Position numbers and translations under genes: made by a program. From Haloterrigena turkmenica DSM 5511 (GTDB lineage: Archaea > Halobacteriota > Halobacteria > Halobacteriales > Natrialbaceae), in the NCBI RefSeq assembly GCF_000025325.1, contig NC_013744.1:620001-684000 (forward strand): a stretch of 64,000 nucleotides of DNA, written 5' to 3'. A model generated the notes under the pieces. That model had not been told where the DNA came from. It did not search any database and saw only the letters and a list, made by a program, of their open reading frames with translations. This document shows positions 1 to 64,000 of the stretch, one piece after another (positions within the stretch are counted from its first letter, which is position 1; each line of letters begins with the position of its first letter).

Positions 1-198
1 GGTCATCGGTCCGTGGACGATCCGTTCGCCGAAGTCCCGCTCTCGGGCGTGTTCCCGGTTCGTGTGGAGTTCGTTCCAGTCGCCGGTCGTCGCAGCGTGC
101 ATCACGACGTCTGTCTCGGTGATGGTCCTGCCGGGACTGTGGAACGTCTGGCCCTTTTCGAACTCCTCGAAGTGATGCGGCTCGTAGCTGTACGCCAT
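1..198 (-). CDS. MaoC-family dehydratase, C-terminal part beyond the left edge
   Basis: The 66 visible residues are the N-terminal part of a MaoC-like hot-dog hydratase; the frame runs open through base 1. The visible end carries the family motif HGPMT, and an upstream TGDWN..HTN stretch matches the substrate-entry region of (R)-specific enoyl-CoA hydratases. Such enzymes hydrate trans-2-enoyl-CoA or act in related acyl-CoA steps in the cytoplasm. The ATG at 198 is preceded by a good ribosome site (GGAGGTG) and a TATA-like AGATATTTG about 30 bases upstream. It is divergent from the acyl-CoA dehydrogenase at 319. The substrate cannot be told from this fragment. Confidence 0.85.
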   Translation of the reverse strand, partial: MAYSYEPHHFEEFEKGQTFHSPGRTITETDVVMHAATTGDWNELHTNREHARERDFGERIVHGPMT

Positions 199-318
199 AC
201 CGGCACCTCCTCGAGGATTCACAAATATCTTTGTCCGTGATCGACCGACGGTTCTGAATCGAACCCGACCCCGTGCGAAGAGGAACAGCTATAGGAGAAA
301 CGGGAGAAATCGTCTAGC

Positions 319-1464
319 ATGGACTTCAGCTTTACCGACGAGCAACGCCAGATCGTCGAGATGGTCGAGGAGTTCATCGACGAAGAAGTCGTGCCAATCG
401 CCGACGAGATCGACCACACCGACGAGTTTCCCCGCGAGCTGGTCGACGAACTCGCGGAACTCGGACTGATGGGGATGCCCTTCCCCGAAGAGTACGGCGG
501 CGCCGGACTCGACTATCACGCCTACCCGGCGGCCCTCGAGGAGATCTCGCGGGGTTCGGGCGGTCTGGGCACGATCGTCGCCGCGCACACCTCGCTGGCG
601 GGGAACATGCTCTACGAGTTCGGTGACGAGTCCCAGAAGAAGGAGTATCTGACGCCGCTGGCCGAGGGCCGCGACATCGGCGCGTTCGCGCTCTCGGAGG
701 CCGGCGCGGGCAGCGACGTGCCGGCGATGGAGACCACGGCGGAGAAAGCGGGCGACGAGTACGTCGTCAACGGCGGCAAGCTCTGGATCTCGAACGGTTC
801 CGTGGCCGACACGGTCACGCTGTTCGCCAAAACGGACCCGGACGCGGGCAGTAAGGGCATCTCGTCGTTTATCGTCCGTCCCGAGGAGGACGACGGCTTC
901 ATCGTCGAGGGCACCGAGGAGAAACTCGGCGACAAGGGGTGTCCCACTGCCGAACTCCGGTTCGACGACCTGCGAATTCCCGAGAACCGACTCCTCGGCG
1001 AGGAGGGCGAGGGCTTCGTGCAGGCGCTGAAGACGCTCAACGGGGGTCGGATCACCATCGCCGCCCGGTCGGTCGGGATCGCGCAGGCGGCCCTGGACGA
1101 GGCGCGGAAGTACAGCCAGGACCGCGAGCAGTTCGATCGACCGATCTCGGACTTCCAGGCGATCCAGCACAAACTGGCCGACATGGACACGAAGACGCGC
1201 GCGGCTCGGCTGCTCATGCACGACGCGGCCGACAGGAAGATGCGCGGCGAGAACTTCGTCAAGGAGGCCGCACAGGCCAAGCTCTACGCCAGCGAGGTGA
1301 GCCGCGAGATCGCCAACGAGGGCATCCAGATCCACGGCGGCTACGGCTACACCAAGGACTTCGCCGCCCAGCGGTTCTACCGCGACGCCAAGCTCAACGA
1401 GATCTACGAGGGCACCAGCGAAGTGCTGCGGAACACGATCGCGCGGGAACTGCTGAACGCCTGA
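319..1464 (+). CDS. Acyl-CoA dehydrogenase
   Basis: A 381-residue flavoprotein of usual family length. It oxidises acyl-CoA to trans-2-enoyl-CoA and passes electrons to electron-transfer flavoprotein. The N-terminal helical domain (about 1-110), the middle beta domain (ALSEAGAGSD near 130) and the C-terminal helical domain with QIHGGYGYT and YEGTSEV near 345-370 are all present; the glutamate of YEGTSE is the usual catalytic base. The ATG at 319 lies about 25-30 bases after a TATA-like AGCTATAGG, so the mRNA is probably leaderless. Neighbours (MaoC, methylmalonyl-CoA mutase) suggest short or branched-chain acyl-CoA oxidation. A second, more distant copy lies at 13726-14850. Confidence 0.93.
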   Translation: MDFSFTDEQRQIVEMVEEFIDEEVVPIADEIDHTDEFPRELVDELAELGLMGMPFPEEYGGAGLDYHAYPAALEEISRGSGGLGTIVAAHTSLAGNMLYEFGDESQKKEYLTPLAEGRDIGAFALSEAGAGSDVPAMETTAEKAGDEYVVNGGKLWISNGSVADTVTLFAKTDPDAGSKGISSFIVRPEEDDGFIVEGTEEKLGDKGCPTAELRFDDLRIPENRLLGEEGEGFVQALKTLNGGRITIAARSVGIAQAALDEARKYSQDREQFDRPISDFQAIQHKLADMDTKTRAARLLMHDAADRKMRGENFVKEAAQAKLYASEVSREIANEGIQIHGGYGYTKDFAAQRFYRDAKLNEIYEGTSEVLRNTIARELLNA

Positions 1465-1541
1465 CCCGCCGCGAACGGCCGAACTGACGTCGAGGGCGGC
1501 TCGAGAGAGCGCTCCGCTCCGAACAGGGATACCGCGCGCCG

Positions 1542-2636
1542 TTACTCTTCGGACACTGAGTCCTCGAGTTCGAGCTCGTCGACGCACTCCTCGACCGGCG
1601 CGAGCACGTCGGCGGCGATGGTGTAGGGATCGGTCTCGCCCTTGCGGACGGCCTCGACCAGTTCGTCGACGCCGCCGGCGGCCGCGAGCCGGTCTTCGAG
1701 CATGGCGTGGACGTCCTCGCGCAGCAGCGTGCGGATCTCCTCGGCGTAGCGCTGGCGGGTCATCACAGCCCGCGTTCCGGAGTCGACGAGGTACCGCTGG
1801 TGGTCCTCGAGCGCGTCGATAAACGCCTCGACGCCCTCGCCCTTCGTCGCGACGGTCTCGACGATCGGCGGGGTCCACCCCTCGTCCTCGTCTCCGTCCT
1901 CGTCGTCCTCTGGGTCCCAGTCGTCGTGGGCGTCGATGACCTCCTGACTGTGGTGGCCGCCACCGCCGGCGCCGCCCGTGCCGCCCCCCTCGCCGAGCTG
2001 GATCATATCGCGCAGTTCCCGGACGGTCCGGTCGGCGCCGTCCCGGTCGGCCTTGTTGACCACGAAGACGTCGGCGATCTCGAGGATGCCGGCCTTCAGC
2101 GTCTGGACCGCGTCGCCCGACCCCGGCGGAACGAGGACGGTGACCGTATCGGCGGTGCGGACGATGTCGATCTCGTTCTGGCCGGCGCCGACGGTCTCGA
2201 TGATGACCTTGTCCTTACCGAAGGCGTCCATCGCCTTGACGGCGTCCGCGGTAGCCGTCGAGAGACCGCCCAGGGTCCCGCGAGCGCTCATCGAGCGGAC
2301 GAAGACGTCCATGTCGCCGACGGTCGATCCCATCCGGATGCGGTCGCCCAGCACCGCGCCGCCCGTAAACGGTGAGGAGGGGTCGATCGCGATGATCCCG
2401 ACCGTCTCGCCGCGCTCGCGGTAGGTCTCGGCGAGCTTGTCGACCAGCGTCGACTTGCCCGCGCCCGGCGAGCCGGTGATCCCGATCACGTCGGCCTCGC
2501 CGGTGTGGGCGTACAGCTCCGAGACAAGATCCCGATATCCCGGCGAGCGGTTCTCGATCTTCGAGATGACCCGCGCCAGCGCGCGGTGTTCGCCCGCCAG
2601 CAGGTCCTCGAGCAGCGATTCGTGATCCGAACTCAT
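1542..2636 (-). CDS. meaB: Methylmalonyl-CoA mutase-associated GTPase MeaB (ArgK family)
   Basis: A 364-residue G3E-type GTPase that guards and reloads the adenosylcobalamin of methylmalonyl-CoA mutase. The P-loop GSPGAGKST is at about 55-63, IIAIDPSSPF at about 81-90 and the base-recognition motif VNKAD at about 193-197. Odd: residues about 214-253 form a low-complexity insertion, first glycine-rich, then HH, then Asp/Glu-rich, which to my knowledge bacterial MeaB proteins lack. The start at 2636 overlaps the stop of the cobalamin-binding subunit gene by four bases (ATGA), implying coupled translation. An open frame continues upstream to 3017, but that part only shadows the mutase gene. Confidence 0.93.
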   Translation of the reverse strand: MSSDHESLLEDLLAGEHRALARVISKIENRSPGYRDLVSELYAHTGEADVIGITGSPGAGKSTLVDKLAETYRERGETVGIIAIDPSSPFTGGAVLGDRIRMGSTVGDMDVFVRSMSARGTLGGLSTATADAVKAMDAFGKDKVIIETVGAGQNEIDIVRTADTVTVLVPPGSGDAVQTLKAGILEIADVFVVNKADRDGADRTVRELRDMIQLGEGGGTGGAGGGGHHSQEVIDAHDDWDPEDDEDGDEDEGWTPPIVETVATKGEGVEAFIDALEDHQRYLVDSGTRAVMTRQRYAEEIRTLLREDVHAMLEDRLAAAGGVDELVEAVRKGETDPYTIAADVLAPVEECVDELELEDSVSEE

Positions 2637-3049
2637 CGTTTCGGTGCGTTTTCGCGGACGAACTCGACGGTCTCCTCGATCGACGTTCCGGGACCGAAGA
2701 TCTCGGCGACGCCGTCCTCCCTGAGTTCCGCGCGATCCTCCTCGGGGATGACGCCGCCGGCGAGGACGAGCGTGTCCTCCTTCGCGCCGTACTCCTCGAG
2801 CCCGTTCATGATCTTCGGGATGAGCGTGTCGTGAGCTCCAGAGAGAATGGAGATGCCAAGAACGTCGACGTCCTCCTGGACCGCCGCCTGAACGATCTCT
2901 TCGGGCGCTTTGTGCAATCCGGAGTAGATCACTTCGAAGCCGGCGTCGCGAAACGCCCGCGCGATGACGTGAGCGCCGCGATCGTGACCGTCGAGTCCTA
3001 CCTTCGCGACCATACACCGGATGGTTTGCTGCTCGCTCTCGGTACTCAT
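2633..3049 (-). CDS. mcmA2: Methylmalonyl-CoA mutase, small cobalamin-binding subunit
   Basis: A 138-residue B12-binding domain made as a separate protein, as is usual in archaea. The lower-ligand signature D20-G-H22-D-R-G25, the S67-I-L69 motif and G98-G99 are visible; H22 should coordinate cobalt. With the large subunit at 3761-5461 it would interconvert (R)-methylmalonyl-CoA and succinyl-CoA, the last step of propionyl-CoA assimilation. The start at 3049 is chosen because the B12 domain begins within ten residues; a longer frame upstream has no matching sequence and runs into the promoter region of the GNAT gene. It is first in a two-gene unit with meaB. Confidence 0.94.
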   Translation of the reverse strand: MSTESEQQTIRCMVAKVGLDGHDRGAHVIARAFRDAGFEVIYSGLHKAPEEIVQAAVQEDVDVLGISILSGAHDTLIPKIMNGLEEYGAKEDTLVLAGGVIPEEDRAELREDGVAEIFGPGTSIEETVEFVRENAPKR

Positions 3050-3208
3050 GTCCCTGCCTTTCACGTGCCCCGGTATGATTCTATCGGAAACCGGAGCGAA
3101 ACTCCGCGGACTTGCAGAAGTGAAACTCGATTTGCAACGGGCGTTGCTCGATTCGGGGTTTCCGAGGCGGTGGAAACAATTAATTCGACTCATGTGGAGA
3201 GGTAGCGT

Positions 3209-3733
3209 ATGGCAATCCGCGAAGCGACCGTCGACGACATCGACGCGATCCAGAGCGTGGCAGAGGAATCGTGGACGCGGGACTATCCCGACATACTGAG
3301 CCGGGAATCCATTCAGGACGGCCTCGGCGAGTGGTACTCGGAAGAGCGAATCAGGGACTCGATCGTCTGGGCGCGGGCACTCATGCTCGTCGCCGAGCGG
3401 GACGACGAGATCGTCGGGTTCGCTCACGCGACCTGGGACACTAACGCGGACGTGGGGAACATCCTCCGCGTGTACGTCGGACCGGACGCTCGCGGCGACG
3501 GGATCGGGCGACGGTTACTTCAGGAGACCTGTCAGACGCTCTTCGAACAGGGGGTCGAGCGGATCAACGCGATGGTCCTCGACGCGAACGAACTGGGGAA
3601 GGCCTTCTACGACGATTTCGGCTTCGAGCGGACCGATACCGAGGAGATATCGATCGGTGGGGACAGCTATCGGGAGTGTACGTACGCCCTCGAGCGCGAG
3701 TCGTACTCGACCGAGCGCGCCGAAACGGCGTGA
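3209..3733 (+). CDS. GNAT-family N-acetyltransferase
   Basis: A 174-residue single-domain GNAT enzyme that transfers an acetyl group from acetyl-CoA to an unknown amine. The N-terminal strand-helix starts with IREATVDDIDAI, and the acetyl-CoA loop is seen as VGPDARGDGIGRRLL (R/Q-x-x-G-x-G/A type) near residues 90-104. The C-terminal part (NELGKAFYDDFGF) matches the family's last helix-strand. It sits between the two mutase subunit genes, on the opposite strand to both. A role in acylation control of the mutase module is possible but pure inference. Confidence 0.88.
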   Translation: MAIREATVDDIDAIQSVAEESWTRDYPDILSRESIQDGLGEWYSEERIRDSIVWARALMLVAERDDEIVGFAHATWDTNADVGNILRVYVGPDARGDGIGRRLLQETCQTLFEQGVERINAMVLDANELGKAFYDDFGFERTDTEEISIGGDSYRECTYALERESYSTERAETA

Positions 3734-3760
3734 TCGGCGTCTCCCGCGATTCGACGCCGT

Positions 3761-5461
3761 TCAGACGGGCGTGATGTTCTCTTGGTAGGCGCCATAGTGG
3801 TCCTCGAACACCTGCATGATCTCGCCCATCGAGGCGTAGGCCTTCACCGCGTCGATGATGGAGGGCATCACGTTCTCGTCGCTCTCGATCGCGTCCGACA
3901 GCGCCGCGAGCGTCGCCTCCACTGCCTCGTCGTCGCGGTCGGCTTTCACTTCCTCGAGGCGCGCGAGCTGGCGCTCGCGGGTCGTCTCGTCGACCTCGAG
4001 CGTGTCCGGGGACGTGTCTTCCTCGATAGTGAACTCGTTGACGCCGACGACGACCTCCTCGCCGCGTTCGACCCGCTGTTGATACTCGTAGCTGGCCTCG
4101 CCGATCTCGCGGTGGAAGTACCCCTGGTCGATCCCCTCGAGGACGCCGTCGCGAACCGAGCCGTCGCCCATCTCGCGGATCTCCTCGATGTAGCCCATGA
4201 TCTCCGCCTCGAGTTCGTTCGTGAGTTTCTCGATGGCGAAGCTGCCGCCCATCGGATCGACGATGTCGGCCGCGCCCGACTCTTCGGAGATGATCTGTTG
4301 GGTCCGGAGCGCGACGCGGACGGCCTCCTCGCTCGGAAGCGCCAGCGCCTCGTCGAAGCTGTTGGTGTGCAGCGACTGGGTGCCGCCGAAGACGGCCGCC
4401 AGTGCCTGGATCGTCACCCGGGCGATGTTGTTCAGCGGCTGCTGGGCGGTCAGCGACTGGCCCGCCGTCTGGGTATGGAATTTCATTCGCTTGGACTCGT
4501 CGCGCTCGGCGTCGTACCACTCCTCCATCACGCGGGCGTAGATCCGACGGGAGGCACGGAACTTCGCGATCTCCTCGAAGATGGAGTTGTGACAGTTGAA
4601 GAAGAAGGAGAGCAGCGGTGCGAACTCGTCGACCTCGAGGCCTCGGTCGAGGCAGTCCTCGACGTAGGCGAAGCCGTCGGCGAGCGTGAACGCCGCCTCC
4701 TGGACGGCCGTCGAACCGGCCTCGCGGATGTGATACCCCGAGATGGAGACCGGGTGGAACTTGGGCGTCTCCTCAGTGGCGTATTCGATGGTGTCGGTAA
4801 CGATATCCAGCGAGGGTTCCGGCGGGATCACCCACTCCCGCTGGGCGATGAACTCCTTGAGCATGTCGTTCTGGAGGGTGCCCCGAATCTCATCGCGCGG
4901 GACGCCCTGCTGGTCGGCCAGCGCGATGTACATCGCGTAGACGACCGCCGCGGAGGGGTTGATCGTAAAGGAGGTGGAGACCTCGCCGACGTTGATCCCG
5001 TCGAAGAGGATCTCCATGTCCCGTAGCGTGTCGACCGCGACGCCCTCCTTGCCGACCTCGCCCTCGCTCATCGGAGCGTCCGAGTCCAGTCCCATCAGCG
5101 AGGGCATGTCGAACGCCGTCGAGAGTCCGGTCTGGCCCTCGTCGATCAGGTAGTGAAAGCGCTCGTTGGTCTCCTCGGCGGTACCGAAGCCGGCGAACTG
5201 GCGCATCGTCCACGTCCGCCCGCGGTACATCGTCGGATACGGCCCGCGGGTGTACGGCGGCTCACCGGGGAAGCCGAGGTCCTCGTCGAAGTCGAGATCC
5301 GCGATGTCTTCGGGCGTGTAGAGGCGGTCTACCTCGTGGTTCGAGACGGTCGCGAACCGCTCCTTCCGCTCGCCGTGGGCCTCGAGAATCGGCTCGAGGG
5401 TGTTCTCCTCCCACTCCGCGCGCTGCTCGCGGATATCGTCGAGCTCGTCGTCGTCGAACAT
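3761..5461 (-). CDS. mcmA1: Methylmalonyl-CoA mutase, large catalytic subunit
   Basis: A 566-residue TIM-barrel subunit that binds methylmalonyl-CoA; it lacks the B12 domain, which is encoded at 2633-3049. Family landmarks: RGPYPTMYRGRTWTMRQFAG near 80-100, GLSTAFDMP, SFTINPSAA, NDMLKEFIAQ, ISGYHIREAG and RMKFHTQTAGQSLTAQQP. Start choice: in-frame ATGs lie at 5473 and 5461 and a TTG at 5482. I chose 5461 because the TATA-like TTTAGAA lies 27-33 bases upstream of it, and the protein then begins MFDDDELDD. The two subunit genes are on the same strand but separated by the oppositely oriented GNAT gene. Confidence 0.94.
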   Translation of the reverse strand: MFDDDELDDIREQRAEWEENTLEPILEAHGERKERFATVSNHEVDRLYTPEDIADLDFDEDLGFPGEPPYTRGPYPTMYRGRTWTMRQFAGFGTAEETNERFHYLIDEGQTGLSTAFDMPSLMGLDSDAPMSEGEVGKEGVAVDTLRDMEILFDGINVGEVSTSFTINPSAAVVYAMYIALADQQGVPRDEIRGTLQNDMLKEFIAQREWVIPPEPSLDIVTDTIEYATEETPKFHPVSISGYHIREAGSTAVQEAAFTLADGFAYVEDCLDRGLEVDEFAPLLSFFFNCHNSIFEEIAKFRASRRIYARVMEEWYDAERDESKRMKFHTQTAGQSLTAQQPLNNIARVTIQALAAVFGGTQSLHTNSFDEALALPSEEAVRVALRTQQIISEESGAADIVDPMGGSFAIEKLTNELEAEIMGYIEEIREMGDGSVRDGVLEGIDQGYFHREIGEASYEYQQRVERGEEVVVGVNEFTIEEDTSPDTLEVDETTRERQLARLEEVKADRDDEAVEATLAALSDAIESDENVMPSIIDAVKAYASMGEIMQVFEDHYGAYQENITPV

Positions 5462-5685
5462 AGGTGTGAACATCTCCCCCAAGATTCTAAAGTCTTGCCG
5501 TCGGGCGTTCGATCGCGGTGTCGCGGCCGTTATCGTCGTTCGGGCGTCTCGGCCTCCGGATCGGCCGTCGCGGATCGTACGTCGCGTGGCCTCCAGTCGG
5601 CGGAATCGGCCGCGAAACCGATGTGTCCGCCGTAGACGCCCTCACAGCCCTCAATCGTTAAGTGTCGATGTGTGGAATGGTAGGT

Positions 5686-6120
5686 ATGCACACTGCTCTG
5701 TTACCGATCGACGAGAGCGAGACGCGAGCGAAGCGCGCGGCCGAGACGGTGATCTCCCTCCCGGGCGACCCCGAGGAGAAGCGCGTCGTCCTCCTCAACG
5801 TCTCCGAGGAGACGAAACAGCCCTGGTTGCAGGAGTTCGAGACACAGCGCGGTGAGGGCGTTGAGGAGCCCGAACTCCCGGACAGCACGATCGCGGCCTA
5901 CGAACCGCTCGAGGCCGAGGGAATCGACGTAGAGACGCGACTGGAACGCGGCAACATCGCGGAGGAGATCGTCGCGGTCGCCGAGGAGATCGATGCCGAC
6001 AGTATCGTCATGAGCGGCCGGCGGAAGAGCCCGGCCGGCAAGGTGCTGTTCGGGAGCGTCACGCAGTCCGTCCTGCTCAACGCCGAGCGGCCGGTCACGG
6101 TGTTGATGACCGAGGAGTGA
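5686..6120 (+). CDS. Universal stress protein (UspA family)
   Basis: A 144-residue single USP domain. The nucleotide-binding signature G-x2-G-x9-G-[ST] is visible as SGRRKSPAGKVLFGS in the last third, so it probably binds ATP. The start at 5686 (MHTALLPIDES) is preferred over an in-frame ATG at 5662, because a TTAAG TATA-like box lies about 25 bases upstream of 5686 and the USP fold begins directly there. It stands alone between the mutase and the symporter genes. A distant second copy is at 56590-57075. The physiological role is unknown. Confidence 0.88.
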   Translation: MHTALLPIDESETRAKRAAETVISLPGDPEEKRVVLLNVSEETKQPWLQEFETQRGEGVEEPELPDSTIAAYEPLEAEGIDVETRLERGNIAEEIVAVAEEIDADSIVMSGRRKSPAGKVLFGSVTQSVLLNAERPVTVLMTEE

Positions 6121-6168
6121 GCACGGTTCGCCGCCCGCGTGGCGCGAGACCGCAATCGCAGTGGCCCC

Positions 6169-6333
6169 TCACTCCGCCTTCCGGTACTCGACCCAGCTGA
6201 ACGCCGCGAGGACGATCCAGCCGACGGCGATGAGCGCGGTCACCCGATTGCCGTTGGTCGCGGCGACCGAAGCGGTGCCGAGACCGACGAGGAGCCAGAC
6301 CGCCGTGCCGATTTTGGATCCGAAGAGTTGCAT
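6169..6333 (-). CDS. Small two-helix membrane protein (54 residues) behind the symporter
   Basis: A 54-residue frame starts 13 bases after the symporter stop on the same strand. The protein begins MQLFGSKIGTAVWLLVGL, has a first hydrophobic helix (about 8-24), a short polar NGNR turn, a second hydrophobic helix (about 31-46) and ends EYRKAE. This hairpin shape, the tight spacing to the symporter and normal haloarchaeal codon use make it a likely real gene, perhaps a third partner of the SSS transporter or an independent small membrane protein. I do not recognise its family. Confidence 0.6.
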   Translation of the reverse strand: MQLFGSKIGTAVWLLVGLGTASVAATNGNRVTALIAVGWIVLAAFSWVEYRKAE

Positions 6334-6346
6334 AGCCAGAGAGGCG

Positions 6347-8011
6347 TTACCAGGGCTGAACGCCCCACCAGAGGATCGGGAGCATGAGCACTGCGAGGAC
6401 GATCAGCGGTAGCGCGCTGTTGAAGCGTTCGACGCCGTCATCGGGGTAGCCGTGCATCTCGTTGATGAGCGATGCGTTGTCGGCCGGTTCGACGTCGAGC
6501 GCCTCGATCCGTTCGGCGGCGAGCGAGACCACGACGAACGTGATGATCGACACCGGGAACGCGATCATGATCGCGTCGATCCCGACGGCCGCCGTCAGCC
6601 CTTCGCCGCCGGCGGTGATCCCGCTGAACGCGTGCGGAGAGAGCAGGACGACGGTAACGAAGCCGACGACGCTCGAGGCGATCGCACCGTATCGATTTGC
6701 GCGGGCCGACCAGACGCCGAGCACGATGACCGGCGTGATCGCGGCCGCGCTGACCGCGAACGCCCACAGGATACTCACGACGAGGAACGCGGGCGGATTG
6801 AGCGCGATCAGCGCGATGACGAGGCCAGCACCGATGACGGACGCGTAACCGAACTGCGTCTTGCGATCTTCGCTGACATCGAGTTCGAAGGCTTCGACGA
6901 TGTCGTTCGCGACTGCGGCGCTGATAGCGAGCATGTGCCCGCTCACGGTCGAGAGCCCGCCGGCGACCGCACCGGCGATGACGTAGCCGGTGACCGAGTT
7001 GCCGTTGAACGCGAAGTTGAGATAGAAGATCATCTTGTCCAAGTCGGCGTCGGCGACCTCGTAGCCCTGGTTCTCGAGCCAGAAGACGCCGGCGAACGCG
7101 ACGGAGTACATCGTCGCGAACATCAGGCCGGTCACGAAGATGAACCAGAAGACGGTCTTCCGCCCCGCCTCGACGTCGCGGCTGGTGAAGATGCGTTGGG
7201 CAAGGTGTGGCATCCCGATGGGGCCCAGCGTCATCGCCAGGAACATCGCGAAGTACCAGCGGGTGTCGAACGCCATGCCGAAGAAGCCGGGGTTGGATTC
7301 CTGCATCTCCGGAACGAGGTCACCGTAGCCCAGCGGCGGGAAGAACCAGCCGCTCGAGCCGAGCTGATTGAGAACGAACATCATCGGGATTAACGCCGCG
7401 GTGAGCATGATCCAGAACTGGAGGGCAGAGTTGTAGGAGACGCCCCACATGCCGGCGATGACGACGTATCCCGTCACCAGCGCCGCGATGGCGAACAGCG
7501 AGAGGGTGTAGTCCCAGCCGAGCAGCACCTCCATAATCTGAGCCAGCCCGATGAACTGACCGAGCGCGTACATCAACATCACGAACACGATGAGCAGCGC
7601 CATCACTACGGACATCGTGTTTCCATACCGGTCCTTACAGAACGTCGCCGGCGTGTACGATCCCAGTCGACGGAGCGTCTGGCCGTACAGGATGACGATC
7701 AACGGGATCGACAGCAGGAAGTTCGTCCAGACCGCCAGGAACGGTATCTGGACCGTGATCATCAACGCGACGACGCCCATGAACGTCGCCAGGCTCTCCC
7801 AGGTGGCGGAGATCGCGGAGCCGTTGACGAACGGACCGATGGTTCGACCGGCGACCATGTAGTCGTCCGTCCCCTTGATGTTGTTCTTCATGTAGTAACT
7901 GATCCCGTAGTAGACGACGAACGTCGCCCCGACGATCAGCATGGGAACGAGCAGATCGGTGAACGTCTCCTGGAACGGATACTCGCCGGTCTGCTGTAGT
8001 AGCTTAGTCAT
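6347..8011 (-). CDS. Sodium:solute symporter (SSS family), large subunit
   Basis: A 554-residue polytopic permease with about 13 predicted membrane helices, related to the acetate/pyruvate/proline branch of SSS transporters. Typical features are DDYMVAGRTIGPFVNGSAI after the first helix and a GLSTVSGHMLAISAAVANDI segment late in the core. It would take up a small organic acid with Na+. The start at 8011 gives an 8-base overlap with the upstream small subunit gene and leaves a GGTGAT ribosome-like site 8 bases before it; 8017 is an alternative. Neighbouring dehalogenases and acyl-CoA enzymes fit a carboxylate substrate, but the substrate is not shown by sequence. Confidence 0.92.
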   Translation of the reverse strand: MTKLLQQTGEYPFQETFTDLLVPMLIVGATFVVYYGISYYMKNNIKGTDDYMVAGRTIGPFVNGSAISATWESLATFMGVVALMITVQIPFLAVWTNFLLSIPLIVILYGQTLRRLGSYTPATFCKDRYGNTMSVVMALLIVFVMLMYALGQFIGLAQIMEVLLGWDYTLSLFAIAALVTGYVVIAGMWGVSYNSALQFWIMLTAALIPMMFVLNQLGSSGWFFPPLGYGDLVPEMQESNPGFFGMAFDTRWYFAMFLAMTLGPIGMPHLAQRIFTSRDVEAGRKTVFWFIFVTGLMFATMYSVAFAGVFWLENQGYEVADADLDKMIFYLNFAFNGNSVTGYVIAGAVAGGLSTVSGHMLAISAAVANDIVEAFELDVSEDRKTQFGYASVIGAGLVIALIALNPPAFLVVSILWAFAVSAAAITPVIVLGVWSARANRYGAIASSVVGFVTVVLLSPHAFSGITAGGEGLTAAVGIDAIMIAFPVSIITFVVVSLAAERIEALDVEPADNASLINEMHGYPDDGVERFNSALPLIVLAVLMLPILWWGVQPW

Positions 8012-8306
8012 CGTCATCACCCGGTTCGACTCCGACTTCACCGGTCGGTCCGGCCGCGTCCACTGAGGCCTTCAGTTGCGCTTTTTCCTCCATGATGGAG
8101 GTCGTGATATACCGGTAGTAGATCCAGTACAGGACGAACATTACCGCCGGGCCACCGGCTACCAACCAGAAGTAGTGGAACGGGAACCCCAAGACCGTGA
8201 GATCGGGGGTCCCGAACATGGTGAACCAGATCCCCGCGTTAATGACGGCGATAAGCGCTAACGCAGCGCCCAGTGATGCGAGCGCTTCTTTGGTATGTGT
8301 TTGCAT
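8004..8306 (-). CDS. Small subunit of the SSS symporter (DUF3311/DUF4212-like)
   Basis: A 100-residue protein with two hydrophobic helices (about 10-33 and 43-66) joined by a VLGFPFHYFW motif, like the small partner proteins coded just before SSS permeases. The C-terminal tail ends in GDDDD. Its stop overlaps the start of the permease gene, which argues for coupled translation and a two-component transporter. The upstream DNA (8307-8345) is AT-rich with a TTAATACTT promoter-like box on this strand. Confidence 0.8.
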   Translation of the reverse strand: MQTHTKEALASLGAALALIAVINAGIWFTMFGTPDLTVLGFPFHYFWLVAGGPAVMFVLYWIYYRYITTSIMEEKAQLKASVDAAGPTGEVGVEPGDDDD

Positions 8307-8515
8307 ACACTACGTCTTGTCATAATGCAAGTATTAAGTTCTTATGCCTAGATTGTCCTATTACTTCCTCATAGACAGACTATATTCGGATATTCCTAAC
8401 GAAAGTGCTAATTTAAAAGAGCGTTTAATCTCGGAATTCGGCGGACACGGCCGATTCGTTGGTCCGCGAACGATCGTCAGTCCGAGACGATACTCTCGAG
8501 TCGGGTCGCGGATCG
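8307..8515. promoter_or_regulatory. AT-rich promoter region upstream of the symporter operon
   Basis: Bases 8307-8440 are far more AT-rich than the surroundings. On the minus strand a TTAATACTTG box lies about 25-35 bases before the symporter small-subunit ATG at 8306. On the plus strand short open frames begin here, but they lack codon bias and run antisense into the dehalogenase gene, so I regard them as non-coding. Confidence 0.5.
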
Positions 8516-9199
8516 CTACAGTCCGAATTCGTCCGCGAGTTCGTAAAACGTCTCGACGGTCAAATCGGGATCGTCGCCGAACGGATCCCTGACTCCGTTC
8601 CCGCGATCGATCCAGACGCCCTGCATACCCGCGTGCATCGCGCCCTGAACGTCGAACGTGGGTCCGGCAACGTGTGCGATCGATTCGATCGGTGTTCCGG
8701 TTCGTCCCGCCGCGTGCCGGTAGATGTCGACGGCGGGTTTGAACGTCCGAATCTCGTGTGCACTGATCGCGTCCGCGATCAGCGACCCGATCTCCGCCAT
8801 CTCGACCATCGACTCGAGCATCTCGGGGTTACCGTTCGAGAGCACGTAGACGTCGTATCCGGCGTCGGTAAGCTGTTCGAGACCGTCCCGAACGTCGTCG
8901 AACGGATCGAGTTCGTGGTACGTCGAGAGGATCTCTTCGATCGTCTCGTCCGAGAGTTCGACTCCATGGTCCTCAAGCGCGAACCGGAGCGCGTCGCGGT
9001 TCATCTCGTAGAACGTCTGGTAGCTGTCGGTGAAGTTACTCACCATCGTATACCTGATCGAGCGACTGCGCCACTGTTCGGCGATCGGACTCACTTGATC
9101 GACGTGGGTTGCGAGCGCCCGCTCGACCGCGAACGGGTCGACGAGGGTTCCGTACGAGTCGACTGTGATCGTTTCTACTGCGGCCGGATCGAACGACAT
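8516..9199 (-). CDS. Haloacid dehalogenase, type II (HAD superfamily)
   Basis: A 227-residue HAD hydrolase of the L-2-haloacid dehalogenase subfamily, which replaces a 2-halogen by hydroxyl through an aspartyl-ester. The nucleophile motif is D14-S-Y-G-T, followed by the Ser/Asn motif VLSNGNP, the Lys motif TFKPAVDIY, and a late AGPTFDVQGAMHAGM segment that matches the subfamily's Asp-bearing last motif. The start at 9199 is supported by an AGTATATTA box about 25 bases upstream and by the nucleophile's position; the frame's longer upstream part has no counterpart in the family. It follows the DehI-like gene on the same strand. Its real substrate may be another 2-substituted acid. Confidence 0.85.
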   Translation of the reverse strand: MSFDPAAVETITVDSYGTLVDPFAVERALATHVDQVSPIAEQWRSRSIRYTMVSNFTDSYQTFYEMNRDALRFALEDHGVELSDETIEEILSTYHELDPFDDVRDGLEQLTDAGYDVYVLSNGNPEMLESMVEMAEIGSLIADAISAHEIRTFKPAVDIYRHAAGRTGTPIESIAHVAGPTFDVQGAMHAGMQGVWIDRGNGVRDPFGDDPDLTVETFYELADEFGL

Positions 9200-9274
9200 A
9201 CGGTACCAATTACCGTCACTGGTAATATACTCTGGGATTACTTCGAATAGGGCGACGGACACGACGACGCGGCG

Positions 9275-10159
9275 TTACTGTAGCGAGCGGACGCCGGCGG
9301 CGTCGACCGTCGTCGCGTACACCGGCAGCGTCGGAACGACGGTCTCGATCGGTCCCCGATTGAAGTCCCGGAACAGGTCCTGTAACTCCGTAACCGCCGG
9401 TTCGTCGATCCCGCGACGCTCGAGCGAGTCGGGATCCAGTCGCGGCACGTACGGAAGCGAGTCGACGTAGTCCGTCACCGCCGCTCGGGCCTCGGTGACC
9501 GCGGTCGAAAACGCGTCGCCCTCGAGGATCGGCTCGAGATCGTCCCACATGGGAGCGAGGTAGCCGGGCCACTGGGCGAGCGTCCGGTAGATACTCGGGA
9601 GACCGTCGTCGAGACCGTGAAACGACTGGATGGCCGGGACGACGTCGGACAAGTCCTCCGGGGGCTCGTCGAACGCGACCATCGTCGGCGGTCGTCCGCG
9701 GTCGGCGTCGAGCCAGTCCGGCAACGGTGCCGTCGCCGCTCGGCTGCGGTCGGGATCGGTTCCGATCGGTTCGTCGGTGAGCGCCCTGTCGACGAGTTCG
9801 AAGAGGACGGCGAGTCGCGGCGCGACGATGTCGTAGGTCGCGAGTTGCCCGCGGAGTTCGCCGTACTCGGCCGGTGTGACCTCGAGTTCGTCGCGACGAT
9901 AGGTCGGTATCGATGTCTCCGCCTCGAGCGCCGAGAGGATGGTATCGCGATAAGAGACGGAGAACCGCCCGAAGCGAGCGGTCTCAAACGCCGGCTTCAC
10001 CTGACCCCAGGCGTATCGAAGGAACTCGGGATAGTTCGCGGTCGTCGTCCGAAAGATCCAGTTGACGATCGGTGCCCGAAACGTGTGTTTGATGTCCTCG
10101 TAGAGGCCACGCTTCCACCCCGTCGCTTCGAGTTCGTACAGTTGCTCGCTCGTATCCAT
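9275..10159 (-). CDS. DehI-family 2-haloacid dehalogenase homologue
   Basis: A 294-residue all-helical protein related to group I dehalogenase DehI, sometimes named halocarboxylic acid dehydrogenase. It has the two pseudo-repeats of that family: one near 20-60 (YEDIKHTFRAPIVNWIFR then YPEFLRYAWGQVKP) and one near 175-215 (FHGLDDGLPSIYRTLAQ then WPGYLAPMWDDL). DehI enzymes hydrolyse D- and L-2-haloacids without a covalent intermediate. A TTTTAACAC box lies about 30 bases before the ATG at 10159. With the type II enzyme 75 bases downstream and the symporter after that, a halo-carboxylate use module is plausible. Many haloarchaea carry this family, so another physiological substrate remains possible. 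Confidence 0.8.
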   Translation of the reverse strand: MDTSEQLYELEATGWKRGLYEDIKHTFRAPIVNWIFRTTTANYPEFLRYAWGQVKPAFETARFGRFSVSYRDTILSALEAETSIPTYRRDELEVTPAEYGELRGQLATYDIVAPRLAVLFELVDRALTDEPIGTDPDRSRAATAPLPDWLDADRGRPPTMVAFDEPPEDLSDVVPAIQSFHGLDDGLPSIYRTLAQWPGYLAPMWDDLEPILEGDAFSTAVTEARAAVTDYVDSLPYVPRLDPDSLERRGIDEPAVTELQDLFRDFNRGPIETVVPTLPVYATTVDAAGVRSLQ

Positions 10160-10346
10160 ACTCGAACAGCGATTCGTTCCGTGTTAAAACTTCTCACCCG
10201 AGAGGGGGAGTTCCCCACGACCGAAATCGTCTCAGCGCTCGAAACGCGAATGTTTCCGCCGAGAACCGATCTGACCAAAGTTCCTTCCCGGTAATAGTGG
10301 TGGTAACGACAAAACATTAATGCGGATATGGTCTGATTGGTCGAGT

Positions 10347-11975
10347 ATGAGTATGGATCACGATACCATAGTAGAGGAATTCGAATGGGACATTCCGGAA
10401 TCGTATACGGTCACGTCGACCATCGACGATCACGCAGAAGCGTTCGGCAACCGAGTCGCCGTGCGGTTTCTGGACGAGGACGATCGTCGCGAAGAGCGGA
10501 CCTACGCCGATCTCCGCGACGACATGAACCGCTTCGCGAAGGGACTCGAGGAACTGGGCGTCGAACGAGGCGATCGCGTAATGCACTTGTTCCCCCGTCA
10601 TCCCGACGCGTTCGCGATTCAACTAGGTGCCCTCACGGCTGGTGCCCTCCTCGTTCCCTGCTCGTCGATGCTCCGTGCGAAGGACATCGAGTTCCGCGCG
10701 AACGACTGTAACGCCACAACGATCGTCGTCCACGAGTCGCTGACCGACATGGTCGAGCCGATCGTCGACGAGACGCCGCTCGAGCGCATTATCGTTCTCG
10801 ATGGCGACGACGTCGACGACGAACAGTGGTCGACGTTCCAGTCCGTCGCCGACGGTCAGTCGACCGAGTACGACGGGCCCGAGCTCGGCGCCGAGGATCC
10901 GATGTCGATCAACTACACCAGCGGGACGACCGGTCAGCCGAAGCCGGTCCTCCACAAGCACCGCTGGATGTACTGCTTCAACCGGGTCAACGCTCCGTAC
11001 TGGTGGGGCGTCGACGAGGACACCGATCTCGAGGACGAACTGCTGTGGGCGACGACCGGCACCGGCTGGGCCAAGTGGTTCTGGAGCCCGGTCGGCGTCG
11101 GGCTGACTACCGGTGCGACACAACTCATCTACGACGGCGAGTTCGAACCCGAGACCTTCCTCGAGATCCTTGAGGACGAGGGCGTCACCAAGCTCTGTGC
11201 CGTCCCCACGCAGTACCGGATGTTCGCTAACGCCGACCTCGAGCGGTACGACGTACAACTGAACGATACGCTCTCCGCCGGTGAGCCGCTCAACCGCGAG
11301 CCGATCGAGCGCATTCAGGACGCGTGGGGCGTGACGCCGCGCGACGGCTACGGCCAGACCGAAACCGTCGCCCTCGTGACGAACTACCCCGGAATCGACG
11401 TCAAACCCGGGAGTATGGGGAAGCCGACGCCGGGCGTCGGCGCGACGATCATCGAGATGAACGAGGAAGAAGAGGTCGAGCCGGGCGAGATCGGCGAAAT
11501 CGCAGTCCCGGTCGATTCGCCGGCGATCTTCGACGGCTACTACGAGAAGCCCGAACTCGACGAACAGAAGCTGTCCGGCGACTACTACCGGACCGGCGAC
11601 CTGGCATCGCGAGACGAGGACGGCTACTTCTTCTTCGAGGGCCGTGCCGACGACATCATCATCTCGTCGGGCTACCGCATCGGTCCCTTCGAGGTCGAAG
11701 ACGCACTCGTCAGCCACGACGCGGTCGCCGAGGCCGCCGCCGTCGACAGCCCCCACGAGGAACGCGGCAGCATCGTCAAGGCCTACATCGTCCTCGCCGA
11801 GGGATACGAGGCCGGCGACGACCTCAAGGACGAACTCCAGGAGTTCATGAAGAACGAGACGGCGCCCTACAAGTACCCCCGACGGATCGAGTTCGTCGAG
11901 GAACTCCCTAAGACTTCGAGCGGCAAGATCCGCCGGATCGAACTGCGAGAACAGGAACAGGAGAAACACTCCTGA
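10347..11975 (+). CDS. Acyl-CoA synthetase (AMP-forming, acetyl/benzoate-CoA ligase type)
   Basis: A 542-residue ANL-superfamily ligase that activates a carboxylate to its CoA thioester with ATP. The phosphate loop TSGTTGQPKP is at about 191-200, the A5-type YGQTE and the A8 hinge YYRTGDLASRDEDGYFFF follow, and the catalytic lysine motif PKTSSGKIRR is near the C-terminus. The start at 10347 lies about 30 bases after the box AAACATTAAT; an upstream in-frame ATG at 10320 would leave no room for a promoter. Downstream genes code for 3-hydroxyacyl-CoA and acyl-CoA dehydrogenases, so the product probably enters beta-oxidation. Confidence 0.92.
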   Translation: MSMDHDTIVEEFEWDIPESYTVTSTIDDHAEAFGNRVAVRFLDEDDRREERTYADLRDDMNRFAKGLEELGVERGDRVMHLFPRHPDAFAIQLGALTAGALLVPCSSMLRAKDIEFRANDCNATTIVVHESLTDMVEPIVDETPLERIIVLDGDDVDDEQWSTFQSVADGQSTEYDGPELGAEDPMSINYTSGTTGQPKPVLHKHRWMYCFNRVNAPYWWGVDEDTDLEDELLWATTGTGWAKWFWSPVGVGLTTGATQLIYDGEFEPETFLEILEDEGVTKLCAVPTQYRMFANADLERYDVQLNDTLSAGEPLNREPIERIQDAWGVTPRDGYGQTETVALVTNYPGIDVKPGSMGKPTPGVGATIIEMNEEEEVEPGEIGEIAVPVDSPAIFDGYYEKPELDEQKLSGDYYRTGDLASRDEDGYFFFEGRADDIIISSGYRIGPFEVEDALVSHDAVAEAAAVDSPHEERGSIVKAYIVLAEGYEAGDDLKDELQEFMKNETAPYKYPRRIEFVEELPKTSSGKIRRIELREQEQEKHS

Positions 11976-12159
11976 CGCGACCCGCTGCGCGGTCGGCGCT
12001 CCGCATCCCGGACACTCCGCTGCTAACCCGTTTTCGCCCTCTGTTTCTCAATTTCGCCGCGAACCGCTCGAGAAACGGAGTCGTCGTTTTCCCCTCCCGC
12101 TCGATATCCGCCGGACCGCCCTCGTCAGCGTCGGATCGGCCACGTCGGTCGACTCCCGC

Positions 12160-12576
12160 TCACGCGTCGCCGCGCGCTCGAATGCATTCGTGCATCTCCT
12201 CGGGGAGCGGCGTCGCCTCGAACGCGTCGTCGACGAAGACGAACGACACCTCGCCATCCGCGACGCGTTCGCCGGTCGACGCTCGAGCGATCGCAAACGA
12301 GATCGTCAGCGACGCGGTTCCGCTTTCGAGGACCGTCGTCTCGAGGCGGGCCTCGTCGCCGGCCCGGAGCGGCGAGTGAAACGACGCCGACGCCTCGACC
12401 GCTGGGAGGACGTAGCCGGCCTTCCGGTAGGTCTCCATCGGATGTTCACCGTCGGTGGCGAGTCGGAAGTAGTCGTTGAGACCGACAATTACGAAGTGGA
12501 AGAACCGCGGATAGTAGATGAGTCCGCCCGCATCGGTATCGCTCCAGTCGACGGTGATTTCGGTGGTATGCGGCAT
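12160..12576 (-). CDS. Hot-dog acyl-CoA thioesterase (4HBT family)
   Basis: A 138-residue single hot-dog domain. The N-terminal motif VDWSDTDAGGLIYYPRFFHF carries the usual active-site aspartate of 4-hydroxybenzoyl-CoA-type thioesterases; the later FHSPLRAGDEARLET strand is also typical. It would hydrolyse an acyl-CoA in the cytoplasm. It lies between the acyl-CoA ligase and the 3-hydroxyacyl-CoA dehydrogenase but on the opposite strand, so it may limit acyl-CoA build-up in this set. The substrate is unknown. Confidence 0.87.
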   Translation of the reverse strand: MPHTTEITVDWSDTDAGGLIYYPRFFHFVIVGLNDYFRLATDGEHPMETYRKAGYVLPAVEASASFHSPLRAGDEARLETTVLESGTASLTISFAIARASTGERVADGEVSFVFVDDAFEATPLPEEMHECIRARGDA

Positions 12577-12822
12577 CGTCGGTTACGGTCGGACAGCGAT
12601 CGTCCGTTTGTGGGTGCTTTCGTCTCGATCCTTCCTCCTGCAGCGCGATCCGAACGCGGCTGTTCCGACGACAAATTTCACCGACATGCGTTACCGGTTC
12701 TCGATCCCACGGACGGACGTATATGCGTATCGACCACCGACCCCGCGAACGATCAGACGGCGTCGAAAGCGGAATCCGGGCGGTCGGCACGCTTATTATC
12801 GTGCTCAGAACAGGAATTCGTA

Positions 12823-13680
12823 ATGGTCCGAGAGACGATCGACCGCGTCGGCGTTGTCGGCGCGGGCACGATGGGCAGCGGCATCGCACAGGTCGCCGCC
12901 GCGCACGACCACGACGTCGTGATGCGTGACATCCGGGAGGAATTTGTCGAGAGCGGTTTCGAGAACATCGACGACAGCCTCGAGCGCCTCGTTTCGAACG
13001 AGACGCTCCCCGAAGACGAGGCCGAGGGCGTCCGCGAGCGGATCGAGGGAACGACCGACCTCGAGGACCTCGCGAACTGCGACCTCGTCGTGGAGGCCGC
13101 CCTCGAGGAGATGGACGTCAAAAAGGACGTCTTCGCGGATCTGGAGGACGTCTGTGACGACGACATCCTGTTGGCAACGAACACGAGTACGCTCTCGATT
13201 ACGTCGATCGCGAGCGACCTCGAGCACCCCGAACGCGTGATCGGCCTGCACTTCATGAATCCCGTCCCGATCATGGAGGGCGTCGAGGTGGTCGTCGGCG
13301 AGAAGACGACCGACACGGCGACCGATCTGGCCCACGAGTTCGCCGAGGGCCTCGAGAAGACGACGTGGGAGGCCGACGACAAACCCGGGTTCGTCACGAA
13401 TCGCATCCTGATGCCGTGGATCAACGAGGGCATTCGAGCGTACGACGAGGGCGTCGCCACGAAGGAAGACATCGACGTCGGAATGGAACTCGGCACGAAC
13501 GTCCCGATGGGACCGCTGACGCTGGCGGATCACATCGGCCTGGACGTCTGTCTGCACGCCTCCGAGACCTTACACGAGGAACTCGGCGACCGCTACAAGC
13601 CCGCCTACCTCTTAAAGCGGAAGGTCGAGGCCGGCGACCTCGGGAAAAAGACCGGACAGGGGTTCTACGAGTACGACTGA
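12823..13680 (+). CDS. 3-hydroxyacyl-CoA dehydrogenase (3-hydroxybutyryl-CoA type)
   Basis: A 285-residue enzyme of the short HAD form. The NAD-binding fingerprint is G13-A-G15-T-M-G18, followed by the ATNTSTL loop (about 118-124) and the catalytic GLH143FMNPVP motif; the C-terminal helical domain ends KKTGQGFYEYD. It oxidises (S)-3-hydroxyacyl-CoA to the 3-oxo form. The start at 12823 is set by the fingerprint and by a TTATTATC box about 25-33 bases upstream; an open frame much longer on the 5' side belongs to antisense of the thioesterase. The following acyl-CoA dehydrogenase is convergent. Confidence 0.93.
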   Translation: MVRETIDRVGVVGAGTMGSGIAQVAAAHDHDVVMRDIREEFVESGFENIDDSLERLVSNETLPEDEAEGVRERIEGTTDLEDLANCDLVVEAALEEMDVKKDVFADLEDVCDDDILLATNTSTLSITSIASDLEHPERVIGLHFMNPVPIMEGVEVVVGEKTTDTATDLAHEFAEGLEKTTWEADDKPGFVTNRILMPWINEGIRAYDEGVATKEDIDVGMELGTNVPMGPLTLADHIGLDVCLHASETLHEELGDRYKPAYLLKRKVEAGDLGKKTGQGFYEYD

Positions 13681-13725
13681 GCCGACCACCGTCGGTCGTC
13701 CGGCCGAGTACGGATGCCGGCCGCG

Positions 13726-14850
13726 CTAGCGCTTGAGGTGGCGCGCGATGATCTTTTTCTGGATCTCGGAGGTTCCCTCGTAGATCGTGGTGATCTTCGC
13801 GTCGCGGTAGTAGCGCTCGACGTCGAAGTCCTTCGTGTAGCCGTAGCCGCCGTGAATTTGGACGGCCTCGTTGGCCACGTCGACCGCCGCCTCGCTCGCG
13901 AAGTACTTCGCCATGGCCGCGGATTTTGCATCGACATCGCCCTCGTTCTTGCGTGCGGCGTCGCGGGTGAGCAACCGGGCCGCTTGAACGTCCGTCTGCA
14001 TATCCGCTAGTTTGTGGCCGATCGCTTGGTGGTCAATGATCGGTTTACCGAACTGCTCGCGGTCGTTCGCGTAGGCGATCGAGTCGTCGAGGGCCGCCTG
14101 TGCGACCCCGACCGCCTGACTCGCGATCCCGACGCGGCCGCCGGTCAGGATCGAGAACGCGGCTTTGAGACCCTCGCCGACCTCGGTCAGTCGATTCTCC
14201 GCCGGAATCCGAACGCCGTCGAAGACGAGCGTCGTCGTATCGCTGGCCCGTAGTCCGAGCTTATCCTCCTTCTTGCCGACCTCAAGTCCGTCGACGTCCT
14301 TCGGGACCAGGAACTGGGTGACACTGTCGGGGTCGCCCCGGTCGGTCTTGGCGAACAGAATGACGACTTCCGCGCGTTCGCCGTTCGTAATCCACTGTTT
14401 CGTTCCGTTGATGACGTATTCGTCGCCCTCGAGACGGGCTTCGGTCGTCATTTCGGCGGGATTCGACCCGGCCTCGGGCTCCGAGAGCGCGAACGCGCCG
14501 ACCGGACGGCCCGTGACCATCTCCGGGAGCCACTCCTCTCTGTGTTCTTCGGAGCCGAACTGGCGGATACACGACGTCGCGAGACAGTGGACGGACAGCG
14601 CCGTCGCGACCGCGAGATGGCCGTACGCGAGTTCTTCGTTGACGATGCTGTACGTGAGGGTGTCGACGTCGAGACCGCCGTACTCCTCCGGAACCGTCAG
14701 TCCGGTGAGGTCGAGCTCCGCGAGACCGTCCCAGACGTCTTCCGGAAACTCCTGCTTCTCATCGGCCTCGTCGACGTCGGCGCCGACCTCGTTTTCGACG
14801 AACTTCCGGACCGTGTTTCGAACGAGCTCCTGCTCGTCAGTGAGCGTCAT
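13726..14850 (-). CDS. Acyl-CoA dehydrogenase (second copy)
   Basis: A 374-residue acyl-CoA dehydrogenase with complete domains: ALSEPEAGSNPA in the middle domain, QIHGGYGYTKDFDVERYYRDAK and the catalytic-glutamate motif YEGTSEIQ at the end. It is shorter than the copy at 319 and probably favours short or medium chains, but this is inference. The start at 14850 (MTLTDEQELV) is supported by a TTTAGTATC box 25-33 bases upstream and by alignment of the first helix; a longer upstream frame is not family-like. Convergent with the 3-hydroxyacyl-CoA dehydrogenase. Confidence 0.92.
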   Translation of the reverse strand: MTLTDEQELVRNTVRKFVENEVGADVDEADEKQEFPEDVWDGLAELDLTGLTVPEEYGGLDVDTLTYSIVNEELAYGHLAVATALSVHCLATSCIRQFGSEEHREEWLPEMVTGRPVGAFALSEPEAGSNPAEMTTEARLEGDEYVINGTKQWITNGERAEVVILFAKTDRGDPDSVTQFLVPKDVDGLEVGKKEDKLGLRASDTTTLVFDGVRIPAENRLTEVGEGLKAAFSILTGGRVGIASQAVGVAQAALDDSIAYANDREQFGKPIIDHQAIGHKLADMQTDVQAARLLTRDAARKNEGDVDAKSAAMAKYFASEAAVDVANEAVQIHGGYGYTKDFDVERYYRDAKITTIYEGTSEIQKKIIARHLKR

Positions 14851-15189
14851 AAATCGGCTATTCGCGGGACAGATACTAAAGTGTGTGATCCGTTGCTGAA
14901 CTGACGGACGCGCTCCCATCGCGAAGCGAACGGACCGTCCTCTCCGTCGGCGCTCCGAATCGACGCCCGCTCGAGGCGGCGGCTCAGACGGGTACTAGTC
15001 ACTCGATACGCTCACGACGTTCGACGACGGTAATCTGGATTTCGTCGGACGGTAGAGCCGTTTGGAGACCCCAAACTGGACGATTGTCCCTCTCCGATCG
15101 ACTCGCATGCGGTTGCGAGCGCTCCGTTTGTGTCGCGGCCAGCCGTCTCAGCGGTATGATTTATCACGGAGAATCACAAAGGACGGCGT
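14851..15189. other. Intergenic region between acyl-CoA dehydrogenase and LLM oxidoreductase
   Basis: About 340 bases without a convincing gene. It holds the divergent promoters of the two neighbours, including the TATA-like box of the dehydrogenase near 14875-14883, and a perfect GTTTG-N7-CAAAC palindrome at 15060-15076 listed separately. Confidence 0.6.
15060..15076. promoter_or_regulatory. GTTTG-N7-CAAAC palindrome (site 1)
   Basis: GTTTGG-AGACC-CCAAAC, a perfect inverted repeat with 6-base arms, 114-130 bases before the LLM oxidoreductase start. Same spacing as the sites in the polyol island. Confidence 0.55.
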
Positions 15190-16173
15190 ATGCATCTCGG
15201 CTTAGTACTCCCGCGTACGGGGAGCCACGACCCGACTGACCTCGCGATCGATGCGGAGGAACGGGGGTACGACTCTGTCTGGTTGGGCGAACTGTGGGGA
15301 ACGAGCTCCGTCGTCAAACTCTCGGAGATCGCCGCTCGTACCGACGACGTGGAGGTCGGCACCGCGATTCTGAACGTCTTTTCGCGGACGCCTGCCGTCC
15401 TCGCGATGACGGCGTCGACGCTCGATCAGGTTTCAAATGGGCGCGCGTCCCTCGGCGTCGGGACGAGCACGCCGACGGCTATCGAAAACATCCACGGGAT
15501 GGAATTCGAGCGTCCCGTCCGTCGCGCGCACGAAACGATCGACGTAATTCGGGCGATCCTAACAGGCGACGAGCCCGTCGATTACAACGGCGAACTGATT
15601 CAGGTGAACGGCGTCCCGCCGGTGAACAAGGAGGTTCCGATCTACCACGCGGCGCTCGGTCGAGCGAATCGCCGCGTCGTCGGCCGGCTCTGTGACGGGT
15701 GGATGCCCCACAACATTCCGTTCTCGGAGCTCGACGACGCGTTCGAGGCCGTTGAACGCGCGGCGCGAGAAGCAGGTCGCGATCCTGACGATATCACGAT
15801 CGCACCGTACGTCCCCGCAGCGGTAAGCGCCGATGGCGACGCGGCCTACGACGCCGTTCGCGGGCACATCGCGTACTACGCGGGCAGCAGCGAGGGTTAT
15901 CAGAACGCGATCGGGATGCTGTTTCCCGACCGCGCCGAGCGAATCGCCGAGGCGTGGCGAAACGGTGATCGCGGGGAGGCCACCGATCTCGTCACGGACG
16001 AGATGGTTCACGAGCTCGGAGTCGCGGGAACGCCGGACGCCGCACGCCGTCGCCTCCGGGAACTCGTCGACGAAACCGTCGTCGATCGACCGTTACTGAC
16101 GATCCCAGAACAGGCCGCAGACGACGTGGCTGTCGGCACGATCGAAGCGCTCGCGCCGGTCTCGAACGACTGA
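15190..16173 (+). CDS. LLM-class (luciferase-like) flavin-dependent oxidoreductase
   Basis: A 327-residue TIM-barrel flavoprotein of the bacterial-luciferase-like family; archaeal members usually use coenzyme F420. The N-terminal strand MHLGLVLPRTG, the ERGYDSVWLGEL helix, and the RASLGVGTSTP loop before the phosphate-binding region are typical. The reaction is not predictable from sequence. An IclR regulator is convergent, 30 bases downstream. The palindrome at 15060 lies in its upstream region. The ATG at 15190 follows a GGACGGCGT stretch and a TGATTTATCAC box at about -33 to -23. Confidence 0.86.
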   Translation: MHLGLVLPRTGSHDPTDLAIDAEERGYDSVWLGELWGTSSVVKLSEIAARTDDVEVGTAILNVFSRTPAVLAMTASTLDQVSNGRASLGVGTSTPTAIENIHGMEFERPVRRAHETIDVIRAILTGDEPVDYNGELIQVNGVPPVNKEVPIYHAALGRANRRVVGRLCDGWMPHNIPFSELDDAFEAVERAAREAGRDPDDITIAPYVPAAVSADGDAAYDAVRGHIAYYAGSSEGYQNAIGMLFPDRAERIAEAWRNGDRGEATDLVTDEMVHELGVAGTPDAARRRLRELVDETVVDRPLLTIPEQAADDVAVGTIEALAPVSND

Positions 16174-16203
16174 ACTGCACCGCGGGGGCGTTGAACGGAT
16201 CTC

Positions 16204-16956
16204 TCAGACGTAGTCTAGGTTCACCTGCGTCACGTTCGCTGCCCGTTTGACGACGTCGGCGATTTCGTTCCGTCGCTCCTCGTCGATCCGGCTCTGGGGC
16301 CCACAGACGCAGATCGCACCGCGTATCCGTTCGTTCTTGTCGAGGACCGGTGCCGCGATACAGACCATTCCGGCGATTCGCTCTCCTTCGTCGACTGCAT
16401 ATCCCTGAGTGCGAATTTGCTCGAGCTGTTCGAACAGAACGTCGGGATCAGTGATAGTTCGAGGGGTCACCTCGACGAGACCGTGTCGGTCGATGAGTTC
16501 GTTGACTCGGTCGTCTGGCATGTGGGCGAGCATCGCTTTCCCCGGTGCCACCGCGTGTAACGGCATTCGAGCGCCCGGATACGCGAAGAGATTGATGGCG
16601 TCCGGTCCCTCCTGTACGGCGAGGATTACTGCTTGATCGTCCTCTTCGATCAGGAGCGTCGCGTGTTCACTGGTCTCCTCGGCGACCGTCTCGAGTTCGT
16701 CGCGAACCGCTTTGAAAATCTCGAGCCGATGTCGCTGTCGGTTGCCGATTTCGAGGAATCGCGTCGTCGTTCGGTACTCTTTCCCTTCCATCGTCACGTA
16801 TCCCGTTGCGACGAGGGATTGTAGGTAATCGTGGACCGTGCTCACTGGCATATCGAGCCGTTCCGCGAGGTCCGAAACCCGTCCGCTGCCGTTTTCCGAG
16901 AGTTCGTCGACGAGTTTGAAAGCTCGTTGAACCGATTTATTCGATATGTTTGTCAT
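16204..16956 (-). CDS. IclR-family transcriptional regulator
   Basis: A 250-residue regulator with an N-terminal winged helix-turn-helix (about 5-70: KSVQRAFKLVDELSE, then DLAERLDMPVSTVHDYLQSL) and a C-terminal effector-binding domain (from about 80) with LIEEDDQAVILAVQEGPD and a late IAGMVCIAAPVLD segment. IclR proteins bind as dimers to palindromes and respond to small metabolites. The start at 16956 is chosen because the HTH begins within ten residues; the long frame upstream (to 17097) is not conserved-looking. Its target may include the LLM gene beside it and the palindromes of this window. A second IclR lies at 40372. Confidence 0.9.
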   Translation of the reverse strand: MTNISNKSVQRAFKLVDELSENGSGRVSDLAERLDMPVSTVHDYLQSLVATGYVTMEGKEYRTTTRFLEIGNRQRHRLEIFKAVRDELETVAEETSEHATLLIEEDDQAVILAVQEGPDAINLFAYPGARMPLHAVAPGKAMLAHMPDDRVNELIDRHGLVEVTPRTITDPDVLFEQLEQIRTQGYAVDEGERIAGMVCIAAPVLDKNERIRGAICVCGPQSRIDEERRNEIADVVKRAANVTQVNLDYV

Positions 16957-17363
16957 AGCAGCCTCGACAACTGTTACACATAGAAGTTTTTCGGCGAATT
17001 CGGATGACTCTCTACGCGATCGGTTGCACCGCTCTCGGTTTTCGACGATTGATTCGTACGCGGGTTCCGACCAATCGGACGCAAGCAACTCATACACAGC
17101 CTAAAATGTATATTTCTCAGAAAAAGTGTAATGACAATACTTGTCGCGACCTGGTAGCGCAATCCGAGATGGTCGGAGTACTGGTATCGGTTATCACGTT
17201 TTATCGACTTCTCAGATGTCGCCGTCTCGATCGAAGTGATCCCTATCCGCTCGGCTGTTTGTCTCGGCGGGGAGATGCAATCATGCCGACTCGATAACTT
17301 ATCGAAACGCGCTTCAAACGTTCTAAAGGGAGCGTTTCCGACTTTCTCGGAAAGTGGTCCGAC

Positions 17364-17385
17364 CGGATATATACCGATATATCCG
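17364..17385. repeat. AT-rich inverted repeat
   Basis: CGGATATA, a six-base spacer (TACCGA), then TATATCCG. The 8-base arms match perfectly. Just before it a smaller hairpin CTTTC-TCG-GAAAG occurs at about 17342-17354. It lies downstream of the weak ORF on the minus strand and could be a terminator-like structure or operator; function unknown. Confidence 0.35.
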
Positions 17386-17394
17386 AATTACGGT

Positions 17395-17751
17395 CTACAT
17401 CGACCGGTAACCGGCTATTTTCCCGAAGTACGGATTTCCGACACAGTCGAATATTGTTCCGTTTCGATAGAGTGATAGTGACTTCCCGTACTTATTTACA
17501 ATTGTACTAATGTAATGGTAATCGAGCACTGTCGGTGTCGGTCGAGAGGACGCTAACTCGTACTCGCGGAGCCCGTCGGAAACGTCGGAGTAGCCGGTGA
17601 GTTCGACGAGCGCTTCGATCTCGGTTGACGGACGGCCGTGATCTTTCGTGACTAGTTCGAAGCGTCTCGTAGAGCGTCGAGAGGAGAAACGTCGGAAACA
17701 CAGCCGGTCGTCCCCGGCAGGATCAAAGAGGAAGTTATATCGCGTCATACG
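17395..17751 (-). pseudogene. Weak ORF, possibly a decayed winged-helix protein
   Basis: A 118-codon frame counted from an in-frame ATG at 17751. The middle part (RRSTRRFELVTKDHGRPST, then a DYHYISTIVNKYG stretch) faintly recalls small haloarchaeal winged-helix proteins of the DUF7344 kind: a Arg-rich turn, a helix, then a H-x-x-L-like helix followed by a basic wing. The composition is basic rather than acidic, and a second frame seems to carry part of the expected N-terminal helix, so it may be frameshifted. I do not claim a function; it may also be non-coding. Confidence 0.25.
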
Positions 17752-17974
17752 GTTGCTCACCCGTTCGATTAGCGATCGGATCCGTTTGCTTCTTAGCGAA
17801 GACAATCATCGTTCGATCCTCGAGCAAGATGTCTCGCCTCACCTTGATCGTCCCGCCGATTGTTCTTCGGATTCGCTCCCGCTGCCGTGAACGCTGGAAG
17901 AACTGAGGCCGTAGATGGGCAGTTCTCGCTTCGATCGAGTGCGCCGATAAGTGATGCTCGAGCGACTCTCTCCC

Positions 17975-20665
17975 TTAGCCCGTATTTTTCATCCCGGCGG
18001 CGATCCCTTTGACCGTCAGTCGGAGCGTCCGCTCCTCGATATTCGTGCGGTGGTTCCTGTCGAGCAGATGTACCTGCAGCATGTTCAGCGGATCGACGTA
18101 GGGGTTCCGTTGCTCCAGATTCTCGCCGAGCCAGTCGCGAGTGTGGAGGCGATCGCGTTGTCCGATTTCCGTGATCAGTTCGGTCGCCCGCTCGTACTCG
18201 TCGGTCACGCGCGGGAAGAACCGATCGCGGAGCGCCGCATCGGCCATCCCCGCGTACTGTTCGGCGATCTCGAGTTCTGTGCGGGACAACGAGAGGGCGG
18301 CGTTGTCCAGCGTCGTCCGGAAGAACGGCCACTCGTCGTACATCTCCTGAAGGGTATCCATCGAGCCACCGTTGTCTAAGTACGCTTCGATACCGGTCGC
18401 GAGGGCGTACCAGCCCGGGAGGATACACCGCGACTGGGTCCAGGAGAACACCCACGGGATCGCCCGCAGGTCCTCGACGGTCCGCTCGCCGCTGCGGGAG
18501 GCCGGACGCGAGCCCAGGTTCAGGTCCTCGATGACCGTGATCGGCGTCGCCTGCTCGAAGTACCGGACGAAGCCATCGCTCTCGAGGAGGTCGCGGTACT
18601 CCTGTCGGGCGGCGTCGGCCATCGTTTCCATGGCGTCGATCCACTCTGCGTGAACGTCCTCCTCGGGCTGGTCGATCGCCTGCTTTCGCGCCCGGAGTTG
18701 GGCGTTGAGCATCTGCTCGATGTTGCGTTCGGCGATGCGGGGATTGCCGTACTTTTCGGCGATCGCTTCCCCTTGCTCGGTGAACTTGACCTGGCCGGTG
18801 ATCGTGTTGTTCGGCAGGGCCAGCAGCGCCTCGTTCATCGGACCGCCGCCGCGGGAAATCGAACCGCCGCGGCCGTGGAACAGCCGCATCGTCACGTCGT
18901 GGTCGTCGCAGATCTCGCCCAGCCGGCGCTGGTTCTTGTGCAGCGACCAGTTGGCCGCCAGGAAGCCGTTCTCCTTGTTCGAGTCCGAATAGCCCAGCAT
19001 GATCTCCTGGGTTCGCCCGCGGGCCTCGAGGGCCTGACTGTAGGCTTCGTTCTCGAATAGCGTCCCCATGATGCGTCGCGCTCCCGAGAGGGCGTACTCG
19101 GTCTCAAGCAGCGGGACGATGTCGATCCCCGAGTGTTCGGGCAGCGAGACGACGCCGGCTTGATCGGCCAAGAACAGCACCTCGAGGACGTGGCTGGGTT
19201 CGTCGGTCATCGAGATACAGTAGGTGTCGATTGCCTCGACGCCGTACTCGGTCTGCCAGTCGGCGAGGCTGTCGAAGAGTTCGAGGACGCGGGTCGAGTC
19301 GTCGGTCAGTCCGTCGGTCTCGCCGAGGTCGAGCACGGGCTCGTCCTGCAGGACGGCGTCGGTCAGGAATTCGACGCGCTCGGCCTCCGAGAGGCCGCGG
19401 TAGTCGATCCCCTCTCGCTCGAGGGCCTCGGCTATGGCGTCGGTGTGTTTCTGCTGGTGGTCGCGCAGATCGAGGCTCGCGAGCGAGAACCCGAACGTGT
19501 CGACCCGTCGGCGGATGGGGTCGACATGGGCCTCGACGACGGTCTCCCCGCCGTTGTTTCGCAAACTCGTCGCGATGACGTCCAAATCCTCGAGGAGTTC
19601 GTCGACGTCGTCGTAGCCGCCCGGCCGGACGTCCCCGACGCGACGGAGCCGCTCGCGCATGAGCTTGAGCTTCTGGCGGTAGGGCTCGCCGGGGTAGCGC
19701 TCCTCGGCCGTGCGGGCGACGCTGGGCAGCCGCTCGCGGTCCACCTCGAGTGAGGCCTCGAACTCGCCTCCCGCATCGATCCGACCCCCGTCCTGACTCA
19801 ACACGCCCGACAGGCGCTTGAGCTCGTCACGGTACTTCTCGAGGACGACCTCCCGCTGGCGCTCCAAGACGTTCGCCGTGACCTCGGGCGTCACGTAGGG
19901 ATTGCCGTCGCGATCGCTACCCGCCCACGAGCGGAACTCGAACAGCTTCGGAACGTCGATGTCCCGCGGGAGCTCCGAATCGATCGCATCGTCGAGCTCG
20001 TCGTAGACCTCGCCGACCACGTCGAACAGCGTGTTCTCGAGGTACCACTGGACGTTGCGCGCCTCGTCTTCGGGTTCGGGCTGGCGGTTTCGCACCTGTG
20101 GGGTCTGCCAGAGACTCGTCACCTCGGCGTCGATGTCCCGCCAGACCTGTTCCTCCTCCTTCTCGGTCAGTAGCCGCTCGTCCAGGGTCTCGAGGGACGT
20201 CGAAATATCCCTCAGTTTGGATTTGACGGTCTTCCGGCGGGCTTCGGTCGGATGTGCCGTGAACGTCGGCTCGATGAGGATATCGTCCAGAATCCGCTGG
20301 ACGGTCTCGTCGTCGGCCTCGCCGAGTTCCGCCGCCGCGTCCTCGAGGCCGTCGTCGAGGGTCCGCTCGTGAGAGCCCGTTCGGATCGTTCGGATCCGCT
20401 CCCGTTCCTCCGCGAGGTTGATTAGTTCGAAGTAGGTCGTGAACGCCCGCGCGACGATCCGCTGATTGTGAGGCGACAGTCCTTCGAGTTCCGCGATCAG
20501 CGGGTCGCGGGTGTCGAGGTCGCCCGATCGGTAGTCGATCGCCGCCCGCCGGCACGATTTGACTGTCTCAAACGCCTCGAGAGACGTCTGCTCCTCGAGA
20601 ATGTTGCCCAGGAGCGCGCCGAGGTCGTGAATATCTTGACTGATGGATCTGTCGTGGAGCTCCAT
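17975..20665 (-). CDS. ppc: Phosphoenolpyruvate carboxylase
   Basis: An 896-residue bacterial-type PEP carboxylase that fixes bicarbonate onto PEP to give oxaloacetate. The catalytic TAHPTE motif has its histidine at residue 138, the same number as in the E. coli enzyme; later come LGYSDSNKENG, the glycine-rich FHGRGGSISRGGGP loop and the C-terminal GIAAGMKNTG. The start at 20665 (MELHDRSIS) follows a TTTTTAACG box about 30 bases upstream; the frame extends to 20740 without family similarity. It replenishes the citric-acid cycle. A near-match of the window's palindrome lies about 100 bases inside the gene (20557). Confidence 0.96.
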   Translation of the reverse strand: MELHDRSISQDIHDLGALLGNILEEQTSLEAFETVKSCRRAAIDYRSGDLDTRDPLIAELEGLSPHNQRIVARAFTTYFELINLAEERERIRTIRTGSHERTLDDGLEDAAAELGEADDETVQRILDDILIEPTFTAHPTEARRKTVKSKLRDISTSLETLDERLLTEKEEEQVWRDIDAEVTSLWQTPQVRNRQPEPEDEARNVQWYLENTLFDVVGEVYDELDDAIDSELPRDIDVPKLFEFRSWAGSDRDGNPYVTPEVTANVLERQREVVLEKYRDELKRLSGVLSQDGGRIDAGGEFEASLEVDRERLPSVARTAEERYPGEPYRQKLKLMRERLRRVGDVRPGGYDDVDELLEDLDVIATSLRNNGGETVVEAHVDPIRRRVDTFGFSLASLDLRDHQQKHTDAIAEALEREGIDYRGLSEAERVEFLTDAVLQDEPVLDLGETDGLTDDSTRVLELFDSLADWQTEYGVEAIDTYCISMTDEPSHVLEVLFLADQAGVVSLPEHSGIDIVPLLETEYALSGARRIMGTLFENEAYSQALEARGRTQEIMLGYSDSNKENGFLAANWSLHKNQRRLGEICDDHDVTMRLFHGRGGSISRGGGPMNEALLALPNNTITGQVKFTEQGEAIAEKYGNPRIAERNIEQMLNAQLRARKQAIDQPEEDVHAEWIDAMETMADAARQEYRDLLESDGFVRYFEQATPITVIEDLNLGSRPASRSGERTVEDLRAIPWVFSWTQSRCILPGWYALATGIEAYLDNGGSMDTLQEMYDEWPFFRTTLDNAALSLSRTELEIAEQYAGMADAALRDRFFPRVTDEYERATELITEIGQRDRLHTRDWLGENLEQRNPYVDPLNMLQVHLLDRNHRTNIEERTLRLTVKGIAAGMKNTG
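20557..20573. promoter_or_regulatory. ATTTG-N7-CAAAC near-palindrome inside ppc (site 2)
   Basis: ATTTGA-CTGTC-TCAAAC, one mismatch from the consensus, within the first codons 31-37 of ppc. Because it is coding sequence it may be chance. Confidence 0.25.
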
Positions 20666-20853
20666 ATACCCTGAATATCCCTTCGACGTTAAAAATCTCC
20701 CGCCGAGACACAAGGCTTCATCGGCCCGTTCGCCGAGCACGCGTCAACAGAGACACCACGTCCCGAAACTTCGAGGGATGCCGTCCGTTTCGGACCACCC
20801 CGATCCCGGCCGGTCGGCGGACCGAAAGCGAATGCTTCTTGCGGTCGGCAGGG

Positions 20854-21738
20854 ATGGACAGCGATGTGAACATCGGAATCGCGTTCGCCGGCCTGGCCGC
20901 GTTGCTCTACGGGACGTCCCTGTTCGTGATGAAGCGGTGGTTCGCCGACTACTCCTCGCCGACCTTTCTGTCGATCACCTATGCGCTCTCGATGGTCCTC
21001 TATCTCCCGGTAGTCGTCGCCGCCGACGGTCCCTTCCTCCCCGCGTCGAATCGAGTCAGCGCTCTCGGCTCTATTTTCGCGGTCACGGCGTTGACGGCCC
21101 TCGCTATGGTATTCCTGTTTCGCGCGCTCCGAATCGGCGAGGTCTCGTACGTCTCGCCGATCAGCAAGATCATTCCGGTGTTCGTCCTCCCGCTGGAAGT
21201 GGGCCTGCTGAGACAGCGACTCTCCGCGCTCCAGATCGGGGGCGTGGTCGTCGCGACGATCGCGATCTACGTCGCCAACTGGGAGGGGACGACGCTCCTC
21301 GCCCCGCTCAAACGAGCAAGTCGGTCTCGGCCGGCCCAACTGGCGCTGCTGTCGGCCGCGACGTTCGCGGTCGTCGACGTGGGCAAACGCGTGCTGATGC
21401 AGGAACTGGCCATCGCACCGACGACGTACGTTCCGCTGATGTTTCTCGGCGTCGCCGGGTTGATGGGACCGCTGGCGATCCGGGCTCGCTGGCCGGACGA
21501 CTGGTGGCGCGACCTGCCCCTGTTCGTCGTCACGGCGCTCATCATCGCGTCCGGGAACCACGTCGTCCTGCTCGCCTTTCAGCGATTGCCGGCGAGCATC
21601 GTCTCTCCCGTCGTCAACGGACAGGCGATCGTCGCCGTGATTCTGGGCGCGATCTTCCTCGAGGAGTCCCACCTTCGGACGCGTCTCGTCGCGACCGGCC
21701 TGGCCGTCCTCGGTATCACGATGATTTCCCTCGGGTGA
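20854..21738 (+). CDS. EamA/DMT-superfamily permease
   Basis: A 294-residue protein with ten predicted membrane helices arranged as two EamA repeats (about 5-145 and 155-294); the motif YVSPISKIIPVFVLP closes the first half and SIVSPVVNGQAIVAVILGAIFLEE the second, as is typical. It probably exports or imports a small metabolite. The ATG at 20854 follows an AATGCTTCTT box by about 20 bases. It is divergent from ppc. Confidence 0.88.
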   Translation: MDSDVNIGIAFAGLAALLYGTSLFVMKRWFADYSSPTFLSITYALSMVLYLPVVVAADGPFLPASNRVSALGSIFAVTALTALAMVFLFRALRIGEVSYVSPISKIIPVFVLPLEVGLLRQRLSALQIGGVVVATIAIYVANWEGTTLLAPLKRASRSRPAQLALLSAATFAVVDVGKRVLMQELAIAPTTYVPLMFLGVAGLMGPLAIRARWPDDWWRDLPLFVVTALIIASGNHVVLLAFQRLPASIVSPVVNGQAIVAVILGAIFLEESHLRTRLVATGLAVLGITMISLG

Positions 21739-21844
21739 GCGCGGAGAGTCGCGGGTACTCGCTTGTGCGAGGGTGATCCCCGGCGACGGAACGAGATGAC
21801 TGGGCCAGCTCGTCGAATCGAACGTGTGCAGGCTGAACCCCGTC

Positions 21845-21861
21845 GTTTGTGTCTCTCAAAC
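21845..21861. promoter_or_regulatory. GTTTG-N7-CAAAC palindrome (site 3)
   Basis: GTTTGT-GTCTC-TCAAAC, flanked by C and G. Lies downstream of the DMT permease and about 490 bases before the aldo/keto reductase start. Confidence 0.55.
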
Positions 21862-22026
21862 GAACGGCCGAGGACGGATACGATAGGTACGCGGATGCGA
21901 ACCGATTGCCGTCGCGCGATTACGTCAGTACGGGTGTAAACGAACGCGGTAGCTACTGCTTCGTTTCGATCACAGGAAATGGGGTATCGGCCGACTGAGA
22001 ATCTGCGTTACGCGCCGCATTCCGCC

Positions 22027-22043
22027 GTTTGTAACGATCAAAC
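22027..22043. promoter_or_regulatory. GTTTG-N7-CAAAC palindrome (site 4)
   Basis: GTTTGT-AACGA-TCAAAC, flanked by C and G; about 305-320 bases before the aldo/keto reductase start. Confidence 0.55.
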
Positions 22044-22156
22044 GCTGCCGGAGACCGGATCAAACCGAGAAATCGGAGCGAGAGCGATAGCTCACCCCAC
22101 TCGTTTACCGAAGACAGAAATTCGTTCACGGAACTCGATAGGAGGACGCAGATACC

Positions 22157-22173
22157 GTTTTGTTCTCTCAAAC
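22157..22173. promoter_or_regulatory. GTTTT-N7-CAAAC imperfect palindrome (site 5)
   Basis: GTTTTG-TTCTC-TCAAAC has one mismatch in the GTTTG core. It is the third site in the same intergenic region. Confidence 0.4.
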
Positions 22174-22346
22174 GGCTCCTTCTCGACCCACCGCACCGGG
22201 ACTGCGTGGGGACGTGTTGGCAGGGTAGAAACCGCGGATATCGAACGGCGAGGTTTGGACTCACTCGTTCCAGACGGGGTCGGCGATCGGCCAGCACGTT
22301 ATCCGATACGGGAAGGTATAAGGATCGTTCGAGCCACGTTGTAGAT

Positions 22347-23156
22347 ATGTTCGACGAGGACGCATACAGGCTCGGATTCGGGACGTACAGTCTCACCGAC
22401 GAGGACGGTATCGATGCCCTCGTGACGGCGATCGAGTCGGGATACCGTCACCTCGATACGGCCCGCCTGTACGGAAACGAGGAAGAGGTCGGCGAGGCCA
22501 TCGACCGAGCCGACGTCGATCGCGACGAGCTGTTCGTCGCCACGAAGATCGCCCACTTCGAGGAACCGGAGAAGACGCCGGAGTACGTTCGAAACGGCGT
22601 CGAGGAGAGCCTCTCTCGGCTCGGGATCGAGACGATCGATCTGCTCTACCACCACTGGCCCCGCGGCCAGGACGACATCGAGACCGTGCTCCCCGTGTTC
22701 AACGACCTCGTCGATGCGGGACAGGTCGAGCGCGTCGGCGTGAGCAATTACACGCCCGCCGATCTGGAACTCGCTGACGACCTCCTCGAGCCGTCGCCGT
22801 ACGCGGTTCAGGCCGAGATGCACCCGTTCCTGCCCCAGAACGAGCTCCGCGCGGCCGTCCGGGATCGCGACGCGTACTTCGTCGCCTACTCCCCGATCGC
22901 GCAAGGCGAAGTGTTCGATACCCCCGAGATCTCGGCGGTCGCCGACAAACACGACGTGAACGAGGCCGTCGTCAGCCTGGCTTGGCTCCTCTCGAAGGAC
23001 GGCGTCGTTCCGATCCCCCGGTCGCAGACGCCCGAGCACATTCGGAGCAACCGCGAGGCGCTCGAGGTCGAGCTAGACGAGGCGGATATCGAACGGATCG
23101 ACGGCATCGATCGTCGGCTCCGCTGTGAGGACCCCGACTGGATGGAGTGGGAGTGA
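22347..23156 (+). CDS. Aldo/keto reductase
   Basis: A 269-residue AKR with the full catalytic tetrad D37, Y42, K67 and H102 (motifs HLDTARLYGNEE, VATKIAH, LLYHHWP). It reduces an aldehyde or ketone with NADPH, or runs in the oxidative direction on a polyol. The C-terminal IPRSQTPEHIRSN segment is the NADP-phosphate loop. The start at 22347 lies about 25-32 bases after the GGTATAAGG box. Its promoter region has three copies of the window's palindrome, so it is probably co-regulated with the polyol island. Confidence 0.92.
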   Translation: MFDEDAYRLGFGTYSLTDEDGIDALVTAIESGYRHLDTARLYGNEEEVGEAIDRADVDRDELFVATKIAHFEEPEKTPEYVRNGVEESLSRLGIETIDLLYHHWPRGQDDIETVLPVFNDLVDAGQVERVGVSNYTPADLELADDLLEPSPYAVQAEMHPFLPQNELRAAVRDRDAYFVAYSPIAQGEVFDTPEISAVADKHDVNEAVVSLAWLLSKDGVVPIPRSQTPEHIRSNREALEVELDEADIERIDGIDRRLRCEDPDWMEWE

Positions 23157-23399
23157 GCGAGCCAGCGACGGCACCGCTCGAAGGCGACTAGCAGGCCTGA
23201 ACGGAACGACGCGATTTTTCGGTCGGCCTCTCGGCGCTCAGCGAATCGGGTAGCGGCGTCTGTTCGGCTCTCATGATCGCAGTCAGGATAGCGCGGGACG
23301 TGCTGTCTCGAAAAGAGTGGGCGTGAGCTACTATCGCGAGTCGTCGTCCCGACGATCTCGCGAGTGCGCCTGGGTCGGCCGTAACGGGCCAGTTCGCGA

Positions 23400-24488
23400 C
23401 TATCGACTGACGCTGTTCGCCTCGCCGTTCTCGTCGTACGTTCGGATGAGATCGGCGATGAGTTCGACGTCACGCTTCGATTCCTCCGGCGGCGTCCGCG
23501 GCTCGGTCTCCCCTTCGATACACTCGAGGAAATGTCGGAGCTCGCGTTTGAACGGCTCGTCCGACGACGGAGTGTGCTGGGTCTCCGTCGTCTCCTCCGT
23601 TCCGAGTTTGGTGCGGACGTCCGACGGCGTGTTCTTGATGAACGCGTTCGAGAACTCGATCGACGCCGATCCCTCGGGAGCGTCGACGCGGATGCGCTCG
23701 TCGTACCACTTCCGATCGGTCGCGCCGGACTCGAGGATACACCGGCGGTCCCCTTCGTACCGGAGCTGAGCGGTAACGTACTTCCAGCCCTTGAACACGT
23801 CGACGTGGTCGATTCGTTCGACCGATCCGAACGCCGACCGGAGCGCGTTGACGTCGTGGCAGATGCTCTCGAGGTGGTACTCGTAGGCCCGCGTGAGCGT
23901 CTCGTCGTCGGTTCCGATAGCAGCCTCGACCTGCTGCTGGCGCTTCGAGTTGCTCTCCTCGAGGAACGCGTCGTCGAGGTCGGCGTAGACGATGTCGTAG
24001 TTCTCCTCGATGACCGCGCCGACGTCCGGCGGGATGACGGTGCTCGTGACGAGATCGATCTCCGACAGCTCGTCGACCTCGGCCCGGAACTTCTGGAAGC
24101 CGGGATCGAAGCGCTTCATGTAGCCGACCATGCAGACCGCGTCCGTCTCCGCGGCCGCGTCGATCACGTCCTGGGCGTCCTCGGGCGTCACGGCGACCGG
24201 CTTCTCGACGAACGTGTGCAGGTCCGCCTCGAGGGCGGCGACGGCCACCTCCGCGTGGGTGTGCATCGGCGTCGTGACGACCACGCCGTCGAGTTCCTCG
24301 GCCTGCTCTTCGATCAGCGCCGCGCTCTCCGTGTATCGATTGGGGACGTTGTACCGGTCGCCGAACGTCTCGACGACGTTTTCGCCGGGGTCAGCGATCG
24401 CGTGGATGTCTGCTTCGGGGAGTTCCGCGAGGTACGGAACGTGCATGATCTGTGCGATAGCGCCGACACCAATGACTCCGAGCTTCAT
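23400..24488 (-). CDS. Gfo/Idh/MocA-family dehydrogenase, IolG-like candidate A
   Basis: A 362-residue NAD(P)-dependent oxidoreductase. The Rossmann fingerprint G6-V-G-V-G..A is followed by the catalytic EKP at 95-97, and the helix CHDVNALRSAFG in the middle holds the usual active-site Asp/His region. Family members oxidise inositols, sugars or sugar acids at a ring hydroxyl. It is a clear paralogue of the enzyme at 50494-51561: both share GTIAQIMHIP-like starts, EKPxAVTPxDA and an FKREL..F near the end. An AAACTATTTG box lies about 35-45 bases upstream. Which polyol it uses is not decided by sequence. Confidence 0.88.
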   Translation of the reverse strand: MKLGVIGVGAIAQIMHVPYLAELPEADIHAIADPGENVVETFGDRYNVPNRYTESAALIEEQAEELDGVVVTTPMHTHAEVAVAALEADLHTFVEKPVAVTPEDAQDVIDAAAETDAVCMVGYMKRFDPGFQKFRAEVDELSEIDLVTSTVIPPDVGAVIEENYDIVYADLDDAFLEESNSKRQQQVEAAIGTDDETLTRAYEYHLESICHDVNALRSAFGSVERIDHVDVFKGWKYVTAQLRYEGDRRCILESGATDRKWYDERIRVDAPEGSASIEFSNAFIKNTPSDVRTKLGTEETTETQHTPSSDEPFKRELRHFLECIEGETEPRTPPEESKRDVELIADLIRTYDENGEANSVSR

Positions 24489-24844
24489 CTCAACAACGCG
24501 TTAGTCAGCATCCCACAAATAGTTTACCAAGGGTTAGCACGCGGCGATCGCGCCTCGATTTCCCGTCGCCTCCCTCGCTGCCGAGACTGCGACCGGTCCC
24601 GTCGACCACCGGCGAGACGGACCCGACTCGAGGGCGACGCCCGACGGCGGCGAACCGGCGTCGGACGGCGAGTGGCGTCCGATATCTATTTGCACGATGC
24701 GATCGATCCGTTCAGTATGCGGCTTATCAGCTCTCTCGGGCGTAGCCCCGGGACCGGAACGAGCGCACGACCGCTCGAGGTGCGTGATCGAACCGAAGCG
24801 AAACCGACCGCCGAGGGCGTCTCGCCCCGGGGAGGAATCAGCCG
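24489..24844. other. Divergent region between two Gfo/Idh/MocA genes
   Basis: About 356 bases with two divergent promoters. On the plus strand the TATA-like ATCTATTTG (24684-24692) lies about 130 bases before the next gene's start; a short open frame fills that gap (24717-24848, listed separately). Confidence 0.5.
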
Positions 24845-24848
24845 ATGA
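24717..24848 (+). CDS. Short upstream ORF coupled by ATGA to the next gene (43 residues)
   Basis: The ATG at 24717 lies 25-33 bases after an ATCTATTTG box, as expected for a leaderless mRNA start. The 43-codon frame ends in a TGA that overlaps the next gene's ATG (ATGA at 24845-24848). A GGAGG ribosome site for the next gene lies inside its last codons. The peptide is Arg/Gly/Ser-rich and I do not recognise it. It could be a leader ORF that couples translation, or just the 5' untranslated region. Confidence 0.4.
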   Translation: MRLISSLGRSPGTGTSARPLEVRDRTEAKPTAEGVSPRGGISR

Positions 24849-25954
24849 GCCTTCGGGTCGGGTTCATCGGCTACGGCTTCATGGGACAGGCGCACGCGAA
24901 CGCGCTGGCTCGCCTCCCGATGTTTTTCCCCGAGGCACCGGCCACCGACCGGCACATGCTGTGCGGGCGCAACGAGGAGCGCGTCGCGTCGGCCGCGGAG
25001 CGCTTCGGGTTCGCGCACACGACCGACGACTGGGAGCGACTCGTCGACGAGGTCGACGTCCTCTACAACCTCGGGCCGAACGACCTCCACGCCGAACCGA
25101 CGATCGCCGCCCTCGAGAACGACGTCCACGTCCTCTGTGAGAAACCGCTCGCGGCCACCCTCGAGGACGCGGAACGGATGGTCGCGGCCGCCGACGAGAG
25201 CGACGCCGTCGCCGCGTGTGCGTTCAATTACCGATACGTCCCCGCGTTGCGACTGGCCAAGGAGTTAATCGACGAGGGAGCGCTCGGCAAAATCCGCCAC
25301 GTCCGCGGGAAGTACCTCGTCGACTGGCAGGCCGACGCCGAGCACCCGTGGGTCTGGCGCAACGACGCGGAGCGAGCGGGGTACGGGCAGGTCGGCGACC
25401 TCGGCTCGCACACGATCGATCTCGCGCGGTGGCTCGTCGGCGCGATCGAGGACGTCAGCGGACGGCTCGCCACGTTCGTCGACGAGCGGCCCGCCCCCGA
25501 CGGCGACGGGACTCTTCCGGTGACGACCGACGACGCCTACCTCGCGACCGCGTCGTTCGAATCGGGCGCGATCGGCGTCTTCGAGGGGTCGAGCATGGCC
25601 TCGGGACACAAGGCGACCAACGCGATCGAGATCATCGGTTCCGAGGGCGCGATCCGATTCGACCTCGAGCGACTCAACGAACTCGAGGTGTACGACGACG
25701 ACCGGCGCGGCTACGAGCGCATCCTCGTCACGGACGAGGACGATCCGTACGGCGACCGGTGGTGGCCGGCCGGCCACGCGATCGGCTGGGAACACACCGT
25801 CGTCCATGAGAACTACGAGTTCCTCCGCGCCATCGCGGGCGAGGGCGATGATATCGTGTCCTTCGACGAAGCGCTGACGGTACAGCGAATCGTCGACACC
25901 GTCGCCCGAAGCGACGATCGGGGACAGCGGCTCGCGGTCGAGACCGACAGCTGA
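24845..25954 (+). CDS. Gfo/Idh/MocA-family dehydrogenase, candidate B
   Basis: A 369-residue oxidoreductase of a different branch from the other two in the window. The fingerprint FIGYGFMGQAHANAL starts at residue 7, EKP is at 99-101, and GDLGSHTIDLARWLVG contains the Asp/His pair typical of inositol or sugar dehydrogenases of this family. The later GHAIGWEHTVVHENYEFL motif is common in inositol 2-dehydrogenase and related hydride-transfer enzymes. The start at 24845 has a GGGGAGGAATC ribosome site. Likely substrates are cyclic polyols or aldoses; the neighbouring IolE-like gene (convergent) favours an inositol. Confidence 0.87.
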   Translation: MSLRVGFIGYGFMGQAHANALARLPMFFPEAPATDRHMLCGRNEERVASAAERFGFAHTTDDWERLVDEVDVLYNLGPNDLHAEPTIAALENDVHVLCEKPLAATLEDAERMVAAADESDAVAACAFNYRYVPALRLAKELIDEGALGKIRHVRGKYLVDWQADAEHPWVWRNDAERAGYGQVGDLGSHTIDLARWLVGAIEDVSGRLATFVDERPAPDGDGTLPVTTDDAYLATASFESGAIGVFEGSSMASGHKATNAIEIIGSEGAIRFDLERLNELEVYDDDRRGYERILVTDEDDPYGDRWWPAGHAIGWEHTVVHENYEFLRAIAGEGDDIVSFDEALTVQRIVDTVARSDDRGQRLAVETDS

Positions 25955-26122
25955 TCGCGCGGTCGATCGCCGTCACTAGAGAGATTCCCGATCCGAGTAC
26001 TGACCGCTCAAACGTCGATCCGTCTCGCTCCGACTGCGGTCGCTGTCATCGGCTTCAACAGCCGCGGAAGAGGGTATGGCAGCGCTTGCGGACAGCGGTC
26101 TCCGCTCGACTATCGACTCGGC

Positions 26123-26926
26123 CTACGCGTCGGTCGCGTCGGTCCAGTGGTCGATGTTCCGCTTCGCGTGGACGAGCCTGTCGTCGCGCTCGTTCTCGAT
26201 CTCGATCGTGATCTGTCCGTCGTAGCCGATCTCGTCAAGCGCCTCGTCGACGGCCTCGAAGTCGATGACGCCGTCGCCGAGGTCGACGAACGACGTGAGG
26301 AACACGAAGAGGCTGTCGTACTGGACGTTCCCCGCGGTGAGGGTGTCGACGTGGTCCTGGAAGTCGACGGTTGGGTCGATGTCCTTGAGGTGGACGTACG
26401 CGATGTCGTCCGCGAACCGGTGGATACCGTCGATGACGTCGCCGTAGGGCTGGTAGTGGGCCGTGTCGTACAGCAACTCGAGGTTGTCGGGCGCGCGCTC
26501 GAGCCACTCCTCGATCTCTTCGGGACTCTCGATGTGCGAGGCCCCGTGGTGGTGGATGACGGGCGTGACGCCGGCCTCGTCGGCGGCCGTACAGATCCGG
26601 TCGAGCCACTCGTCGAACGTCGCGTCGTCGGTCTGGCCCCGCGGCGGCGGCAGGATGCCGAGGAAGCGCGCGTCGAGTTCGGCCGCGATACCCGCGCCCC
26701 GGACCGCCGCGTCGACGTCCTCTTCGTTGTTGAGCCAGCCGGCCATGACGCAGTAGATGTCGAGGCCGTGCTCCTCGAGGGACTCCTGGAGCGAGTCGAC
26801 GCCGATGTATTCGACTTTCCCGAGCCCGATTTCGACGCCGTCGTACCGGCACGCGGCGAAGTCACCGAGACCCTCGGACAGTACCTCTGCTGGGTCGTAC
26901 ATGATGGTCGTATATCCTACGCCCAT
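26123..26926 (-). CDS. IolE-like TIM-barrel dehydratase/epimerase, copy 1
   Basis: A 267-residue xylose-isomerase-like TIM barrel. Motifs in order: HHHGASHIES (about 125-134, putative metal ligand E133), LLYDTAHYQPYGD (D154, H157), YVHLKDIDP (H179) and ITIEIENE (E242 or E244). This pattern, together with DLGDGVIDFEA near 215-225, resembles inosose dehydratase IolE (2-keto-myo-inositol to a trihydroxycyclohexanedione). Members of the fold also act as epimerases, for example 5-keto-L-gluconate epimerase in Thermotoga. A close paralogue lies at 42857-43672. It is convergent with candidate B dehydrogenase. Confidence 0.85.
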   Translation of the reverse strand: MGVGYTTIMYDPAEVLSEGLGDFAACRYDGVEIGLGKVEYIGVDSLQESLEEHGLDIYCVMAGWLNNEEDVDAAVRGAGIAAELDARFLGILPPPRGQTDDATFDEWLDRICTAADEAGVTPVIHHHGASHIESPEEIEEWLERAPDNLELLYDTAHYQPYGDVIDGIHRFADDIAYVHLKDIDPTVDFQDHVDTLTAGNVQYDSLFVFLTSFVDLGDGVIDFEAVDEALDEIGYDGQITIEIENERDDRLVHAKRNIDHWTDATDA

Positions 26927-27136
26927 ACAGAGTGGAGGACCGTCCGAGATAATAAATCATGGGGATGGCTGGCGCGTTGGACGGACTCGAGTGCAGTCGT
27001 CGACTGGTCGTCGGTGCCACGGTCCGTGAGCGCGATCGGTCCGATACAGCGAATTGTACGCCTTCGTAGGGTGTGAACGACATCAGATTCTGACCCTTTC
27101 AGTAGCTTTGTATTGCAGTGGCTCGGATTAGCGAGT

Positions 27137-28306
27137 ATGACTGAGAACGTCGTCGTACTCGGCGCCGGGTACGCCGGAGCCGGTGCTATCGCAACGCTCC
27201 AATCGAGACTCGAGACCGACGCGCGGCTGACGTGGATCGCCGACGTCGACTACCACCTCGTGCTCCACGAGGCTCACCGCGTCATTCGGGATCCGGACGT
27301 CCGTTCTGACGTCACCTTCTCGGTCGATCGGATCGCCGATCCGTCGACCCAGTTCATCCGGGACGAGGTCGTCGGCCTCGACACCGACGAGCGGGTCGTC
27401 GAACTCGCCGACGGCGAGGACGTCGAGTACGACTACGTCGTCGTCGGCCTGGGCAGTCAGACCGCCTACTACGGCATTCCCGGCCTCGAGGAACACTCGC
27501 TGACGCTCAAGAGCGTAGACGACGCCCTCGAGATCCACGACGCCGTCACGGAGGCCAGTCTGGAAGCGACTCGCGAGGAGCCCGCACAGATCGTCATCGG
27601 CGGGGCCGGGCTCTCGGGCATCCAGACCGCCGGCGAAATCGCGGAGTTCCGCGATACTCATCGCGCGCCGATCGACATTCATCTCGTCGAGGCACTCGAA
27701 GAGATCTTCCCGGGTAACGATCCCGAGATCCAGCGGGCGCTGCGCGACTTACTCGAGGACGCCGGCGTGCAGATCCACACGGACGACCCGATCACCGAGG
27801 CCACCGAGGACCACATCGAGTTCGACGAGGGCGAACCCCTCGATCACGACGTCCTCGTCTGGACCGGCGGTATCACCGGCCGCGACGCGATGGACGACGC
27901 CGACCTCGAGGACGAGCACAATCGGGTGACGACGGGAGCGAACTTCCGGACCACCGACGAGCGCGTCTTCGCCATCGGTGATTCGGCGATCGTCGACCAG
28001 GGCGACCAGCCCGCACCGCCGACCGCCCAGGCCGCCTGGCAGGCCGCGGAAGTGGTCGGCGAGAACGTCGCCCGCGCCATCGAGAACCGGCCGCTGAAGA
28101 CCTGGGAGTACGAGGACAAGGGAACGGTCGTCTCCGTCGGCGAGGAGGCCGTCGCCCACGAGGTCACGCCGGCCTTCGGCGTCTCCCTCCCGGTCGACAC
28201 GTTCGGCGGCGTTCCCGCGCAGACCCTCAAAAAGCTGATCGCGGCCCGCTGGATCGCAGACATCACCTCCTGGAACGAGGCTCGCAAGTCCTGGTCGTCG
28301 CTGTAA
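27137..28306 (+). CDS. NADH dehydrogenase type II-like FAD oxidoreductase
   Basis: A 389-residue pyridine-nucleotide disulfide-oxidoreductase fold without redox cysteines. The FAD-binding motif VLGAGYAGAGA is at the N-terminus, the NAD-binding motif VIGGAGLSGIQTAGE near 150, and the flavin-contact motif RVFAIGDSA near 285. It probably passes electrons from NADH to menaquinone at the membrane. The start at 27137 lies about 20-30 bases after GCTTTGTATTG. It could reoxidise NADH made by the dehydrogenases around it, but this enzyme class is also housekeeping. Confidence 0.88.
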   Translation: MTENVVVLGAGYAGAGAIATLQSRLETDARLTWIADVDYHLVLHEAHRVIRDPDVRSDVTFSVDRIADPSTQFIRDEVVGLDTDERVVELADGEDVEYDYVVVGLGSQTAYYGIPGLEEHSLTLKSVDDALEIHDAVTEASLEATREEPAQIVIGGAGLSGIQTAGEIAEFRDTHRAPIDIHLVEALEEIFPGNDPEIQRALRDLLEDAGVQIHTDDPITEATEDHIEFDEGEPLDHDVLVWTGGITGRDAMDDADLEDEHNRVTTGANFRTTDERVFAIGDSAIVDQGDQPAPPTAQAAWQAAEVVGENVARAIENRPLKTWEYEDKGTVVSVGEEAVAHEVTPAFGVSLPVDTFGGVPAQTLKKLIAARWIADITSWNEARKSWSSL

Positions 28307-28441
28307 GCGGTTCCGGACTCCTGTCTCTTCGATCGGTCGACAATCGTCAGCGAGACGCTCGGCCGTCCGTCGCCGTGCGCTTCGGCGTTCGCCTCGAGTT
28401 CGAGAAGAGCGGCGATTCCGCGTCAGATCCTCGCTGCGAGA

Positions 28442-29596
28442 CTAAATTTCGATCAGCACTTTCCCGTCGACGCGCTCGGACGCCTGTCGGATCGCATCGT
28501 CCGCGTTCTCGAGGTCGAACGTCGACGTGACGATCGGGAGATTGTCGAGGCGTCCGGCGGCCATCAATCGAATTACGCGCGGGTAGACCTGCTGTCCGGT
28601 GTGGCCCTCGGAGCCGTAGAGCTGAGCGCTGTTGCCCTGGTACTTCCGGAGCGCGATGTCGGGATCGCTCGCGGCGTTGCTGATGTGGACGACGTTCGCG
28701 CCCTCCGCTAGCGAATCCTCGATCGCGGGGTAGGTCTGCGAGACCGCGCCGGCGGTCTCGACGTGGACGTCGGCGCCCTCGCCGTCCGTGACCGACGCGA
28801 TCGTCTCGACCGGATCGTCCTCGATCGGGTTGTAGACGTGTTCGAACCCGAGCGTGCGGGCGACCTCGCGGCGTTCGTCGGACGGTTCGAACGCGATCAC
28901 CTCACCGGCACCGGCGGCCCGGGAGACGTTCATCCCGGTCAGGCCGATCGGGCCCGCGCCGTGGTAGACGTGGTAATCGCCGGGCAGGATCCCCTCAGCG
29001 CGGGCGAACAGTCCGTGGTACGTGATGGTGCTCGGCTCGATCGTCGCGGCGGCGCGAAGCGCCTCGTCGTCCGTCTCGTAGGCGTCCCGGAGCGCCGAGA
29101 CGTCCCAGCAGAGCTTCTCCGGAACGGCGGCGTACTCCGCGAACGCGCCGGGGATCGTGAAGCCGAGCTGCTCGAAGTTCTCGCAGTGACCCGTAAAGCC
29201 CTGCCGGCACATGTTACAGCGCCCGCAGTAGTCGGTCACCTCCGCGGTGACGAGGTCGCCTTCCTCGAACAGCTGCGCGTCGTCGCCCGTCTCGACGACC
29301 TCGCCCACGAACTCGTGGCCGGTCACGTTCGGCAGCCGGAGGTACGCCGAATAGTGGACGTAGCCGTCCTCGTCGGTCTCGAGCATCGAGACGTCGCTCC
29401 CGCAGATGCCTGCGTAGCGAACGCGGACGAGCACTTCGTCGCCCTCCGGCGTCGGGCGCTCGCGTTCGGTGACGCGGAGTTCGGGATCTCGCCACACCTG
29501 CGAGGCGTTCATCGCCTTCTTCGATTCGCGTTCGGCGTCCGAAACGTCGTACTCCGCTCTTGGGTCCCACTGAGCATCCACTACAAGGGATTTCAT
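28442..29596 (-). CDS. Zn-dependent dehydrogenase, scyllo-inosose 3-dehydrogenase (IolM/TM0412)-like
   Basis: A 384-residue medium-chain dehydrogenase with both zinc sites: catalytic CGICGSDV and GHEFVGE, structural CGRCNMCRQGFTGHC. The sequence keeps the unusual features I remember from Thermotoga TM0412 (scyllo-inosose 3-dehydrogenase): a long N-terminus with WDPR and VWRDPELRV, TDEDGYVHY after the first zinc motif, GHCENFEQLGF..GAFAEY, and a late GSEGHTGQQ..PRVIRLMAAG. That enzyme oxidises 2-keto-inositol to a diketo-inositol. The ATG at 29596 lies about 28-37 bases after an ATATTCTTA box. The match is from memory, so the substrate should be treated as likely, not proven. Confidence 0.8.
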   Translation of the reverse strand: MKSLVVDAQWDPRAEYDVSDAERESKKAMNASQVWRDPELRVTERERPTPEGDEVLVRVRYAGICGSDVSMLETDEDGYVHYSAYLRLPNVTGHEFVGEVVETGDDAQLFEEGDLVTAEVTDYCGRCNMCRQGFTGHCENFEQLGFTIPGAFAEYAAVPEKLCWDVSALRDAYETDDEALRAAATIEPSTITYHGLFARAEGILPGDYHVYHGAGPIGLTGMNVSRAAGAGEVIAFEPSDERREVARTLGFEHVYNPIEDDPVETIASVTDGEGADVHVETAGAVSQTYPAIEDSLAEGANVVHISNAASDPDIALRKYQGNSAQLYGSEGHTGQQVYPRVIRLMAAGRLDNLPIVTSTFDLENADDAIRQASERVDGKVLIEI

Positions 29597-29704
29597 ACCA
29601 CGTCATTTGCCATCATCCGACATAAGAATATCGGAGCCGCCGCGGCCGTCGGTCGCGACGAAGGGAGCTCGATCAGCGAACCCTCGTCGGACGGGATCGG
29701 GCCG

Positions 29705-31441
29705 TCAGTCGTCCCGCTCGAGGTCGGCGAGGTCCCACTTGCCGGTGACGATCGCACCGGAATCTTCGTTGTCCGGTTCGACGATGGCTTCGACGAGCGC
29801 GGGCCCGTCGTGGGCGAGGGCCTCCTCGAGCGTCTCGGTGAGGTTCTCGGGTTTGATGACGCGCTCGGAGAACTCGACGCCGAACGATTCGGCCATCTGG
29901 ACGAAGTCGACGCCCTCTTCGAACGGCGTGTTGAGGACGCGGTCCCAGCCGTACTTGTCGACCTGGAGGTTCCGGATCGACTTCCAGCCGTCGTTGTTCA
30001 CGACGAGCCAGGTGACGTCGACGTCGTGTTCGACCGCGCAGTTGACCTCCTGGTTACACATCATGAAGCTGCCGTCGCCCTCCACGTCGACGACCTGCCT
30101 GTCGGGCCGAGCGAGCTTCGCACCGATGGCGGCGGAGACGCCGAAGCCCATCGTCGAGAAGCCGCCACAGGAGATGTTCGTCCGGGGCTCGTACACCGGG
30201 AACTGCGGGTTCGTGACCTCCTGTGGCTGACCGGCGCTCGAGACGACGATGCCGTCGCGGTCCAGCGCCTCGCGCAGACTCGCCAGGGCGCGCGAGATCG
30301 ACATCGGCACGTCATCCGTCTGTCGCTCCTCGACGAGTTCCTGCCACTCGGCCCACAGCCGCTGGATCTCGTCGTAATACTCGTTGTCTTCGGTACCGAC
30401 GGGGTCGACGCGGTCGGCGACCGCCTCGTGGAGCTGTCGCGTGACGACCTTCGAGTCGCCGAGGATGCCGACCTCGACGGGGTAGTTCTTACCGATCTCC
30501 TCGTTGTCGATGTCGACGTGGATGAGCTTGCTCGGCGGGATCTCGAAGCTCACGCCCTGTTCGAACGAGGACGTGTGCATGTCCGTGAACCGACAGCCGA
30601 TCGCGAGCACGACGTCCGCGTTGCTCGCGAGTTCGTTGCCGGCCGTCGAGCCGATCCAGCCCGCGTAGCCGACGAACAGCTCGTGGTCCTCGGGGATGAT
30701 CCCCTTCGCCTGGAAGGTCGGGATGACGGGCGCCTTGAGGTGCTCCGCGAGGTCCTGGACCTCGTCCCAGGCCTCGCCGAGCATACAGCCGCCGCCGGGG
30801 ACGATGACCGGCCGGTCGGCCTCCGCGAGCAGGTCGGCGGCCTCGGAGACGGACTCCGGATCGCCGCCGGGACGGCTGTGGGTTCGCGTCTCCGCCGGCT
30901 CCGGAATCTCGACGTCTGCGGCGCCGCCCTGTACGTCCATCGGCACGTCGACGTGGACCGGGCCCGGTCGGCCCGTCGTCGCGACCTGGAACGCACGTCT
31001 GAGGACTCGAGGGAGTTGTTCGACGTCGTTCACGACGAAGCTCTTCTTCGTGACCGGCTCCATTACGCTCGGGAAGTCGCCGGGTTTCTGTCGTTCGATC
31101 TCCTGGAGGATCCCCTGGCCGTACTCGTGGGTCTGGGGCGCGCCCGTGAAGACGACCATCGGGATCGAGTCGACGTAGGCCGTTGCGACGCCGGTGACCG
31201 TGTTCGTCGCGCCGGGACCGATCGACGTGAACACGGCGAGCGGATCGCCGCTGGCACGCGCGTAGCCGTCCGCGAGGTGGGTCGCGCCCTCCTCGTGTCG
31301 CGGTTGGATGACCTCGACCTCGGAGTCGTTGAACGCGTCGAGGAGGTTCGTGCTCCCGTGTCCGGGAATGCCGACCAGGTACTCTACGCCCTCTTTCTCC
31401 AGATACTTGGCGATAATCTCGCCTCCGGTAAGCGTGGGCAT
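29705..31441 (-). CDS. TPP-dependent enzyme, IolD-like hydrolase or acetolactate-synthase-like
   Basis: A 578-residue thiamine-diphosphate enzyme with all three domains: N-terminal PYR domain with the activating-glutamate segment RHEEGATHLADGYAR, a central domain, and a C-terminal PP domain with EGDGSFMMCNQE..NND (TPP/Mg site). Features closer to IolD than to acetolactate synthase are GHG near residue 25, RFTDMHTSS in the central domain, SAGQPQEVTN and GFSTMGFGVS before the PP motif. IolD opens the ring of the trihydroxycyclohexanedione made by IolE. It is shorter than Bacillus IolD (about 640). The start at 31441 is set by the conserved N-terminal strand; a tnpB element lies 36 bases upstream. 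Confidence 0.82.
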   Translation of the reverse strand: MPTLTGGEIIAKYLEKEGVEYLVGIPGHGSTNLLDAFNDSEVEVIQPRHEEGATHLADGYARASGDPLAVFTSIGPGATNTVTGVATAYVDSIPMVVFTGAPQTHEYGQGILQEIERQKPGDFPSVMEPVTKKSFVVNDVEQLPRVLRRAFQVATTGRPGPVHVDVPMDVQGGAADVEIPEPAETRTHSRPGGDPESVSEAADLLAEADRPVIVPGGGCMLGEAWDEVQDLAEHLKAPVIPTFQAKGIIPEDHELFVGYAGWIGSTAGNELASNADVVLAIGCRFTDMHTSSFEQGVSFEIPPSKLIHVDIDNEEIGKNYPVEVGILGDSKVVTRQLHEAVADRVDPVGTEDNEYYDEIQRLWAEWQELVEERQTDDVPMSISRALASLREALDRDGIVVSSAGQPQEVTNPQFPVYEPRTNISCGGFSTMGFGVSAAIGAKLARPDRQVVDVEGDGSFMMCNQEVNCAVEHDVDVTWLVVNNDGWKSIRNLQVDKYGWDRVLNTPFEEGVDFVQMAESFGVEFSERVIKPENLTETLEEALAHDGPALVEAIVEPDNEDSGAIVTGKWDLADLERDD

Positions 31442-31476
31442 ATGTAATGAATTACCCCGATGTGCCTTGAATGTTA

Positions 31477-31498
31477 CCCCGCGCACGGTGGCGCGGGG
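31477..31498 (-). repeat. Right-end hairpin of the tnpB element
   Basis: On the minus strand: stem CCCCGCGC, loop CACCGT, stem GCGCGGGG, with 8 perfect pairs. It lies 11 bases after the tnpB stop, where the guide RNA (omega RNA) of TnpB elements normally ends. Any guide would then be read from the bases below 31477, the leader of the IolD-like gene. Confidence 0.65.
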
Positions 31499-31508
31499 AA
31501 TCCTGTTC

Positions 31509-32751
31509 TTACGAGGGCAGGCTTCCTGTTTCGATGACGTGACTTGCAGACACAGACTGAAATTGGGTCGTGTCCGTAGCGGCCACAGTCTCCACAGGCG
31601 TTGATTCGGGCCATCCCAGCCCTATTTCATCGAATCCTCGTTTGAGGACGTTCATCGCTGCGTTTGCGTCCCTGTCAGTCTCGAACCCACAACTTGGACA
31701 GGAGTGTTCTCGAACCCAGATGGGTTTCGCTGTCTCCACGCCACACGATGCACACTCTTTCGTCGTTCCTCGTGCTTCAACCTGCACGACGTGAGTGCCG
31801 TACAACTCGCCCTTGTATTCGAGCAAAGTAATGAATTGTCGCCATGCCGCATCCTGCTTGTTGCGAGCGTTGCCGTCGCCCTGAAGCATACTCTGGACGT
31901 TCAAGTCTTCAACGAATACCGCGTCGTACTCTTTGACGAGCCACGTCGTGATTTTGTGCTGGTAGTCCAGCACCTTCCGACGAATGTAACGCTTGACTTT
32001 GGCTACCTTCAGACGTTGCTTCTCGTAGTTGTTCGACCCTTTCTCTTTCCGAGACAGCTTTCGTTGCTCGCGTCGGAGTTGTTCGTACTCGTCTTCGAGG
32101 TTGAGCCAATCTACAGTCTTGCCGTCGCTTGTGTGGATGTAGTTGAGGATGCCAAGGTCAATCCCGATGCTGTTGCTCACGTTGAGTGAGTCCACATCGG
32201 GTTTCTCGGGAAGGTCAGTCTCATCTGACTCAAGTCCGAAGGAGACGAACCATTCGCCGGTTGTCTCCTTCTTGAACGTGACTTCTTTGACGGTGGCGTT
32301 GTCAGGAACCGGTCGTGTGTACCGAATTTTGACCCATCCGATTTTGCTGAAGCGAACGTATGCGTACTTGTCGTGGCCCCTCTTTTCATCGAGGTCGAAA
32401 CCCGACTGATTGTACGTCACGCTCCGGTACTCGGTGGGCGCTTGCCGTTTGAGCCGACCAACTTTGTGTCCCCTTCTCTTTTTTCTTGCGAAGGTTTGAG
32501 AGGTTGCGGTGGAAGCGTGCGACGGTGGCTTGGGCGGCTTTCGAGTGCAGTTCGCTGAACACCGGCCACTTTCGTTTCCACTCGGGGAGTTTGTTGTTCT
32601 GGTCGTACTCACTCGGTTTGTCGTCCTCTGGGCTGTTCATGTAGTCCCAGCGGACATGGTTGTAGAGTTGGCGATGAATGTTCAGATGGTGTTCCAGTTC
32701 TTCCGCTACCTCTTGTGTCGGGTAAGCGTGGTAGCGGTAACTGTGTTCCAT
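31509..32751 (-). pseudogene. tnpB: TnpB, RNA-guided nuclease gene broken by a single frameshift
   Basis: The first part (from ATG 32751, MEHSYRYHAYPTQEV) and the second part lie in different frames. The switch is near 32470-32484, where a run of four G and a run of six A (minus strand) occur; removing one base joins the frames into LRKKKEKG-HKVGRLK, the usual TnpB sequence. After the shift all key parts are present: RuvC motifs GIDLGI, VFVEDLNV and DRDANAAMN, and the zinc ribbon CASCG..CPSCG. The total length (1243 bases) is not a multiple of three. TnpB cuts DNA under guide of an RNA from the element's right end. As it stands no full protein is expected, unless frameshifting occurs. Confidence 0.88.
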
Positions 32752-32813
32752 CGCTATCTCTTGATTAGTCGTATTGTCACTTAATGATTTGTATCCCTGC
32801 GTGTTAGCTTCAT

Positions 32814-32835
32814 CCCCGACCACGGTGGGTCGGGG
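32814..32835 (-). repeat. Left-end hairpin of the tnpB element
   Basis: On the minus strand: stem CCCCGACC, loop CACCGT, stem GGTCGGGG. The loop equals that of the right-end hairpin, while the inner stem bases differ but still pair, which points to selection on structure (recognition by a TnpA). Confidence 0.65.
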
Positions 32836-32854
32836 TATTTACCTCGCTAACCAG

Positions 32855-32862
32855 TATAAAAA
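32855..32862 (-). promoter_or_regulatory. TATA box next to the tnpB element
   Basis: TTTTTATA on the minus strand, about 20 bases outside the left hairpin. Transcription would start at or within the element. Before insertion this box could have driven the IolD-like gene with a leader of about 35-45 bases. Confidence 0.45.
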
Positions 32863-33045
32863 TTCGCCCTCACGTGTCGGTCGACGGAGTCGAGCGACTG
32901 GAGGTGGCGGTAGCCGTCCGGGCGCAATCGTCGCTACTCGCGTCTCAAGCCGGATCTCGCCGAAGCCGTGGCAACTGACCACCCCGCCGGCGATCGAGTA
33001 CGACCGGCTCGCGGTGCTCGCCGTCGCGGCCGCGGACCCGATCAG

Positions 33046-33318
33046 CTATTCGGTCCGACGTTCGACGCTCACGGACGCCGATTCGTCGATCGTAATCAGA
33101 TAGCCCTCGTACGCGAACCGAAGAACCAGCGACGACGGGCCCGCTTCGACGGAATCGATCAGGGCGTCGAGTGCCCCCGGATCGACGGTGTCGTACAGCG
33201 GCGGTAACTGACTGATCTCCCGATCCGAAGCCGTCGCGACGCGTTTGATGACTTTCGTCGAGACTGACTCTGCGGAGCGTTCCGTTCCAAAGGGGTCGGT
33301 TCCGTTTCTGTGTCCCAT
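33046..33318 (-). CDS. HalOD1 output-domain protein
   Basis: A 90-residue protein that is mostly a HalOD1 domain (about 20-88): VIKRVATASDREISQLPPLYD, then DPGALDALIDSV and a VLRFAYEGYLITIDE strand pair. HalOD1 is a haloarchaeal output domain of unknown biochemical role, often tied to signalling. The start at 33318 (MGHRNGTDPF) gives a normal domain length; the frame continues upstream with an Arg-rich, unlikely extension. Its neighbour on the plus strand is the UlaG-like gene. Nothing links it directly to the polyol genes. Confidence 0.8.
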   Translation of the reverse strand: MGHRNGTDPFGTERSAESVSTKVIKRVATASDREISQLPPLYDTVDPGALDALIDSVEAGPSSLVLRFAYEGYLITIDESASVSVERRTE

Positions 33319-33612
33319 CCCGTTGCTCACCGATGACGTCGTGCGAGCACAAGAATATTTTTCAGCACAGAGTGGTACTCCGACCAGCCGGTATTTCGCG
33401 TTCGCCGGTACGCCGCATCCTTCAGCGGTGTCGGTCTGTGTGTCTGCGACGGCCTCAAGAGGTTCGTCGGTCGCTAGCCTTCTCCGCCTTCCGCCGAGGG
33501 CGGCCCGTCGACGTCCGCGGGGATTCCGTGCGGTGGTCCGAACCGAACGTCGCTTCGGACTCGATCGCACGAACCGGTACGCTCTTAGCCGGGTCCGAAC
33601 TCACGTGTACGT

Positions 33613-34449
33613 ATGGCGATTCACAGCGACTGGAGCGATTGGCTTCCGCGAGCGATCGCGTCGGCCGATCCCGACGGCGTCGCCGTCTGGTATCTCGGCT
33701 GCAACGGGTTCGTCCTCAAGGGACGCGGGGGAACGACGATCTTCATCGATCCGTATCTGGGCTTGGGCGACCCGCCGCGGATCATCCGAATGATTCCGGT
33801 TCCGTTCGAGTCGGACGACGTCCGCAGCGCGGACGCGATCCTCGCGACCCACGAACACGTCGATCACGTGCACGGGCCGTCACAGGCGCCGATCCTGGCG
33901 AACACGGGAGCCTCGTTCTACGGTCCGGACGACGCCGTCGCCATCGCACGCGACGACGAAGCGTGGCCGGATGCCTACGACGTGAGCGACGAGCAACTGG
34001 TCGAAGTCGCGGAAGGGGACTCGTTCGACGTCGGCGAGTTCGAGATTCACGTCGAGCCGGCCTACGACCCCGACGCGAGCCATCCGGTCTCGTACGTCGT
34101 CGAACACGAAGGTGGCACGTTCTTCCACGGCGGCGACTCGAGGCCGGCAGATTCGTTCGCCGATATCGGCGAGCGCTTCGATATCGACCTCGGCGTCCTC
34201 GCGTTCGGGACGGTCGGCGTGATGCCCCATCGAGAGACCGGCACACCGACGGTGACGAAGTGGTACAACGACGAGAATCAGCTGATCGAGGCCGCGAGCG
34301 ATCTCCGGCTCGATCGGCTCCTGCCGAGCCACTGGGACATGTGGAAGCGGCTCACCGCGGATCCGACCGTGCTACACCATCACGCGCGGAGCGTCGAGTA
34401 TCCGCGGCGCCTCGAGATCGCCGAAATCGGCGACCGCATCGAACTCTGA
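33613..34449 (+). CDS. UlaG-like metallo-beta-lactamase-fold hydrolase
   Basis: A 278-residue MBL-fold protein. It starts like L-ascorbate-6-phosphate lactonase UlaG (WSDWLPRAI, then VAVWYLGCNGFVLKG), has the metal motif THEHVDHV, GGDSRPAD in the middle and a C-terminal PSHWDMWKRLTADP, which matches UlaG's HHDIW..FQADP. UlaG-type enzymes hydrolyse cyclic esters or, by extension, ring 1,3-diketones. In this island it could open a lactone or a diketo-inositol ring, a job done in Thermotoga by the hydrolase IolN; I cannot verify that IolN has this fold. The ATG at 33613 lies about 25 bases after TACGCTCTTAGC. Confidence 0.82.
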   Translation: MAIHSDWSDWLPRAIASADPDGVAVWYLGCNGFVLKGRGGTTIFIDPYLGLGDPPRIIRMIPVPFESDDVRSADAILATHEHVDHVHGPSQAPILANTGASFYGPDDAVAIARDDEAWPDAYDVSDEQLVEVAEGDSFDVGEFEIHVEPAYDPDASHPVSYVVEHEGGTFFHGGDSRPADSFADIGERFDIDLGVLAFGTVGVMPHRETGTPTVTKWYNDENQLIEAASDLRLDRLLPSHWDMWKRLTADPTVLHHHARSVEYPRRLEIAEIGDRIEL

Positions 34450-34533
34450 GCGGCGAGCGGCGCGATCCGGTTCGGACGACGGCGCCGATCCGAGTTCGAC
34501 TGATCGACCCACGGCAGTCGACGTGAACGGGCG

Positions 34534-35553
34534 TTACAGCGACGGGATGACCTCGTCGTTCATGACCTCGAACAGCCGCTCGGGGTCGGGGCTGGTGTTC
34601 CCGACCGCGATCCGATCGAATCCCATCTCGGCGTACTCCTCGAGCTGGGCCGCGATCTCCGCCGGATCGTCTGCGATCAAGAACTTCTCCTCGATCTCCT
34701 CGCGGGTCGCCTTCTCGCCCTCGGCCTCGATCTCCCGCGGGTCCGACAGCGCCCGGTCGAAGACGTTCTGGGTCGTCGCGTGCCACGGGCGCGTCGCCTC
34801 GAGCGCCCGCTCGTAGTCGGGGTGGTAGGACGCCGTCACGAGCAGCGTCGTCTCGATCGCGTCCGGATCGTTGCCCTCCTCCTCGGCGTAGCGACGGATC
34901 GCGGGGTAGAGCCGGTCGGTGTACTCCTCGCCCTTCTTGACCGTGATGAACCCGTCGGCGTACCGCGCGGCGAGCCGCGCGGTGCTCGGTCCGTTGGCCG
35001 CGATGTGGATCTCCGGCGACTGCTCGGCCATGGTGTACAGCTTGGCCTCGTCGAGGTCGAACCGCTCCCCGTCGTAGGTGACGAACCCGTCCTCGTCGAT
35101 GCGCTCGCGGACGTCGTCGCTGACCCACTCGTCGTCGCCCCAGAGGGCGCGGATGATCTCGAGGGCCTCCTCGAGCCGGTCCCGGCGTTCGGGATACTCC
35201 GGCCAGTCGAAGCCGAGCGGCGTCTCGTTCATTGCCTCGCCGGTGGAGAGCCCGAGCAACACCCGATCGTCGTGGAGCTGCTGGAGGGTCGCGAACGCCT
35301 GCGCGATCATGCCGGGGTGGTAGTGGCCCGTCGCGGGCGTCACGCATGTGCCGATCGGTCCGTCCAGTCGTTCCGTCGCGGCGCCGAGCCAGGACCACGC
35401 GAACGCCGACTCCGCGCCCGTGTGGAACCACGGGTGGAAGTGGTCCGACGTCCAGACGGTCTCGTAACCGCCGGCCGTGGCCTGTTCTCCGTAGTCCAAC
35501 AGCGCGGACGGATCGTACTGCTCCTGATGAGCCATGTAATCGATTTCGACCAT
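34534..35553 (-). CDS. F420-dependent LLM-class oxidoreductase (glucose-6-phosphate dehydrogenase-like)
   Basis: A 339-residue LLM enzyme of the F420-dependent G6PDH-like subfamily: VWTSDHFHPWFHTG near the N-terminus carries the F420-contact His/Trp cluster, followed by VTPATGHYHPGMIAQAFATL and LGLSTGEAMNE. It would oxidise an alcohol or sugar with F420. I chose the ATG at 35553 (MVEIDYMAHQEQ); 35535 is possible. It stands convergent to the UlaG-like gene and may take part in the polyol pathway or reduce F420 for other uses. Confidence 0.85.
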   Translation of the reverse strand: MVEIDYMAHQEQYDPSALLDYGEQATAGGYETVWTSDHFHPWFHTGAESAFAWSWLGAATERLDGPIGTCVTPATGHYHPGMIAQAFATLQQLHDDRVLLGLSTGEAMNETPLGFDWPEYPERRDRLEEALEIIRALWGDDEWVSDDVRERIDEDGFVTYDGERFDLDEAKLYTMAEQSPEIHIAANGPSTARLAARYADGFITVKKGEEYTDRLYPAIRRYAEEEGNDPDAIETTLLVTASYHPDYERALEATRPWHATTQNVFDRALSDPREIEAEGEKATREEIEEKFLIADDPAEIAAQLEEYAEMGFDRIAVGNTSPDPERLFEVMNDEVIPSL

Positions 35554-35847
35554 CGTCGACTGACAGTACGGAGAAGAGCGCATTAGGCTTTGTGCTCGGC
35601 TGTCGTGTGAGTACCGTTCTGGTCGCTCTCGAAGATTCGATTGCGGGCTCGAGAACGAGCGCACTCGGCCGAACTTGACTATCAGACGGATGCGGAAGGG
35701 CGGAGGTCGGTCGACGGACCGTCACCAGGGGCCGCCGACCGGACTATCAGCGAGAACGGGTGGCCAGTATGCCAGGGGGAAGGGACGGCCAATCGGTAAC
35801 CGGAATCACCGAATCGGCCGTTCCACGCGGGTGCCGTCGTCGGCTCG

Positions 35848-37086
35848 TCAGGACCGCTGCTTCCGGTGTTCCTCGACGACGTCCCAGTCGAGTTGGATAC
35901 CGAGCCCCGGGGAATCGGGAACCTCGAGCCGTCCGTTCTGGATGAGCGGCTCGTCGCGCGCGACGAGGTCGTCCCACCACGAGACCTCTCGGGCGTGGTA
36001 CTCGAGGGCAACGAAGTTCGGCACCGTCGCGCCGACGTGGGCGGTCGCGACGGTCGCGATCGGGCTGCCGATGTTGTGGGGGATGAGCGCCTGGTAGTAG
36101 GCCTCGGCCATGTCCGCGATCTTCTTCGTCTCGGCGATCCCGCCAGTCTTGGGCACGTCGGGGGCGAGGAAGTCGACGGCCTGCTCCTCGATCAGGTCAC
36201 GGAAGCCGTGGCGACCGTAGCGGTTCTCGCCGGTCAGCAGCGTCGTGTCGACGCTGCGCTGTAGTTCGCGCATCGCGTCGGTGTTCTCCGGCGGCAGGGG
36301 ATCCTCGACCCAGGCGAGGTCGTACGGCTCGATCGCCCGACAGAGCTGCTTGGCCGTCTCGGGGCTGAAGTTCCAGTGGAGATCGACCGCGACCTCGGCC
36401 TCGTGGCCGATCTCGTCGGTGACGGCCTCGACGACCGAACGCTTGTGCTCGACCTCCGGCGGATCGAAGTGCCGCGAGAGGGTGTCGATGTCGCGGCCGG
36501 ACGGGACGTCGAGGTCGAACTTGATCATATCGAACCCGTCGTCGACGGCCATGCGCGCGGCCTGGGCGTACGCTTCGGGTTCGTACGTCGTCTCCTCCTG
36601 GCCCTCCTCGGCCGAGGAGACCATCGCCTCGCCGGCGTGACAGTCGGCATAGACGCGGACCTCCTCGCGGGTCTTCCCGCCCAGTAGCTGGTAGACCGGC
36701 TGGTTGAGCAGCTTCCCGGCCGCGTCCCAGAGGGCGATCTCGACGCCGCTGATGGCGATCGTTCCGACGCCCCACTGGGAGCCCCGTCCCGAGAGGCTCT
36801 CGCGCATGAGGTTGTAGAGTCGCTCGACGTCGAGCGGGTTCTCGCCGACGAGCACCGGTCGGAGGTAGTCCGTGACGATCTCGTGGACGCCCGGCGATGG
36901 GTAGGCCTCGCCGATTCCCGTCACGCCGCGATCGGTCTCGACGGTGACGATCGTCCACGGGAAGTTGCCGTCGATGACGAACGAGTCGATGTCGGTGATC
37001 TCGGCCGTCGGGCCGTCCCGTTCGGGCTGGTCGTCGAAGTCGGTCCACATCGTCGCCGCGAGCGTGGATGCAAAGTCCTCGTACAT
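35848..37086 (-). CDS. Enolase-superfamily (mandelate racemase-like) sugar-acid dehydratase
   Basis: A 412-residue enolase-superfamily protein. Metal ligands are visible in the order VAVDLHW (Asp), WVEDPLPPEN (Glu) and LLTGENRYG (Glu), and the general-base His in IPHNIGSPIATVA. The second-strand site reads MIKFDLDVP (Lys-x-Asp), as in galactarate/gluconate-type dehydratases rather than classic K-x-K racemases. It probably removes water from an aldonate to give a 2-keto-3-deoxy acid, the substrate type of the HpaI aldolase at 49663. I chose the ATG at 37086; another is at 37050. A GATATTCGA box lies just upstream. Confidence 0.86.
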   Translation of the reverse strand: MYEDFASTLAATMWTDFDDQPERDGPTAEITDIDSFVIDGNFPWTIVTVETDRGVTGIGEAYPSPGVHEIVTDYLRPVLVGENPLDVERLYNLMRESLSGRGSQWGVGTIAISGVEIALWDAAGKLLNQPVYQLLGGKTREEVRVYADCHAGEAMVSSAEEGQEETTYEPEAYAQAARMAVDDGFDMIKFDLDVPSGRDIDTLSRHFDPPEVEHKRSVVEAVTDEIGHEAEVAVDLHWNFSPETAKQLCRAIEPYDLAWVEDPLPPENTDAMRELQRSVDTTLLTGENRYGRHGFRDLIEEQAVDFLAPDVPKTGGIAETKKIADMAEAYYQALIPHNIGSPIATVATAHVGATVPNFVALEYHAREVSWWDDLVARDEPLIQNGRLEVPDSPGLGIQLDWDVVEEHRKQRS

Positions 37087-37369
37087 GGTCTGTGTCGTGT
37101 CGAATATCAGCGTGTGCATTTCGCAGTCGGTTCCGTCCGTCGTTCGGAGCGGCGCGACTCGCTTCGACCGTCGTCGGTCCCGCGACCCCGCGTCGGACCG
37201 CTCGAGTCCCAGGGGGTGATAGCGAGTCGCATTATCAAGTCGATTGCGGAGACGCCTGTTATAGTTTCCGGTGATCGGAGGCGAGTGCGGGCGTCGCGGT
37301 CGACCGGTCGCTCCGGCGCCGCCCGCGCATCCGGCAGCGGCCGCGTGTACGGCCGTCCGGAATCCGTCA

Positions 37370-38440
37370 TCAGGGCTCGACCAGGATCTTGACGTGTGCC
37401 GTGTCGGGAGCCGTCAGCTCCTCGAACCCCTCCTCGACGATGTTCTCGAGCGAAATTCGCTTCGTCGCGAACGCGTCGGTGTCTATCTCGCCGTCCGCGA
37501 TCGACCGAACGATCGCGTCGAACTCGGTGCGGAACGAGCGCGGCGGAAACCCGTAACAGAAGGTCCCTCTGAGTTCGCGTTCGTTCAGGACGATCTCGTC
37601 CAGATCCAGTGCGACCGCACCGTCGCTGAGGCTCCCGACGGTGACGGCGCCGCCGCGGCGGGTGCTCCGAATCGCCGCATCGACCGACGGCTCGACGCCG
37701 GCGAACTCGAACGCGGCGTCGACCCCGTCGTCGGTCGCGTCCGCGATGCGCTCGACCGCGTCCTCCTCGAGCGGATCGATCGCGACGTCGGCGCCAAGTC
37801 GGCGCGCGACCTCGCGTCGGTGCTCGTTCGGTTCGGAGGCGAAAATCCGCTTCGCGCCGCCGGCTTCGGCGGCCCGGAGCGCGGTGAGGCCGATCGGTCC
37901 GCAGCCGAAGACGGCCACCGTGTCGCCGGCGCACATTCCGGACCGACGGACCGCGTGCAGGCCGACCGCCAGGGGTTCCACGAGCGCGCCCTCCCACAGA
38001 TCGACGCTCTCGGGCAGGACGTGGACCTGCCGGGCCGGCACGACGGCGCTCTCCGCGAAGCCGCCGGTCCCGGTCTCGAGACCGATGGCGAGGCTATCGT
38101 CGCAGCGGTTGTACCGCCCGTCCGCACAGTAGACGCAGTCGTGACACGGGATGTTCGGGTGGACCGTCACCGGATCGCCGACCGCGAGTCGCATCACGTC
38201 GTCGCCGACTTCGCTGACGCGGCCGCTGAACTCGTGTCCGATAACGATCGGGCGACTCGCGCCCGTCTGCGGGTGTTCGCTGTCGGGAGTGAGAGCCGCC
38301 CGCTCGTACTCGTGGAGGTCGGTGCCACAGATCCCGCAGACGTCGACGTCGATCCGAACGTCGGTCGGGCCGACGTCGCCCGGGTCGGCGTCCTCGTCGA
38401 TGCGGATATCGCGCTCGCCGTAGAATCGTGCTGCTTTCAT
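37370..38440 (-). CDS. Zn-dependent alcohol/polyol dehydrogenase (butanediol/sorbitol type)
   Basis: A 356-residue medium-chain dehydrogenase with catalytic zinc motifs CGICGTDLHE and GHEFSG, a structural-zinc loop CHDCVYCADGRYNRC, and the NAD motif VFGCGPIGL near 170. It oxidises a secondary alcohol of a polyol or sugar acid. It starts at 38440, 230 bases after the end of the MmsA gene on the same strand, and is followed by the enolase-superfamily gene. The exact substrate is unknown; it is only distantly similar to the enzyme at 28442. Confidence 0.88.
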   Translation of the reverse strand: MKAARFYGERDIRIDEDADPGDVGPTDVRIDVDVCGICGTDLHEYERAALTPDSEHPQTGASRPIVIGHEFSGRVSEVGDDVMRLAVGDPVTVHPNIPCHDCVYCADGRYNRCDDSLAIGLETGTGGFAESAVVPARQVHVLPESVDLWEGALVEPLAVGLHAVRRSGMCAGDTVAVFGCGPIGLTALRAAEAGGAKRIFASEPNEHRREVARRLGADVAIDPLEEDAVERIADATDDGVDAAFEFAGVEPSVDAAIRSTRRGGAVTVGSLSDGAVALDLDEIVLNERELRGTFCYGFPPRSFRTEFDAIVRSIADGEIDTDAFATKRISLENIVEEGFEELTAPDTAHVKILVEP

Positions 38441-38671
38441 GGGGTATCCGGTGTCTCGTTCGTGACACCGCTAGACTGTGCGTTTCGCTCCGTCGGGATA
38501 TCTCTTTCCCGACTCGGTATCGAGCGGGTTCTCGCCGACGCGACGGGCGTCGGACTGGCGGATGACTGAGACGAATAAAACGGGTGGAACCGGCGTCGCC
38601 TCGATCGAAATAACGCGGGAAGGACCCTCAGCGAGCGCGGGAACGGGACGGAGACGCGGTCTCGATCGGCG

Positions 38672-40165
38672 TTAGCTGTACCAGCGTTCGATCTGGATGG
38701 TCTTCTCGGTGTAGAAGTTGACCGCGTCCTCGCCCTGAGCGTGGAGGTCGCCAAAGAACGACGCCTTCCGGCCGCCGAAGTGGAAGAAGCCCATCGGGGC
38801 GCAGACGCCGACGTTGATCCCGATGTTCCCCGCGTCGACCTCGTACCGGTACTGGCGGGCCTCGCTGCCGGACTCGGTGTAGAGCGAGGAGGCGTTGCCG
38901 TACTTCGTCGAGTTGACCATCTCGATGGCCTCGTCTAAGTCCTCGGCCTCGGCGAGACAGAGCACCGGCCCGAAGATCTCCTCTTGGGCGATCTCCATGT
39001 CGGTCGTGACGCCCTCGAGGAGCGTCGGGCCGAGGAAGTTACCGTCCAGTTCGGGATGTTCGAAGTCCCGGCCGTCGAGGACGAGTTCGGCGCCTTCCTC
39101 GAGCGCGTTCTCGATCAGGCCGAGCACGCGCTCGCGCGAGTCGTCGGTGATCAGGGGGCCGACTTCGGTCTCCTCGTCGACGCCGGCGCCGACGGTGAGG
39201 TTCTCCGCGGCGTCGACCAGCTGCTCGCGGAGGTTGTCGTAGACGTCGCCGACGCCGACGACGACGTCGTTGGCGAGACAGCGCTGACCGGCGTTGCCGT
39301 AGACAGAGCCGATGATGTTCGGAACCGATTCCTCGACTTCCGCGTTCTCGCTGACGACGGCGTAGTTCTTCGCCCCGCCCTGGGCCTGCACGCGCTTGCC
39401 GTGTTCGGCGGCGGTCTCGTAGACGTGCTTGGCGACGGGCGAACTGCCGACGAACGAGACGCCCTCGATGTCATCGTGCTCGAGCAGCGTGTTGACGGTC
39501 TCGGCCCCACCGTTGACGAGGTTGACGACGCCGTCGGGAAAGTCGACCGCGTCGACGGCCTCGAAGATGAGCTGGGAGCTCAGCGGGACCTTCTCGCTGG
39601 GCTTGAGAATGAACGTGTTCCCGGACGCGACCGCGTACGGCAGGAACCACAGCGGGATCATCGCCGGGAAGTTAAACGGCGTGATGGCAGTGAAGACGCC
39701 AAGGGGCTGCCGGACGGCGTGTTCGTCCATCCCGGACGCGACGTCCTCAACGTTGCCGCTGCCCTCGCGCATCATGTTGGGCATTCCGCAGGCCACTTCG
39801 ACGTTCTCGATGCCGCGCTTGATCTCTCCGCGCGCCTCTGCGACGGTCTTCCCGTGCTCGCGGGAGAGCGCGGTCGCGATCTCGTCGATTCGGTCCTCGA
39901 GTTCGGTCTTCAGGTCGAAGAGGTACTGGACGCGCTCGGCGACGGGTGTCTGTCGCCACTCTTCGAAGGCCTCGTTTGCGGTCTGTACTGCGTCGTCGAC
40001 GGTCTCGACGGTCGAGAACTCGACCGTCGCGAGTTCGTCCCCCGTCGCGGGATCGACGACGGGCTGGGACGTCTCGCTTGCGGGCGTGGTCCACTCGCCG
40101 CCGACGTAGTTGTCGACGTGGTCACGAACGGCTGGTGAAACGGCTCGCTCTCTTTGCTCGGACAT
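38672..40165 (-). CDS. mmsA: (Methyl)malonate-semialdehyde dehydrogenase, CoA-acylating (MmsA/IolA)
   Basis: A 497-residue aldehyde dehydrogenase of the MmsA type. Diagnostic features are the catalytic-cysteine motif GNAGQRCLAND, PFNFPAMIPLWFLP in the cofactor region, and the C-terminal NVGVCAPMGFFHFGG followed by FFGDLHAQG and NFYTEKT. It converts malonate semialdehyde to acetyl-CoA (inositol route) or methylmalonate semialdehyde to propionyl-CoA (valine route), with CO2 release. The start at 40165 follows a GTATTTGTG box at about -30. It is divergent from the IclR gene and the shared upstream region holds two palindromes. Confidence 0.94.
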   Translation of the reverse strand: MSEQRERAVSPAVRDHVDNYVGGEWTTPASETSQPVVDPATGDELATVEFSTVETVDDAVQTANEAFEEWRQTPVAERVQYLFDLKTELEDRIDEIATALSREHGKTVAEARGEIKRGIENVEVACGMPNMMREGSGNVEDVASGMDEHAVRQPLGVFTAITPFNFPAMIPLWFLPYAVASGNTFILKPSEKVPLSSQLIFEAVDAVDFPDGVVNLVNGGAETVNTLLEHDDIEGVSFVGSSPVAKHVYETAAEHGKRVQAQGGAKNYAVVSENAEVEESVPNIIGSVYGNAGQRCLANDVVVGVGDVYDNLREQLVDAAENLTVGAGVDEETEVGPLITDDSRERVLGLIENALEEGAELVLDGRDFEHPELDGNFLGPTLLEGVTTDMEIAQEEIFGPVLCLAEAEDLDEAIEMVNSTKYGNASSLYTESGSEARQYRYEVDAGNIGINVGVCAPMGFFHFGGRKASFFGDLHAQGEDAVNFYTEKTIQIERWYS

Positions 40166-40297
40166 GCGAGTGAGTGGTTGTGGTACGCACACAAATACGT
40201 TACGCTCGAACCGATTCCCTCGCGCGAGACGCCCCTGACCGCCCCCGTCGAGCGGGGATTCGGGGCGCTTCCAACTCTCGGCGACACTCGAGACCGC

Positions 40298-40314
40298 GTT
40301 TGAATGGGTCAAAC
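40298..40314. promoter_or_regulatory. GTTTG-N7-CAAAC palindrome (site 6)
   Basis: GTTTGA-ATGGG-TCAAAC between the divergent mmsA and iclR genes, about 135 bases upstream of mmsA and 58-74 bases upstream of iclR. Confidence 0.65.
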
Positions 40315-40323
40315 AGCGTTCGC

Positions 40324-40340
40324 GTTTGTCACACACAAAC
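40324..40340. promoter_or_regulatory. GTTTG-N7-CAAAC palindrome (site 7)
   Basis: GTTTGT-CACAC-ACAAAC, 26 bases from site 6 centre to centre. It directly abuts the iclR TATA box (AATTTAG, 40341-40347), covering the position of the BRE, so a bound protein should affect iclR transcription (autoregulation). Confidence 0.65.
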
Positions 40341-40371
40341 AATTTAGTGGTATCGAGTGTTCATCGGGCGT

Positions 40372-41139
40372 ATGGCAAAGACGACGAAATCGAGAACGAT
40401 TCAGGCGGTGGGGATCACGCTCGAGATTATCGACTACCTTCACGAGCACGACAGCGCGCGGATCACCGAGATCGCGAACGAACTCGGGCGGGCGAAAGGA
40501 ACCATCCACTGCCATCTGGCCACCCTACTCGAGAAGGAACACGTCATCAAGAGCGGGGACGAGTACCAGCTCAGTCTCCGCTACCTCGAACTCGGCGAGG
40601 GAGTGAAAGACCGGCTGGGGTTCTACGATGTCGTCACCGACGAACTGGACGAACTGGCCGAAGAGTCCGGCGAGTTGGTACAGTTCGCGACGGAAGAACA
40701 CGGCCGCGCGGTGTACCTGTACAAGACGGGCGGCGACCGGGCCGTCCAGACCGCCTCGTCGATCGGAAAACGGGAGTACCTCCACTGCCTCGCGCTCGGA
40801 AAGGCGATCCTCGCACACACCCCGCGCGAGCGCGTCGAAGAGATCATCGATCGCCACGGGTTGAAGCGGTACACGCCCCAGACCATCACCGACCGCGAGG
40901 AACTCTTCGACGAACTCGAGGCGGTCCGCGAGCGCGGGTACGCGTTCGACGAGGAAGAGAAGATCGAGGGACTACACTGCGTCGCAGCGCCGGTCATGGC
41001 CGGCGAGGACGAAGTCCTCGGTGCCGTCAGTCTCTCCCGACCCTTGAGTCGGATGACGGGCGATCAGTTCAAGGAGGAAATCCCGAATATGGTCACCCGC
41101 TCCGCGAACGTCATCGAAATCAACGCGAAGTACTCCTGA
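40372..41139 (+). CDS. IclR-family transcriptional regulator of the polyol island
   Basis: A 255-residue IclR protein with an N-terminal winged helix (SRTIQAVGITLEIIDYLHEH, then EIANELGRAKGTIHCHLATL) and a C-terminal effector domain (from about 80) with YLYKTGGDRAVQ and a late LHCVAAPVMAGEDEVLG segment. The start at 40372 (MAKTTKSRT) fits a TATA box 25-31 bases upstream; an in-frame ATG at 40357 would lie too close to it. It is divergent from mmsA with two palindromes between them, and further palindromes follow its 3' end, so it is the first candidate for the protein binding GTTTG-N7-CAAAC. Confidence 0.91.
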   Translation: MAKTTKSRTIQAVGITLEIIDYLHEHDSARITEIANELGRAKGTIHCHLATLLEKEHVIKSGDEYQLSLRYLELGEGVKDRLGFYDVVTDELDELAEESGELVQFATEEHGRAVYLYKTGGDRAVQTASSIGKREYLHCLALGKAILAHTPRERVEEIIDRHGLKRYTPQTITDREELFDELEAVRERGYAFDEEEKIEGLHCVAAPVMAGEDEVLGAVSLSRPLSRMTGDQFKEEIPNMVTRSANVIEINAKYS

Positions 41140-41148
41140 ACCACCCTT

Positions 41149-41165
41149 ATTTGACTCTCTCAAAC
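41149..41165. promoter_or_regulatory. ATTTG-N7-CAAAC near-palindrome (site 8)
   Basis: ATTTGA-CTCTC-TCAAAC, ten bases after the iclR stop codon; one mismatch. Confidence 0.4.
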
Positions 41166-41436
41166 GCCCCTTCGCATCAGTGAGCTGTGAACGAGTCTCA
41201 TCGTCGTTCGCGGTCGTCCGTTCGGAATCAACCGCTTAACGGCTGCTTTCAGCCCTTCTGTGAGAGCTGTCCGTAGCTACTCGATCGAATGGCGGTGCGA
41301 CGGCGCTTCCGGGGAACTGACGGAATAGCGGACCGGTGACTCCCGATCGAATTTATTTACACCCATATGTCTGTAATAGACGGCTGCTCAAACGGACTCG
41401 AGTTCGGAACAGACAGCGCGACCTGAAATCAGGCGG

Positions 41437-41453
41437 ATTTGAACCTCTCAAAC
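41437..41453. promoter_or_regulatory. ATTTG-N7-CAAAC near-palindrome (site 9)
   Basis: ATTTGA-ACCTC-TCAAAC, 160-177 bases upstream of the glucose-dehydrogenase homologue; one mismatch. Confidence 0.45.
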
Positions 41454-41613
41454 GGCGTTCGTCACTCCGTCGCAAACGGAATTCGGACGGCGATGCGACT
41501 CGAGTCGCCGGGGCGAGACGGCGACGCGAGGAGAGATCGAGCGCACAGCGAGTTCGGTTCAGAAACGGCGGGGAACGACTATATGCGATCGCTGGAAAGA
41601 GGTATACGTACCT

Positions 41614-42684
41614 ATGCGCGCCGTCGCACTGTTTCCGGACGAGCCAGAACTGCGTGTCATCGAGAAACCGAAACCGACCCCCGAGAACGGTGAGGCTCTG
41701 ATTCGAACCGTCGCCGTCGGGATCGACGGCTCGGACAGGCGCATCGCGGCCGGCGAAATCGGCGGCGACGTTCCCGACGGCGAGGACCACCTCGTCATCG
41801 GCCACGAGGCGGTCGGCGTCGTCGAAGAGCCGAACGGAACTGACCTCGCGAGAGGCGACGTCGTCGCCCCCCTCGTGCGACGCCCCGTCGGCGACGGATC
41901 GAGATTCGCGGCCAACGGCGAACTCGACATGGCCCCTCCCGGGAGTTTCCACGAGTGCGGGATCACCGGCGCACACGGGTACATGTCGGAGTTTTTCACC
42001 GCCCGCCCGGGGTATCTCGTTCCGATCCCCGAATCGCGCGCGGCGTACGGCTTCTTCGTTGAACCGGCGAGTCTCGTCGAGAAGGCCCTCGACCAGACGG
42101 AGGCGGCGCGGTCCGGATTCGACTGGCGGCCGTCGAGCGCGTTCGTTCTCGGGAACGGCAACCTCGGGCTGCTCGCGCTGACGCGACTCGAGACCGGCGA
42201 CGAGTTCGAGCGAACCTACTGTCTCGGCCGGCGAGACCGACCGGATCCGACGATCGACGTCATCGAAAACGTCGGCGGCACCTACGTCGACTCGAGGGAG
42301 CTCTCGCTCGACGAGTTTCCCGCAGTCCACGAGCCGGTCGATTTCGCCTTCGAGACGACGGGACACCCCGCCCACGCCGTCGAAGCCGTGGACGCGCTCG
42401 CTCCGAACGGCGTCGTGACGCTCCAGGGGATTCCGGGCTCGTCGTCGACGGTCGAAATCGACGGGGGCGCGTTCCACACGGATCTGGTCGTCACCAACAA
42501 GGCGATCCTCGGGGTCGTGAACGCCCGACGGTCTCACTTCCGTGCCGCCGCCGAGTGGCTCGCCGAAACGCCGGAGTCGGTGCTCGACGCGCTCGTGACC
42601 GGCGTCTACGGACCGGACGAGATAGACGAGGCGTTCGCCGACTCCGCGGAGACGATAAAGACGGTCGTCTCGTTCGATCGCTGA
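41614..42684 (+). CDS. Glucose 1-dehydrogenase homologue (haloarchaeal MDR type)
   Basis: A 356-residue medium-chain dehydrogenase very like haloarchaeal glucose dehydrogenase: GIDGSDRRI (catalytic zinc-region Asp instead of Cys, as in that family), GHEAVGVVEEP, PLVRRPVGDGS, GITGAHGYMSEFF, FVLGNGNLGLLAL and CLGRRDRPDPTID, the loop that selects NADP. It would oxidise an aldose to its lactone, the first step of a non-phosphorylated Entner-Doudoroff-type route. A TATA-like ACTATATGC lies about 30 bases upstream. In this island it may act on another sugar. Confidence 0.9.
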   Translation: MRAVALFPDEPELRVIEKPKPTPENGEALIRTVAVGIDGSDRRIAAGEIGGDVPDGEDHLVIGHEAVGVVEEPNGTDLARGDVVAPLVRRPVGDGSRFAANGELDMAPPGSFHECGITGAHGYMSEFFTARPGYLVPIPESRAAYGFFVEPASLVEKALDQTEAARSGFDWRPSSAFVLGNGNLGLLALTRLETGDEFERTYCLGRRDRPDPTIDVIENVGGTYVDSRELSLDEFPAVHEPVDFAFETTGHPAHAVEAVDALAPNGVVTLQGIPGSSSTVEIDGGAFHTDLVVTNKAILGVVNARRSHFRAAAEWLAETPESVLDALVTGVYGPDEIDEAFADSAETIKTVVSFDR

Positions 42685-42856
42685 GTTCGACCGCGTAGTC
42701 GACAGGGACGACCATAGACAAACGGAGTCGATTCCGTCTCGAGCGGCTCGGATAGCAACCGTCGGGTCCGCTGTTTACCCGTTTCCGGCCGAACGCCGCA
42801 CGAACGACCCGTGAACCGTCGGAAGCTATTTTTCCGTGGGAGACATCCGCTACCGC

Positions 42857-43672
42857 ATGGGAACCGGGTACACGACGATCATGTACGGTGCCGAATCGAT
42901 CGAGGACGCGCTCGGCGACATCGCCGCCTGTCGGTACGACGGCGTCGAGATCAGCCTCGAGAAGATCCGTGCGAACGACGCCGAGACCGTCGACCGGTGG
43001 CTCGACGAGTACGACCTCGAGTTCTACCTCGCGATGAGCGAGTGGATCGAAACCGAGGACGCGGTCCGGCGAGTGATCGACGACATACCGGTCGCGGCCG
43101 ATCTCGGGGCGGAGTTCGTCGGGATACTCCCACCACAGCGGGCTCGCCACGACGGCGACACCGTCGAGCGGTGGCTCTCCCGGATCAGCGAGGCGGCCGT
43201 CGACGCCGGACTGCGGCCGCTCGTCCACCACCACGGCGCGACGAGCGTCGAGCAGCCGGACGAGATCCGGCGCTATCTCGACGCCGTCGACGGGCTCGAG
43301 CTCCTGTTCGACACCGCTCACTACTACCCCTACGGCGACAACTTTCCCGACGGCGACGTGACCGACGGACTCGAGCGATTCGCCGACGATATCGGCTACG
43401 TCCATCTCAAGGACGTGGATCCGGTCAAGGACTTCGCGGCGAACCGGGACGCGCTCTCCGACGCCGACTTCCACCTCGACAACGTCATCAACTACTTCCG
43501 GTCGTTCACCGACCTCGGCGAGGGGATTCTCGACTTCGAGGCGATCTTCGAGACGCTCTCGGACGCGGGGTACGAGGGTCACTACACGATCGAGATCGAG
43601 AACCGAACCGAGCGACCGCTCGTCCACGCCAAGCGGAACTACGATTACTGGGCCGCCGTCCGGAACGCCTAA
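42857..43672 (+). CDS. IolE-like TIM-barrel dehydratase/epimerase, copy 2
   Basis: A 271-residue paralogue of the protein at 26123-26926. Shared landmarks: MGxGYTTIMY start, AACRYDGVEI, GILPP, HHHGATSVEQ, LLFDTAHYYPYGD, YVHLKDVDP, DLGEGILDFEA and YTIEIENR, then LVHAKRN. All metal-ligand positions are kept, so both copies should be active. Copy 2 has a short insertion after PYGDN and a different middle loop. The ATG at 42857 is the only one that gives the shared N-terminus; a GTG further up lies in the 5' region. One copy may be a dehydratase, the other an epimerase. Confidence 0.85.
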   Translation: MGTGYTTIMYGAESIEDALGDIAACRYDGVEISLEKIRANDAETVDRWLDEYDLEFYLAMSEWIETEDAVRRVIDDIPVAADLGAEFVGILPPQRARHDGDTVERWLSRISEAAVDAGLRPLVHHHGATSVEQPDEIRRYLDAVDGLELLFDTAHYYPYGDNFPDGDVTDGLERFADDIGYVHLKDVDPVKDFAANRDALSDADFHLDNVINYFRSFTDLGEGILDFEAIFETLSDAGYEGHYTIEIENRTERPLVHAKRNYDYWAAVRNA

Positions 43673-43707
43673 CCGGGAGCCGGCCGTCTCCCGGCGCGAT
43701 CGACGGG

Positions 43708-44636
43708 TTACCCCAATTGCATCAGCGTCGCGCCGGCGATGATGACGGTGATGCCGCCGAGGAGCCACGGCGATCGCGGCACCTGGCGGACCATCGCGTA
43801 GGAGATGCCGACGATGACGAGGGGGTAGACGTTCGAGAGCGGAACGACGGTGATGACCGTGCCGCTCTGGAGCGCCGAGAACCAGGCGAGCCAGTTCGCC
43901 GCGACGAAGACGCCCGCGAGCGTAAACGCGCCGAGCGCGGTTCGATCGCGAATTCGGACGCGTGAGCGGACGTCCGATGAGACGCCGAAGAGCGCGACGA
44001 ACGCGGCGAGCGCCGCCGTTTGGCCGACCGCCGTCCCGATCAGCGGATCGGCGTACCCGTCCAGCCCGATCGCGACGAGCACGAACGACGCGCCCAGCGT
44101 GAGCATCGCGGCGACCGGAACGAGCAGGTCTCTCGCCTCGAGTCGCGCGAACTCCGCCACGAGGAGGTCGTCGCCCTCGTCGCTCGTCGATCGCGAGATC
44201 TGTAACACGACGCCGCCGGCGACGATGCACAGCAACCCCACCCCGGAAGCGACGGTGAAGGACTCCCCGAGAACGGGGACGGCCAACAGCGCGGCGACGG
44301 CAGGGTTCGCGCCGACGACGGCGGCCGCGACGAGGTGCCGACGCGATCGATACCGCGGAAGTAGAGCAATCGAAACGCGGCCGGGTTGCCGAGGCCCGCG
44401 ATCGCGAACGGCGCCAGCTGGCCGACGGTCACGCCGTCGAACGACGCCCCGCGAACGAGGAGCAGTCCCCAGAAGATGACGACGCTGACGACGATCGTGA
44501 CGACCGTCGCGGCGAGCGCCGGCGACGTGTGCTCGGTATCGGTGCCGTTTTTCAGTCCGTACTCGACCGAGATGGCCTGTAGTCCCGAGAACACCGACGC
44601 GAGCAGCGCGAGGACGGCGCTCAGTTCCAGCAGCAT
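43708..44636 (-). pseudogene. EamA/DMT permease with a one-base frameshift
   Basis: Two overlapping frames together make one ten-helix EamA protein. The first frame (start 44636, MLLELSAVLALLAS) is good until YFRGIDRVGT; after that sense continues in the next frame as VAAAVVGANPAVAALLAVPVLGE. One base appears to be missing at about 44331-44335. The second half contains a full EamA repeat ending LLGGITVIIAGATLMQLG. Either the gene was recently inactivated or there is a sequencing error. It follows the ABC transporter ATPase gene by about 170 bases on the same strand. Confidence 0.8.
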
Positions 44637-44802
44637 CGTCGGATCACCGGTGATCGATTTCGGTCGCGGAGTGCATCGAGCCGCGGTCTCGTTCCGATCG
44701 GTACGCTACTGACATACGGTATCGTTGTGAACCGCCCGTCGAGATACTGATATCGATGTCGGCGACGCGTCGCTTCGAACGCCGGAAACGGGGGAACTCT
44801 AT

Positions 44803-45960
44803 TCAGTCCGAGGTGGATTCGGCGTGTCGTTCCGTCGCTTTCGTTCGCGCGACGTCACCGTCCGCGATCCGTTCTCCGGTCCGGTTATCGAACCCGTGCA
44901 CCAGCGGATCGTCCACCGTGAGCCAGATCGGTTCGTTCCGCATGGCTTCGACGGTACTCGGCGCTTTCACGGTGAGTTCGATGTGATCTCCCTCCTCGTC
45001 GCCGACGAGGACGTCGATGATCTGGTCGTCGCCTTGCGGCTCCGTCACTTTGACCTCTCCGCGGATCGCGTTATCCACCGGCTCCGTGTGGGCGGTGAAG
45101 TACTGCGGTCGGATGCCAAGGGTCAGCTCTCCGTGCTCCCGGTAGCGGTCGGCGACGGTCGACTCCAGCCGGTATTCGAACCCTTCCGTGGCGTTCATCG
45201 AACGGATCGTCCCCGAGTCGTCGATCTCGACGTCGACGAAGTTCATCGACGGCGAGCCGATGAAGCCGGCGACGAACCTGTTCTTCGGTTCGTGGTACAC
45301 CTCGTCGGGAGTCCCGATCTGCTGGATGTGCCCGTCGTTCATCACGATGAGCTTGTCGCCGAGCGACATCGCCTCCTCCTGATCGTGGGTCACGTACAGC
45401 GTGGTGATGCCGAGCTCGCGCTGGAGCACCTTGATCCGACTGCGCATGCTCAGCTTCAGCTTCGCGTCCAGGTTCGCCAACGGCTCGTCCATCAGGAAGA
45501 CCGAGGGCCGACGGATGATCGCCCGTCCGAGCGCGACGCGCTGTTGCTGGCCGCCGCTTAAGTTGTCGATATCTCGGTCGAGTAGCTCCGGAATCTCGAG
45601 CATCTCCGCGACCTCCTGAACGCGCTCGGCGCGGGCGTCGCCGTCGATCCCTTCGACTTTGAGCGGGTAGCCGATGTTCTCCCGGACGGACATGTGCGGG
45701 TAGAGCGCGAAGTTCTGGAACACCATCGCGGCGTTCCGATTCTTCGGGTGGACGTCGGTGACGTCGTAGTCGCCGAGTTTGATCGTCCCGCTGGTCGGTT
45801 CGGTGAGGCCGGCGAGACAGCGCAGCGTCGTCGTCTTGCCGCAGCCGCTGGGCCCGAGGAGGATGGCGAACTCGCCGTCATCGACGGTGAGGTTGATGTC
45901 CTCGACCGCGATCGTGTTTCCGTATCGCTTCTCGACCGAATCGTACGTAACGTTAACCAT
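44803..45960 (-). CDS. ABC transporter ATP-binding protein (CUT1, MalK/UgpC type)
   Basis: A 385-residue ATPase of sugar importers. Walker A GPSGCGKTT, signature LSGGQQQR, Walker B VFLMDEPLANLD and the switch His in VTHDQEEAM are intact; the C-terminal part (from about 240) is the regulatory TOBE domain with LTLGIRPQYF. It ends the four-gene ABC operon SBP-permease-permease-ATPase, transcribed on the minus strand from 49263. It powers uptake of a sugar or polyol. Confidence 0.94.
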   Translation of the reverse strand: MVNVTYDSVEKRYGNTIAVEDINLTVDDGEFAILLGPSGCGKTTTLRCLAGLTEPTSGTIKLGDYDVTDVHPKNRNAAMVFQNFALYPHMSVRENIGYPLKVEGIDGDARAERVQEVAEMLEIPELLDRDIDNLSGGQQQRVALGRAIIRRPSVFLMDEPLANLDAKLKLSMRSRIKVLQRELGITTLYVTHDQEEAMSLGDKLIVMNDGHIQQIGTPDEVYHEPKNRFVAGFIGSPSMNFVDVEIDDSGTIRSMNATEGFEYRLESTVADRYREHGELTLGIRPQYFTAHTEPVDNAIRGEVKVTEPQGDDQIIDVLVGDEEGDHIELTVKAPSTVEAMRNEPIWLTVDDPLVHGFDNRTGERIADGDVARTKATERHAESTSD

Positions 45961-46017
45961 TGCTGTATTCCTCCGTGAGTCGCCGCGTGTGAGCCGCGTT
46001 GGTTCGAGCGCTGTGCG

Positions 46018-46926
46018 TCATTTGCCGACTGCCCCCATGCTGAATCCGCGAACGAGCTCCTGACGCGCGACGAACGCGAACAGGAGCACCGGGATGAGCG
46101 CGATCGTCCCGGCGACGCTGACGTTGATCCACTGGACCGAGTACTTCGTGACGAACGACGAGAGGCCGACCGGCAGCGTCATCGCCGCGACGTCCTGGGT
46201 CAGGATGATCGCGAACAGGAGCTCGTTCCAGGTAATGATCGTCGTGAAGATCGCCGACGCGAGCAGGCCGGGCTTGACCAGCGGCAGGACGATCTTGAAG
46301 AACGCCCCGATGTGGGTGTGCCCGTCCAGCATCGCGGACTCCACGAGGCTGGCCGGCACCTCCTCGAAGAACCCCTTCATCATCCAGACGGCGAAGGGGA
46401 TGTTGAACATCACGTACACGCAGATCAGCCCGTACAGCGTGTTCACCAGCTGGAGATTCCGGAAGATGACGAACAGCGGAATGATCGTCACGATCGGCGG
46501 CATGAACCGCGTCGAGAGGATGTAAAACGGCAGGTGGAAGTCCAGATTGTACGGGAAGTCGAAGGTGACGAACCCGTACGCAGCCGCCGCCCCGATGGTC
46601 GTCGCGATGATGGTCGTCACGACCGTGATCACGATGCTGTTGAAGATGTACTGGTAGAACTCCGGGCGCTGGACAAACAGCTGGGCGAAGTTGCTCACCT
46701 GAAACTCCGCCGGGATCCAGGCCGGCGGAAACGACAGCAGCGTCTGTCGCGACTTCAGCGCACCCGAGACGAGCCAGTAGACCGGGAACAGCGTCCAGAG
46801 CAGGAAGAACCCGAGCACTCCGTAGATGACCGCTTTGCTGATGCCCTTCTCTGCGAGGGTCTCCTGTAGTCGTTCGATTCGCGACGGTTCCCTGAACGGA
46901 ACGTCCGGTTGTTGTTCTGTTGCCAT
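46018..46926 (-). CDS. ABC sugar transporter permease (MalG type)
   Basis: A 302-residue inner-membrane permease with six predicted helices. The EAA loop, which contacts the ATPase, is visible as EVPASLVESAMLDGHTHIGAFFKIVLP. The N-terminal cytoplasmic tail (PDVPFREPSRIERLQETL) precedes the first helix. It starts two bases after the stop of the MalF-type gene, so the two are co-translated. Confidence 0.94.
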   Translation of the reverse strand: MATEQQPDVPFREPSRIERLQETLAEKGISKAVIYGVLGFFLLWTLFPVYWLVSGALKSRQTLLSFPPAWIPAEFQVSNFAQLFVQRPEFYQYIFNSIVITVVTTIIATTIGAAAAYGFVTFDFPYNLDFHLPFYILSTRFMPPIVTIIPLFVIFRNLQLVNTLYGLICVYVMFNIPFAVWMMKGFFEEVPASLVESAMLDGHTHIGAFFKIVLPLVKPGLLASAIFTTIITWNELLFAIILTQDVAAMTLPVGLSSFVTKYSVQWINVSVAGTIALIPVLLFAFVARQELVRGFSMGAVGK

Positions 46927-46928
46927 GG

Positions 46929-47873
46929 TTAGAACTCGATGTCCGCGATTTTGACGAAGCTCATCGCCAGGATCAACACGACGACGAGCAGCGAGATCGC
47001 CATCGCCGAGGCCTGGCCGAAGTTGCTAAACCGGAACGCGGTCCGGTACATTTCCATGCTGATCACGTTCGTCGCGTTCGACGGGCCGCCGCGGGTCAGG
47101 ATGTACACCTTCGCGAAGACGCGCAGCGCGTCGACGACGCGGATGATCAGCACGAGCACGATCAGCGACTTCAGGTACGGGAACACGATGTCGACGAACC
47201 GTCGCCACCGGGGCGCCCCGTCCATAATCGCCGCCTCCTGAATGTCGTCCGGCACCGACTGCAGCCCCGCGAAGATCACCAACACGACCAGCGGCGTCCA
47301 CTGCCAGACGTCGGTCGCGACGACGGCGTACAGCGCGACGTCGGGATCGCTGATCCAGCCGACGTTGCGCCCGATAAACGGCGCGGCCATGAAATCCAAC
47401 AGCCCGTCGGGCGTGTACATGAGCCGCCAGATCAGGCCGATCACGGTCGGCGAGAGGATCATCGGAATCAGGATCAGCGTCTGCCACAGCCCGCGCATTT
47501 TGATCTTCTTGTTCAACACGAGCGCGATCCCGAATCCGAGCGCGAACTCGAGGCCCACTGCTAGTCCGATGAACTTGCCAGTCACCACGAGCGACTCGAG
47601 GAACGCGCCGTTGTCTAACAGATTGACGTAGTTCTCGATGCCGACGTAGGTCGTCCGCCCGCCGGGCAAGAACTGCTGGGTCGACATCTGGATCGCGCGC
47701 AGGAGCGGGTAAAACGTCAGCGCGAACAGGAGGAACACGGCCGGAAGGGTCATGAGCCACTTCAGCCGCTCGTCGACCCACAGGAGCACGCGCTCCCGGG
47801 TCGATTTCTCCGCGCCCAGCTGCTCGTCGAGGTCGGCCGTCGAATGTACGTCCGTCCCTGTTTCAGTTGCCAT
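46929..47873 (-). CDS. ABC sugar transporter permease (MalF type)
   Basis: A 314-residue permease with six predicted helices, of the CUT1 MalF kind without the large periplasmic loop. The EAA-type loop reads DDIQEAAIMDGAPRWRRFVDIVFPYLK. It lies between the binding-protein gene (22 bases upstream) and the second permease. Confidence 0.94.
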   Translation of the reverse strand: MATETGTDVHSTADLDEQLGAEKSTRERVLLWVDERLKWLMTLPAVFLLFALTFYPLLRAIQMSTQQFLPGGRTTYVGIENYVNLLDNGAFLESLVVTGKFIGLAVGLEFALGFGIALVLNKKIKMRGLWQTLILIPMILSPTVIGLIWRLMYTPDGLLDFMAAPFIGRNVGWISDPDVALYAVVATDVWQWTPLVVLVIFAGLQSVPDDIQEAAIMDGAPRWRRFVDIVFPYLKSLIVLVLIIRVVDALRVFAKVYILTRGGPSNATNVISMEMYRTAFRFSNFGQASAMAISLLVVVLILAMSFVKIADIEF

Positions 47874-47895
47874 TGTTTGATCCCGTTGGCGTCAT

Positions 47896-49263
47896 CTAGT
47901 AGTATCCCGCGTTTTCGAGGATCGACTCGACCTCGTTCTTGGTTTCGCTCACGACCTCGGCCGGGCTCATGTCGCCGGTCAGTGCGCTGTTGAGGTACTC
48001 CCCTTGGGTCACGTCGATCTCGTTCCAGAGGGGCGTCCGCGGCCGCGGTTTGGCGTTTTGCAGGCTCTCGTACAGCGCTTCGTACCACGGCTCGGCGTCC
48101 ATGTTGTCCTCGAAGGTGTCGTGGCGGAAGGGGACGCCGCCGAGTTCCACGTAGCGGTCCTGTGCCTCCTTGGAGATGATGGACTGGATGACCGTGCCGG
48201 CGTCTTCCTTCCGGTCGTCGGAGATGTTCGAGTTGATACCGAGCAGCCAGTTGCCCTGCATCGGCGCCTGCTGTACCTCGCCTTCCGGGATCGGAATGAA
48301 CTCCAGATTGTCGGCTTCTGCGGTGTCGTCGTCGAGCAGCGTCGACGCCGCGGCCGGCCACGCCATCCCCTGGGCGGCCGAGCCCTCGCCGATCCGATTC
48401 AGCACCTGATCGCTGTTGAACGATCCGACGCCGTCCGGCGAGATCGATCGCAGATCGTCGACGAAGAAACTGACAACGTCCTCGCCCTCGCTGGAGTCCC
48501 ACTGGTACCGCCAGTCCTCGTCGAACATGTCTCCGAGGTTCGACCACCCGATGCTCATGAAGTTCGTGTTCGCCGGGTTGCCGCGCTGACCGCGGATCAC
48601 GTACCCGTTCGTGTCCGCGATCTCCTCGTCGATGCTCTGCCCGGCGCGTAACACATCGTCCCACGTCTTCGGCTCCTCTTCACCGACCTCCTCGTAGTAG
48701 GCGGTGTTGTAGACGAACATCTGCGTGTTCCCCACGACGACCTGCCCGCGGATCTTCTCGTCCATATCCTCGGCGGACGGAACTTTCGGGGCGCCGGGCG
48801 TCGGCCACGTGGTGATGTCGACCGTCGTGTCGATGAGTTGCTCCGTGGGCAGCCCGTCGGGAAGCCACTGCTCGAGCGGATCGAGGTTCGCCGCGAACTG
48901 CGGGAACCACGTGTCGTCCATGAGGATGGCGTCGTACCCCGTTCCGCCGGTCGTGAGGACGCTGCTGACGCGTTCGTAGAGGTTCGCGTACGGGAATAAC
49001 GTGACGTCGATGGAGAGATCCGTCTCGTCCCTGACGTAGTCGTCGATCAAATTCTCCACGAGTCGGCCTTCGCCCTCGACGGCGATGATGCTGACGTCGC
49101 TATCGTTACCGCCACCACCGACGCAACCTGCGAGCCCGGTTACGGCCGCCGCACCGCCGACGCCGGCCAGAAATCGACGTCGCGAACTGTGCTTCGTGAT
49201 CGCTGCGGAATCGCCATTCTCGGACCTATCACTCCGATTCGTTGCCCTGCCACTAGTTGGCAT
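47896..49263 (-). CDS. ABC sugar-binding lipoprotein (CUT1 SBP)
   Basis: A 455-residue extracellular binding protein. The N-terminus has a Tat motif (SRRRFLAGVGG), a short hydrophobic stretch and a lipobox LAGC near residue 47, followed by a Gly-rich linker, so it should be exported folded and lipid-anchored. The rest is a type 1 solute-binding fold: IDVTLFPYANLYERVSS, LMDDTWFPQF, and GLGEGSAAQGM-like hinge sequence. A GATTTATATC TATA box lies 24-34 bases upstream. First gene of the ABC operon, divergent from the HpaI aldolase gene. The substrate may be a polyol or sugar. Confidence 0.92.
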   Translation of the reverse strand: MPTSGRATNRSDRSENGDSAAITKHSSRRRFLAGVGGAAAVTGLAGCVGGGGNDSDVSIIAVEGEGRLVENLIDDYVRDETDLSIDVTLFPYANLYERVSSVLTTGGTGYDAILMDDTWFPQFAANLDPLEQWLPDGLPTEQLIDTTVDITTWPTPGAPKVPSAEDMDEKIRGQVVVGNTQMFVYNTAYYEEVGEEEPKTWDDVLRAGQSIDEEIADTNGYVIRGQRGNPANTNFMSIGWSNLGDMFDEDWRYQWDSSEGEDVVSFFVDDLRSISPDGVGSFNSDQVLNRIGEGSAAQGMAWPAAASTLLDDDTAEADNLEFIPIPEGEVQQAPMQGNWLLGINSNISDDRKEDAGTVIQSIISKEAQDRYVELGGVPFRHDTFEDNMDAEPWYEALYESLQNAKPRPRTPLWNEIDVTQGEYLNSALTGDMSPAEVVSETKNEVESILENAGYY

Positions 49264-49662
49264 GTGAACAGTGTTATTCGTACCCAGATATAAATCATGC
49301 GGTTAATGAGAGTTCGAGAATATGTGTGGCTGAAAATATCGTCTTTCACCGCCGTTGGCCGGGCGAACACTGGCGTCGTTCGGCGGGTGAAGAGACCACG
49401 ACGGCAATGTCGACTCGAGCCGAGCTCTCAATCGGCGTGCGGACGGACGCGAAACAGGAGCGGCGTATCGGTGATTGCGACAATCGCCGGAGTGAGTCCC
49501 GAAATCAACTGCGCTCGAGCGAATCGACCCAGTACAGGGTTAAGTATTTATGTGAGATTCACCAACACTGGAGCACGCTGATCAAGCACGCGCTCTCGGA
49601 CCCCGTCAACGGATGCACGTACCGATTGGCCGTTCCGGAGAGCGAGACGCCAGGGATACACT
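49264..49662. other. Divergent promoter region between SBP and aldolase genes
   Basis: About 400 bases. The minus-strand TATA box of the ABC operon is at about 49287-49297. On the plus strand TTAAGTATTTATG (49541-49553) is the best TATA candidate, which would leave a leader of about 85-90 bases before the aldolase start. Confidence 0.5.
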
Positions 49663-49666
49663 ATGA
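49613..49666 (+). CDS. Very short upstream ORF coupled by ATGA to the aldolase gene (17 residues)
   Basis: ATG at 49613, then 17 codons, ending with a TGA that overlaps the aldolase ATG (ATGA at 49663-49666). It lies inside the predicted leader. There is no other evidence that it is translated; with such a short ORF chance is a real possibility. Confidence 0.25.
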   Translation: MHVPIGRSGERDARDTL

Positions 49667-50460
49667 AGAACCTCAAGCAAAAATTCCACACGGAAACGGA
49701 TATCGCCGGTGCGTGGCTCTCGATCGGCCACCCCACCGTCGCAGAAGTAACGGCAACTGAAGGGTTCGACTTCGTCCTCGTCGACACCGAACACACGCCG
49801 TTAACGCTGGAAACGGTCGAAAACATGTCACGCGCCGTCGACGGCGCCGACGGAGAGACGGAAACGCTCGTCCGGGTCCCGTCGAACGATCCCGTCCGGA
49901 TCAAACGCGTCCTCGATATCGGCGTCGCCGGAATAATGGTCCCGATGATCGAAACGGCCGACGAAGCCCGCGAGGTCGTCGATGCGGTCACCTATCCGCC
50001 GAACGGGATTCGCGGAGTCGCGTCGGGCCGCGCGTCGGCGTACGGCGACGACTTCCAGGAGTACGTCGAAAACGCCAACGAGTCGATCGCCACCGTCGTC
50101 CAGATCGAGACCCAGACCGGCCTCGATAACGCTCGAGAGATCGCCGCGGTCGACGGCATCGACGCCGTGTTCGTCGGCCCGGCAGATCTGTCCGCGAATC
50201 TCGGCATCTTCGGCGAGTGGGAGAACGATCGGTTCGACGATGCGATCGAACGCGTCGTCACCGCCGGCGAGGACGCCGACGTCCCGGTCGGAACGTTCGT
50301 CGTCGATCCCGGCGACATCGAAATGCGCGTCGAACAGGATTTCGACTTCCTCATCGTCGGAAAGGATACGAACCACCTGTCGTCCGGCAACGAGGAGGTC
50401 CGCCAGCGCTACGCCGAAACGGTGTCACAGCAGGCGACACCGTCCATGAGCGAAGACTGA
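49663..50460 (+). CDS. HpcH/HpaI-family aldolase (2-keto-3-deoxy acid type)
   Basis: A 265-residue class II (metal) pyruvate aldolase. Family features: GAWLSIGHPTVAEV at the N-terminus, FDFVLVDTEHTPL (catalytic His region), MVPMIETADEAREVV with the metal-binding Glu, NGIRGVASGRASAYG and VFVGPADLSANLG. It cleaves 2-keto-3-deoxy sugar acids into pyruvate and an aldehyde, or works in the reverse direction. It fits the product of the enolase-superfamily dehydratase. It is divergent from the ABC importer and convergent with the Gfo/Idh/MocA gene that follows. Confidence 0.9.
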   Translation: MKNLKQKFHTETDIAGAWLSIGHPTVAEVTATEGFDFVLVDTEHTPLTLETVENMSRAVDGADGETETLVRVPSNDPVRIKRVLDIGVAGIMVPMIETADEAREVVDAVTYPPNGIRGVASGRASAYGDDFQEYVENANESIATVVQIETQTGLDNAREIAAVDGIDAVFVGPADLSANLGIFGEWENDRFDDAIERVVTAGEDADVPVGTFVVDPGDIEMRVEQDFDFLIVGKDTNHLSSGNEEVRQRYAETVSQQATPSMSED

Positions 50461-50493
50461 CGCGCCGGTTCTCCGTTCTTTTGCGAAACGACG

Positions 50494-51561
50494 TTACTCG
50501 AGCGACTGCGTGAACAGCGACGCGATAAGCTCGACGTCGTCGCGCGCCTCGCTCACGGGAGTGGGGACGTCTCGCTCGCCGCGAACGCACGCCATGAACC
50601 GTTCGAGCTCTCGCTTGAAGCTCTCTTCGCGCGTCGGACTGTATTGGCAGTCGACCGTTTCCTCGGCGCCCTGTCGGACGGAGAGCGTTGCCGAGTTGTA
50701 CTTGACGAAGGGGTGATCGAACTCGAGGCGGAGGGTGCGATCCGGCGCGTCGATCCGGACGAACTGTTCGTGCCAGTGGCGTTCGGAATCCCCCGTCTGG
50801 AGGAGACACCGTTCGCCGCTCTCAAACACGAGGTGCGCAATACCGAAGAAGCCGTCTCGAACGAAGTCGACGTGATCGACGGCGGCGATATCGCCGAACA
50901 ACCCGCGGAGCGCGTTGATGTCGTGGCAGACGTGCTCGAGCTGGAAGTCGTACGCCGCGGCGAGGTCATCGTCGTCGGTACCGATGGCCTGCTTGCACTG
51001 CTCGCGGCGCCGGTCGGTACTTCGCTCGAGGAACGCCGCGTCGAGCTCCGGTTCGACCAGATCGTAGATATCGGGGAGCGATTTCGAGAAGTCCGCGTCA
51101 ACGGCGTAGGCCGTGACGCTGTCGATGTGCTCGACATCGTCGAGTTCGTCGGTCAGTCGCTCGTAGGCTAACTCGAACCGGCGGTTGTACGCGACCATGG
51201 CCGTCGCGTCGCTCTGTGCTGCGATATCGGCCAGTCGATCGGCGTCGGCCGGCGTGACCGCCAGCGGCTTCTCGACGAGGGTGTGCAATCCGGCCGTAAG
51301 CGTCCGTTCGACGACGTCGGCGTGCGTCTGCATCGGCGTCGTGACGATGACCGCGTCGAGGTCGTCCGCGGACTCGTCGATCAGTCGGTCGGGGTCGCTG
51401 TACCGTCGCCCGGGCGCCACGTTGTACCGCTCCCCCAACTCGTCAGTGACGTTTGCGGCGGGGTCACACAGCGCCGCGAGTTCCGCGTCCGGCACCTCGA
51501 GGACGTTCGGGATGTGCATGATCTGCGCGATCGTTCCGCAGCCGATAATTGCGAACTCCAT
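50494..51561 (-). CDS. Gfo/Idh/MocA-family dehydrogenase, IolG-like candidate C
   Basis: A 355-residue paralogue of candidate A (23400-24488). Fingerprint IIGCGTIAQIMH, catalytic EKP at 97-99, and the middle helix VCHDINALRGLFGD are all kept. It would oxidise a polyol or sugar hydroxyl with NAD(P). A TTTTAGTCG box lies 25-32 bases upstream of 51561, and a perfect palindrome (site 10) another 70 bases upstream. It is convergent with the aldolase gene. Confidence 0.88.
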   Translation of the reverse strand: MEFAIIGCGTIAQIMHIPNVLEVPDAELAALCDPAANVTDELGERYNVAPGRRYSDPDRLIDESADDLDAVIVTTPMQTHADVVERTLTAGLHTLVEKPLAVTPADADRLADIAAQSDATAMVAYNRRFELAYERLTDELDDVEHIDSVTAYAVDADFSKSLPDIYDLVEPELDAAFLERSTDRRREQCKQAIGTDDDDLAAAYDFQLEHVCHDINALRGLFGDIAAVDHVDFVRDGFFGIAHLVFESGERCLLQTGDSERHWHEQFVRIDAPDRTLRLEFDHPFVKYNSATLSVRQGAEETVDCQYSPTREESFKRELERFMACVRGERDVPTPVSEARDDVELIASLFTQSLE

Positions 51562-51892
51562 GGGATCGAGTACCGAAGACGGCGACTAAAAGGTTTCTCT
51601 CGATCGACCGTATTCGCTCGTTCTGACAAGCGACAGTCCGTGGCAATGCCGGCTCGTTCCGTTTGAAACAGTCAAACGTCCCGTGCCACAGGGTAACTCG
51701 ACCGAGAGCGGTTTCGACCGCGCCTCCACTGCCAGTACTTCGAGCAGAACGCCGGGCAAACTCGAGATACCTGCTCTCGGAATTCCCGACTGATCCAGCC
51801 AGCCGACTCGAGCCGGTAATCGGACGGACGACATCTCTCGCGTCCAAAAATCCGAAACATGCTTGGTAGAGGAGGAAGTCTCTCCGATACGG
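51562..51892. other. Divergent region between dehydrogenase C and ppsA
   Basis: About 330 bases with a perfect GTTTG-N7-CAAAC site at 51661 and the promoters of both neighbours. Short frames on both strands show no codon bias. Confidence 0.5.
51661..51677. promoter_or_regulatory. GTTTG-N7-CAAAC palindrome (site 10)
   Basis: GTTTGA-AACAG-TCAAAC, flanked by C and G; 100 bases upstream of dehydrogenase C and 216 bases upstream of ppsA. Confidence 0.6.
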
Positions 51893-54292
51893 ATGACCGT
51901 ACTCTGGTTAGACGAAATTAGCAGCGGCGACCTGGAGCGGGTCGGCGGCAAAGGCGCGTCATTGGGCGAGTTGACGGGCGCCGGGCTGCCTGTGCCTCCG
52001 GGGTTCGTCGTCACCGCCAGGACCTACCGATCGTTCATCGAAGAAGCCGGAATCGACGAGGAACTGTTCGCGGCCGTCGACGTCAACGCCGACGACTCGT
52101 CGGCGCTGGCCGAGGCGGCCGACCGCGCCCAGGAACTCATTCTCGAGACGCCGTTCCCCGACGAACTTCGCGAAGAGATCCTCGAGTCGTATCGCGAGAT
52201 CGGCACGGACGGGGCGAGCCCGTCCGATCGCGGGACGTCGTCCCGCGCAGGCGAGGCGTTCGTCGCGGTACGGTCGTCGGCGACGGCCGAAGATCTGCCC
52301 GACGCCTCCTTCGCGGGCCAACAGGAGACGTTCCTCAACGTCACCGCCGAGGACCTGTTAGACCGCGTTCGGGAGTGCTGGGCTTCGCTCTTTACCCAGC
52401 GGGCGATCTACTACCGCCAAGAGCAGGGCTTCGACCATTCGGCGGTGAACATCGCGGTCGTCGTCCAGCAGATGGTCGACGCCGAGAAGTCGGGCGTGAT
52501 GTTCACGAGCCACCCCTCGACGGGCGACCAGACGATGATCATCGAGGCCGCCTGGGGCCTGGGCGAGGCCGTCGTCTCCGGGGCCGTCTCGCCGGATAAC
52601 TACGTCGTCGAGCGCGACGACCACTCGGTCGACGTCACCGTCGCCGACAAGAAGGTGATGCACGAAAAGGACGAGGAGACCGGCGAGACCGTCGAGACCG
52701 AGGTCCCACAGGACAAGCGCAACGAGCGAGTTCTCGACGACGACGAGATCGGCGCGCTGATGGACGTAGGCGAGCGCGTCGAGGACCACTACGGCAAACC
52801 ACAGGATGTCGAATGGGCTATCGTCGAGGGCGAGATCTACATGCTCCAGTCCCGGCCGATCACCACCATCGACGAGGGCGGCGACGCGGCGACCGAAACT
52901 GGCAGTTTCGACGTCTCGAAAGGGGTGACCGACGGCAGCGGCGGCGTTCAGAGCGCCGACGCCAGCGGCGCGGGCTCGAGCCCGGGTTCAGATTCGGGGG
53001 CGAACGGCGCCGGCGAGGTCATCGTCGACGGGTTGGGCTCGAGTCCGGGGACGGTCAGCGGACCGGCTCGGATCGTCACGAAACTCGACGACCTCGCGAA
53101 GGTCGGCGAGGGCGACATCATCGTCACCGAGATGACGATGCCAGACATGGTCCCCGCGATGAAACGCGCGGCAGGGATCGTCACGGATGAGGGCGGCATG
53201 ACCAGCCACGCCGCCATCGTCTCGCGCGAACTGGGCGTCCCCGCCATCGTCGGCACCACCAATGCCACCTCCGTCCTCGAGGACGGGCAACTCGTCACGC
53301 TCGACGGCGACAAGGGCGCAGTCCTCGAGGGCAAGGAAGTCGAACCCGACGAAGAGACCGAACCCGTCGAGGAGGTCCGGCCGCAGTCGCCGGTCAAGCC
53401 CATGACCGCGACGGAGGTCAAGGTCAACGTCTCGATCCCGGAGGCCGCCGAGCGCGCGGCCGCGACCGGCGCCGACGGCGTCGGTCTCCTCCGGACCGAA
53501 CACATGATCCTCTCGCTGAACCAGACGCCCGAGAAGTTCATCGAAGAGAACGGCACCGACGCCTACACGCAGGAACTGATCGACGGCATCCGTGGCGTCG
53601 CCGACGAGTTCTATCCGCGGCCCGTCCGCGTCCGAACGCTGGACGCGCCGACCGACGAGTTCCGCCAGCTCGAGGGCGGGGAGAACGAACCCGAGGAGCA
53701 CAACCCGATGCTCGGCTACCGTGGCATTCGCCGGTCGCTCGACCGCCCGGACGTCTTCGCCCACGAACTCGAGGCGTTTCGGCGGCTCTACGAGATGGGC
53801 TACGACAACGTCGAGATCATGTTCCCGCTGGTCAACGACGCGGAGGACATCTATCGCGCGAAAGAGTTGCTGCGGGAGACGGGCATCGATCCCGAGAAAC
53901 GCAAGTGGGGCGCGATGATCGAGACGCCGGCCGCGGCGCTGTCGGTTGAGAAACTGGCCGAGGCGGGCATCGACTTCGCCTCGTTCGGCACCAACGATCT
54001 CACCCAGTACACGCTGGCCGTCGATCGGAACAACGAGCACGTCGCCGACCGCTTCGACGAACTCCATCCCGCCGTCCTGCGGCTGATCGGTGACGTCATC
54101 GAGACCTGCCGCGAACACGACGTCGACACCAGCATCTGCGGCCAGGCCGGCTCGAAGCCCGAGATGGTCCGATTCCTCGTCAATGAGGGTATCAGCTCGA
54201 TCTCTGCGAACATCGACGCCGTCCGCGACGTCCAGCACGAGGTCAAACGCGTCGAACAGAAGTTGCTGCTCGAGTCGCGACGCATGGAGTGA
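51893..54292 (+). CDS. ppsA: Phosphoenolpyruvate synthase (pyruvate, water dikinase)
   Basis: A 799-residue enzyme that makes PEP from pyruvate and ATP. Domains in order: ATP-grasp (about 1-330; VGGKGASLGEL, FAVRSSATAEDLPDASFAGQQ-like), a Ser/Gly-rich linker (about 345-380), the phosphohistidine domain with GGMTSH439AAIV, and the C-terminal PEP-binding TIM barrel with GLLRTEHM, GTNDLTQYTL and CGQAGSKPEM. The start at 51893 (MTVLWLDE) is set by the family N-terminus; a longer frame begins at 51863. It serves gluconeogenesis from pyruvate, for example the pyruvate made by the aldolase. Confidence 0.95.
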   Translation: MTVLWLDEISSGDLERVGGKGASLGELTGAGLPVPPGFVVTARTYRSFIEEAGIDEELFAAVDVNADDSSALAEAADRAQELILETPFPDELREEILESYREIGTDGASPSDRGTSSRAGEAFVAVRSSATAEDLPDASFAGQQETFLNVTAEDLLDRVRECWASLFTQRAIYYRQEQGFDHSAVNIAVVVQQMVDAEKSGVMFTSHPSTGDQTMIIEAAWGLGEAVVSGAVSPDNYVVERDDHSVDVTVADKKVMHEKDEETGETVETEVPQDKRNERVLDDDEIGALMDVGERVEDHYGKPQDVEWAIVEGEIYMLQSRPITTIDEGGDAATETGSFDVSKGVTDGSGGVQSADASGAGSSPGSDSGANGAGEVIVDGLGSSPGTVSGPARIVTKLDDLAKVGEGDIIVTEMTMPDMVPAMKRAAGIVTDEGGMTSHAAIVSRELGVPAIVGTTNATSVLEDGQLVTLDGDKGAVLEGKEVEPDEETEPVEEVRPQSPVKPMTATEVKVNVSIPEAAERAAATGADGVGLLRTEHMILSLNQTPEKFIEENGTDAYTQELIDGIRGVADEFYPRPVRVRTLDAPTDEFRQLEGGENEPEEHNPMLGYRGIRRSLDRPDVFAHELEAFRRLYEMGYDNVEIMFPLVNDAEDIYRAKELLRETGIDPEKRKWGAMIETPAAALSVEKLAEAGIDFASFGTNDLTQYTLAVDRNNEHVADRFDELHPAVLRLIGDVIETCREHDVDTSICGQAGSKPEMVRFLVNEGISSISANIDAVRDVQHEVKRVEQKLLLESRRME

Positions 54293-54660
54293 GTTCGATA
54301 GACCGGGTCTCGACTCCAGCTGGTGGACAGTGAGCGGATGAGTTCACGGACTGCGATCGTCCATCGGTCCACGAGAAATCACATCGGTTCACGAGACGGA
54401 GTCGATTCGGTCGCCGGAGCGATATTTTGTACGGCCCTCGAGAAGTAGCTTCCTCGAGACGCGCGCTTTGCGTGTGACCGAAAACGCCGAGCGCCGAGCG
54501 ACGCTCAACGACTGACTGTCGGCGCCCGTCCGTTTCGCATTAACTGCCAGTCGGTTCTCGGCGATCGCGGGAGTACGGACTACTACGGGTCGGACGAAAT
54601 GGGGCTGAACGAGTGCGCCCCGAAACGCCTATGATACGCGGTATCGGATCGGCGAGCGGT
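54293..54660. other. Intergenic region between ppsA and the sugar porter
   Basis: About 370 bases between two convergent 3' ends. One AT-rich patch (GATATTTTGTACGG near 54421) and a small GAAG-TAG-CTTC hairpin near 54440 are the only structures I see; no gene. Confidence 0.45.
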
Positions 54661-56139
54661 TCAGTCGTTGACGTGATCGGTCTGATCGACCTGCTCAGTC
54701 GGATCGACCTGTTCGGCCTGCTCGCTGAGCGCCAGATTATCGTCGGCGACGCCCGTTTCGCGCAGATCGGCCTCGATCTCCTCGAGGGTCCGGCCTTTCG
54801 TCTCCGGGACCAGCGCGTACACGAAGACGAACCCGGCCGCCGCGATCCCCGCGAACACGCCGAACGCGACCGTGGGGCCGATCTCGAACAGCGACGGGAA
54901 GAACTGTGCGACGAGGAAGTTCGAGAACCAGAGGACCAACGTCGTCACTCCCATCGCGGCCCCGCGGACGTTCAGCGGGAAGATTTCGGAGATGACCAGC
55001 CAGACGACCGAGCCGAGACTGACCGCGTGGAAGCCGACGAACAGCATGAGGCTCACGACCGTAATCGGACCGATGATCCCGCCCATGCTGGGAACCATGT
55101 AGGCCCCGGCGAGGACGGTCACCGAGATACACATCCCGACGAGGCCGAAGAGCAACAGCGGTCGACGGCCGACGCGGTCGACCAGGAACAGCGCGGCGAC
55201 CGTCAGCAACACGTTGATCGAGCCGATTCCGATCGTCCCGAAGAGGGACGCGATGTCGCTGTATCCGGACGACTCCAGTATCGTCGGCGCGTAGTAGACG
55301 ACCGCGTTGATTCCCGAGACCTGCTGTAACATCGCGAGGCCGAGGCCCACGATCAGGACCGGGCGAAGCCACGGCTGCAGGAGGTCGCGAAAGCTCCCCT
55401 GCTCGCGCTTGGACATCTGCATGATATCCTTCATTTCGGCATCGATGTTAGTGCCGTTCCTGACGCGACTCAGGATGGATCGAGCCTCCTGCTCTCGGTC
55501 CTTTTCGACGAGCCACCGCGGACTCTCCGGCATGAAGATGATCCCGCCGAACAGGACCACGGCGGGGAGCATCCCGAGCCCGAGCATGATCCGCCACGAG
55601 AGGCCGGCGTCGAATGCCATGTTTGCGATGAGCTGGTTCGTTATGTAGGACACGAGGATTCCCCCCGTGATAGCGACGTTGTTGAGCGTCACGAGCGATC
55701 CGCGGATCTTCGCCGGTGCCATCTCCGAGATGTACAGCGGTCCGACGACGGACGCGAAGCCGATCCCGATCCCGTCGAGGAGTCGGCCGAGGATCAGAAT
55801 CTCGACCGTGGGGGCGACCGCCATGATGAATGACCCGACGAAGAACAGGACGGCGCCGAGCAGGATGAGCCGGCGCCGCCCGATCCGATCCGCGAGCCGG
55901 CCGCCGAAGGCCGCGCCGACGATCGCGCCGACCATCGCACCGCTGACGACGGTTCCCTGCAAGAACGCGTTCGCCTCGAGTTGGGGGAACGTCTCGGACA
56001 TGTAGAGCAACGCCCCCGAGATAACGCCGGTGTCGAACCCGAACAGTAGTCCGTTCAGCGCGGCGAGCGCGGAGATAACGATAACAAACGGACCGATATC
56101 GTCGTCTCCTACCGGCAATAGTCGGTGAATCAGACTCAT
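54661..56139 (-). CDS. Sugar-porter family MFS transporter (IolT/GLUT-like)
   Basis: A 492-residue permease with twelve predicted helices and sugar-porter signatures: GFDTGVISGALLY in helix 1, GGRLADRIGRRR between helices 2 and 3, GRLLDGIGIG, PESPRWLVEKDR before the central loop, LQQVSGINAVVYYAPTI in helix 7, and VPETKGRTLEEIE at the end. It would co-transport a hexose or inositol with H+ or Na+; inositol permeases IolT are in this family. The C-terminus has a short acidic repeat (EQVDPTEQVDQTD). It is convergent with ppsA. Confidence 0.92.
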   Translation of the reverse strand: MSLIHRLLPVGDDDIGPFVIVISALAALNGLLFGFDTGVISGALLYMSETFPQLEANAFLQGTVVSGAMVGAIVGAAFGGRLADRIGRRRLILLGAVLFFVGSFIMAVAPTVEILILGRLLDGIGIGFASVVGPLYISEMAPAKIRGSLVTLNNVAITGGILVSYITNQLIANMAFDAGLSWRIMLGLGMLPAVVLFGGIIFMPESPRWLVEKDREQEARSILSRVRNGTNIDAEMKDIMQMSKREQGSFRDLLQPWLRPVLIVGLGLAMLQQVSGINAVVYYAPTILESSGYSDIASLFGTIGIGSINVLLTVAALFLVDRVGRRPLLLFGLVGMCISVTVLAGAYMVPSMGGIIGPITVVSLMLFVGFHAVSLGSVVWLVISEIFPLNVRGAAMGVTTLVLWFSNFLVAQFFPSLFEIGPTVAFGVFAGIAAAGFVFVYALVPETKGRTLEEIEADLRETGVADDNLALSEQAEQVDPTEQVDQTDHVND

Positions 56140-56507
56140 CGTTTGACTATGTTGTTGGAGCGCAACTCCGCGGCACTCAGAATTACACTATACGTCGGGC
56201 TGTATGCCCATGCCTCGGCTTGGCACCTCATATCGAGAGCGGACGGTGATCTCACCAATAAAACCTTCGATACACCCTAGTTAAACATGTGATTCATTTC
56301 GGTCACATCATGATCGTGACTGTACAGCGACACTCCACACGGGGAAGAACGAACGGCACCCCATTCGTAGATAGACTGCTACAGTTCGATTGTAATTCGA
56401 CTCGAGTCGCGTCTGGAGTATCCGGGCTGGAGCACTCGAGTTTACGGTATCGAGTCGAATGCCGAAATCAGGGTTTCACGGATCACACGATCGAGCATAC
56501 GGAGTCC

Positions 56508-56524
56508 GTTTGCGAAGTCCAAAC
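56508..56524. promoter_or_regulatory. GTTTG-N7-CAAAC palindrome (site 11)
   Basis: GTTTGC-GAAGT-CCAAAC: the GTTTG/CAAAC cores are exact, the inner bases do not pair. It lies about 370 bases upstream of the sugar porter and in the 3' region of usp. Confidence 0.4.
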
Positions 56525-56564
56525 GTATACTACCCAATCAACGATATTGACGGCCGGAGCGAAT

Positions 56565-56587
56565 CACTGATCGAACGGGAATCAGTG
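56565..56587 (-). terminator. Hairpin after the usp gene
   Basis: CACTGAT, nine-base spacer, ATCAGTG, just past the usp stop on the minus strand. Archaeal terminators usually rely on T-runs, and none is present, so this call is weak. Confidence 0.25.
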
Positions 56588-56589
56588 CG

Positions 56590-57075
56590 TCAGTTATCCT
56601 GATCGCGAACGAACGTCACCGGGCAGGGGGCGTTGAGCAGCACTTTCTGGACCATGCTCCCGAAGATCGCTTTCCCCGTCGGACTGCGCTGTTGTCCGCC
56701 GACGATTACCCGATCGGCATCCAGGTCCGCGGCAATGTCCACGATACCTTGGCCCTTTCTGCCCGTAGTGGCGCGGACATCACAGTCGATATCGTTCTCC
56801 GTGAGTTGGCTGGTAATCCCTTGAACAACGTCCATCTGTGCGGCCAGTTCGTCGGGTTCGATGTACTCGTCCGCCGTGCTGGAGATACTTTGGACGGTTT
56901 CGGTGTACGAGTCCGAATCGAACGTGTGGACGACAACGACTTCGGAGTGTCCCGGTGAGGTGATTTGGAGGGCCACATCGACGAGCTTCTCGGCGCGATT
57001 CTCGTCGCGCCCGCCCACAGCGAGGACGACGGTCTCGAGTCCGAACGACTCCGTGGAACCACGGTCGTTTGACAT
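56590..57075 (-). CDS. Universal stress protein (UspA family), second copy
   Basis: A 161-residue USP domain with the nucleotide motif GGQQRSPTGKAIFGSMVQ and the last strand APCPVTFVRDQ. The ATG at 57075 is preceded by a GTG in frame, but a TATTTATATC box lies 25-34 bases upstream of it, so ATG and a leaderless mRNA are likely. Its sequence differs a good deal from the copy at 5686. Upstream (57240) is a perfect copy of the window's palindrome. Confidence 0.88.
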   Translation of the reverse strand: MSNDRGSTESFGLETVVLAVGGRDENRAEKLVDVALQITSPGHSEVVVVHTFDSDSYTETVQSISSTADEYIEPDELAAQMDVVQGITSQLTENDIDCDVRATTGRKGQGIVDIAADLDADRVIVGGQQRSPTGKAIFGSMVQKVLLNAPCPVTFVRDQDN

Positions 57076-57239
57076 CACAGTAGCACACTAACTGGTGAGA
57101 TATAAATAACTATCTCCATTCGAGCATGACTACGCCGTTAGCCGCCAGATGTGGTAGTCCCATACGGTATAGACACCGGACGCGATAGATTATTTGAGGC
57201 CATCGCATTCGGGACGAGAACGACATCGCTCCGGTACGC

Positions 57240-57256
57240 GTTTGAAGCATACAAAC
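57240..57256. promoter_or_regulatory. GTTTG-N7-CAAAC palindrome (site 12)
   Basis: GTTTGA-AGCAT-ACAAAC, flanked by C and G, 165 bases upstream of usp. Confidence 0.55.
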
Positions 57257-57446
57257 GATAATTCCACTCTCGTATTATCCGTCACGCTACTATCGAGAAC
57301 CGTGGAGAGAGATTTCCGGGATACAACGTAGCTGCTGGCAGATATGGATGAAGATAACAGCTATTTCTGTTACGAATACCTCGATCATCATTCCGAAGGT
57401 GGATACCGGTTCCCGCGATAGAGTGTTAGCAGTCATCAAACGGCGG

Positions 57447-58110
57447 TCACAATCCACGTACGGGGAAGAGAGCGGGATCGATCGGTTCAACCGATACCGT
57501 ATAGATGTCCTCAAGGAAGTCACGGTCAGCGGTGAACTGCTCAATCCGTTTGACACTCTCAAACAAGAGAGCAGCGAGTGAGAACGTTACGGAGATCGCA
57601 TCTTTCAGCCACAACAAACGAGACCGACAGACACCGAAGTAATCCGCAATTCCAAGAATTGATTCGACCGGATGTCGAGAGCAGATACCGCTCGTGCGAT
57701 CGAGAAGGAGTCGGTAGACTAACCAGTTCTGGTCTTCGATATCTTCCCGATTCCATTGAAGTCAGTGGTAGAGCGTTACGAAGGTACGTCTGTAAACCGC
57801 TTCGGTAGTCGGATACGGTTCACGCAGCTGATCTCACGCGAAGCTAGTGGCCGAGACGAACTCGAATACGGATTTCGAGACCCATGTGGATGTGAGTTCG
57901 AACGGATCCGCCATCGATACGGTCTCGGTGGTCTCGACGACAGCGCGCGACGGACGGAATGGGACGAGATCGTGGTCGGCAAGGTCGCACGCATATCGTG
58001 AAACTGCTCGTCCAGATCATCGAGTATCACGTCCGCAGTCGAATCAGTCTCGAGCCATTCGAGGAAGTCCTCGACGCAGCGCTCGAGGTCGCCGGTAGTT
58101 GCCGCTCTCC
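57447..58110 (-). pseudogene. Remains of an unknown protein gene, at least three disruptions
   Basis: Reading the minus strand from a GTG near 58110, a coding-like stretch (GDLERCVEDFLEWLETDST) shifts frame near 58003 (from DDLDEQFHD to YACDLADHDLVP), then meets TGA stops at about 57838 and 57757, and continues in good frame as EDQNWLVYRLLLDRTSG, GIADYFGVCRSRLLWL, then LFESVKRIEQFTADRDFLED up to a stop at 57447. The pieces are collinear and amino-acid-like (helical, acidic), so I read them as one dead gene. I do not recognise the family. Confidence 0.45.
57548..57564. promoter_or_regulatory. GTTTG-N7-CAAAC palindrome (site 13)
   Basis: GTTTGA-CACTC-TCAAAC, perfect, but lies within the 3' part of the decayed gene, so it may be coincidental or acquired after decay. 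Confidence 0.4.
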
Positions 58111-58249
58111 TCACTGTCCTCCGATTTTGATCGGGGGAACGGCTCGAGCGGCTCCGCCACAGGAGTCGCGCCGGTCAGTGTGATCAGCCTCGAGAGGTCG
58201 CGTCCCGCTGAGATTCATCGTTCGCGATCCCCAGAGGGGACGGACCCGC

Positions 58250-58292
58250 GCAAAAACACACTTGATTATCGAAGTAATCATGTGTGTTTTGC
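58250..58292. repeat. Long inverted repeat (hairpin)
   Basis: Arms of about 17-18 bases (left 58251-58268, right 58275-58291) around a six-base loop TCGAAG. The inner part TGATTA/TAATCA and the outer CACACAAAA/TTTTGTGTG pair; there is one mismatch and one extra A in the left arm. The outer G58250 and C58292 extend it. It lies between the decayed gene and the HEAT-repeat gene. It could be the end of a degraded mobile element, an operator, or a bidirectional terminator. Confidence 0.55.
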
Positions 58293-58617
58293 TCAATGAC
58301 GGTTCTGCCGATTTCGGCGGCGAAGGGTCGTCAAAACCTCGAATCCACTGTTTATAAATCTTATAGTGCTATAGGGAATTTGCCCGGCGACACGAGACGG
58401 CAGCAATCGGGAAGAGGAGGTTGCCGTTCGCAATCAGTCGTGAGTAGCTGTCTCGAGAAAGCGGTTCTGAGTGACCTCGTACAGTTGCCGACCCATGCAG
58501 TATCTGGCCGCGACCACCGTTCCACAGCACAGATCATGACGAAGAGCGATCGGACGGCGGTGTCCCCGGTGTTTTTCATGACGCGACGTGAGAGGCAACT
58601 AACGAGTCCGATACACG

Positions 58618-59619
58618 ATGGAAGACGTCCCCGAACTACAACCGATCGATATCGTAACGCAGCGCCTTCGTGGCGGCGCTCACGAGAGCGTCAGCACGTC
58701 GTTCCAGGCGTATCAGCGAGCGGAACCCAAACGACGGAAGGAACTGCTCCGATCGGTGCGATCGGTCGCGGACGATCGCTCGGACGTTCTCGCTCCACAC
58801 GTTCACGAATTGGTCCCGTTTCTCACTGACGAGACGCGATCGGTTCGGCTGAACGCCGCGAAGCTCTTCGTCGCCCTCTCGAGGACGGATCCGGACGCCG
58901 TGATCGACGACGTCGACGCGCTCACCGGTCGACTCGCCGACGAGGAGGAGTTCTACTACGTTCGAGCGCGCTCCGCCGAGGCGCTCGGCTACGTCGGGGC
59001 CGACTACCCCGAAGCCGTCGCGACGCCGGACCTGCTCGCAGATCTCGTGGTCGGACTGTCGTTCGACGAGCCGGAAGTGAAGGAGAAACTCGCGAAAGCG
59101 CTCGCGTATATCGCGCTGGGCGATCCGGGCCGGTTGCGGCACCGAATCGCGGATCTCGCGGAGCACCTCGACGCCGAGGAGGAACTCGTGCGCTATCACC
59201 TCTGTACGGCGCTCGTCGCGGTCGGTAGCGAGTATCCGGCCGCACTGTCCGACGCGACCGATGCCCTCTCGGAGCGACTCGAGGACGAGTGTCCACACGT
59301 TCGCGGGCGCGCCGCTGAGGCGCTCGGACTGGTCGCTCGGACCGCTTCAAACGACTCGCCACTCTCGGACGAACAGCTTGCGACGCTCGCCGAGGAGAGC
59401 GACGAACCGTTCGTGACCGAACGCGCGCGCTTTGCAGCGGCTGCGGGGGACAAAACGACCGAAAGTACCGACGAGATCGGCTCGCTCGAGTCGATTCGCG
59501 AGCGGACGGACGAGATCGTCGACGAAATCACGTCGCCGGACCACGAATGCCCCCATTGCGGGGCGGTAGTACCGGAAAACGGGCCGCCGCTGTGTCCGCA
59601 CTGTGGCGGGCCCTACTGA
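58618..59619 (+). CDS. HEAT-repeat protein with C-terminal zinc ribbon
   Basis: A 333-residue protein. Residues about 20-265 are helical HEAT/PBS-lyase-like repeats, with recurring segments such as DETRSVRLNAAKLFVAL, YVRARSAEALGYVG, VKEKLAKALAYIALG and HVRGRAAEALGLVA. After an acidic linker a zinc ribbon CPHCG-x10-CPHCG closes the protein. HEAT proteins are scaffolds for protein-protein contacts; the ribbon suggests nucleic-acid or partner binding. The function is unknown and neighbours give no clue. Confidence 0.85.
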   Translation: MEDVPELQPIDIVTQRLRGGAHESVSTSFQAYQRAEPKRRKELLRSVRSVADDRSDVLAPHVHELVPFLTDETRSVRLNAAKLFVALSRTDPDAVIDDVDALTGRLADEEEFYYVRARSAEALGYVGADYPEAVATPDLLADLVVGLSFDEPEVKEKLAKALAYIALGDPGRLRHRIADLAEHLDAEEELVRYHLCTALVAVGSEYPAALSDATDALSERLEDECPHVRGRAAEALGLVARTASNDSPLSDEQLATLAEESDEPFVTERARFAAAAGDKTTESTDEIGSLESIRERTDEIVDEITSPDHECPHCGAVVPENGPPLCPHCGGPY

Positions 59620-59810
59620 GAACGGCGTTACTCACCGCCGATACAGGCGGGTCGATCGTCGTCGGTATAGAGCCGACCAGGCGGTTAGGTGTCACCGCTC
59701 GTCCGCCGCAATGGCTCGACTCGAGCGAGCGGACCGATGGATCAGACAGAGACGAAGCGAGCCAAGGCAACGAGCCGAAGAGACCCTTAGTCGTGATTAC
59801 TGCCCAATAA

Positions 59811-59824
59811 TTAGGCTCGCCTAA
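59811..59824. promoter_or_regulatory. DtxR/Idr-type iron box 1
   Basis: TTAGGCTCGCCTAA, near-palindrome of the iron-regulator type (TTAGG..CCTAA). It lies 11 bases upstream of the TATA box TTTTATATT (59836-59844) of the iron-uptake unit. Confidence 0.8.
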
Positions 59825-59843
59825 AACCGGAACGGTTTTATAT

Positions 59844-59859
59844 TTTAGGCCGGCCTAAA
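59844..59859. promoter_or_regulatory. DtxR/Idr-type iron box 2
   Basis: TTTAGGCCGGCCTAAA, a perfect 16-base palindrome that starts at the end of the TATA box and ends 5 bases before the ATG at 59865. A repressor bound here would block the start of transcription. Confidence 0.85.
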
Positions 59860-59864
59860 TCAGT

Positions 59865-60056
59865 ATGATAAACGAATCCGAGTGGCTGGGAGCACCGGTC
59901 CGGCGACGCTATATGCCCCTCGGTGGGAGAGTCAGCGGAGGCGTATCGCTTGGACGGCGGCAGAAACCATGCGAAGACGGTCGCAACGCTCGCAACGAAA
60001 GCGAGCGCTACGGAGACCGTCTCTCGAGCGAACCAGCCGAAACGATCCGGCGATGA
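59865..60056 (+). CDS. Short ORF at the iron-regulated transcript start (63 residues), ATGA-coupled
   Basis: The ATG at 59865 lies 21-29 bases after the TATA box, so it should be the first codon of a leaderless mRNA. The frame has 63 codons and its TGA overlaps the permease ATG (ATGA at 60053-60056). The peptide starts MINESEWLG and is rich in Arg and Gly, unlike normal haloarchaeal proteins, so it may be a leader ORF rather than a functional protein. An alternative is that this is an untranslated leader. Confidence 0.4.
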   Translation: MINESEWLGAPVRRRYMPLGGRVSGGVSLGRRQKPCEDGRNARNESERYGDRLSSEPAETIRR

Positions 60057-61183
60057 GCGGGGAAAAGTCGACCGTCGGAACGGAACGGACCGCGAGCTCG
60101 CGACTACCGAAGTCACGGGTCGGGTGGCTTCTGGATCCGAAACTCGTCACGGTGGTGCTCACCAGCGTCGCCATCGTCTTCGCCGGCGCGCTGATACAGA
60201 TCAGTTACGGCGCCTACTCGATGACGTTTCTCGAGGCGTGGCGCGCGCTGTTCAATCCGAACGTGGTGTTCAACCCGCAGGCCTGGGACGCGTTCTTGCT
60301 GGGCGAAGCGATGCCCGAGATGAGTTCCGAGAGCCTCATCGTCTGGAACATCCGACTGCCGCGGGTCTTCGTCGCGGCGCTCGTCGGCATGAACCTCGGC
60401 GTCTCGGGAGCGATCTTTCAGGCGGTGACGCGCAACGAACTCGCGAGCCCGTTCATTCTGGGCGTCTCCTCCGGTGCCGGGCTCATGATTCTATTGACGC
60501 TCGTCGTCTTCGGGAGCCTGACGGCGTTTCTCCCGATAATCGCCGCAGTGGGAGGTGCCGTCGCGTTTCTCATCGTCTACGTGATCGCCTGGAAGAACGG
60601 GACCTCGCCGGTTCGGCTGGTCCTCGCCGGCGTCATCGTCGGGACGGTCTTCGGGTCGCTACAGACGGGACTGTTCTTCTTCGCGGACGATATCGGCGTC
60701 GTCCAGTCGGCCATCGCGTGGACCACCGGCTCGCTCACTGGGACCGACTGGGAGCAGGTGCGACTCATCCTCCCGTCGACGGCCGTCGTGGTGCTGTTCG
60801 CCGTCGCCGGCTCGCGCCAGATGGACGTCCTCCTGTTGGGCGAACGGACCGCGCAGTCGCTCGGCATGTCGATCGAAAAAGCCCGGTTCGCGCTGTCGGG
60901 CGTCGCGGTCCTCGCGGCGTCAGCGAGCATCGCCGTCGCCGGGATCGTCGGCTTCGTCGGGCTCATCGTCCCGCACATGGTGCGAAACCTCGTCGGCAGC
61001 GACTCGAAGAAACTGATCGTCGGCTGTCTGTTCGTCGGGCCGGCACTGATGGTCAGCGCCGACGTGGGCGCGCGGCTGGCGTTGAGCCCGACCCAGATTC
61101 CCGTCGGCATCGTCACCGGGCTCCTCGGCGGCCCGTACTTCCTCTATCTGATGCGAAAGCAGGAGAACATGGGCGAGATCTGA
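60053..61183 (+). CDS. FecCD-family iron/siderophore ABC permease
   Basis: A 376-residue permease with about ten helices. FecCD landmarks are RLPRVFVAALVGMNLGVSGAIFQAVTRNELASP, LAGVIVGTVFG, WTTGSLTGTDW, LGERTAQSLGMSI and GFVGLIVPHMVRNLVGSD, then LLGGPYFLYLMRK at the end. It carries Fe(III)-siderophore or cobalamin-like complexes with partner binding proteins; the iron boxes favour iron. The start at 60053 (MSGEKSTVG) is preferred over a longer frame because family N-termini match, and because of the ATGA overlap. The ATPase gene is not in this window. Confidence 0.92.
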   Translation: MSGEKSTVGTERTASSRLPKSRVGWLLDPKLVTVVLTSVAIVFAGALIQISYGAYSMTFLEAWRALFNPNVVFNPQAWDAFLLGEAMPEMSSESLIVWNIRLPRVFVAALVGMNLGVSGAIFQAVTRNELASPFILGVSSGAGLMILLTLVVFGSLTAFLPIIAAVGGAVAFLIVYVIAWKNGTSPVRLVLAGVIVGTVFGSLQTGLFFFADDIGVVQSAIAWTTGSLTGTDWEQVRLILPSTAVVVLFAVAGSRQMDVLLLGERTAQSLGMSIEKARFALSGVAVLAASASIAVAGIVGFVGLIVPHMVRNLVGSDSKKLIVGCLFVGPALMVSADVGARLALSPTQIPVGIVTGLLGGPYFLYLMRKQENMGEI

Positions 61184-61307
61184 ACGGCACGCACCGATAG
61201 GGATAGATATGGGACGAGCGACTCGAGGGACGGAGCGGGCACCGATACCGCTGGTCAGACCGAGACATCCGCTGCTTTCGCCTCGTCTGGGCCGATCGTC
61301 GTCGTTT

Positions 61308-61321
61308 TTAGGCCAGCCTAA
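61308..61321. promoter_or_regulatory. DtxR/Idr-type iron box 3
   Basis: TTAGGCCAGCCTAA, 11 bases upstream of the TATA-like TTTATTATA (61333-61341). Confidence 0.82.
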
Positions 61322-61342
61322 TAATCGGAGGCTTTATTATAT

Positions 61343-61358
61343 TTTAGGCTAGCCTAAA
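61343..61358. promoter_or_regulatory. DtxR/Idr-type iron box 4
   Basis: TTTAGGCTAGCCTAAA, a perfect 16-base palindrome just after the TATA box and 3 bases before the ATG at 61362. Same arrangement as box 2. Confidence 0.87.
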
Positions 61359-61361
61359 GGC

Positions 61362-61505
61362 ATGGTGAGAGAAGAGATGAAACGCGTTCGCCGACGTAGA
61401 TGCCGGCTGGCGGCTCGAGACGGAAGCAGTCTTCGAACCCGACTCCGACGGGATTCCCATCGCGCCGCTGAGTTGCAGACACCAGGAACGGAGGGTGCCA
61501 AATGA
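61362..61505 (+). CDS. Short ORF at the second iron-regulated start (47 residues), ATGA-coupled
   Basis: ATG 22-29 bases after the TATA box; 47 codons; the TGA overlaps the next gene's ATG (ATGA at 61502-61505). A GGAGG site for the next gene lies in its last codons. The peptide is very Arg-rich and is unlikely to be a stable protein. It mirrors the short ORF at 59865. Confidence 0.35.
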   Translation: MVREEMKRVRRRRCRLAARDGSSLRTRLRRDSHRAAELQTPGTEGAK

Positions 61506-62668
61506 GAGACACCGACGACAGCACGACCGAGACGTCCACACGGCGAGACGCGCTGAGGTACGGCGGCACGCTCGTGACCAGCGCCGCTCTGGCGGGTTGT
61601 TCGGATCTGGTCGGGCAGAGCGACGGCTCGGGCGATCAGGACGACGAGGGCACCTATTCGGTCTCGATGGAGCCGATGGGCACCGTCGCGTTCGACGAGG
61701 TACCCGAACGATGGGCCGCGTACGACGGCGGCTACGCCGATATGGCCGTCGCGCTGGGACAGGCCGACGGGTTGGCCGGCGTCGGCGGCGCGGACCGCTA
61801 CTACACGTACGTCTACGACGAACTGCCCGGCGTGACCGTCGACGAAGACGTCCTCGAGCAGTATCCGGAGGTCAGAACCAAAGAGGAGTTCTACGAACTC
61901 GAGAGCGACGTACACCTGTACGACCCCCAGATGCTGGTCAACTGGTTCGACTGGGGCGAGGGCGACGTCGACGAGATCGCGACGAACGTCGCGCCGTTCG
62001 TCGGGAACCTGATCTTTCGGCGCTCCGATGACTGGCACGACTACCGCTATTACACGCTGTACGAGGCCTTCGAGAAAGTGGCCGACGTGTTCCAAGCGCG
62101 AGCACGCTACGAGGCGTTCAGCGAACTCCACGACGGGTTCATCGCGTCGATACGGGAGCGGCTTCCGCCGAGCGAGGATCGACCGGAGGTTTTCCTCACC
62201 TTCGAAGGGACCGACGAGCCGGAGACGTTCTCGCCGTACCGCCTCGACGACGCGGGGACGAGCAAGAAACAGTGGCGCGACCTCGGCGTCCACGACGCGC
62301 TGACGGGGACGGACATCGATAACCTCAGCACGACGAACCGCGGCGAACTCGACTACGAGAACCTGCTCGAGATCGATCCCGAGGTAATTCTCGTCCGCGG
62401 TCACGAGCGAAAGTCCGCCGCGGAGTTCCGGGACGTCGTTCTCGACTACATGCAGAGTCATCCCGTCGGGAGCGAACTCTCCGCCGTCCGGAACGGGCGC
62501 GTCTACCGCGGCGGCTACCTCAATCAGGGGCCGATTCACAACCTCTTCCTGACCGAGCGAGCGGCGAAACAGCTGTTCCCCGAGGAGTTCGGAGACGTGA
62601 CCGGCGACGAGCAACTGTTCGATCGGCAGGCGGTCGCGGACATTATCAACGGTGACTTCGACGCATGA
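61502..62668 (+). CDS. Iron-siderophore ABC binding lipoprotein, copy 1
   Basis: A 388-residue binding protein with Tat motif TRRDALRYGG, hydrophobic core and lipobox LAGCSD, then an acidic linker. The mature part is a type III (FepB/BtuF-like) fold: VAFDEVPERWAAYDGGYADMAVALG at the start, IDPEVILVRGHER in the middle and NGRVYRGGYLNQGP near the end. It would catch Fe-siderophore outside the cell for the FecCD permease. Regulated by iron boxes 3 and 4. A close paralogue follows. Confidence 0.88.
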   Translation: MRDTDDSTTETSTRRDALRYGGTLVTSAALAGCSDLVGQSDGSGDQDDEGTYSVSMEPMGTVAFDEVPERWAAYDGGYADMAVALGQADGLAGVGGADRYYTYVYDELPGVTVDEDVLEQYPEVRTKEEFYELESDVHLYDPQMLVNWFDWGEGDVDEIATNVAPFVGNLIFRRSDDWHDYRYYTLYEAFEKVADVFQARARYEAFSELHDGFIASIRERLPPSEDRPEVFLTFEGTDEPETFSPYRLDDAGTSKKQWRDLGVHDALTGTDIDNLSTTNRGELDYENLLEIDPEVILVRGHERKSAAEFRDVVLDYMQSHPVGSELSAVRNGRVYRGGYLNQGPIHNLFLTERAAKQLFPEEFGDVTGDEQLFDRQAVADIINGDFDA

Positions 62669-63849
62669 ACGGTAGCAACAACGGCACGACCGATGGACCG
62701 ACGCGCAGAGACGCGCTGAAATACGGCGGCGCAATCGCGGCCGGGACGGCCCTCGCGGGCTGTTCGGAACTGGTCGGACAGAGCGAGAACGGGGACGACC
62801 GATCCGGCGACGGTAGCTATTCGGTGACGATGGCCCCGATGGGCGAGGTGTCGTTCGACTCGCCGCCGGAACGCATCTTCACGCGGCTGACCCACCACGC
62901 CGGCATGGCGTTCGCCCTCGGACGCGGGAACGACGTCAACGCGATGCACGCGCCCGAGTACTACGACCGGCTGTGGAACCAGTTCACCGAACGGCTCCCC
63001 GGCGTCACGCTGGACTGGACGGGCCTGTACTCGTCCTGGGATCCGAGCAAGGAGAAGCTCTACGATCTCGACAGCGACGTCCACCTCGCCGATCCGGCGA
63101 GCGTGAACGCCCTCGACAGCAAGGACGCGTCGGATGTCGAGGAGATCCGAGACACCGTCGCCCCGTGGTTCGGGAACAAGTTCAGCGACAGACACGACGA
63201 GCCGCCGGCCGAGTGGGCCGACCGCTACGAGTACTACACGCTCTGGGAGATGTTCGAGAAGGTCGCGGCCGTCTTTCGGGAGGAGGAGCGGTACGAGGCG
63301 CTCGCGGAGATACACGCGAACCTGCTGGAGACGATCGAGGCGAATCTCCCTCCCCGACGGGAGCGGCCGACCGCGGTCCTGGCGGGGATGAGCGACATCG
63401 ATAGCATGTACGCCTACACGCTCGATACGCCCGGGTTTCTGACGGCCCACGTGCGCCCGCTCAGTCCGATCGGCGTCCTCGGCGACGACATCTCCTCGGG
63501 CGACGTGATCGACATGGAAACGCTGCTCGAGGCCGATCCCGACGTGATCTTCTCGCTGGGCGGGCTGCATCCCGAAACAGATATGGCCGGGATTCGATCG
63601 TCACTTCGGGACCACGCCGTCGGACAGCGACTCTCCGCGGTCGAAAACGAGCGCGTCTACCCGCAGGGGGCCCGCTATCAGGGCCCAATCCTGAACCTGT
63701 TCCAGCTCGAGATGACCGCGAAACAGCTCTATCCCGACGTCTTCGGCGAGTGGCCGACCTACACCGAGGGGCCGTACCCAGCAATTCCCGACGACGAGCA
63801 ACTGTTCGACCGCCAGGCGGTCGCGGAGATCATCACGGGTGATCGGTGA
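62665..63849 (+). CDS. Iron-siderophore ABC binding lipoprotein, copy 2
   Basis: A 394-residue paralogue of copy 1; its ATG overlaps the stop of copy 1 (ATGA, 62665-62668). Tat motif TRRDALKYGG and lipobox LAGCSE are present. It shares the motifs YSVTMAPMGEVSFDSPPER, YYTLWEMFEKVA, EADPDVIFSLGG and RVYPQGARYQGPILNLFQ. The middle differs clearly from copy 1, so the two may bind different siderophores. Confidence 0.88.
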   Translation: MNGSNNGTTDGPTRRDALKYGGAIAAGTALAGCSELVGQSENGDDRSGDGSYSVTMAPMGEVSFDSPPERIFTRLTHHAGMAFALGRGNDVNAMHAPEYYDRLWNQFTERLPGVTLDWTGLYSSWDPSKEKLYDLDSDVHLADPASVNALDSKDASDVEEIRDTVAPWFGNKFSDRHDEPPAEWADRYEYYTLWEMFEKVAAVFREEERYEALAEIHANLLETIEANLPPRRERPTAVLAGMSDIDSMYAYTLDTPGFLTAHVRPLSPIGVLGDDISSGDVIDMETLLEADPDVIFSLGGLHPETDMAGIRSSLRDHAVGQRLSAVENERVYPQGARYQGPILNLFQLEMTAKQLYPDVFGEWPTYTEGPYPAIPDDEQLFDRQAVAEIITGDR

Positions 63850-64000
63850 ATGCGCGCTCGAGAGTGGGCGATCGCCGGCGCGTTCCGCGAGCCGGAAGCG
63901 TACGACATCCCCGACCTGCCGCTGTGGCGAGTCCATCGAAACGAGTGTGGCGGGCTGGCCTTCGCCGACGGGGACGACGAGCCGTTCATCGCTGCCGACC
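63850..64000 (+). CDS. Unknown protein, truncated by the right edge
   Basis: The ATG at 63850 follows the stop of copy 2 directly, and the frame is open to the end (50 residues). The start reads MRAREWAIAGAFREPEAYD, followed by LPLWRVHRNECGGLAFAD. I do not recognise it; location suggests a role in iron or siderophore handling. Confidence 0.6.
   Translation, partial: MRAREWAIAGAFREPEAYDIPDLPLWRVHRNECGGLAFADGDDEPFIAAD

Follow-up and report, generated by a model that had tools for sequence, protein, structure and literature searches.

Group I 2-haloacid dehalogenases, exemplified by DehI PP3 (3bjx), DL-DEX Mb (4n2x), and HadD AJ1 (5gzy), are proteins of ∼295 aa with an all-helical fold that belong to the PF10778 family. 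A 6_1 knot has been reported for DehI-family proteins (PMC11184937). According to the HadD AJ1 report (PMC5780510), water is activated in this enzyme by Asp205 and Asn131; the D205N mutant is dead, the N131D mutant loses ∼96% of the activity, and the Y134F and W48A mutants are nearly inactive. The L-2-haloacid dehalogenases of HAD type II, such as L-DEX YL (1jud) and DehIVa (2no4), belong to TIGR01428 and carry an Asp nucleophile with a Tyr, rather than an Asp, two residues further on. Nine residues are listed as important in L-DEX (D10, T14, R41, S118, K151, Y157, S175, N177, and D180), and Ser175 and Asn177 are described as catalytically important (PMC4899344); the nine-residue motif of the group A enzymes reads DTRSKYSND (PMC8490876). 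In public records, DehI-family proteins of the kind described here are called “halocarboxylic acid dehydrogenase DehI family protein” and their HAD counterparts “haloacid dehalogenase type II,” names that may lead a reader to count these proteins as dehalogenation potential. Among the open-licence papers listed in literature searches, none dealing with what the haloarchaeal DehI-family proteins do was found.

The symporter encoded next to these genes resembles the ActP-type and VC_2705-type carboxylate symporters of the SSS family, of which ActP has a small partner protein. The closest known relatives of the nearby B12-dependent mutase are the isobutyryl-CoA and 2-hydroxyisobutyryl-CoA mutases (4r3u), in which, as in this locus, the large and the B12-binding subunits are separate; unlike the mutase described here, IcmF (4xc6) is a fusion.

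Gene content of the locus

The window, i.e., the entire 64,000-nucleotide stretch of Haloterrigena turkmenica DSM 5511 DNA that was analyzed, comes from contig C2 (698,495 bases) of the 5.44-Mb genome. The first-pass annotation of this DNA had placed an HAD type II gene and a DehI homologue side by side on the minus strand, and profile searches bear out both assignments (Table 1); the two genes are 75 bases apart. The HAD open reading frame (8516 to 9262) extends upstream of the likely start codon, and counting from that ATG puts the nucleophile at Asp14, exactly where it had been placed.

Table 1. Features of the window around the DehI-family/HAD type II gene pair
Feature	Position	Strand	Basis
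B12-binding small subunit of mutase	2636..3049	-	TIGR00640 181 bits, cutoff 57.45
B12-dependent acyl-CoA mutase large subunit, isobutyryl-CoA type	3761..5482	-	PF01642 719 bits; alignments to 4r3u, 2xij
SSS-family sodium:solute symporter (start inferred)	about 6347..8017	-	PF00474 145.5 bits
DUF4212-like small membrane protein, 100 aa, symporter partner	8004..8306	-	PF13937 E 0.00082, 20.2 bits (below cutoff of 30)
HAD type II protein of 227 aa, with ATG at 9199 as the likely start	8516..9199	-	TIGR01428 152.9 bits
TATA-box-like TATATTA	9223..9229	-	24-30 bases before HAD ATG; read from sequence
DehI-family (PF10778) protein, 294 aa	9275..10159	-	PF10778 121.4 bits, cutoff 28.9
TATA-like TTTTAACA	10182..10189	-	23-30 bases before DehI-family ATG; read from sequence
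Acyl-CoA synthetase, MbcS-like	10320..11975	+	PF00501 232.9 bits; NF047394 589 bits (below cutoff of 850)
Thioesterase (4HBT_2)	12160..12576	-	PF13279 51.5 bits
3-Hydroxybutyryl-CoA dehydrogenase (start inferred)	12829..13680	+	NF004474 364.9 bits (below cutoff of 408)
Acyl-CoA dehydrogenase	13726..14919	-	PF00441/PF02771/PF02770; best NCBIfam NF042972 433 bits (below cutoff of 640)

Given that a TATA-like element precedes each ATG by 23 to 30 bases, the DehI-like and HAD genes are probably transcribed as separate leaderless messages, the HAD gene probably from a leaderless promoter of its own and the DehI-family gene likely from its own promoter as well. TATAT recurs at about the same position before the HAD gene in the four relatives inspected, and TTAACA recurs at about the same position before the DehI-family gene in the five relatives inspected.

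What had been annotated as an “SSS symporter pair” next to the dehalogenase-like genes includes only one SSF symporter; the second member is its small DUF4212-like partner. Similarly to the ActP- and VC_2705-type systems, the window symporter belongs to the SSS family and has the small partner encoded just upstream, with the gene ends overlapping. However, it scores below the cutoffs of both the ActP models and TIGR03648, the VC_2705 family, which is its best NCBIfam match (189.7 bits, cutoff of 320.75). DUF4212 was absent from the papers among the open-licence literature matches listed for sodium solute symporters and DUF4212.

An IclR-type regulator gene (16204 to 17097, minus strand) is located at the edge of the island; its best NCBIfam match, BhcR, scores 185.6 bits, below the cutoff of 350. 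Its product is possibly a regulator of the acid-use genes.

The DehI-family protein

PF10778 proteins are encoded in 56 of the 391 genomes of the class, at 57 loci, with two in this genome and one in each of the 55 others; in a phylum-wide search, they were found in 10 of 392 genomes, this one and nine more of its order. The closest relatives of the window protein are haloarchaeal. In an alignment that is gap-free around the active site, the residues corresponding to Asp205, Asn131, Tyr134, and Trp48 of HadD are Ile190, Ala113, Leu116, and Ile31, respectively. The same residues are lost in the other haloarchaeal sequences, aligned in 57 rows that omit the secondary DehI-family matches at loci L066 and L070. 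The position of the catalytic Asp (HadD Asp205, DehI Asp189) holds Ile (42 rows) or Val (12 rows) in all 54 rows that cover it, the other 3 being gapped there; no Asn is found opposite Asn131 in any of the 57 rows; all 57 have Leu, never Tyr, opposite Tyr134; and the 56 rows covering Trp48 have Ile, Val, Leu, or Phe, and no Trp. In contrast, Asp and Asn are both kept in all four bacterial proteins that were aligned, namely HadD, DL-DEX Mb, and proteins from a Burkholderia and a Roseovarius plasmid; neither of these two plasmid relatives lacks the Asp, with the bacterial sampling confined to plasmid records and solved structures. With the water-activating site replaced, the window protein is, judging by its sequence, not a 2-haloacid dehalogenase working by the known mechanism.

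An AlphaFold2 model of the window protein (pLDDT of 77.7 and pTM of 0.81, with pLDDT >70 in two of the five models) could be superimposed on D-2-haloacid dehalogenase with TM-scores of 0.74 to 0.78 and Z scores of 25.4 to 25.7; the comparison with 5h00 (Z of 25.7, root mean square deviation of 2.8 over 263 residues) indicates that the helical DehI fold is kept. Judging by the model and the alignment together, the haloarchaeal subfamily retains the DehI fold with a water-activating site now lined largely by hydrophobic residues. Eleven positions (Gly14, Trp34, Arg37, Asn42, Arg71, Gln105, Arg115, His181, Arg192, Gln196, and Trp197) are invariant in 52 of 52 rows, a count that leaves out L067, L070, L074, L082, and L098. 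The haloarchaeal DehI-family proteins are under selection, though not for dehalogenation of the known kind.

An AhpD-like peroxidase function was also considered for the window protein and was rejected, as its translation contains no cysteine. The AhpD-core protein 2ouw gave a weak profile match (E value of 0.0006) and a Z score of 2.6 over 59 residues in the model comparison.

The HAD type II protein

The HAD protein exceeds the equivalog cutoff of TIGR01428, “haloacid dehalogenase type II” (152.9 versus 125.4 bits), and its phmmer matches include 3um9, 2no4, and 1zrm. Besides the Asp nucleophile (D14) and the Tyr two residues on, it shares with the L-2-haloacid dehalogenases the Thr (T18), Arg (R44), Ser (S121), Lys (K154), Tyr (Y160), and final Asp (D183), i.e., seven of the nine important residues. 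It differs from them in having Ala178 in place of Ser175 and Pro180 in place of Asn177 (L-DEX numbering), so that its motif, DTRSKY-A-P-D, is not that of group A, and in belonging to a separate haloarchaeal branch. Both Ser175 and Asn177 are absent from all 17 HAD proteins encoded at the 16 DehI-linked loci (including an N-terminally cut fragment and a second, nonadjacent copy, both at L098): Asn177 is replaced by Pro in 10 of them and by Gly in the other 7, and Ser175 by Ala in 16 and by Gly in the remaining one.

A further 60 haloarchaeal HAD_II proteins (L111 to L170) were hand-picked from the high-scoring end of the match list and are thus not a random sample. Asn177 is present in 29 of these (as Ser-Asn in 28 and Thr-Asn in 1), four (L143, L144, L149, and L158) carry Ala-His at positions 175 and 177, like marine group B, and the 27 others lack Asn177; these 27 may be misnamed as haloacid dehalogenases. 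In the HAD tree, which omits one L098 fragment, the proteins that lack Asn177 and belong to the Gly/Pro/Leu kind make up a single branch (43 rows, 99% support) that includes the linked HADs, and the window-type HADs form a clade of nine rows (98% support), all from DehI-linked loci; this tree and the DehI tree are quick searches without bootstrap, with low support at many forks. As a family, HAD_II is widespread, with members in 280 of the 391 genomes at E values of ≤1e-30; it is found in 55 of the 56 DehI-family genomes versus 225 of the 335 without DehI, raw counts that ignore kinship.

H. turkmenica encodes a second DehI-family/HAD_II pair on contig C1 (G000:C1:2277391-2278516, locus L048), which is divergently transcribed, includes an HAD of the Gly177 type, and shows the same kind of residue losses. 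Beyond these two pairs, no gene in this genome scored over the cutoff of either family, and none of the proteins of the two pairs has the full known 2-haloacid dehalogenase site. The label of haloacid-splitting enzymes is probably wrong for both window genes, because the DehI homologue is without the catalytic residues of its known relatives and the HAD protein without two of the nine. By the same residue check, it is unsafe to apply that label to any of the haloarchaeal DehI-family proteins examined here or to a branch of haloarchaeal HAD_II proteins. Most likely, the HAD protein would use its Asp to attack a 2-substituted or strained carboxylate, a halogenated one not being the main substrate.

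Linkage of the genes in haloarchaea

An HAD_II gene is found in the ∼10-kb stretch around the DehI-family gene at 16 of the 57 loci, spread over 7 of the 25 genera and three families, and in none of the 40 control stretches (P = 7e-5). The corresponding counts, each against 0 of 40 in the controls, are 9 of 57 for the symporter, 11 of 57 for the ligase, and 8 of 57 for the mutase; an acyl-CoA dehydrogenase cluster is not enriched near DehI-family genes (2 of 57 versus 1 of 40). The controls were self-chosen; they come from 40 of the 56 genomes and are located at a distance of 100 to 150 kb along the same replicons. Since the first profiles had been built from clusters near DehI-family genes, which favors those loci, the counts were redone using individual proteins of the window as queries, with the window itself omitted. 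The outcome did not change: HAD, symporter, ligase, and mutase were found at 15, 8, 10, and 7 of the 56 loci, respectively, versus 0 of 40. The DehI/HAD_II pairing is not a chance association. The counts are not independent of each other, as the window and the Natronorubrum/Natronococcus-type loci supply 7 of the 11 ligase and 6 of the 8 mutase cases; ligase and mutase genes occur near DehI-family genes mostly in loci of the window and Natronorubrum types.

Genes in these neighborhoods were predicted with a simple composition-based caller, whose output is rough, with some wrong starts, and which mislabeled or shortened the DehI-family genes at L052, L053, L066, and L074. Clustering of open reading frames from all six frames was discarded because antisense frames chained unrelated genes together. 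The stretches are not all alike in extent: L048 was cut to 10 kb, L058 spans 6.5 kb and L098 8 kb, and L082 stops just past the gene start.

The symporter/DUF4212 pair accompanies the window-type HAD in three gene orders: DehI-HAD-DUF4212-symporter in the window and Natronorubrum types; DehI-HAD with a convergent symporter pair at L084 (family f9); and a symporter pair divergent from HAD-DehI at L101 (family f3). In all, eight of the nine loci with the symporter pair have the window-type HAD; at L079 (Natronorubrum type, positions 5600 to 6500), the HAD gene survives as a 5' remnant, with the reading frames of the DehI-like gene and of both symporter genes uninterrupted. The HAD/DehI/symporter group at L101 comes without the mutase and the ligase, which means that isobutyrate-type acids are less firmly linked to the pair than the symporter is. 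In the DehI tree (which omits L074 and L082), L101 clusters apart from the window, together with two proteins from its own genus. This suggests that either the HAD and symporter genes became associated with DehI-family genes from more than one lineage or the three genes are an old set that was often lost. The divergent arrangement seen at L048 recurs at L068, L069, L071, and L073 in the same genus and at L059 and L061 in another one. Finally, the stretch contains no HAD_II gene at 41 of the 57 DehI-family loci, which speaks against a strict functional tie, and no symporter of this type at 48; the DehI-like protein must therefore also serve some function outside the module.

The acyl-CoA mutase and the surrounding island

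The named neighbors of the pair are acyl-CoA genes and a B12-dependent mutase. Among solved structures, the mutase is closest to the 2-hydroxyisobutyryl-CoA mutase 4r3u (606 bits, versus 483 bits for human methylmalonyl-CoA mutase), and its WTMRQFAGF and IAQREW segments carry Phe and Gln in place of the Tyr and Arg of methylmalonyl-CoA mutase. These two positions presumably set the substrate of the mutase, and the Phe/Gln pair is taken here to mark an isobutyryl-CoA mutase. Assignment as a methylmalonyl-CoA mutase, acting on propionate, was rejected on the Tyr-to-Phe and Arg-to-Gln replacements. The window protein lacks the Asp of the 2-hydroxyisobutyryl enzyme, which is assumed to have a functional role there. 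A paper stating the Phe/Gln signature was not found in the open-licence literature, the accessible parts of PMC11599936 and PMC7176365 included.

The H. turkmenica genome encodes four B12-dependent acyl-CoA mutases (L211 to L214), one with Tyr/Arg and three with Phe/Gln, all of which are assigned to MM_CoA_mutase by Pfam.

Two Natronorubrum species carry the DehI-family gene on a plasmid. An annotated 207-kb plasmid of Natronorubrum aibiense carries the same island set and, in addition, genes for a CoA-transferase, an enoyl-CoA hydratase, a thiolase-like protein, and MeaB. The combination of acyl-CoA genes with a Phe/Gln mutase suggests an island for importing and oxidizing isobutyrate or some comparable short branched acid.

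Possible functions of the module

In the preferred reading, whose chances of being correct appear about even, the DehI-family protein, the HAD_II protein, and the DUF4212/SSS symporter form a linked module inside an island that serves to take up a short carboxylate, probably a branched one (isobutyrate, for example), and to break it down in a CoA-dependent manner, and both dehalogenase-like proteins have been retooled to bind a nonhalogenated carboxylate or to act on it. The symporter would import the acid, the ligase would turn it into a CoA ester, and the isobutyryl-CoA-type mutase would straighten the chain, with beta-oxidation to follow. The HAD and DehI-like proteins could act on a secondary substrate or on a derivative of the acid, which is the weakest step of this scheme.

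More tentatively, the haloarchaeal PF10778 proteins may constitute a functional family of their own, in which the DehI fold now serves a different reaction or the binding of a ligand, and may join the Asn177-less HAD and the SSS/DUF4212 symporter in an undescribed module for uptake and modification of a nonhalogenated 2-substituted carboxylate. If such reuse of the fold is real, the recurrent HAD and symporter partners offer a direct route to the new substrate.

It appears unlikely that the DehI-like protein is a nonenzymatic partner, a pseudoenzyme whose ligand is a small acid or the HAD protein and whose role is to tune the latter. A fold kept after loss of the active site would be consistent with such a role, as would the strong conservation over 52 rows and the repeated pairing with Asn177-less HADs in several arrangements. 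However, most DehI-family genes have no HAD_II gene nearby (the 41 of 57 loci mentioned above), the DehI-like gene and the symporter pair at L079 have intact reading frames next to the HAD remnant, and the invariant or nearly invariant Asn33, Trp34, Arg37, Arg115, His181, and Arg192 could constitute a putative new active site.

The haloacid-use module proposed in the first-pass annotation, in which the HAD protein would be an active L-2-haloacid dehalogenase and the DehI homologue possibly an altered second one, both fed by the symporter, is quite improbable. Its genetic part stands, as linkage to the symporter was seen at 9 of 57 loci versus 0 of 40 controls; its enzymatic part is not supported, as dehalogenase residues are replaced in both proteins. 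The HAD protein does score over the TIGR01428 cutoff and keeps seven of the nine residues, including the nucleophile, Arg44, Lys154, and Asp183, and the group B enzymes, some of which are active, also have Ala at position 175 (PMC8490876). On the other hand, Asn177 is missing, and according to the same source group B has His there, not Pro; the DehI homologue has none of the active-site Asp, Asn, Tyr, and Trp residues; and the named neighbors are acyl-CoA genes.

That the HAD and DehI-like genes are mere passengers of a mobile catabolic island, related neither to each other nor to the symporter, is very doubtful: the plasmid location in two Natronorubrum species, where the neighbors travel together, and the promoter-like element before each gene would fit, but the same genome has a second, divergent pair made of other family members, the pair is also present, differently ordered, in families f3 and f9, and its occurrence in at least 3 of 25 genera by chance has a P value of 3e-5 to 4e-4 (simple binomial, genera taken as independent).
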